Source of the DNA: a virus
DNA: 24,595 nucleotides
Reading direction: 5' to 3' (one strand)
Virus record (IMG/VR): IMGVR_UViG_3300020159_000391
Span: 1-24,595 of that record
The notes under the pieces are model-generated. The model saw only the letters and a list, made by a program, of their open reading frames with translations. It was not told the origin of the DNA and searched no databases. Below are positions 1 through 24,595 of the stretch, one piece after another. Position 1 is the stretch's first letter. Each line of letters starts with the position of its first letter. The position numbers and the translations under genes were made by a program.

Positions 1-588
1 GGTCAGTCTGGCCAATCTGGTGTACAAACTGGTGCTACTGCACTAACAGATCCAGATACTGGTAAACCATACGAAAAAGAAAAACTTGCTGCCAAGTGGG
101 CAGAGAAACCAGCAGTGGCTCAAACAGCAGTATTACCACAAGCTACAACTCCAGGCGCCACTCCTTCAATTAAGTATAACAACGTTCCAGGTATTGGTTC
201 AAAATCTGTACCACAGAAAGCACCAAACTACGGCACAAACTTTGGTGGGTACAACTATGCATCACTACCAAAGCCAACGGCAACAACAGCACCAGTACCT
301 GCAGCACAAGAGCCTATCACAATTGGCGGACAAAAAATCAAACCATCTGATCCTGCATACAACAAGATCATGAAAGGTAATTTAGCTATGTCAGAAACAG
401 TTAATAAAGTTACTGCCATGCTAGAAAATGTACGCACACGTAGTGATGTTCGACGTATTCAAAACTACATTGACATTCAATGCCGCAAACACGGGATCTC
501 TGAATCAACACAACGCGAATTTGTAAAGTCTGTAACTCATGTTGCAGCACTTCGCAGACGTGAACATTCATCACTTCTTGGCAACTAA
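1..588 (+). CDS. Hypothetical Gln/Gly/Pro-rich protein, C-terminal part (5' end outside window)
   Basis: The frame is open from base 1 to the TAA at 586-588, so 195 residues of a longer protein are visible. The first half is low-complexity (repeated GQSGQSG at the edge, then Ala/Thr/Pro/Gln-rich with many AP and TT pairs), which suggests a flexible linker. The last 70 residues are different: charged, predicted mostly helical, with an Arg-rich run (VRTRSDVRRIQNYIDIQCRK) and the ending LRRREHSSLLGN. A GTG at 115 could start a 157-aa protein, but the frame continues upstream with the same composition and there is no Shine-Dalgarno sequence before 115, so I treat it as internal. I do not recognise the family. 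A structural or virion-associated role would fit the linker-plus-helix layout, but this is only a guess. Confidence 0.75.
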   Translation, partial: GQSGQSGVQTGATALTDPDTGKPYEKEKLAAKWAEKPAVAQTAVLPQATTPGATPSIKYNNVPGIGSKSVPQKAPNYGTNFGGYNYASLPKPTATTAPVPAAQEPITIGGQKIKPSDPAYNKIMKGNLAMSETVNKVTAMLENVRTRSDVRRIQNYIDIQCRKHGISESTQREFVKSVTHVAALRRREHSSLLGN

Positions 589-683
589 CACACCTTAGGA
601 CCGGTACTTGTTACCGTAGTGTGAGGCGGCTGCTGCCTTAGGATGAACGATTCGCTACCGGAATTCTTTAAAGTGAGCATTAT

Positions 684-704
684 TTGTTCTAGAGCAAGAC
701 AATT
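684..704 (+). repeat. 21-bp inverted element, left copy
   Basis: The core TTGTTCTAGAGCAAG is followed by ACAATT. The same 21 bases, with one change, occur in opposite orientation at 4578-4598. The first 14 bases are a near-palindrome (TTG-T-TCTAGA-G-CAA), as expected for an operator bound by a dimer. The copy lies 38 bp before the start of the gene at 743. The two copies point inward and enclose the four-gene convergent cassette. Confidence 0.7.
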
Positions 705-727
705 TTAATTTTTCCTGTAAAAGTCAG

Positions 728-735
728 TGTAAATA
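728..735 (+). promoter_or_regulatory. T4-late-like box TGTAAATA
   Basis: TGTAAATA differs from the T4 late consensus TATAAATA at one position. It ends 7 bp before the ATG at 743, and no Shine-Dalgarno sequence lies between. If used, transcription would start almost at the start codon and give a nearly leaderless mRNA. The paralogue on the other strand has the same arrangement (AATAAATA, 5 bp before its ATG), which is the main support. A single 8-bp AT-rich match is weak on its own. Confidence 0.3.
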
Positions 736-742
736 CTTTACA

Positions 743-1624
743 ATGATTATATCTTTTGAATTCCCAGACAAAACAATTGATCTCCAAGTAGATCTAGTAG
801 ACAACCCAGCAATACATAACTGGGCCAACCACTTTTTAACCAAACCGTTTGAGGTGAGGTCGCATGTGATTACTAACGTAAAGCCTCACAAGTTTGATCA
901 GGCAAAAGTATCAGAGTTGTATTCAAAATGTGTTAGCAATATAAATCGTATTAGGGAACTAGGACATCCGTTTGAAGGCTCCATGCCTGAGACTGTCGTA
1001 GACTTATCTAGAGACTGGTGCAATCAAGCACATAGATTTTTTACTCACACACAAAAGTTTGTTAACACAATGTCTAGACCAAAATTGTCGTTAGAAGAAT
1101 ACACTATAGTTCAACGCACACTGACTGATCGACTACAGGAGTTAAATGATGATATACATTTGATTGAAGATTATCTTGCGCCACTTCCGTTAGCACCTAT
1201 TGACTTTAGTGCTGATGAGATTTATTGTAGTGATTTCCCAACATATGATGCACCAGGCTGGTGGCAAATAGAACCCGAATGGAGAAGCTATCATACAGCG
1301 GATCATGCTACTGTAATCTTTGGTCCACAAATTTTAGGCAAAGCTATATTGCGTAGTTATTTGGACGGCGATAATCCCAACGATTGGGACACTACAGGAC
1401 ACTACTGCAACGGTGGCGCTTTGCTAATACAAGTTAGTGATTTTCGCAATCGCATATACACAAGCGAACCGTTTCAGAACTGGTTGAGTAAATGGGGAAT
1501 GACACCAGAACAAGCTGTGTATGATTTTCCTGTAGGTACCGTACAAGATCTTGATCTTGTGCAAGAAGTTTATCGTAGACTCAAAACTTCTACTGATCCA
1601 ATTAGAACTATATACAAAAAATGA
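743..1624 (+). CDS. Conserved-looking phage protein of unknown function, paralogue A
   Basis: A 293-aa protein of unknown function. It is soluble, acidic and Trp-rich in its second half, with no signal peptide or membrane segment. It resembles the 292-aa product encoded at 3663-4541 on the other strand. The first 20 residues align without gaps, with M1, I12, D13, D17, L18 and D20 identical. Near the C-terminus, DFPVGTVQDLDLVQ matches FCPIGKIDDLSKLE, and in the middle FGPQILGKAIL matches YPGEIMLDFPYVGKEPL in outline. The ATG has no Shine-Dalgarno sequence but lies just behind a late-like box and a 21-bp element shared with the paralogue. Its TGA overlaps the ATG of the oxygenase-like gene by 4 nt, so the two are probably co-translated. 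I cannot assign a function. Confidence 0.85.
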   Translation: MIISFEFPDKTIDLQVDLVDNPAIHNWANHFLTKPFEVRSHVITNVKPHKFDQAKVSELYSKCVSNINRIRELGHPFEGSMPETVVDLSRDWCNQAHRFFTHTQKFVNTMSRPKLSLEEYTIVQRTLTDRLQELNDDIHLIEDYLAPLPLAPIDFSADEIYCSDFPTYDAPGWWQIEPEWRSYHTADHATVIFGPQILGKAILRSYLDGDNPNDWDTTGHYCNGGALLIQVSDFRNRIYTSEPFQNWLSKWGMTPEQAVYDFPVGTVQDLDLVQEVYRRLKTSTDPIRTIYKK

Positions 1625-2322
1625 ATCATATACTAAAACAATTTTTTGAAGAAAACGCTGACAACAAGTTTGATTGGCCTGAGCTACCTCCTGGTGATCA
1701 GTACTCACAAACCAATTGGATATTGCATGAATGCACAGCACCTTGGTTCGAAATACACGGTATTGACGCTCCGTATAAAGCTATGCTAGCAGAAGCACAA
1801 GCACTAAAGGATATGTTTGTCGGACATCGTGATGAAGAAGACAAGCATCGAGGTTGGCGCAGTTTAGCTATTCACGGAATTGAAGCTACAAAAACAAATA
1901 TACCAGAAACATATGGATTAAACCCTAATGAAGTAACATACGATTGGACAGAGATACAAGATCGTTGTCCTAAAACTGTTAAGTTCTTTAAAGAATCATT
2001 CCCGTATGATGAGTACATGCGTGTGAGATTTATGTTACTTGAGCCAGGCGGCTACATTCTACCGCACAGTGATAATCAAAAGTGTTTTTTAGGTGCAGCA
2101 ATTAATATATCACTCAACCAACCTGACAACTGTGTGATGGTCAACAAGTACGGAACATTACCATTCCGGGACGAAGGTAGTATGTTCTTCTTTAACAATC
2201 ACTATGAGCATGCGGTGTACAATGGCGGTGATACAGATCGTATTCACATGATTGTACACGGACGCTACAACATGCAGAAGCTAGCTCCACTGATGATCAA
2301 TAGTTGGCCTAAACAACATTAA
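1621..2322 (+). CDS. Putative 2OG-Fe(II) oxygenase, aspartyl/asparaginyl hydroxylase-like
   Basis: A 233-aa protein with the residue pattern of a non-haem iron, 2-oxoglutarate dioxygenase. The double-stranded beta-helix part is in the second half: YMRVRFMLLEPGGYILPHSD gives the metal-binding H149-x-D151, HYEHAVYNGG gives the distal His H197, and TDRIHMIVHG gives R207, the likely 2-oxoglutarate anchor. Spacing and surrounding sequence (PGG before HxD, HAVYN around the distal His) are like the aspartyl/asparaginyl beta-hydroxylase group. The substrate is unknown: protein side chain, sugar, lipid or base are all possible in phages. It overlaps the upstream gene by ATGA. Its 3' end overlaps the converging 450-aa gene tail to tail by 14 bp, leaving no room for a terminator between them. 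Confidence 0.8.
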   Translation: MNHILKQFFEENADNKFDWPELPPGDQYSQTNWILHECTAPWFEIHGIDAPYKAMLAEAQALKDMFVGHRDEEDKHRGWRSLAIHGIEATKTNIPETYGLNPNEVTYDWTEIQDRCPKTVKFFKESFPYDEYMRVRFMLLEPGGYILPHSDNQKCFLGAAINISLNQPDNCVMVNKYGTLPFRDEGSMFFFNNHYEHAVYNGGDTDRIHMIVHGRYNMQKLAPLMINSWPKQH

Positions 2323-3661
2323 AGTATGTGGTGATGTTGCAATTTTCAAATGCAACCAGTGCATGATCTTGACTGGCAAGAACATCATTGAACTCATTAA
2401 ACTTGGCATTGGTCCAACGATGAGTTTTATAAAAACTCAAGTAGTCCATGTTAAACAAGTTACTGGTCCAGATATATGCACCTTTCTTAGACTTGCTGAT
2501 AGCATCTAACACAGGCTGATAATTTTCCAACAAGTTTACATTCACAAACTCAACATTCATGTTCTTGTATTTGTTCCAGGCCTGTTGAAACGACTCTGGA
2601 GTCATCTTGGTTAGAGAGAAGAACCAATCAATAATTTCTTTGAATGACTGGTGCTGATAATAGATTGGTCGCAAGTCTGGATTATCAAACTTGAACTTAT
2701 TGAGTAAGTCTTCGAGAGTATCAAAGTTTCCGTCCCATTCTGCTAGCAAGAACTTCTGCCATTTGATAGCAGCTGGACTTATATCAAACAATACCACATG
2801 TGAGTCTGGATCAAAATTGTCTTGTCCTACAATACATGCTGGTTTTACTCCACTAGCAACTCCTGCAAAGCAATCAAACTGTTTTATCTTTAGAGAGTGT
2901 GGATCGTTTAGTGGCTCGGTGTTTAACACATAGTAGCCAACACTCAAGCTACGAGTCATTTCGGACACTTCATGATGGAACCAAAACAACGGTGACTTTG
3001 AATCTTCTGGAACAAAGACTGGATCGTCAATAATACGTTTGATACCTTCTGCATTGTGTTCTGGATAGCAATAGTTTTTGCGTTCACGAACAGATGTAGG
3101 AACGTTAGTGATGTTATATCCAGCTGCAATCAGTTTAGAAATAACTTGTATACCAAATCCTTGATAATCACAAGTGTATTCTGCTGACTCCGGATGAGAG
3201 TGCAACCACCATGGCGTGTAATCATCATGTACATTATCCAAACTGCGTTCTGTTTTTCTAGTGTTTAATGTAATGTTACCACGCTGCTCCTCAAATGGGG
3301 GACACTCAATTTCTCTATATGCTATCAAGTCAATAGCAAACCACTGAGGATGAAAGTGAAAGTATCCTTGACGATCTAAGATATGACATGCCAGCGGTGA
3401 TTGTTGTGTAATAGCATGTTCAACTGTTTGTTGAATCTGTGCTTGTTCTCTGATGGTAGTACCAGCGGCAGCTACCACTGCCCATTTGTAAGTGCTAGCT
3501 AACGCAGTTAGTGTTTCTGTAATGTTTTTTGTATCAAATATTTTGTATTGATACTGACCGCCAAACTTGAATCTAGTTAGGTCGCATAAGTTTTCTTCTA
3601 TGTCTGCACAGGTGTCTGGCAAGTTGTTGTATAACACAACGGCAATGTCTTGATGATTCAT
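2309..3661 (-). CDS. Unknown 450-aa two-domain protein, possibly transferase-like
   Basis: I do not recognise the family. Residues 1-130 have an alternating alpha/beta pattern: IAVVLYNNLP at the start, WAVVAAAGTT at 60-69, and ACHILDRQGYFHFHPQWFAID at 91-111, which is reminiscent of GT-A-like phage proteins. A charged, Trp/His-rich linker follows. Residues 262-410 look Rossmann-like: FAGVASGVKPACIVG, then SHVVLFDISPAAIKWQKFL (an Asp after a hydrophobic strand, as in SAM-binding folds) and later GAYIWTSNLFN. A sugar transferase fused to a methyltransferase-like domain is one reading, not proven. The start has a Shine-Dalgarno-like AGGA about 5 bp upstream. It lies 1 bp downstream of the paralogue B stop, so the two minus-strand genes form an operon that converges on the oxygenase-like gene. 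Confidence 0.8.
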   Translation of the reverse strand: MNHQDIAVVLYNNLPDTCADIEENLCDLTRFKFGGQYQYKIFDTKNITETLTALASTYKWAVVAAAGTTIREQAQIQQTVEHAITQQSPLACHILDRQGYFHFHPQWFAIDLIAYREIECPPFEEQRGNITLNTRKTERSLDNVHDDYTPWWLHSHPESAEYTCDYQGFGIQVISKLIAAGYNITNVPTSVRERKNYCYPEHNAEGIKRIIDDPVFVPEDSKSPLFWFHHEVSEMTRSLSVGYYVLNTEPLNDPHSLKIKQFDCFAGVASGVKPACIVGQDNFDPDSHVVLFDISPAAIKWQKFLLAEWDGNFDTLEDLLNKFKFDNPDLRPIYYQHQSFKEIIDWFFSLTKMTPESFQQAWNKYKNMNVEFVNVNLLENYQPVLDAISKSKKGAYIWTSNLFNMDYLSFYKTHRWTNAKFNEFNDVLASQDHALVAFENCNITTYFNVV

Positions 3662-3662
3662 A

Positions 3663-4541
3663 TTATCCTATTAATTCGTAATTTGTAAGTTTTATAACTG
3701 GTGAAGTTCTGATGTATTCTAGTTTAGATAGGTCGTCAATTTTACCAATAGGGCAAAAACCAGACCTTGCTAACATGAGTTCAACACTATAGCCCATGTT
3801 GTCCAGCCTCTCCTTGTGTTGCATATACCAGTTGGTTAGTGCAGCATCAATATCTTTTGGCCAATCGCCGCCAGACCATTGTGTTGATGGACCTTTAGAT
3901 AAGTTCAACTTCCAACTAAAACTAATGTGTTCGATAATTTTGCATGCTTGCTCTAACATGTCGTTGTCGTTGTGCATCATGCAGTAGAGTGGTTCTTTGC
4001 CTACATACGGAAAGTCTAGCATAATCTCGCCTGGGTAAAGTATTCGTTTGAATACTGTATCCTTGGGCATTTCTGGTCTCTGAAGTTCTCCACGATACGT
4101 AAGCTGGATCATGTCTCTAGGTTTAAACTCATAATCAAGTTGTGCATCTTCTGACTCTAAGCTGTGCAAGCACCAATGTAATTCGTCAACCAACAGTCGC
4201 TGGTTATCTTCTAAGCCTTCGTATTTGTTTATCCCTGCTTTAACCTCAACATCTCTGTGCATTTGGTTAAAGATCACTTGGTTAGCTGCATAGTTTTCGG
4301 CACCGTGCAAGATAGTATAGTGCGCCCAATCTACTATGTTTTGTTGTTGTGCATCAGCAATCAGTTCTCTAAAATAATTGATGTTGAATCGATTATAGTC
4401 CTGCAATGAAGCCTCAGCCCAGTCTGGGCGATTGTTCTTAAGGGCTCGATGAGCGTTGTAAAATAACTCAGCTACTTCGGTATCGTAGAGGTCAATGTTG
4501 AAATCAATATCGTTGTTGATCTCGATGTGGAATTTAGGCAT
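3663..4541 (-). CDS. Conserved-looking phage protein of unknown function, paralogue B
   Basis: A 292-aa protein from the ATG at 4541. The frame also has an ATG at 4562 (seven more residues, MFKINIL), with a weak AGGG 4 bp before it. I prefer 4541 because the protein then aligns without gaps to the N-terminus of the paralogue at 743 (shared M1, I12, D13, D17, L18, D20). The distance to the 21-bp element also becomes 36 bp, against 38 bp in the paralogue. The C-terminal FCPIGKIDDLSKLE matches the paralogue's DFPVGTVQDLDLVQ. Overall identity is low and no catalytic motif or membrane segment is seen. It is the first gene of a minus-strand pair and runs opposite to the replication genes. The function is unknown. 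Confidence 0.8.
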   Translation of the reverse strand: MPKFHIEINNDIDFNIDLYDTEVAELFYNAHRALKNNRPDWAEASLQDYNRFNINYFRELIADAQQQNIVDWAHYTILHGAENYAANQVIFNQMHRDVEVKAGINKYEGLEDNQRLLVDELHWCLHSLESEDAQLDYEFKPRDMIQLTYRGELQRPEMPKDTVFKRILYPGEIMLDFPYVGKEPLYCMMHNDNDMLEQACKIIEHISFSWKLNLSKGPSTQWSGGDWPKDIDAALTNWYMQHKERLDNMGYSVELMLARSGFCPIGKIDDLSKLEYIRTSPVIKLTNYELIG

Positions 4542-4546
4542 TAAAA

Positions 4547-4554
4547 TATTTATT
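4547..4554 (-). promoter_or_regulatory. T4-late-like box AATAAATA on minus strand
   Basis: Read on the minus strand, AATAAATA is one base from TATAAATA and ends 5 bp before the ATG at 4541, mirroring the box before 743. There is no Shine-Dalgarno sequence between box and ATG. If the upstream ATG at 4562 is the real start, this stretch is coding and the box is coincidental. Confidence 0.3.
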
Positions 4555-4577
4555 TTGAACATGCTGCCCTAAACAAT

Positions 4578-4598
4578 AATTGACTTGCTCTAGAACAA
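4578..4598 (-). repeat. 21-bp inverted element, right copy
   Basis: On the minus strand this reads TTGTTCTAGAGCAAG followed by TCAATT, identical to 684-704 except for one base (T for A after CAAG). It ends 36 bp before the preferred start of paralogue B. Read on the plus strand, the same bases form the -35 box and most of the spacer of the dsbA-like promoter (4580-4608). A protein bound here could therefore affect transcription both ways. Confidence 0.7.
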
Positions 4599-4608
4599 CA
4601 TGTATAAT
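4580..4608 (+). promoter_or_regulatory. Sigma70-like promoter for the dsbA-like gene
   Basis: TTGACT (4580-4585), a 17-bp spacer, then a perfect TATAAT (4603-4608). The expected start near 4615 leaves a leader of about 13 nt containing AAGGAGAAC before the ATG at 4628. The near-palindrome TTGCTCTAGAACAA lies between the two boxes, in operator position. Confidence 0.75.
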
Positions 4609-4627
4609 AATAACTAAGGAGAACTTC

Positions 4628-4888
4628 ATGGAACAAAAGACTTTTAACGGTGATCAAAAGATCAAACTCATTCAAATGATCAACGAGGGTATGCAAGTAA
4701 CCCAGGAGATCGAAACACTCACTGGTGGGCTTAACGATACAATCAAAGCTGTAGCCGAAGAGTTAGAAATCAAACCTGGTGTTTTGAAGAAGGCCATTAA
4801 ACTAGCACACAAAGCTGAGTTTGGTAAGGCTAAACAAGATCATGAATTGCTTGAAACAATTCTTGAGACTGTGGGCAAAACATTATAA
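4628..4888 (+). CDS. dsbA: Small dsDNA-binding protein, T4 DsbA-like
   Basis: 86 aa from the ATG at 4628, chosen because AAGGAGAAC lies just upstream and a sigma70-like promoter ends 20 bp before it; the longer reading frame starting at 4580 would begin inside that promoter. The protein is small, charged and all-helical. It has a heptad-like N-terminal stretch (IKLIQMINEGMQVTQEIETL), then the basic segment IKPGVLKKAIKLAHKAEFGKAK, then an acidic C-terminal helix (HELLETILETVGKTL). This pattern is like the DsbA family of T4-like phages, double-stranded DNA-binding proteins proposed to assist late transcription. The assignment rests on recalled sequence style and position beside the polymerase gene, not on an alignment. 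Confidence 0.6.
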   Translation: MEQKTFNGDQKIKLIQMINEGMQVTQEIETLTGGLNDTIKAVAEELEIKPGVLKKAIKLAHKAEFGKAKQDHELLETILETVGKTL

Positions 4889-4960
4889 GTACTGTTTTAC
4901 AACAGCGAGTCGCTCACGTTACGAGCATGAATCACGGCTTACCGGCCACAAACGGAGATT
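4889..4960 (+). promoter_or_regulatory. Leader of the DNA polymerase gene with competing hairpins
   Basis: These 72 bp are more GC-rich than their surroundings. AGCG/CGCT (4904-4914, loop AGT) and GCTC/GAGC (4912-4926, loop ACGTTAC) share bases and cannot form together. GGAG at 4954-4957 is the ribosome binding site. No good sigma70 -10 box is seen. In T4, gp43 represses its own translation by binding a hairpin in its leader, so an analogous operator is possible here. Confidence 0.3.
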
Positions 4961-7624
4961 ATGAGTTATATTGACGCACTATATGATCGTGAACACGATC
5001 GAATTCACGTGGTAGAACGCCGCAACGGCATTCGCAAATACCAAGAGTACCCAGCCAACTACGTTTTCTACTATGATGACAATCGTGGTAAATTTCGCAA
5101 CATCTTTGGCAACCCAGTGTCGCGTTTTAGTACACGCAACAACAAGGAATTTCGCAAAGAAGTTCGCATGCACTCGGGCAAACAATTGTATGAGTCAGAC
5201 ATCAATCCTATCTTTCGATGCTTGGAAGAAAACTACAAGGATCAAGATGCTCCTGAAATTCACACAGCGTTTTTCGACATTGAAGTAGACTTTCACAAGG
5301 ACAAAGGCTTCTCACCTGTAGAAGATCCGTTCAATGCAATCACTGCAATCTCAGTATACTTGAACTGGTTAGATCAATTGGTTACTCTAGCAGTACCTCC
5401 CAAGCACTTGAGCATGGAAACTGCACAAGAGCTAGTTGCCGAATTTGAAAACACTATCTTGTTTGATAAAGAAGAGGACATGCTTAAAATGTTCTTGGAT
5501 CTAATTGAAGACGCAGATGTGTTGTCAGGTTGGAACTCAGAAGGCTATGATATTCCGTACACAGTTAACCGCATCACTAGAGTGTTATCTAAAGATGATA
5601 CTCGTAAGTTTTGCTTGTGGGGACAGTTTCCTAAGAAGCGTATGTTTGAACGCTTTGGTGCAGAGCAAGAAACGTATGACTTGGTAGGCCGTGTACACAT
5701 GGACTATATGCAGTTGTATCGCAAGTACACTTATGAAGAGCGTCACAGCTATTCACTAGATGCTATTGCCGAATACGAACTAGGTGATCGCAAGACACAG
5801 TTCGAAGGCACACTTGATCAATTGTACAACCAACACTTCCGCACGTTCATTGAATACAACAGACAAGATACTGCACTGCTGGACAAGCTGGACAAGAAGT
5901 TGCGTTTCTTAGAACTTGCAAGTGAACTAGCACATGCTAACACAGTATTGTTGCAAACAACAATGGGTGCTGTGGCTGTGACTGAGCAAGCTATTATCAA
6001 CGAAGCTCATGAACGTGGCATGGTTGTACCCAATCGTCAACACCGCGATGACAGTGCAGACAATCAAGCAGCCGGGGCGTATGTTGCATATCCTAAAAAA
6101 GGTGTGCATGAATGGGTAGGCTCAGTTGACATTAACTCTTTGTATCCATCTGCGATTCGTGCAATGAACATGGGACCAGAAACTGTGGTTGCGCAGTTGC
6201 GTCCTATTATCACTGACAAATACATCAAAGACAAGATGGTCAAGAACGGTGGTAAGTTTGCTGATGCATGGGAAGGATTGTTTGGCAGTTTCGAATACGA
6301 AGCTGTTATGAAACAAGAGATTGGTACAGAGATTACTATTGACTGGCAAGACGGCAATTCTAGCACACATTCGGCTGCTGAGATTTGGTCAATTATATTT
6401 GACAGCAACCAGCCTTGGATTATGACTGCAAATGGTACTATTCTTACCTACGAGAAGAAAGGTATCATCCCTGGCTTGCTAGAGCGTTGGTACTCAGAGC
6501 GTAAGGAAATGCAAGCCAAGAAGAAAGAAGCAACCGATCCCAAAGACATTGCGTTCTGGGACAAGAGACAGCTAGTTAAGAAGATTAACTTGAACAGTTT
6601 GTACGGTGCTATTTTGAATCCAGGTTGTAGATTCTTCGACAAGCGTATTGGACAATCAACTACACTAACTGGTCGTGCAATTGCTAGACATATGGATGCA
6701 CACTTAAATGAACTTATTACAGGCGAATATGATCACCTGGGCAAGTCAGTTATCTACGGTGACACAGACTCCTGCTACTTTAGCGCATGGCCTGTGCTAG
6801 AGAAGGAAGTTAAAGAAGGCAGGATGGCCTGGTCGAAAGAAACTTGTATTCAGTTGTATGACAACCTTGCTGAACAAGTCAACGAAAGTTTCCCGGGCTT
6901 TATGGAACGTGCGTTTCACTGCCCGAGAGATATGGGATCACTTATCAAGTGTGGTCGTGAAACTGTAGCAGATCGAGGTTTGTTCATTACCAAGAAGCGT
7001 TATGCAGTTAATGCCATTGACGTCGAAGGCAAACGCTATGATGTTGACGGTAAGATTGGTAAAACAAAAGCCACAGGCCTAGACCTAAAGCGTAGTGACA
7101 CACCCAAGGTTATTCAGGACTTCTTGTTAGAAATTCTAAATAAACTACTAGCAGGTGCTGGCAAGGATGAAATCGTGGAACGTATACGCGAATTCAAGTA
7201 TGAGTTCAAAGAGCGTCCAGGTTGGGAGAAAGGTTCACCCAAGCGTGTTAACAACTTGACCATGTACGGTGCCAAGGAAGTAAAAGAAGGCAAAGCCAAC
7301 ATGCCTGGGCATGTTAGAGCAGCACTGAACTGGAACAACTTAAGACGCATGAACGGCGACAACTACTCTATGCAAATTGTAGACGGTATGAAAACTATTG
7401 TTTGTAAACTAAAACCCAACGCATTGGGATGGACATCAATTGGCTATCCTACTGATGAGAAGCGTTTGCCGCAGTGGTTTGTTGAATTGCCGTTTGACGA
7501 CAGCTTGATGGAAGCCACAGTAGTTGATGGTAAAGTTGATAACTTGCTCGGTGTGTTAGATTGGGATTTAGCCAGTGCTACTAACACAGAAAACACATTT
7601 ACATCATTGTTTGCATTTGAATGA
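4961..7624 (+). CDS. 43: Family B DNA polymerase, T4 gp43-like
   Basis: Replicative DNA polymerase with 3'-5' proofreading exonuclease, 887 aa, close to the 898 aa of T4 gp43, so complete. Exonuclease motifs: Exo I FFDIEVDF (D106, E108), Exo II LSGWNSEGYDIPY (D197), Exo III YNRQD (Y299, D303). Polymerase motifs: A SVDINSLYPSAIR (D390, 388-400), B KKINLNSLYGAILN (540-553) and C VIYGDTDSCY (598-606). All catalytic residues are present, with no intein, split or frameshift. The C-terminus ends TSLFAFE, which resembles the hydrophobic tail by which T4 gp43 binds its clamp; a clamp gene follows 1 kb downstream. The start at 4961 has GGAG 3 bp before it. The stop overlaps the next ATG by 4 nt. Confidence 0.97.
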   Translation: MSYIDALYDREHDRIHVVERRNGIRKYQEYPANYVFYYDDNRGKFRNIFGNPVSRFSTRNNKEFRKEVRMHSGKQLYESDINPIFRCLEENYKDQDAPEIHTAFFDIEVDFHKDKGFSPVEDPFNAITAISVYLNWLDQLVTLAVPPKHLSMETAQELVAEFENTILFDKEEDMLKMFLDLIEDADVLSGWNSEGYDIPYTVNRITRVLSKDDTRKFCLWGQFPKKRMFERFGAEQETYDLVGRVHMDYMQLYRKYTYEERHSYSLDAIAEYELGDRKTQFEGTLDQLYNQHFRTFIEYNRQDTALLDKLDKKLRFLELASELAHANTVLLQTTMGAVAVTEQAIINEAHERGMVVPNRQHRDDSADNQAAGAYVAYPKKGVHEWVGSVDINSLYPSAIRAMNMGPETVVAQLRPIITDKYIKDKMVKNGGKFADAWEGLFGSFEYEAVMKQEIGTEITIDWQDGNSSTHSAAEIWSIIFDSNQPWIMTANGTILTYEKKGIIPGLLERWYSERKEMQAKKKEATDPKDIAFWDKRQLVKKINLNSLYGAILNPGCRFFDKRIGQSTTLTGRAIARHMDAHLNELITGEYDHLGKSVIYGDTDSCYFSAWPVLEKEVKEGRMAWSKETCIQLYDNLAEQVNESFPGFMERAFHCPRDMGSLIKCGRETVADRGLFITKKRYAVNAIDVEGKRYDVDGKIGKTKATGLDLKRSDTPKVIQDFLLEILNKLLAGAGKDEIVERIREFKYEFKERPGWEKGSPKRVNNLTMYGAKEVKEGKANMPGHVRAALNWNNLRRMNGDNYSMQIVDGMKTIVCKLKPNALGWTSIGYPTDEKRLPQWFVELPFDDSLMEATVVDGKVDNLLGVLDWDLASATNTENTFTSLFAFE

Positions 7625-8562
7625 AACTTAGTGAACTTGTAGCTTATCGCAATAGACTTGACGGGCTTGGTATTGATGAAATACACAACCAAGCCCGCCA
7701 TCAGCTGGATGCAGTGCGCCACATAGTAAGCGAACATCACATTCAACTTGGCGGTTATAGTGGCAATCTCAATGAGAAATTTAGCTCTGTAACAGATTCG
7801 TTCAATCAGTTTTCTGGCGTGCTAACTGAACTCAAACAAGAGCTTGATATACTCATTGCTGAACAACAGGGTTCTTATTTTGCTGAAAGCACCAGACTGT
7901 TTGAGCAAGAAATGTGTTGGGACACCACTGATTACATATTGAATCGACGAATGCACATTGACGAGGATAGTAATATTATTATGCTCAGTCGATTACGCAG
8001 TTACACTGATTGGCGTGTACCTGGTATGATTATTCGTCCCGGGACAGAATCCTTTATTGAACACCTAGTGCCGCTTGATCCGCTGTACATTGTAGACACA
8101 CACAAAGACTTGATTACTCCTTGTATGAACAAGTTTGGTGAGGCATACCGAGCTAGGCTTCGCCCGTATGTGATTACTGAAGACACTGGTCCAATACTTG
8201 ACCAACTGCCTATAGGACAGTTCGGAATGGTATTTGCTTATAACTTTTTTAACTATCGCCCGATAGAATTAATTGAAAAATACTTGAAAGAAGTATTTCA
8301 TAGACTCCGACCAGGAGGAGTGTTTATCATGACATACAATGACTGCGATCAAGCACACGGTGTAGCACTAGCCGAATCTAGCTTTATGTGCTACACACCT
8401 GGTTTACGAATTCAAAACTTAGCCGAACAAGCTGGGTTTGAAATAATATTTCGCCACACTGGATTGGGCGATCTAACTTGGGTAGAACTACAAAGGCCAG
8501 GCGATATAACTTCCTTACGGGGCGGACAACCGTTGGCCAAAATAGTTGCAAAACCTAAATAA
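7621..8562 (+). CDS. Putative SAM-dependent methyltransferase with N-terminal helical region
   Basis: A 313-aa protein. Residues 1-95 are predicted helical with coiled-coil character (LTELKQELDILIAEQQ around 68-83). The rest looks like a divergent class I methyltransferase: PLYIVDTHKDLI (154-165) as the strand ending in an acidic residue, FGMVFAYNFFNY (201-212) in motif IV position, LRPGGVFIMTYNDCD (229-243), typical of the strand after the catalytic motif, and NLAEQAGFEI (266-275). The glycine-rich motif I is not clear, so SAM binding needs support. It overlaps the polymerase gene by ATGA and its 3' end carries the clamp promoter. Its place between polymerase and clamp suggests expression with replication. 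Possible targets are DNA, protein or a small molecule. Confidence 0.65.
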   Translation: MKLSELVAYRNRLDGLGIDEIHNQARHQLDAVRHIVSEHHIQLGGYSGNLNEKFSSVTDSFNQFSGVLTELKQELDILIAEQQGSYFAESTRLFEQEMCWDTTDYILNRRMHIDEDSNIIMLSRLRSYTDWRVPGMIIRPGTESFIEHLVPLDPLYIVDTHKDLITPCMNKFGEAYRARLRPYVITEDTGPILDQLPIGQFGMVFAYNFFNYRPIELIEKYLKEVFHRLRPGGVFIMTYNDCDQAHGVALAESSFMCYTPGLRIQNLAEQAGFEIIFRHTGLGDLTWVELQRPGDITSLRGGQPLAKIVAKPK

Positions 8563-8574
8563 ATCCTGTATACT
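8546..8574 (+). promoter_or_regulatory. Sigma70-like promoter for the sliding clamp operon
   Basis: TTGCAA (8546-8551), a 17-bp spacer, then TATACT (8569-8574). The promoter begins inside the 3' end of the methyltransferase-like gene. The predicted leader is about 16 nt and carries TAGGAGAAC. The spacer contains CTAAATA (8555-8561), a late-like box, so early and late use of the same site is possible. Confidence 0.65.
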
Positions 8575-8596
8575 TAACAAACTTAGGAGAACTGAA

Positions 8597-9319
8597 ATGA
8601 GAGATTGTCTTTTAGACTTAGTAGAACACACATATGATCTTGGCTGTATTGACTTGATCAAGATCACTGGCGATGATGCCAGTACACAAGTTAGTGGCTT
8701 GGCAGAAGATTTGAGCGTGGTAGTCCAGGCTGAATTCAATAACCCAGTGGCTGACTTTGTTGGCACATTTGGTATGCCAAACTTGGGCAAGCTCAAGACA
8801 TTGCTTAACTTGCAAGAATATCGCGAGGATGCTAAACTTGCAATCACACGCCGTACAACCGGCGAGCCAGACGGCATCAACTTTGAAAACAAAACAGGTG
8901 ACTTTAAAAACAACTATCGTTTCATGGCAAGTGAAATTGTCAACGACAAGTTGAAAACTGCAAAGTTCAAAGGTGTTAACTGGCACATTGAATTTGAACC
9001 CACTGTAGCAAGCATCATGCGTTTGAAGATGCAGATGAGTGCCAACGCAGAAGAAGCAAACTTCCAGGCAAAGACTGAAAATGGTGACTTAAAGTTCTTC
9101 TTTGGTGACCATAGCTCACATGCTGGTAACTTTGTTTTCCACCCAGGTGTTAACGGTTCCTTGAAGCGTACATGGAGCTGGCCTGCTTCACAAGTGTCTA
9201 GCATCTTGAGCTTGACTGGTAACAAAACATTCAAGATCAGTGATGATGGCGCCGCACAAATTACAGTAGATTCTGGTCTTGCTGTTTACAACTACATCTT
9301 ACCAGCACAAAGCAAGTAA
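8597..9319 (+). CDS. 45: DNA polymerase sliding clamp, T4 gp45-like
   Basis: 240 aa, close to the 228 aa of T4 gp45. The start at 8597 is set by TAGGAGAAC upstream; the in-frame ATG at 8546 lies in the promoter and upstream gene. The sequence shows the clamp pattern of two repeated beta-rich halves with short helices: VVVQAEFNNPVADFVGTFGM with LGKLKTLLNLQEY in the first half, and GNFVFHPGVNGSLKRTWSWP with VSSILSL and a final strand set ending AVYNYILPAQSK in the second. In T4, gp45 is a trimeric ring that tethers the polymerase and also activates late transcription with gp33 and gp55. It starts an operon with dpdA, the 172-aa gene and the radical SAM gene; its TAA overlaps the ATG of dpdA by one base. 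Confidence 0.88.
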   Translation: MRDCLLDLVEHTYDLGCIDLIKITGDDASTQVSGLAEDLSVVVQAEFNNPVADFVGTFGMPNLGKLKTLLNLQEYREDAKLAITRRTTGEPDGINFENKTGDFKNNYRFMASEIVNDKLKTAKFKGVNWHIEFEPTVASIMRLKMQMSANAEEANFQAKTENGDLKFFFGDHSSHAGNFVFHPGVNGSLKRTWSWPASQVSSILSLTGNKTFKISDDGAAQITVDSGLAVYNYILPAQSK

Positions 9320-10947
9320 TGACCGAGCCAGTTCAAGACAATCTCACAGCCAAGCAGAATGACTATGCGGTCTTTCTGCCTGCGATTTCTGGATTCTACG
9401 CTACGTTTGTGGGCAAGCAAAGGAATGAGCATTATGTCGATCCGAATAGATTTCCTAAAGGCCTTACGGACATGGAACAGCTTAACTGGCTCAACTCCAC
9501 CAAAGCGTTATTCCCTTATAAGTGGAGCCTATACTCAGGTGGACATGCTAACTTGGATCTTTCAAAGCAAGATTGGTCCGAAGACATGGTTCGAAACAGA
9601 GAGCCAGGCACCTTTGTGTTGGGCGACTCAGGAGGTTTCCAGATCGCTAAAGGCTTGTGGGAAGGTGATTGGAAAGCCAACTCTGGTTGCCCTAAGGCTC
9701 AAAAGAAACGTGAGCTTATCTTGAACTGGCTAGACAATGTGTCTGACTACGGCATGATCTTGGATATTCCAACATGGGTCATTCATGATAAAAAGGCCTC
9801 AGCAGCCTGTCAAATTACTACACTACAAGAAGCAGTTGATGCTACCAAGTTCAATAACAACTACTTTATGCAACATCGCAAAGGTGTTGCTAATGGTGGC
9901 GCCAAGTTCTTGAACGTTCTACAAGGTGACAATCATACGTCAGCTGAAGCATGGTATCAGGAAATGAAAGACTTCTGCGATCCTGCAAAGTACCCAGACA
10001 CACACTTTGACGGTTGGTCAATGGGTGGTCAGAACATGTGTGATGTACACTTGGTATTAAAACGCCTTGTTGCACTACGGTACGACAACTTGTTACAAGA
10101 GGGCAAGCACGATTGGATGCACTTCTTGGGCACAAGTAAATTAGAGTGGGCAGTATTGCTCACTGTTATTCAGCGAGCTGTAAGAAAATATGTCAACCCT
10201 GCTTTTACTATTAGTTTTGATTGCGCTAGTCCATTCCTTGCAACGGCGAACGGGCAAGTCTATTTTGAAAACGTTTTTGAGCACAATTCAAAGTGGAGCT
10301 ACCGAATGGCGCCATCAGCAGACGATAAAAAATACTCTACCGACACAAGACCCTGGGCGCAAGGAGTAGTAACAGACGGAGTCTATCCTCGCTGGCAAGA
10401 TTCACCTATAAGCTCAATGCTCACAATGAAAGATATCTGTATCTACAAAGCTGGCACACCAAAGCCTGGTGTTGTGCTTACAGAAGAAAACTTCCGTGAT
10501 CCTGAGTTGTACGATGTATTACCAGATGTAAACAAGAACGGTAAGTGGGGAAAGACATCATGGGATAGCTTCTCTTATGCATTGTTAATGGGCCATAATG
10601 TTTACCTGCACTTAACTGCTGTACAAGAAGCTAACAGACGTTTTGATGCAGGCGAACATCCTGCAATGATGCGTCGATCAGGCGGAGACTATGCTAAGTT
10701 TGAAGATATTGTAGAAGCCATTTTTGCAGCACCAGATAGAGAAACTGCTGACGCTATTATTGAAACCTATGATTCATACTGGATGGAGATTGTAGGCACA
10801 CGCGGATTCAAAGGTAAGAAAACCAAAAACGCTCGTACCCAATTTAACGCATTGTTTGATTTTGAAGAACCCGAGGTTGCGGGCATTGCAGATGATAGTG
10901 TACAATTAGACTCAACAGCATTAGATATTTTAGAGGATTCTCAATGA
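9319..10947 (+). CDS. dpdA: DpdA-like DNA guanine transglycosylase (TGT superfamily)
   Basis: 542 aa with the TIM-barrel motifs of tRNA-guanine transglycosylases in order: LGDSGGFQI (101-109, matching SDSGGFQ with the pocket Asp D103), LDIPT (148-152), NVLQGD (199-204, matching VQGG), DGWSMGG (231-237, matching the GGL loop), HFLGTSK (268-274) and SFDCASPF (299-306, with D301 in the position of the TGT nucleophile). The CxCxxC zinc site of bacterial tRNA TGT is not seen, and the C-terminus is longer and acidic. DpdA proteins exchange guanine in DNA for 7-deazaguanine derivatives. With folE, queD and queE in the same window, a DNA target is much more likely than tRNA. It is joined to the clamp gene by TAATG and to the next gene by ATGA. 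The exact DpdA subfamily cannot be set by eye. Confidence 0.85.
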   Translation: MTEPVQDNLTAKQNDYAVFLPAISGFYATFVGKQRNEHYVDPNRFPKGLTDMEQLNWLNSTKALFPYKWSLYSGGHANLDLSKQDWSEDMVRNREPGTFVLGDSGGFQIAKGLWEGDWKANSGCPKAQKKRELILNWLDNVSDYGMILDIPTWVIHDKKASAACQITTLQEAVDATKFNNNYFMQHRKGVANGGAKFLNVLQGDNHTSAEAWYQEMKDFCDPAKYPDTHFDGWSMGGQNMCDVHLVLKRLVALRYDNLLQEGKHDWMHFLGTSKLEWAVLLTVIQRAVRKYVNPAFTISFDCASPFLATANGQVYFENVFEHNSKWSYRMAPSADDKKYSTDTRPWAQGVVTDGVYPRWQDSPISSMLTMKDICIYKAGTPKPGVVLTEENFRDPELYDVLPDVNKNGKWGKTSWDSFSYALLMGHNVYLHLTAVQEANRRFDAGEHPAMMRRSGGDYAKFEDIVEAIFAAPDRETADAIIETYDSYWMEIVGTRGFKGKKTKNARTQFNALFDFEEPEVAGIADDSVQLDSTALDILEDSQ

Positions 10948-11462
10948 TTAGAGAAGGTCACAACAACGTTAATTTTTTCTTTGGTACAGAAGTAGAACAT
11001 ACTCCTGCGTTTGGGAAGCAAACATTATTTGTTGTAGGTGTACAACCAGTAGGTGAAATTGCACATCACTTTGATATGAACCCCCGCGGTGTTGAGCACA
11101 TCTACTTTGGTGCTAACATGAGTTTTCCTAATCTCAAAGTCAACGATGTACTACGTTGGACAGAATGGGAATTGATGATCAAGTTCTTCTTGGACAAAGG
11201 TTATCTGTGTACACTAGATATTGACAGCCACTGTGTAGAAGGTCTTGCAGAATCTGGTCTATGTGAGTATAATAACTTTATTCCTATGATCTCTGTTAAA
11301 CTGCCTTATATCCAACAGTTAGGTTATAACGCTACGGTCAAGATTGACGACAAGGATTTTGAAGCAACCAATCCTGGTGTGTGGTGCCATAGCTTACATG
11401 AATTACAAAATCGTAATAACTTTACTGACTGGTCCAAATACACTAACGATAGCGTATTATAA
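10944..11462 (+). CDS. Unknown 172-aa protein encoded with DpdA
   Basis: The protein is soluble and alpha/beta with hydrophobic strands: LFVVGVQPVGEI (28-39), HIYFGANMSFPNL and YLCTLDIDSHCVEGL, then FIPMISVKLPYIQQLGYNATVKIDDKDF, and an ending rich in Trp, His and Asn. It has three Cys but no metal motif, and no signal peptide. I do not recognise it. The TLDID strand and the ISVKLPY strand would fit half of a TIM barrel, so distant kinship to QueE or other barrel enzymes can be considered but not shown. The ATG overlaps the dpdA stop by 4 nt and the TAA overlaps the radical SAM start by one base. Such tight coupling makes a role in the same DNA modification step plausible. Confidence 0.8.
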   Translation: MIREGHNNVNFFFGTEVEHTPAFGKQTLFVVGVQPVGEIAHHFDMNPRGVEHIYFGANMSFPNLKVNDVLRWTEWELMIKFFLDKGYLCTLDIDSHCVEGLAESGLCEYNNFIPMISVKLPYIQQLGYNATVKIDDKDFEATNPGVWCHSLHELQNRNNFTDWSKYTNDSVL

Positions 11463-12664
11463 TGACTGAGAACGAGTACTATAATAACAGTGCATTTTGT
11501 CCTTTGCCATGGGGTTCGATCTATGTTGAAACTGATGGTAGAGTAGACAACTGTTGCATTTCTCGCAACAATTTAGGCAACTTACATCAGACCAAGTTGA
11601 AAGATATTATTTCTGGATCTCGTAACATTCAGATCAAGCAAGAGATGTTAGCAGGTAAACGTGCAGGCGGTTGTACAAATTGCTACGCACCGCAAGACGA
11701 CCTAACTGATCGTACATATTTGAGAAATAGTCAATTACGAGCTTTTCAAGACTGGGAGTCTGACCGCACATTGTTTGATGATGTTGACAATTTTAGATTG
11801 AGCTATGCTGATTTGCGATTCAGAAATACTTGTAACTATGGCTGTGTGTATTGCAGTCCAACATTGAGTTCAACTATTGCTAGCGAGCTCAAACAGTTTG
11901 TGAGTATTGATGAATCAGCAGTTGCTGATGTTACTAAATATTTTATTGACAATGCTGCCACGATCAAGAAGATTTACATGGCAGGTGGTGAGCCAATGTT
12001 GATCAAAGAGAATCAAGCAATCTTAGAAAAGCTGTTGGAAGTTAATCCAGACTGCCAATTTATGGTTAACACTAACCTAAGTATGATTCGTAACAATCGA
12101 GTCTTTGACTTGCTAACAAAGTTTGCAAATGTAGAGTGGTTGATTAGTGTTGACGATATGGGCGACAAATACAACTACATTCGTTACCCAGGTAACTGGG
12201 AACAATTTGTAGATAATCTTGACTATCTAACAGGTGGCATACCTAGACTAGGTACAGTTTTAAAAACAATACCTAATACTCACGTGGTAAAGTTTAACAT
12301 GGTTTACCTAGCATTAAACGCCAAGTCAATTTTTGACTGTGTAGATTTTTTGTTAGAAAACAAGTATGCACAAACGCCAGAGCACATAAACATAGCATAT
12401 GTTAATAACGGACATCAGTTCGCATGGTGTGACCCTAGAGTACTGCCAAACTCCTATCTTGATGAAGTTCGCGCATTGATCGATGCAAGAAAACCAACTG
12501 GGTCTCGGTTAGACAATGATATACGCTATATTAGAGAATGTCTAGACATAGTAGTAGACAAAGATCCCAAAGACAATTTACTTTCACATCTTAAAACTTT
12601 GGACAAACGCAGAAAAATAGATAGCCAAAAAGTATTTTTAGACATATATGCCAGTAGACAATAA
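11462..12664 (+). CDS. Twitch-type radical SAM protein
   Basis: 400 aa. The core has the canonical [4Fe-4S] motif C124-NYG-C128-VY-C131, then AGGEP (174-178), the glycine/Glu segment that binds SAM, and NTNLS at the next strand. Ahead of the core, residues 10-75 hold a second Cys set: FCPLPWGSIYVETDGRV (C13), NCC (C31, C32) and GGCTNC (C71, C74). This is the layout of twitch/SPASM auxiliary cluster domains, placed N-terminally. Such proteins are recurrent in marine T4-like phages with no settled substrate; relatives carry out difficult C-H chemistry on peptides or small molecules. It is the last gene of the clamp-dpdA operon, which hints at a modified nucleobase or a protein partner as substrate, but a peptide substrate is equally possible. 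Confidence 0.85.
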   Translation: MTENEYYNNSAFCPLPWGSIYVETDGRVDNCCISRNNLGNLHQTKLKDIISGSRNIQIKQEMLAGKRAGGCTNCYAPQDDLTDRTYLRNSQLRAFQDWESDRTLFDDVDNFRLSYADLRFRNTCNYGCVYCSPTLSSTIASELKQFVSIDESAVADVTKYFIDNAATIKKIYMAGGEPMLIKENQAILEKLLEVNPDCQFMVNTNLSMIRNNRVFDLLTKFANVEWLISVDDMGDKYNYIRYPGNWEQFVDNLDYLTGGIPRLGTVLKTIPNTHVVKFNMVYLALNAKSIFDCVDFLLENKYAQTPEHINIAYVNNGHQFAWCDPRVLPNSYLDEVRALIDARKPTGSRLDNDIRYIRECLDIVVDKDPKDNLLSHLKTLDKRRKIDSQKVFLDIYASRQ

Positions 12665-12683
12665 ACAATATATCTGTTATACT
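12655..12683 (+). promoter_or_regulatory. Sigma70-like promoter with extended -10 for the T-fold gene
   Basis: TAGACA (12655-12660), a 17-bp spacer, then TATACT (12678-12683) with TGT directly upstream (extended -10, TGn). It overlaps the end of the radical SAM gene. The predicted leader is about 16 nt with ACGAGAAT as a weak ribosome binding site. Confidence 0.65.
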
Positions 12684-12705
12684 ATACTAACCTTACGAGA
12701 ATCAC

Positions 12706-13128
12706 ATGAATCAAACACAACGAGAAACAATTGAACGAGTTAAACAACATGCAGAACGAAAAATCTGGGTTACCTTCCGCAAAGAAGGAATCCACAAATA
12801 CCCGGCGGCAGCAACTGATCCTGCTCTGGCAACCGGTGATGAATACGATGTTAGTTTTCTTGGCGTGCCTCATCGTCATATATTCCATTTTCGAGTCTGG
12901 ATCGACGTATTACACAATGACCGAGACATTGAGTTTATTCAATTCAAACGTTGGTTGGAAAAGTTGTATACCACTGGTACCCTGGCACTGGATTACAAAA
13001 GTTGCGAAATGATGAGCGATGATTTGTATCTACAAATTTCTCAAAAGTATCCCGATCGTGAGGTCTGGATTGAGGTCTCCGAAGACGGCGAAAACGGAGC
13101 TCTTATTAAGTATGAAATCAATAACTAA
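12706..13128 (+). CDS. Divergent QueD/PTPS-like T-fold protein
   Basis: 140 aa. I read it as a distant member of the 6-pyruvoyl-tetrahydropterin synthase/QueD fold. Comparing with E. coli QueD from memory: FRKEGIHKYPAA (H30) fits the AAHRLP segment; GVPHRHIFHFRVWIDV (H56, H58) fits LHGHSF; DIEFIQFKRWLEKLY fits the IDFAELK helix; and WIEVSEDGENGALIKYE fits the final VMVKETCTAGCIYRG, with E126 in place of the substrate-binding Glu. All three zinc His are therefore present. No Cys precedes H56, so the catalytic Cys of QueD is missing and the activity must differ if the fold is right. It has its own promoter and lies between the dpdA operon and the ANL gene. Alternatives are another T-fold enzyme or a non-enzymatic binding protein. 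Confidence 0.6.
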   Translation: MNQTQRETIERVKQHAERKIWVTFRKEGIHKYPAAATDPALATGDEYDVSFLGVPHRHIFHFRVWIDVLHNDRDIEFIQFKRWLEKLYTTGTLALDYKSCEMMSDDLYLQISQKYPDREVWIEVSEDGENGALIKYEINN

Positions 13129-13133
13129 ATTCT

Positions 13134-14606
13134 ATGACTGCACAAATATCAAATCTGAGCGACCTTGTTAACAGCAATGCTCGATTTTTTCAAGCATCAA
13201 TAGATGATGATGGTAATGGTCCCTTTATATACAGACACCATCATTTAGAAAAAGGAATCACTAAGTGGATTAACATATATCGTTCGTTGAACCTGCAAAA
13301 AACCAATCCCTCCATTGGTTTGTTGCACGAACTTAATTTTGAATACATTTGTATGTTGTATGCCGCTATAGGAATTGGTGCCAATTTTGTAGTATTAGAG
13401 TCTAAGTTTGATGATAGCTCATCGCACAAAGATTTTATGCCATTGGATATATTAGTGTATGATGACACGTTGGATAATATGTGTGATGACATGAGCTACT
13501 GGAATAATAATTCACAACATCGAATTGACTCTAGGCTGCTACCAAAAATCAAAAGTTCAGACGAAAATACAGACACCAACGATATATCATCAATAGATCT
13601 TAATTTTGATTGGTCTAAAACACAAATGTTGTCGTCGGCTACATCAGGTAGCACCGGAGTGTCAAAAAAAATCACACACAACTATCAGTATATTTTAGAT
13701 ATATCTCAACGAAATGCTGAAGTTTTAAATTTTAATGGTCGTGTCGTTCATATTAAAAATTTGTATCATGGTAGTACCATGCCTGTTTTTTATTTGCCGG
13801 CGCTGTTAAAATCAGATTTTCATTTTTGCGCTCCGTGGATTGATTCATCAAATCTTGAAGAAATTGAAAAATACATCAAAAATCAACTCTCGTGGACTGA
13901 ATATCTTGACATAAATCATATTTTGTTTCCTTATACTTTTATGATGGATAACTTCTTAAATTCAGTAGTTAAATTCAACATGAGTTTTACGGATCTTACT
14001 GTTTATACATTGTCTTATATTAAACCTCAGTACAAAAATTTAATCAAAGGTCGCAACATTAAAATTGTAAGTATTTTTGGTTGTACTGAGACTAGCGGAC
14101 CAGTAATGATAAATTCATTAACAGACAGCAATGCCGAAGAGTTTGATCCAACAATTTTTTACACACTAGACGATTATTTTACATTGACTTTGCTGCCAGA
14201 TGGCACACGGGTACAAACAAAAAACGGATGGATTGATCATGTCATGGACGATAAGTTTAAAAAAATCGATCATAATTGTTATCAGCATCTAGGAAAATCA
14301 AATCAGTATCGAATTAATGATGTAAAAATTGATTTAGCAAAAATTTCTAACATAAGCAAGTTGATTGGGTTTGATGGTGACATCATAGTGGATGAACCAC
14401 AACAATCATTGTATCTTGTGTTGTGGAACAACGATGATCTACAACATTTACAGGATGTTGTTAACCAGCAATTGAATTTGATGTTTGGCAGTGAGTTAGT
14501 ACATATTTCTAAAGCGGCCAATTTAAACAAACTTGAGTTTATTTCAGGTATTAAAATTAATCAAGATATGATACGACAATATTTTCGAAACACCGAGGAA
14601 CACTAA
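13134..14606 (+). CDS. Adenylate-forming (ANL superfamily) enzyme
   Basis: 490 aa, full length for an ANL enzyme (acyl-CoA synthetases, NRPS adenylation domains). It shows the phosphate-binding A3 loop SSATSGSTGVSKK (167-179), A5 SIFGCTETSG (313-322), the A8 hinge region LGKSNQYRINDVKIDLAKI (386-404) and an A10-like end NKLEFISGIKI (465-475) with a candidate catalytic Lys. The A7 YxTGD is degraded; D372/D373 may replace it. These enzymes activate a carboxylate as acyl-AMP and usually pass it to a thiol or amine; no carrier protein is nearby. The gene is clearly more AT-rich than its neighbours, with many A and T runs, suggesting recent acquisition. It begins 5 bp after the T-fold gene, and its TAA overlaps the ATG of a small membrane protein gene. 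The substrate is unknown. Confidence 0.85.
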   Translation: MTAQISNLSDLVNSNARFFQASIDDDGNGPFIYRHHHLEKGITKWINIYRSLNLQKTNPSIGLLHELNFEYICMLYAAIGIGANFVVLESKFDDSSSHKDFMPLDILVYDDTLDNMCDDMSYWNNNSQHRIDSRLLPKIKSSDENTDTNDISSIDLNFDWSKTQMLSSATSGSTGVSKKITHNYQYILDISQRNAEVLNFNGRVVHIKNLYHGSTMPVFYLPALLKSDFHFCAPWIDSSNLEEIEKYIKNQLSWTEYLDINHILFPYTFMMDNFLNSVVKFNMSFTDLTVYTLSYIKPQYKNLIKGRNIKIVSIFGCTETSGPVMINSLTDSNAEEFDPTIFYTLDDYFTLTLLPDGTRVQTKNGWIDHVMDDKFKKIDHNCYQHLGKSNQYRINDVKIDLAKISNISKLIGFDGDIIVDEPQQSLYLVLWNNDDLQHLQDVVNQQLNLMFGSELVHISKAANLNKLEFISGIKINQDMIRQYFRNTEEH

Positions 14607-14863
14607 TGTTTAAACACCTACAGGATAGTCAAGAATCATATAGTAGTCATTGTCGATGGGCAGTGTCAGCAGGCTTTACAATGATATGGGCCGGAATTTT
14701 GTCTATTGTGCATGGATTAATTCCGTCATTGTTTCCCTTCAGATCGGCAAAAACAGTGATAGACTTATATTACAAAAGACTGCATAATCATAAAAACAAG
14801 AGTTACAAAGACTACATTGAACACGTTTCAACAGTTGAATCAAGTAAACAGTCAGTATCATAA
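14606..14863 (+). CDS. Small membrane protein, DUF6356-like
   Basis: 85 aa with one hydrophobic segment at about residues 18-45 (AVSAGFTMIWAGILSIVHGL onward), flanked by a soluble N-terminus with YSSH (12-15) and a basic C-terminal tail. The pattern (Tyr and His just before the membrane helix, an H-x-L-x-P turn at 36-40, then a short amphipathic helix ending LYYKRL) is like the small bacterial DUF6356 proteins, as far as I recall them. The function of that group is not established. The ATG overlaps the ANL stop (TAATG) and shares the AT-rich composition, so the two genes probably arrived and act together, perhaps with the ANL product delivered at the membrane. Confidence 0.65.
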   Translation: MFKHLQDSQESYSSHCRWAVSAGFTMIWAGILSIVHGLIPSLFPFRSAKTVIDLYYKRLHNHKNKSYKDYIEHVSTVESSKQSVS

Positions 14864-14897
14864 CGTTGTAAATTATCTTAAATTTAAGGAAAATAAA

Positions 14898-15125
14898 ATG
14901 GCCAAGCCACAATTCAAATCCAATCCTCGCGTTCGTGAGATCTTTGAAGATCTTGAGAAACTCTACGAATTCTGCCAGGACTATGGTTATCGCTACAACG
15001 AAGCGGACTTGTATAACTTCAAGAGTTATGCATGGCAACAGTTCAACAAGTTTGCACAAGGCAAAAATGCCAAGAACATGTGGGACGAAGATACTCGACG
15101 TTTTGCAAGCTATCGTCCAGCATGA
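14898..15125 (+). CDS. Small conserved-looking hypothetical protein
   Basis: 75 aa from the ATG at 14898, set by AAGGAA 7 bp upstream; an in-frame ATG at 14817 would overlap the membrane protein gene. Charged and aromatic-rich (four Phe and several Tyr/Trp between residues 15 and 53), predicted two or three helices (VREIFEDLEKLYEFCQDYG, then LYNFKSYAWQQFNKFAQG). No known motif. Its composition returns to the phage average after the AT-rich pair. Its TGA overlaps the glycosyltransferase ATG. The function is unknown. Confidence 0.75.
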   Translation: MAKPQFKSNPRVREIFEDLEKLYEFCQDYGYRYNEADLYNFKSYAWQQFNKFAQGKNAKNMWDEDTRRFASYRPA

Positions 15126-16324
15126 GAAAACTATATTACATGGGCCTAGAGAGCTACGAAGCCCGTTACACCCTACAGCTCACAGAGTGGAACAGACGTG
15201 TTTTTGATCGTAGAGGTCTTGACGTTGTGTATGTTCCTGGAACCACAATTGACAACACACAAGCTATCTCAGTAGGTCAAGTGCTAGACGCACATGGCCG
15301 CAGTTATTTTGGCATGAGCCAGATGATGAACTTGGTTCAGCTCATGAAGAACGGTGAAGTAACTGGCGAAGACGTGGTGTATTTTGAAGACATGTTTCAA
15401 CCTGGCATCGAGTCACTTCCGTACATTATGGACCAGATTCCTGCAGACCAGCGACCCAAAGTATTTGTTCGTTGTCTAGCACAAGCAATTGATCCAGATG
15501 ACTTTGTACACGTTTGGGGCATGGAAAAATGGATGAGCTTGTATGAAAAAATGGTCAATGAGTTTGTCACAGGGGTTCTTGCTACCAATGAAGAAATGGT
15601 CGCGCACATGCGCATTGCTGGGTGGACTGCTCCAATCTACAACATTAGTGGCCTGGCGTTTGGAAAAACAGAAGTACTGGAGCGGATCGGTGGACTGGAA
15701 AACATCACACCGTTTGATAGCCGTCCGCGGAGGGTGGGTTTCGCAGCTAGGTTCGATCAAGAAAAGCAACCTGGCTTCTTTATGGACCTCATTGAAATGT
15801 ATGGTGAGCTCACCACAGAACCATGTGAGTTTGCGATATACTCGGGAGGCCCATTGCGATCCAACAATCCAGCGTATATTGAACGTGCCCGCCGTATGGA
15901 GGCAGAAGGCAAGTTAAAGATCTACGACAACATCACAAAGAACGAATACTATGCTCACCTTAACAATACTCGTGTGCTTTTTAATTGTGCGTTACAAGAC
16001 TGGGTGTCTAACACTGTGAGTGAAGCAGATACTTTGGGTTGTAACGTTGTGTATCCTGCTTACCGCAGTTTCCCTGAGACTTTTGCAAATGACCCACAGC
16101 GGTTATACGTACCTTGGTCAATAGATGATGCTTATCACAAAATGCAAAATAACTTGCATGCACCACATCACAACATGGGCCTGATTAGTGACTGGAACAA
16201 TGCAACTATCGACCGCGTGATTGACATTATTACTGGACAAGGTGAGCAATGGAATCGATCGGGCAACCGATACCGTGATCATGTTGCTCACGAAAAGTAT
16301 CAAGTTGTAAAGATTGAAGAATGA
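15122..16324 (+). CDS. Glycosyltransferase, GT-B fold (GT4-like)
   Basis: 400 aa from the ATG at 15122, chosen because it makes the usual 4-nt overlap; the earlier in-frame ATG at 15032 lies deep in the preceding gene. The N-terminal half has an acceptor-domain pattern (DVVYFEDMFQPGIESLPYIM). The C-terminal half has the nucleotide-sugar domain: RRVGFAARFDQEKQPGFF (203-220, start of the second Rossmann domain with Arg and Lys), CEFAIYSGGP, then NNTRVLFNCALQD and WVSNTVSEADTLGCNVVYP (294-312), where E301 fits the conserved Glu of retaining GT-B enzymes. Donor and acceptor are unknown; DNA bases, capsid or host glycans are all precedented for phages. It is followed by galE with an ATGA overlap. 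Confidence 0.8.
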   Translation: MRKLYYMGLESYEARYTLQLTEWNRRVFDRRGLDVVYVPGTTIDNTQAISVGQVLDAHGRSYFGMSQMMNLVQLMKNGEVTGEDVVYFEDMFQPGIESLPYIMDQIPADQRPKVFVRCLAQAIDPDDFVHVWGMEKWMSLYEKMVNEFVTGVLATNEEMVAHMRIAGWTAPIYNISGLAFGKTEVLERIGGLENITPFDSRPRRVGFAARFDQEKQPGFFMDLIEMYGELTTEPCEFAIYSGGPLRSNNPAYIERARRMEAEGKLKIYDNITKNEYYAHLNNTRVLFNCALQDWVSNTVSEADTLGCNVVYPAYRSFPETFANDPQRLYVPWSIDDAYHKMQNNLHAPHHNMGLISDWNNATIDRVIDIITGQGEQWNRSGNRYRDHVAHEKYQVVKIEE

Positions 16325-17268
16325 ACATAATCGTTACTGGCTCAGCCGGATACATTGGCGGACAAACTGCCCTATTATTGAAAGACGCAGGGCATGAGGT
16401 TTATGGTATCGATCGCAGAGAACCTCCTAAGCATTTGCGTGGGGTATGCAATGAATTTAAATACCAGGACTTTGCTAGTGATGTAGCACTAAGTTGGATT
16501 CTGCAAAAGCAGCCTGACGCTATCATTCATTGTGCTGGTACAAGTCTTGTTGGACCAAGTGTGCAGGATCCTGCGGAATATTACAATAACAATGTTGTCA
16601 AGACACTGAGGCTGCTAGATGTTGTTCGCCGCAGTTTGCCACGTTGTAGAGTTATTTTTAGCTCATCGGCAGCAACATATGGTGAACCTATGGTAAGTGC
16701 ATGTTACGAAAGTGATAGTTGCGTACCATTGTCGCCGTATGGTGAAAGCAAGATGATGATTGACATGATGTTGGAATCATATCGCAAAGCATACAATCTT
16801 AACTATGTTAGTTTTCGCTATTTCAATGCGTGTGGTGCTGACCCTCGGGGTAGACATGGGCAAGAGCCTGGAGCAACACATCTAATTGCGCGATTATTAG
16901 AGGCCACAAGGGATGACGGAAACTTTAACGTATACGGCATGGATTATCCTACAGCCGACGGAACTTGTATTCGTGATTATGTACACGTTGAAGATATTGC
17001 AAGAGCGCATGCCTTGGCCCTACATCATACTATTCCGGCGGGTGTTTACAATCTTGGATCAAATTCAGGAACCAGTGTCAAGCAAGTGATGGAACGTGCA
17101 AGAATCATTATTGGTAAAATGCCTTACATTGGAGCAGAAGCTCGACGTGCAGGCGATCCCTCAGAATTAACTGCAACTTCTAAAAAGTTTGATGCAGTTG
17201 CAGGTGCATGGAGGCATCACGACTTAGATGCAATGATTCAACATGCATGGGCATGGTATGTTCGATAA
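16321..17268 (+). CDS. galE: NAD-dependent sugar epimerase, GalE-like
   Basis: 315 aa extended short-chain dehydrogenase. TGSAGYIGGQ (6-15) is the NAD loop and D31 at the end of strand 2 favours NAD over NADP. SSSAATYG (114-121) supplies the catalytic Ser/Thr, and SPYGESK gives Y140-x3-K144. RYFNACGADP and DGTCIRDYVHVEDIA are characteristic of UDP-glucose/UDP-galactose 4-epimerases, and the length fits (about 330-340). It is complete and all key residues are present. It probably supplies UDP-galactose or a similar nucleotide sugar for the glycosyltransferases on either side. Related UDP-hexose epimerases or dehydratases cannot be excluded without substrate data. The ATG overlaps the upstream stop; its 3' end overlaps the aminotransferase gene. 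Confidence 0.9.
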   Translation: MNIIVTGSAGYIGGQTALLLKDAGHEVYGIDRREPPKHLRGVCNEFKYQDFASDVALSWILQKQPDAIIHCAGTSLVGPSVQDPAEYYNNNVVKTLRLLDVVRRSLPRCRVIFSSSAATYGEPMVSACYESDSCVPLSPYGESKMMIDMMLESYRKAYNLNYVSFRYFNACGADPRGRHGQEPGATHLIARLLEATRDDGNFNVYGMDYPTADGTCIRDYVHVEDIARAHALALHHTIPAGVYNLGSNSGTSVKQVMERARIIIGKMPYIGAEARRAGDPSELTATSKKFDAVAGAWRHHDLDAMIQHAWAWYVR

Positions 17269-17854
17269 AATCCTACAGTTTGAAAAAGAACTAGCACAGT
17301 TTACAGGTGCACCTTATGCAATCATGACCGATTGCTGTACCCATGCAATCGAAATGTGCCTACGATATGATCAGGTCAAGCACTGCAAGATGCAACCTTA
17401 CACATACTTGAGCATTCCTATGACCATGCACAAGTTGGGCATTAAGTATGAATACCTTGATCATGCCTGGCAACGGTGGGTTGGCGAATATCCCATACTT
17501 GAAACACGCATTTGGGATAGTGCTCGCAGACTCGAACAAGATATGTATCGCCCAGATACATTGACCTGTTTGAGTTTTGGACATGGCAAACCTTTGCACA
17601 TTGGTCGTGGTGGTGCTATCTTGTTAGATGATGTCGAAGCCTATGACACCATGCTGGCTCAACGCTATGATGGCAGAGACTTGACCATTAAGCCATGGGA
17701 ATCACAACAGGTGTTTCGAGTTGGGTACCACTACAAACCCACCATAGAAGAAGCTCAACAAGGCCTTGCCTTGCTAGAAGGTGTCAAGGTAAATCGGCCA
17801 AAGCCAATACATGTTGATTATCCAGATCTGCGTAAAATTAAAATTATACCTTGA
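17258..17854 (+). CDS. Short DegT/DnrJ/EryC1-type PLP aminotransferase
   Basis: 198 aa from the ATG at 17258 (203 aa if the ATG at 17243 is used; both overlap galE). It has the large-domain signatures of sugar aminotransferases: FEKELAQFTGAPYAIMTDCCTHAIEM at the N-terminus, IWDSARRL with D87 at the PLP-pyridine position, FGHGKPLHIGRGGAIL with K111 as the PLP Schiff-base lysine, and GYHYKPTIEEAQQGLALLE, equivalent to the GxNYR...QAAxGLxQL segment. Family members are about 370-400 aa; this one stops where the C-terminal small domain should begin. The stop is clean and followed directly by a strong promoter. It is either a shortened phage form or a domain-loss remnant. It would add an amino group to a keto-sugar nucleotide. 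Confidence 0.75.
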   Translation: MFDKILQFEKELAQFTGAPYAIMTDCCTHAIEMCLRYDQVKHCKMQPYTYLSIPMTMHKLGIKYEYLDHAWQRWVGEYPILETRIWDSARRLEQDMYRPDTLTCLSFGHGKPLHIGRGGAILLDDVEAYDTMLAQRYDGRDLTIKPWESQQVFRVGYHYKPTIEEAQQGLALLEGVKVNRPKPIHVDYPDLRKIKIIP

Positions 17855-17879
17855 CACAACAATCTAAATACATTACAAT
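17851..17879 (+). promoter_or_regulatory. Sigma70-like promoter for folE
   Basis: A perfect TTGACA (17851-17856) begins at the aminotransferase stop, followed by a 17-bp spacer and TACAAT (17874-17879). The spacer contains CTAAATA (17864-17870), a late-like box, as in the clamp promoter. The predicted leader is about 33 nt and ends with CGGAGAAC. Confidence 0.75.
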
Positions 17880-17918
17880 AGCACAAAGACATCCACGTCA
17901 TTAACTCGGAGAACTAAA

Positions 17919-18731
17919 TTGACAAAAAACTTTACACCAGATCCAATCATCCATTCGGATTCAAAGAACACATTTATCCCCCACGCTCACCAAAGCGCAA
18001 TCGAAAAAGCCGCCCTGGACATGAGCGACAAGGGCTATGAAGAAGGGTATCTAGCAGATGCAATTCGTGCCAAGATGAAGCGTGATCAAAAACGTTTCTG
18101 GGCAGGCGACAACATCAGTGATTATGTTTCAGAAGAGATGAAGCATACCCTTATTGATGAAGCAACCGAAGCATTTGAATTAGTGCTTGATCGTTTGCTG
18201 ATTGATCGAGAAACAGATCCAAACTCGCACGGTACAGCACGTAGGCTAGCCAAGATGTACTTCAATGAAATTATGGAAGGTAGATATGAACCAGGACCAG
18301 ACGCAACAGCGTTCCCAAATGATTCAGCGGACCGTTATGAGGGTATGCTTGTTGTACGTAGTGAGTTGCGCAGTATGTGTTCTCATCATCACCAGCCTGT
18401 GGCTGGCGTTGCTTATATTGGCATTATTGCTGCTAATAAACTTATCGGTCTTAGTAAGTATACCCGAATCGCTCAGTGGTGCGCCCGTCGAGGCACTCTC
18501 CAGGAGGAACTTTGTAACGACATTGCCCGCGAGATTAGCAAAGCTACTGACTCCGAAAACGTAGCAGTATACATTCAGGCCACACATGGTTGCTGTGAGA
18601 ATCGCGGCATCATGGCACACTCTAGTCTCACACAGACCACAGTACTCAAAGGTGCGTTCAAGACTGATCCGTCTGTGAAGAAAGAGTTCTTTGACAATAT
18701 TAAATTACAACAGGAGTTTGCCCCACGATGA
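17919..18731 (+). CDS. folE: GTP cyclohydrolase I
   Basis: 270 aa from a TTG start at 17919, fixed by CGGAGAAC 4 bp upstream and by the promoter before it; no ATG fits. Converts GTP to dihydroneopterin triphosphate, the first step toward 7-deazaguanines and folates. Motifs: HGTARRLAKMYF (104-115), RSMCSHHHQP with zinc ligands C154 and H157, LIGLSKYTRIAQW, RRGTLQEEL (RxQxQE region) and ATHGCCENRGI with the third zinc ligand C225. The Glu of the usual CEHH is Ser155, and the segment after HHH is shortened (QPVAGVAYIG in place of PFxGxxHVAYIP). The N-terminus is about 50 residues longer than in E. coli FolE (222 aa). It starts the unit with the HIT gene (ATGA overlap) and feeds queD and queE. 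Confidence 0.93.
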   Translation: MTKNFTPDPIIHSDSKNTFIPHAHQSAIEKAALDMSDKGYEEGYLADAIRAKMKRDQKRFWAGDNISDYVSEEMKHTLIDEATEAFELVLDRLLIDRETDPNSHGTARRLAKMYFNEIMEGRYEPGPDATAFPNDSADRYEGMLVVRSELRSMCSHHHQPVAGVAYIGIIAANKLIGLSKYTRIAQWCARRGTLQEELCNDIAREISKATDSENVAVYIQATHGCCENRGIMAHSSLTQTTVLKGAFKTDPSVKKEFFDNIKLQQEFAPR

Positions 18732-19129
18732 GATACGAAACATTAGAATCAGCAGCCGCCGCAGGTGTTGCACCATGGAGTGATGAAGCTACAGAACATT
18801 CGGACTATCATGTGGCTGTGTTCCGAGATGCCTACCCAGTGACCAGCGGACACTTGTTGTTTGTTCCGCGTTGGAACAAGAACGAAATTATCGAAGAAGC
18901 CTTGAATTATGCGTTCCGCTTTGGACATCAAAAAGTGGTATCTGGCGAGTGGGACGCCTATAACGTTGGTATCAACTGCGGATCAGCTGCTGGACAAACT
19001 GTAATGTATCCACATGTGCATCTGATTCCTCGCCAAACAGGCGACTGTTCAGATCCAATTGGCGGTGTTCGCGGTGTAATTCATGGCCAAGCAAACTACA
19101 AATCTGGTGGTTACCAGTTACCAAAATGA
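18728..19129 (+). CDS. HIT-family nucleotide hydrolase/transferase
   Basis: 133 aa, typical HIT length. HSDYHVAVFRDAYPVTSGHLLFVPR (24-48) matches the N-terminal strand pair and YPVTxGHLLxxPxxH-like turn, and GQTVMYPHVHLIPRQTGD (89-106) is the HIT motif. In most members this reads HxHxHxxPR; here the first His is replaced (YPHVHLIPR), leaving H96 as the likely nucleophile and H98. HIT proteins cleave nucleoside phosphoramidates or dinucleoside polyphosphates. Translational coupling to folE suggests action on a nucleotide by-product of the pathway, or defence against nucleotide signals; this is inference. Start ATG 18728 overlaps the folE stop; its TGA overlaps the next small ORF. Confidence 0.85.
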   Translation: MRYETLESAAAAGVAPWSDEATEHSDYHVAVFRDAYPVTSGHLLFVPRWNKNEIIEEALNYAFRFGHQKVVSGEWDAYNVGINCGSAAGQTVMYPHVHLIPRQTGDCSDPIGGVRGVIHGQANYKSGGYQLPK

Positions 19130-19242
19130 TCATAATTTCTAATCAAAAGGGCGATATCCAATTACCAGCCGAAGAGGGCTTGCTAGAATGGCTGCAATCT
19201 CGCTACCCTGCTTCTAAGTATCACTTGGTTGAACTAACATAA
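19126..19242 (+). CDS. 38-aa small ORF coupled to the HIT gene
   Basis: ATG at 19126 overlaps the HIT stop by 4 nt (ATGA), the junction used throughout this genome. It encodes 38 aa: MIIISNQKGDIQLPAEEG, then LLEWLQSRYPASKYHLVELT. The pattern is a beta strand, a polar turn, an amphipathic helix (EEGLLEWLQSRYP) and another strand, like a small folded domain rather than random reading. I do not recognise it. Without this ORF the gap between the HIT gene and queD would be 194 bp, unusual here. Mass spectrometry or conservation in related phages would confirm it. Confidence 0.55.
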   Translation: MIIISNQKGDIQLPAEEGLLEWLQSRYPASKYHLVELT

Positions 19243-19278
19243 GTATTTCTCTAAGCGGTCTGTTCGGCATCATCCCGC

Positions 19279-19307
19279 TATACAAACTCTGCTGCCTATG
19301 CTAAAAT
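19279..19307 (+). promoter_or_regulatory. Sigma70-like promoter for queD
   Basis: TATACA (19279-19284), a 17-bp spacer, then TAAAAT (19302-19307). Both boxes are weaker than in the other promoters. The predicted start near 19314 gives a leader of about 10 nt beginning at the ribosome binding site. The upstream gap 19243-19278 also holds AGCGG (19254-19258) complementary to CCGCT (19275-19279). Confidence 0.45.
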
Positions 19308-19315
19308 GACATAGG
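19295..19315 (+). promoter_or_regulatory. Hairpin covering the queD ribosome binding site
   Basis: CCTATG (19295-19300) and CATAGG (19310-19315) form a 6-bp stem with a 9-nt loop. The 3' arm includes the start of AGGAGAAC, the queD ribosome binding site. Transcripts reading through from folE would contain the hairpin; transcripts from the promoter at 19279-19307 would start at its 3' arm and lack it. Confidence 0.45.
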
Positions 19316-19323
19316 AGAACACA

Positions 19324-19827
19324 ATGACAAATCAAGCAAGACAATACAAATTTACTTCTACCAAAGAGTACCATGACGCATTTCCGTGTGCGTATAGACA
19401 GTGGAGGGCCGACTCTCACTGTAACTTAATTCATGGTTACAGTTTTTCAATGAAGTTTTATTTTGGCACAGACGATTTAGACGTGCGTAACTGGGCTGCC
19501 GACTACGGCGGACTCAAAGAACTAAAGAAGATTTTAGAAAGTCAGTTTGACCACACTTTGTTAGTGGCACAGGATGATCCAGAGCTTGATTTTTACAAAC
19601 AAATGGAAGCACGTAAACTGGCTAAACTTACAATTCTGCCTCGCTTGGGCTGTGAAGGTCTAGCAGACATGCTGTACAAGTATGTCAACGGCATTTACGT
19701 TCCAGAAATGTGGGGCGAAGGCGAAGCACAAAGATTATGGTGTTATCGCGTAGAAGTACGTGAGACACAAAGCAACATGGCGTTCCGTGAAGGACACCGT
19801 GAATGGAATGAGGATTTATTTGCGTAA
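19324..19827 (+). CDS. queD: 6-carboxy-tetrahydropterin synthase-like protein (QueD)
   Basis: 167 aa; start set by AGGAGAAC. QueD makes 6-carboxy-tetrahydropterin from the FolE product. Motifs against E. coli QueD (from memory): HCNLIHGYS (32-40) with C33 as the catalytic Cys and H37; ADYGGLKELKKIL (59-71); FDHTLL (75-80) with D76 and H77; GCEGLADMLYKYV with E111; and YRVEVRETQSNMAF with E147. Two zinc His positions are changed: AAHRL is CAYRQ (Y24) and HGH is HGY (Y39). H32, beside the Cys, might compensate. HGY appears in other phage QueD-like proteins as I recall; Y24 is the more surprising. Whether it still makes 6-carboxy-tetrahydropterin is therefore open. Its stop is followed at 12 bp by a glycosyltransferase start. 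Confidence 0.8.
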   Translation: MTNQARQYKFTSTKEYHDAFPCAYRQWRADSHCNLIHGYSFSMKFYFGTDDLDVRNWAADYGGLKELKKILESQFDHTLLVAQDDPELDFYKQMEARKLAKLTILPRLGCEGLADMLYKYVNGIYVPEMWGEGEAQRLWCYRVEVRETQSNMAFREGHREWNEDLFA

Positions 19828-19838
19828 TGGAGGAATCA

Positions 19839-20726
19839 ATGACCAATCCCGAATTTGACATTGCAATTTTGCTGCCCACACGGGGTCGTGCAGAAATGCT
19901 AGAACGTAGTGTAAAAAGCGTAATTGACTTGGCCGACAATCCTGCAAAAGTGCAGGTGATGTTTGGTTTTGACAATGACGACGACGTCGGTATCAAATAC
20001 TTTACTGAGGAACTACAACCTTGGCTAGACAAAAACAATGTTGCATACACTGCAATGACCTTTGCGCCTTTAGGATACATACGTCTCAATGAATATGTTA
20101 ACGAGTTAGCCCGAAAGAGTGACGCTAACTGGTTGGTATTTTGGAATGATGATGCAGTAATGGAAACCAAAGGTTGGGACATTGAGATCACCAAACATCA
20201 AGGTGAGTTTAAACTCCTGGCGTTTCATACACACAATGACCATCCTTACAGTATTTTTCCTATTGTGCCACGTGAGTGGTTAGACCTGTTGGGATATCTA
20301 AGCCCACATCAAATCTCAGATGCATGGCTAAGCCAACAGGCATATATGTTGGATATTTGGGAACGTATTGAAGTTGATGTATTGCATGATCGTCACGATC
20401 TTACTGGCAACAACGACGACGAGACATTTCAAAATCGTCCCATGTTAGAAGGCAATCCTAAAAATCCATTGGACTTTCATAGCATGACTCAAATGGATAA
20501 ACGTCACCGTGATGCTGCTAAAATTGCAGACTATCTAAGTACTGAGCGTGGGCAAGACATGACTTTCTTTGCTAATATTTTTGCTGGTACACAAGATCCC
20601 TGGGAGAAGCTGGCAGCTAACGATATTAATAAACAAATGGTTCAGTTCAAGAATCCACACTCTCACTTTGCTCAAGAAGCAGCCAAACAACAAGAAGCTA
20701 AAAAGAATGCAACATCTAAGTCTTGA
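19839..20726 (+). CDS. Glycosyltransferase, GT-A fold (family 2-like)
   Basis: 295 aa from the ATG at 19839, chosen over the ATG at 19827 because GGAGG lies 5 bp before it. The N-terminus DIAILLPTRGRAEMLERSVKSVI is the nucleotide-sugar-binding start of GT-A enzymes. VMFGFDNDDD (40-49) fits the second strand, and LVFWNDDAVM (99-108) supplies the metal-binding DxD-equivalent (N103, D104, D105). The C-terminal third is charged and ends in a Lys/Gln/Ala-rich tail. No membrane segment, so it is cytoplasmic. It lies between queD and a methyltransferase gene, which it overlaps by 20 bp. The acceptor is unknown; sugars on DNA or on virion proteins are known for phages. Confidence 0.8.
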   Translation: MTNPEFDIAILLPTRGRAEMLERSVKSVIDLADNPAKVQVMFGFDNDDDVGIKYFTEELQPWLDKNNVAYTAMTFAPLGYIRLNEYVNELARKSDANWLVFWNDDAVMETKGWDIEITKHQGEFKLLAFHTHNDHPYSIFPIVPREWLDLLGYLSPHQISDAWLSQQAYMLDIWERIEVDVLHDRHDLTGNNDDETFQNRPMLEGNPKNPLDFHSMTQMDKRHRDAAKIADYLSTERGQDMTFFANIFAGTQDPWEKLAANDINKQMVQFKNPHSHFAQEAAKQQEAKKNATSKS

Positions 20727-21495
20727 AGAACGTATTAAAAAATACTGGAATACACAACCCTGTAACATCAAACACGGGCAAAGCGACCTTGGTACACCAG
20801 AGTTCTTTCGTGAAGTAAGTGAACGCAGATATCGTGTTGAACCACACATTGCTGAGTTTGCTGGATTCCATCTATGGGCAGGCAAACGTGTGCTTGAAAT
20901 TGGCTGCGGCATTGGTTCTGATGCTGAAGAGTTTGCCAAACACGGTGCTGAATATGTGGGCATTGACCTAAGTGATCAAAGCATTGCACTTAGTTGCCAA
21001 CGATTTAAAACACTAGAACTAGAAGGTGAGTTCTACAATGTGGATGCAACTGATGCTGATGCACTTGCTTCTCTAGGTGAGTTTGATCTTGTTTACAGTT
21101 ATGGAGTTATTCATCACTTTCCGGGCATTGATAAGATTATTAGCAACGTCCAAGCAGTGGTTAAACCAGGTGGCGAATTCCGTTACATGGTTTATGCCAA
21201 AAACTCTTGGAAGTATGCAATGATCCAAAAGGGTCTGGACCAATTTGAAGCACAAGCAGGTTGCCCGTATGCACAGGCATTTAGCAAAGATGAAATTCAC
21301 CAATTGATGAATGAAAACAATGGATGGCACATTGAGAGGTTGCGTCAAGACCATTGTTTCATGTATAATGTAGATTCGTACAAGGCAGGACGCTATGAGT
21401 TGGAACCGTGGTTTGAAGCCATGAGTGAATCACATCGTCAGGCTGTTAGAGAATATTTGGGTTGGCATCTTTTAGTTAAAGCAAGAAAATTATGA
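20707..21495 (+). CDS. Class I SAM-dependent methyltransferase
   Basis: 262 aa from the ATG at 20707; the longer frame back to 20569 lies wholly inside the glycosyltransferase gene in another phase. Clear motifs: RVLEIGCGIGSDAEEFAKHG (motif I, 61-80), YVGIDLSDQSI with the acidic residue D87 that binds the ribose of SAM, and FDLVYSYGVIHHFPG (126-140), typical of Methyltransf_11 small-molecule enzymes, then VVKPGGEFRYMVYA. The IHHF form of motif IV favours O- or C-methylation of a small molecule or sugar over DNA base methylation. Its stop overlaps the queE start by ATGA. A sugar or glycan methyl group is the most economical guess given the neighbours. Confidence 0.88.
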   Translation: MQHLSLEERIKKYWNTQPCNIKHGQSDLGTPEFFREVSERRYRVEPHIAEFAGFHLWAGKRVLEIGCGIGSDAEEFAKHGAEYVGIDLSDQSIALSCQRFKTLELEGEFYNVDATDADALASLGEFDLVYSYGVIHHFPGIDKIISNVQAVVKPGGEFRYMVYAKNSWKYAMIQKGLDQFEAQAGCPYAQAFSKDEIHQLMNENNGWHIERLRQDHCFMYNVDSYKAGRYELEPWFEAMSESHRQAVREYLGWHLLVKARKL

Positions 21496-22337
21496 AATTT
21501 AAAGTATCAGAACTATTCTATTCAGCACAAGGCGAAGGCCGTTACGTTGGTGTACCCAGCGTGTTTCTTCGTATGTTTGGATGTAACTTTACCTGTTCGG
21601 GGTTTGGTTGCAAGCCCGGACAAGCTAGCACAGAAGCAGACGAAGTTGCCAAGAGTGTGCATCTCTACAAAACATTTGAAGAGCTGCCACTAGTGAGCAC
21701 AGGGTGTGACAGCTATGCGTCATGGCATCCTGCATTCAAAGAACTCAGCCCTACTTATACAGAAGACGAGCTGGTAGAAAAGATGGCAGCATTGTTGCCA
21801 CATGGCAACTGGCAACAGCCCAATGGTAATCCTGTACACTTGGTTATCACAGGTGGCGAACCCTTGCTGGGCTGGCAACGTGCATATCCTGCATTACTGA
21901 ACAAACTACACGAGCGTGGCCTGAGACACATTACATTTGAGACTAACGGTACTCAAGAATTGTCAAGAGATTTTAAACTGTACTTGAGCAACTGGCACGG
22001 TGAGATTACATTCTCAGTAAGCCCAAAGCTGAGTGTGTCAGGCGAGAAGTGGGAAGAGGCAATCAAGCCAGAGATCATTTTTGATCTTGAAACATATGGT
22101 ATAACTTATCTTAAGTTTGTGGTTGAGAAGGTGCAAGACTTTGACGAGCTGGATCGTGCTGTTGATGAGTACAGACTTGCACAGTTTTCAGGTCCGGTGT
22201 TTGTAATGCCTGTAGGCGGTGTGGTCTCAGTGTACGATGGCAATCGCATTAACGTAGCAGACGAAGCACTTAAACGTGGTTACTGGTATAGTCCACGATT
22301 ACACGTTGACCTTTGGGGCAACGGTTGGGGGAAATAA
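21492..22337 (+). CDS. queE: 7-carboxy-7-deazaguanine synthase (QueE), radical SAM
   Basis: 281 aa. Converts 6-carboxy-tetrahydropterin to CDG. Typical QueE features: ELFYSAQGEGRYVGVPSVFL (7-26), then LRMFGCNFTC with C31 and C35, VITGGEPLL, TFETNGT, TFSVSPKLS, and a long C-terminus (QueE of bacteria about 220 aa). The usual CxxxCxxC is interrupted. The standard third Cys sits in a C-D-T motif; here the match is GCDSYASW (C72-D73-S74), so about 36 residues are inserted between the second and third cluster Cys. The insert holds another Cys (C40 in SGFGC). Which Cys completes the cluster is not decided by sequence alone. The ATG overlaps the methyltransferase stop; the next gene follows directly. 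Confidence 0.9.
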   Translation: MKFKVSELFYSAQGEGRYVGVPSVFLRMFGCNFTCSGFGCKPGQASTEADEVAKSVHLYKTFEELPLVSTGCDSYASWHPAFKELSPTYTEDELVEKMAALLPHGNWQQPNGNPVHLVITGGEPLLGWQRAYPALLNKLHERGLRHITFETNGTQELSRDFKLYLSNWHGEITFSVSPKLSVSGEKWEEAIKPEIIFDLETYGITYLKFVVEKVQDFDELDRAVDEYRLAQFSGPVFVMPVGGVVSVYDGNRINVADEALKRGYWYSPRLHVDLWGNGWGK

Positions 22338-22742
22338 ATGTTTGATTGGTTCAAAAAAACACCTGAAAAGGTAGTAGAGATCAAGGAGGCAGCACCGCCT
22401 CCACCACCTCCTAAGCCAAAGCCGCCTGCAAAAACTCCTAAAGAGATTGCAAACGAAAAAGGTGAGCCGTACGTTGCTGTGCTGGGTATTGATGTTGATC
22501 CAGAAAACTTGCATCAAGGTGCGTTTGAGTTAGACTGGAACGAAATCTTTGTAGCACGTTTGATCAAAGCTGGATATCAGATGCGTAAGGAAGACTCAGA
22601 TGCAGACATGGTAGACCGTTGGTTTCAAAATGTCTGTAGACACGTTGTAATGGAAACGTGGGAACAAGAACAAGCTATTATAAAGTCTGGAATTTATGTA
22701 CAAAGTCGTGACATTGGCAATGGTAAAAGCGAGATATCATGA
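22338..22742 (+). CDS. Hypothetical protein with proline-rich linker
   Basis: 134 aa. A short amphipathic start (MFDWFKKTPEKVVEIKE) is followed by a run of six prolines in a P/K-rich linker (20-34), then a folded part of about 95 residues: YVAVLGIDVDPENLHQG, LDWNEIFVARLIKAGY and MVDRWFQNVCRHVVMETWEQE. The last part is predicted helical. No known motif; no membrane segment. The ATG follows the queE stop with no gap, using GGGGG 6 bp upstream, inside queE. Its stop overlaps the cytidylyltransferase start by ATGA. The function is unknown; the layout suggests a tethered or adaptor protein. Confidence 0.75.
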   Translation: MFDWFKKTPEKVVEIKEAAPPPPPPKPKPPAKTPKEIANEKGEPYVAVLGIDVDPENLHQGAFELDWNEIFVARLIKAGYQMRKEDSDADMVDRWFQNVCRHVVMETWEQEQAIIKSGIYVQSRDIGNGKSEIS

Positions 22743-23224
22743 TCTTTAATCACATCAAACAACTCAAACAAGACGGTAAGCGCATTGGTATTACTTTCTC
22801 AACTTTCGACATGTTGCATGCAGGTCATGTTGCTATGTTAAGCGAAGCTAAAAATCACTGCGATTACTTAATATGTGGGCTACAAACTGATCCAACTATT
22901 GATAGACCTGATACCAAGAACAAACCTATTCAAAGCATTGTAGAACGTCAAATTCAACTTAGTGCTTGCCGTTATGTAGATGAAGTTGTGGTATATCAAA
23001 CTGAACAAGACTTGATTGACCTGTTGTTGATTCTACCATTGGATGTTCGAATTCTAGGTACCGAGTATGAGGACAAGAACTTTACTGGTCGTAATGAAGG
23101 TGCTGGCCGTGCTATACATGTAATATTTAATAAACGAGACCACAGTTTCAGTTCCAGCAGTTTGCGCAAGCGAGTTGCAGAAGCAGAAACATTAAAGGTG
23201 TTAAAAAATGAACATACTATTTAA
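22739..23224 (+). CDS. Nucleotidyltransferase of the cytidylyltransferase-like family
   Basis: 161 aa. RIGITFSTFDMLHAGHVAML (15-34) contains the HxGH motif (H27, H30) that binds the nucleotide phosphates. FSSSSLRKRV (137-146) is the ISTTxLxxR-like second motif with Ser and Arg. The D/R-rich middle (RPDTKNKPIQSIVERQ) matches the substrate loop of glycerol-3-phosphate cytidylyltransferase (TagD) and the RfaE C-terminal domain. Such enzymes make CDP-glycerol, CDP-ethanolamine or ADP-heptose, activated head groups for surface polymers. The substrate cannot be chosen by eye. It fits the sugar gene set. It overlaps upstream by ATGA and the next gene by 17 bp. Confidence 0.85.
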   Translation: MIFNHIKQLKQDGKRIGITFSTFDMLHAGHVAMLSEAKNHCDYLICGLQTDPTIDRPDTKNKPIQSIVERQIQLSACRYVDEVVVYQTEQDLIDLLLILPLDVRILGTEYEDKNFTGRNEGAGRAIHVIFNKRDHSFSSSSLRKRVAEAETLKVLKNEHTI

Positions 23225-23903
23225 CGGCGATTCTAACATGAATGGCGAGGAGTTAGTAGATCGCAGTCAAAGCATGGCTGGTGTTATTGCAAAAAAATTT
23301 GGTGCAGTATCAACTAACTTAGCAGTCAGTGGAGCCAGCAATGACTTGATCTATGATTCAACCTGGGAATATCTACAAAATAATCCAGCCCCTGATCTTG
23401 TGGTCATTGGTTGGAGCGAACATGGTCGTGAGCAATGGTATTTCGATGGCAAATTCCATGAGATCAATCAACTGGATGTAGGCCAACAGATTCCTAACGA
23501 GTTTCGCCGTCGCTATCAATTTTGGAAAAATCACATTCAGTCTGAAGGCGAATGGCATCGTGTCATGAGCTACTACTGGCACAATAAAATCTACAATCTT
23601 CATATGTGGTTGTACGAGCGAAAAATTCCGCACCTGTTCTTTAATGCATTTCAACATTTCCGTATTGACAATGACAAAGAATGGTTAGACTGGCATTGTT
23701 GTTTTTTCTGTCCGTATGTCGCAAATCAATGCTATGTACCGTTCTGTATGCAACAGGAATACGAAGAAATTACTCCAGGATGGAATCACTATGGTCCTGA
23801 GGCGCACGAGGCTTGGGCTAATATTTTACTCGACGAAATATATACAAGCCCTGCACATGCTATAATATTTGAGCGTGATCCATCACTACGAACAAAACAA
23901 TGA
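23208..23903 (+). CDS. SGNH-hydrolase-like protein with altered Asp/His block
   Basis: 231 aa. ILFNGDSNMNG gives the block I Ser (GDS, S9). NLAVSGASNDLI (37-48) fits the block with N45. VVIGWSE (65-71) fits the next strand. The C-terminal block reads TPGWNHYGPEAHEAW (189-203): the position that holds catalytic Asp in the DxxH motif is Gly191, while H194 is present. The following gene encodes a relative with PDSWH, so the Asp is kept there. The mid region is rich in Trp, His and Cys. The protein may be a non-catalytic or altered esterase acting on acyl groups of glycans. AAAGGTG 8 bp upstream of the ATG is a plausible ribosome binding site. Its stop overlaps the next gene by ATGA. Confidence 0.75.
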   Translation: MNILFNGDSNMNGEELVDRSQSMAGVIAKKFGAVSTNLAVSGASNDLIYDSTWEYLQNNPAPDLVVIGWSEHGREQWYFDGKFHEINQLDVGQQIPNEFRRRYQFWKNHIQSEGEWHRVMSYYWHNKIYNLHMWLYERKIPHLFFNAFQHFRIDNDKEWLDWHCCFFCPYVANQCYVPFCMQQEYEEITPGWNHYGPEAHEAWANILLDEIYTSPAHAIIFERDPSLRTKQ

Positions 23904-24595
23904 TTCTGTATGTAAACGGTGATAGTCATGCTGCGGCAGCTGAATGTGTTAACTCACATGCATGGGCCAAGGATGATGGATTGTTTTATGGGCTGGGTCG
24001 CATGCCACATCCCGACAATGAACGTGCGAGCTTTGGATGCGAACTTGCCAACTGGTTACGTGCTATTCTATATTTAGATGCACAAGCAGGATGTTCAAAC
24101 ACACGCATCATGCGTACCACCCGAGAATGGATTCGAGACAATCCAGATGCTGTAAAAGATTGCTTCATGGTTATCCAATGGACCACTTGGGAACGAGAAG
24201 AGTGGTGGCACGAAGATCACGACTTTCAAGTCAATGCAAGTGGCATTGATGATGTTCCTGCTGAATTACAACAACGCTACAAGCAATTTGTTGTCAACGT
24301 TGATTGGGAAGAATGCAGGCAACGTGCCCATAAAGAGATTTGGGCATTTCATCGAGAGCTAGATGATTTGGGCATACGTCATGTGATGTTCAATGGCAAT
24401 AGCCATTTTGGTGGCATTACCGACCAAAGAGCCTGGGGTGCTAGCTACATGCATCCATATGATGACGAAATGACTTACAATTCGGTACTAAAACGGCAAG
24501 GATTCAAAACGGTTAATCCAGATAGTTGGCATTTTGGGCCAGATGCCCATTGCTATTGGGCGGAATATGTGTTACAATACATTAAACGCAACCAA
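23900..24595 (+). CDS. SGNH-hydrolase-like protein, cut by the window end
   Basis: 232 residues are visible from the ATG at 23900 (ATGA overlap with the preceding stop) and the frame is still open at base 24595. ILYVNGDSHAAAAE gives block I (S9, GDSH as in the DUF6071-type phage SGNH proteins I recall). AGCSNTRIMRTT (63-74) fits the Asn block (N67), IQWTTWERE the next strand, and NPDSWHFGPDAHCYWA (206-221) the DxxH block with D208 and H211. All catalytic residues are present, in contrast to the neighbour. The two appear to be tandem paralogues. Esterase or acyltransferase activity on a sugar is the likely role; the substrate is unknown. The protein seems nearly complete, as the DxxH block is normally close to the C-terminus. 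Confidence 0.8.
   Translation, partial: MILYVNGDSHAAAAECVNSHAWAKDDGLFYGLGRMPHPDNERASFGCELANWLRAILYLDAQAGCSNTRIMRTTREWIRDNPDAVKDCFMVIQWTTWEREEWWHEDHDFQVNASGIDDVPAELQQRYKQFVVNVDWEECRQRAHKEIWAFHRELDDLGIRHVMFNGNSHFGGITDQRAWGASYMHPYDDEMTYNSVLKRQGFKTVNPDSWHFGPDAHCYWAEYVLQYIKRNQ

Follow-up and report, generated by a model that had tools for sequence, protein, structure and literature searches.

A probable promoter-control site in two inverted copies within a variable gene slot of an uncultured T4-like jumbo phage

Two nearly identical 21-bp elements stand inverted at either end of a four-gene block in the phage DNA analysed here, and, judging from their placement relative to predicted promoters, they are probably copies of one transcriptional control site and not recombination sites (we put the probability at roughly 0.55). 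Comparison of related loci has shown that the four genes occupy a cargo slot with varying gene content, bounded by a conserved structured RNA on the left and by a dsbA-like gene on the right. DNA polymerase comparison identified the stretch analysed (the window, 24,595 bp) as a genome fragment from a T4-like jumbo phage: the enzyme shares 51% identity with its counterpart in Sinorhizobium phage Phosso (469 kb) and 47% with the one in Agrobacterium phage Atu_ph07. One of its uncultured relatives, G004, is represented by a 320-kb contig. The features of the window are as follows.

588..678, plus strand: conserved structured RNA, left boundary of the slot, with hairpins and an invariant 3' AAGTGAGC
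684..704 (core 684-697), plus strand: left copy of the 21-bp element, at this position in no relative
728..735, plus strand: late-promoter-like box TGTAAATA before gene A, a weak match to NATAAATA
743..1624, plus strand: gene A, 293 aa, of a family with no named function found in this phage group only
1621..2322, plus strand: gene B, aspartyl/asparaginyl beta-hydroxylase-like (PF05118, E 1.8e-15)
2309..3661, minus strand: gene C, 450 aa, relatives at 48-57% identity
3663..4541, minus strand: gene D, 292 aa, relatives at 72-75% and 49% identity
4547..4554, minus strand: AATAAATA, a late promoter box of T4 type, 5 nt before the ATG of gene D
4578..4598 (core 4585-4598), minus strand: right copy of the 21-bp element, kept in all D-bearing relatives
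4580..4608, plus strand: sigma70-type promoter TTGACT-17-TATAAT of the dsbA-like gene, 11/12 to consensus and the single one in the region
4628..4888, plus strand: dsbA-like gene (T4 DsbA family; phrog_639 E 1.9e-7, phrog_12534 E 1.5e-18), right boundary of the slot
4961..7624, plus strand: DNA polymerase (T4 gp43-like; phrog_262 E 4.5e-198)

Gene content of the slot

The gene layout described in an earlier note on this DNA was confirmed: A and B are read from the plus strand and C and D from the minus strand, B and C overlap tail to tail by 14 bp (2309-2322), and A and D start 38 and 36 bp from their elements, the D start (MPKF, ATG 4541) being conserved in relatives. Homologues of A were found at 50-53% identity in the closer loci (L002-4, L015) and at 31-34% in L058-L064. 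Gene A gave no match in Pfam, PHROG or INPHARED, tblastn of INPHARED with A, D and the L062 homologue of A gave none either, and a search of genome contigs for the A family yielded no confirmed relative. None of the proteins A to D matched a defence family in PADLOC.

Scanning for the RNA returned at least 119 IMG/VR stretches, 77 of which were analysed for slot content. Among relatives, the interval from the RNA to dsbA holds zero to five genes. It is empty in a dozen contigs, contains one radical-SAM gene in some and A plus a radical-SAM gene in others (e.g., L058-L064, where all are co-directional and B, C, D and the core are missing). In L092/L099 the order is radical SAM-B-221-aa ORF-C-D, while the window's own group carries A-B-C-D or variants. 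The cargo radical-SAM gene of L058 (2605-3723) shows weak matches to prokaryotic viperins (E 2e-8), and in PADLOC it alone gave weak viperin-like matches. Such an interval, in which up to five genes are exchanged while the neighbours on both sides stay fixed, resembles the gene-exchange hotspots (hyperplastic regions) of T4-like phages, but differs from them in that its left flank is a conserved covarying RNA absent from Rfam 15. The interval can now be recognised as a slot for cargo genes shared by a large group of uncultured jumbo phages, and cargo replacement would most likely proceed via homologous recombination in the conserved flanks.

The earlier note had suggested, as one of two readings, that 684-4598 may be a cassette that inverts, or is exchanged, by recombination at the inverted 21-bp repeats, an arrangement that would have been unusual. 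The repeats are inverted and near-identical and the gene content of the region is variable, as such a cassette would have it. However, paired inverted sites are not conserved at both ends: the D-bearing relatives were examined for a left partner of the right element and none has one. The block is inverted in no relative, and in every related locus compared (loci, not reads) C and D, wherever present, lie on the minus strand and A and B on the plus strand relative to dsbA. Moreover, the slot of the relatives extends from the RNA to the dsbA promoter, and in empty or alternative slots the starting point is the RNA (AAGTGAGC) and not the 21-bp repeat. Pfam scans of the tested proteins of this 24.6-kb fragment, in which a distant recombinase is possible, matched no recombinase, and repeats of 21 bp are short for an inversion by ordinary homologous recombination. 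The cassette reading is very probably wrong. Relatives in which the block is missing or replaced by other genes do exist, as the note had proposed to check, but what varies is the RNA-dsbA interval and not the stretch between the two elements.

The two elements and their promoter context

The 20/21 identity of the two copies was borne out; the element reads TTGTTCTAGAGCAAG(A/T)CAATT, with a 14-base core, TTGYTCTAGARCAA. The 24.6-kb contig contains no third copy at up to three mismatches, and the two copies are the sole pair of 21-mers in the window with at most one mismatch. Among dinucleotide shuffles of the window, 2 of 40 had one or more pairs of this kind (mean 0.05), which puts p at about 0.05 from length alone, and the core occurred in none of 200 shuffles. 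The significance of the pair comes from its setting: each copy is intergenic and has a TAAATA box 32 bp farther on, and relatives conserve the right copy. When left and right copies are set in one ungapped 57-bp register, they agree at 20/21 positions, then at 6/20, then at 12/16, where the last block is the TAAATA region of both copies and an equally good match is given by 0.02% of window 16-mers. A chance likeness of two AT-rich intergenic stretches would be allowed by the roughly 5% of shuffled windows that contain some 20/21 pair, but given the intergenic position of both copies, their equal distance from late-type boxes, the conservation of the right copy and the rarity of matches as good as the 12/16 block, we regard it as hardly credible. 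Since the end blocks are matched at constant spacing and the middle is unrelated, the alignment fits a two-part control site better than it fits the end of a recombining segment or passive copying in the recent past. As a palindrome, the core was no better than chance in comparison with shuffled upstream regions. The exact 21-mer had no match in IMG/VR, because the element of the relatives has one extra base.

On the right, the 14-bp core falls within the spacer of the dsbA promoter, which agrees with the sigma70 pattern TTGACA-16/18-TATAAT. The D-dsbA interval of every D-bearing relative contains TTGACT(T)TGCTCTAGAACAA, followed by a -10-like TAYAAT, and sigma70-like promoters are retained before dsbA across 65 distinct upstream sequences. 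In the leftward direction, the core is followed by 32 bp, TAAATA, 5 bp and the ATG of D, a spacing that the window shares with every relative that has the exact core. D has a predicted T4-type late promoter, a box similar to TATAAATA at -10, which reads AATAAATA in the window and likewise in every relative. In L092/L099, where D is only 49% identical, the core is kept with one change, and relatives without D lack the core too. A palindrome common to all dsbA promoters was also considered and rejected, as few are strong, these differ from each other, and most are no better than shuffled sequence. The dsbA promoter of L116 and L168 is overlapped by another strong palindrome, TTGTGTGTATACTTACACACAA, unlike the core; the slot of L116 is empty.

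On the left, the element was found in the window only among all relatives compared, i.e., in a single genome. By the earlier note's own yardstick its reading is largely refuted: relatives conserve the element on the right but not on the left, and A and D show no paralogy in profile-profile comparison (see below). At the corresponding position, the RNA is followed directly by gene A in L015 and by an intervening 221-aa ORF in L002-L004; A is missing in G004 and L014. Viral contigs scanned for the RNA 3' end followed by the core gave only an unrelated match in L183 (AAGTGAGC near a core), rejected as a coincidence in an unrelated context, and matches to the promoter pattern in L007, L013, L017, L019 and L020 were rejected for their unrelated contexts. 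In the left copy, TAAATA begins 32 bp past the core, the same distance as in the right one. The left copy matches the window's right copy at 38/57 positions, more than the right copies of the relatives do (31-32/57), these counts being ungapped and hence approximate given the one-base shift in the relatives. This closer match suggests copying or homogenising in the window's own lineage.

The left copy could be a functionless relic, dating from a slot rearrangement in which a short piece of the D promoter region ended up as a copy beside the RNA. Its presence in a single lineage, the frequent rearrangement of the slot, the imperfect late-promoter box and a minus strand with just a weak 9/12 promoter-like site would all fit. 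In a relic, however, even decay would be expected, whereas here the ends are kept at constant spacing and the 20 bases between them are unrelated; we hold this explanation to be possible, though on the unlikely side.

According to the earlier note, the symmetry might also reflect the inverted duplication of an ancestral promoter-gene unit, with A and D as old paralogues. The part of this proposal that concerns the upstream segment is supported, in that a control segment appears to be present twice in inverted orientation (the 38/57 match). The part that concerns the genes found no support: A and D gave a blastp E of 0.17, a hhalign probability of 0.2-0.6% and a z of 0.9 in a custom profile alignment, results of a sensitivity limited by shallow profiles of up to 10 and 6 sequences (Neff 1.4-2.4), and an HMM search of A against all ORFs did not recover D. 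Similar length, a beta-hairpin start and the predicted order of elements are shared by A and D, although the structure models are poor (pLDDT 61 for A and 41 for D), and the bipartite promoter match would fit as well. The low-confidence model of A returned nothing significant from the PDB. Considering in addition that A has relatives in genomes without D and without the core, common descent of the two genes appears improbable.

A putative control site shared by D, A and dsbA

Our preferred reading, that the elements are copies of one control site, would work as follows. The right copy lies between the divergent D and dsbA genes, and a regulator on the core would block the early promoter of dsbA (and perhaps of the polymerase) by occupying its spacer. 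The same core-bound regulator, of phage or host origin, could influence late transcription of D and A from a position about 50 bp upstream of the start of each, so that a copy of the site together with a late-promoter box before A may have allowed A-B to be switched together with D-C, for which the window is the one instance. Against this reading, the late box of A (TGTAAATA) is weak, the left copy occurs in one genome, the core does not stand out as a palindrome, and a second core in G004 lies at another distance from its late box (see below). If correct, duplication of a promoter-control site would bring an exchanged accessory gene under existing control.

Late promoters of the T4 type, TATAAATA, are read by the host polymerase modified by gp55, gp33 and gp45. 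They need no upstream site, and an upstream activator would thus be unusual. The boxes described here are similar to them, with AATAAATA 5 nt before D and NATAAATA before many G004 genes, but several are leaderless (ATG 4-5 nt past the box), and those of D and A have a fixed upstream 14-bp site. The right site is also reminiscent of operators in divergent phage promoter regions, where one near-palindromic site lies between two divergent promoters; unlike those, it has a second copy 3.9 kb away before another gene, and its regulator is putative.

The dsbA-like product belongs to the T4 DsbA family by PHROG profiles, its Pfam match (PF11126, E 0.041) being below the cut-off for that model. In T4, binding of DsbA to A/T-rich sites that cover two late promoters was reported, but later in vitro assays saw no effect; dsbA has a possible link to late transcription (PMC2988020). 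The gene described here resembles T4 dsbA in that it encodes a small phrog_639/phrog_12534-type protein and belongs to a T4-like phage. It differs in that it precedes the DNA polymerase, whereas T4 dsbA overlaps gene 33, and in having a sigma70 promoter whose spacer contains the core in D-bearing phages. DsbA itself was considered as the protein that binds the core and set aside as unpromising: L058 lacks the site, yet its DsbA is 96.5% identical.

The G004 contig provided a view of late promoters at genome scale. Of its NATAAATA sites, 23/37 are followed by the start of an ORF at no more than 60 nt, most often at 5 and 17-18 nt, compared with 8/57, 12/49 and 13/36 for three control words; two control words that overlap NATAAATA scored about equal to the motif. 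These counts are consistent with NATAAATA being a T4-type late promoter in G004. Several late boxes stand 4-5 nt before an ATG in the G004 pieces L042, L044, L048, L049 and L052, a distance that implies leaderless late mRNAs in these phages. A second copy of the core in G004 (L028:1501-1514) abuts a late promoter box (0 bp, not 32) before the gene of an Asn-rich protein, and imperfect versions of this copy occur in similar sequence in other phages (L071, L072).

A conserved structured RNA at the slot edge

The RNA at 588-678 is, in our view, a more valuable lead than the element pair, given its strong covariation, its presence in more than 100 stretches, its position beside replication genes and its absence from the Rfam 15 catalogue. 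Its hairpins carry the invariant loops TTAGGACC, GGCTGCT and ATTCGCTAC. In an alignment of 48 distinct sequences (A6), the covariation score was 0.229 against 0.068 (sd 0.007) after shuffling, and 89.8% of cells were paired against 33-42% with the partners slid. The compensatory changes exceed both controls, as expected of a conserved structured RNA; for instance, GGGC/GCCC is replaced by GCCC/GGGC around the invariant GGCTGCT loop. Helices P1 and P3 were missed by RNAalifold alone and were added by hand before being counted. In addition, TTCGCT in the third loop can form an invariant 6-bp pairing with AGTGAG in the 3' tail, possibly an H-type pseudoknot, for which covariation gives no proof as the pairing does not vary.

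The window and the 320-kb G004 each contain one copy of the RNA. The stretches with the RNA come from uncultured phage contigs of up to 345 kb, and in most contigs long enough it lies upstream of dsbA and DNA polymerase. In the window it begins at the upstream stop codon, and its 3' end is shortly followed by either the first cargo ATG or the promoter of dsbA. It matched none of the 4227 covariance models of Rfam 15, neither at gathering score nor with E values of up to 5 allowed, and it was absent from INPHARED by blastn. Candidate roles are a cis-regulator of the cargo genes, a 3'-end or processing signal, or a recombination flank. It is conceivable, although we would call it a long way from likely, that an undescribed RNA marks the slot edge and controls or times the cargo genes, together with a dual-role operator copied to both cargo ends.

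Other observations in the window

The leader of the polymerase gene (4903-4960, CAGCGAGTCGCTCACGTTACGAGCATGAATCACGGCTTACCGGCC) is near-identical in relatives despite a divergence of 11-16% in the polymerase, and is a candidate translational operator resembling that of T4 gp43. Further downstream, the window contains four genes at 9319-10947, 17919-18731, 19324-19827 and 21492-22337. Taken together, and not necessarily in this order, they encode a GTP cyclohydrolase I, a PTPS/QueD-like protein, a weakly matching radical-SAM (QueE-like) protein and a 542-aa protein. The 542-aa protein presumably resembles phage transglycosylases, and the four genes together are possibly a 7-deazaguanine modification set.
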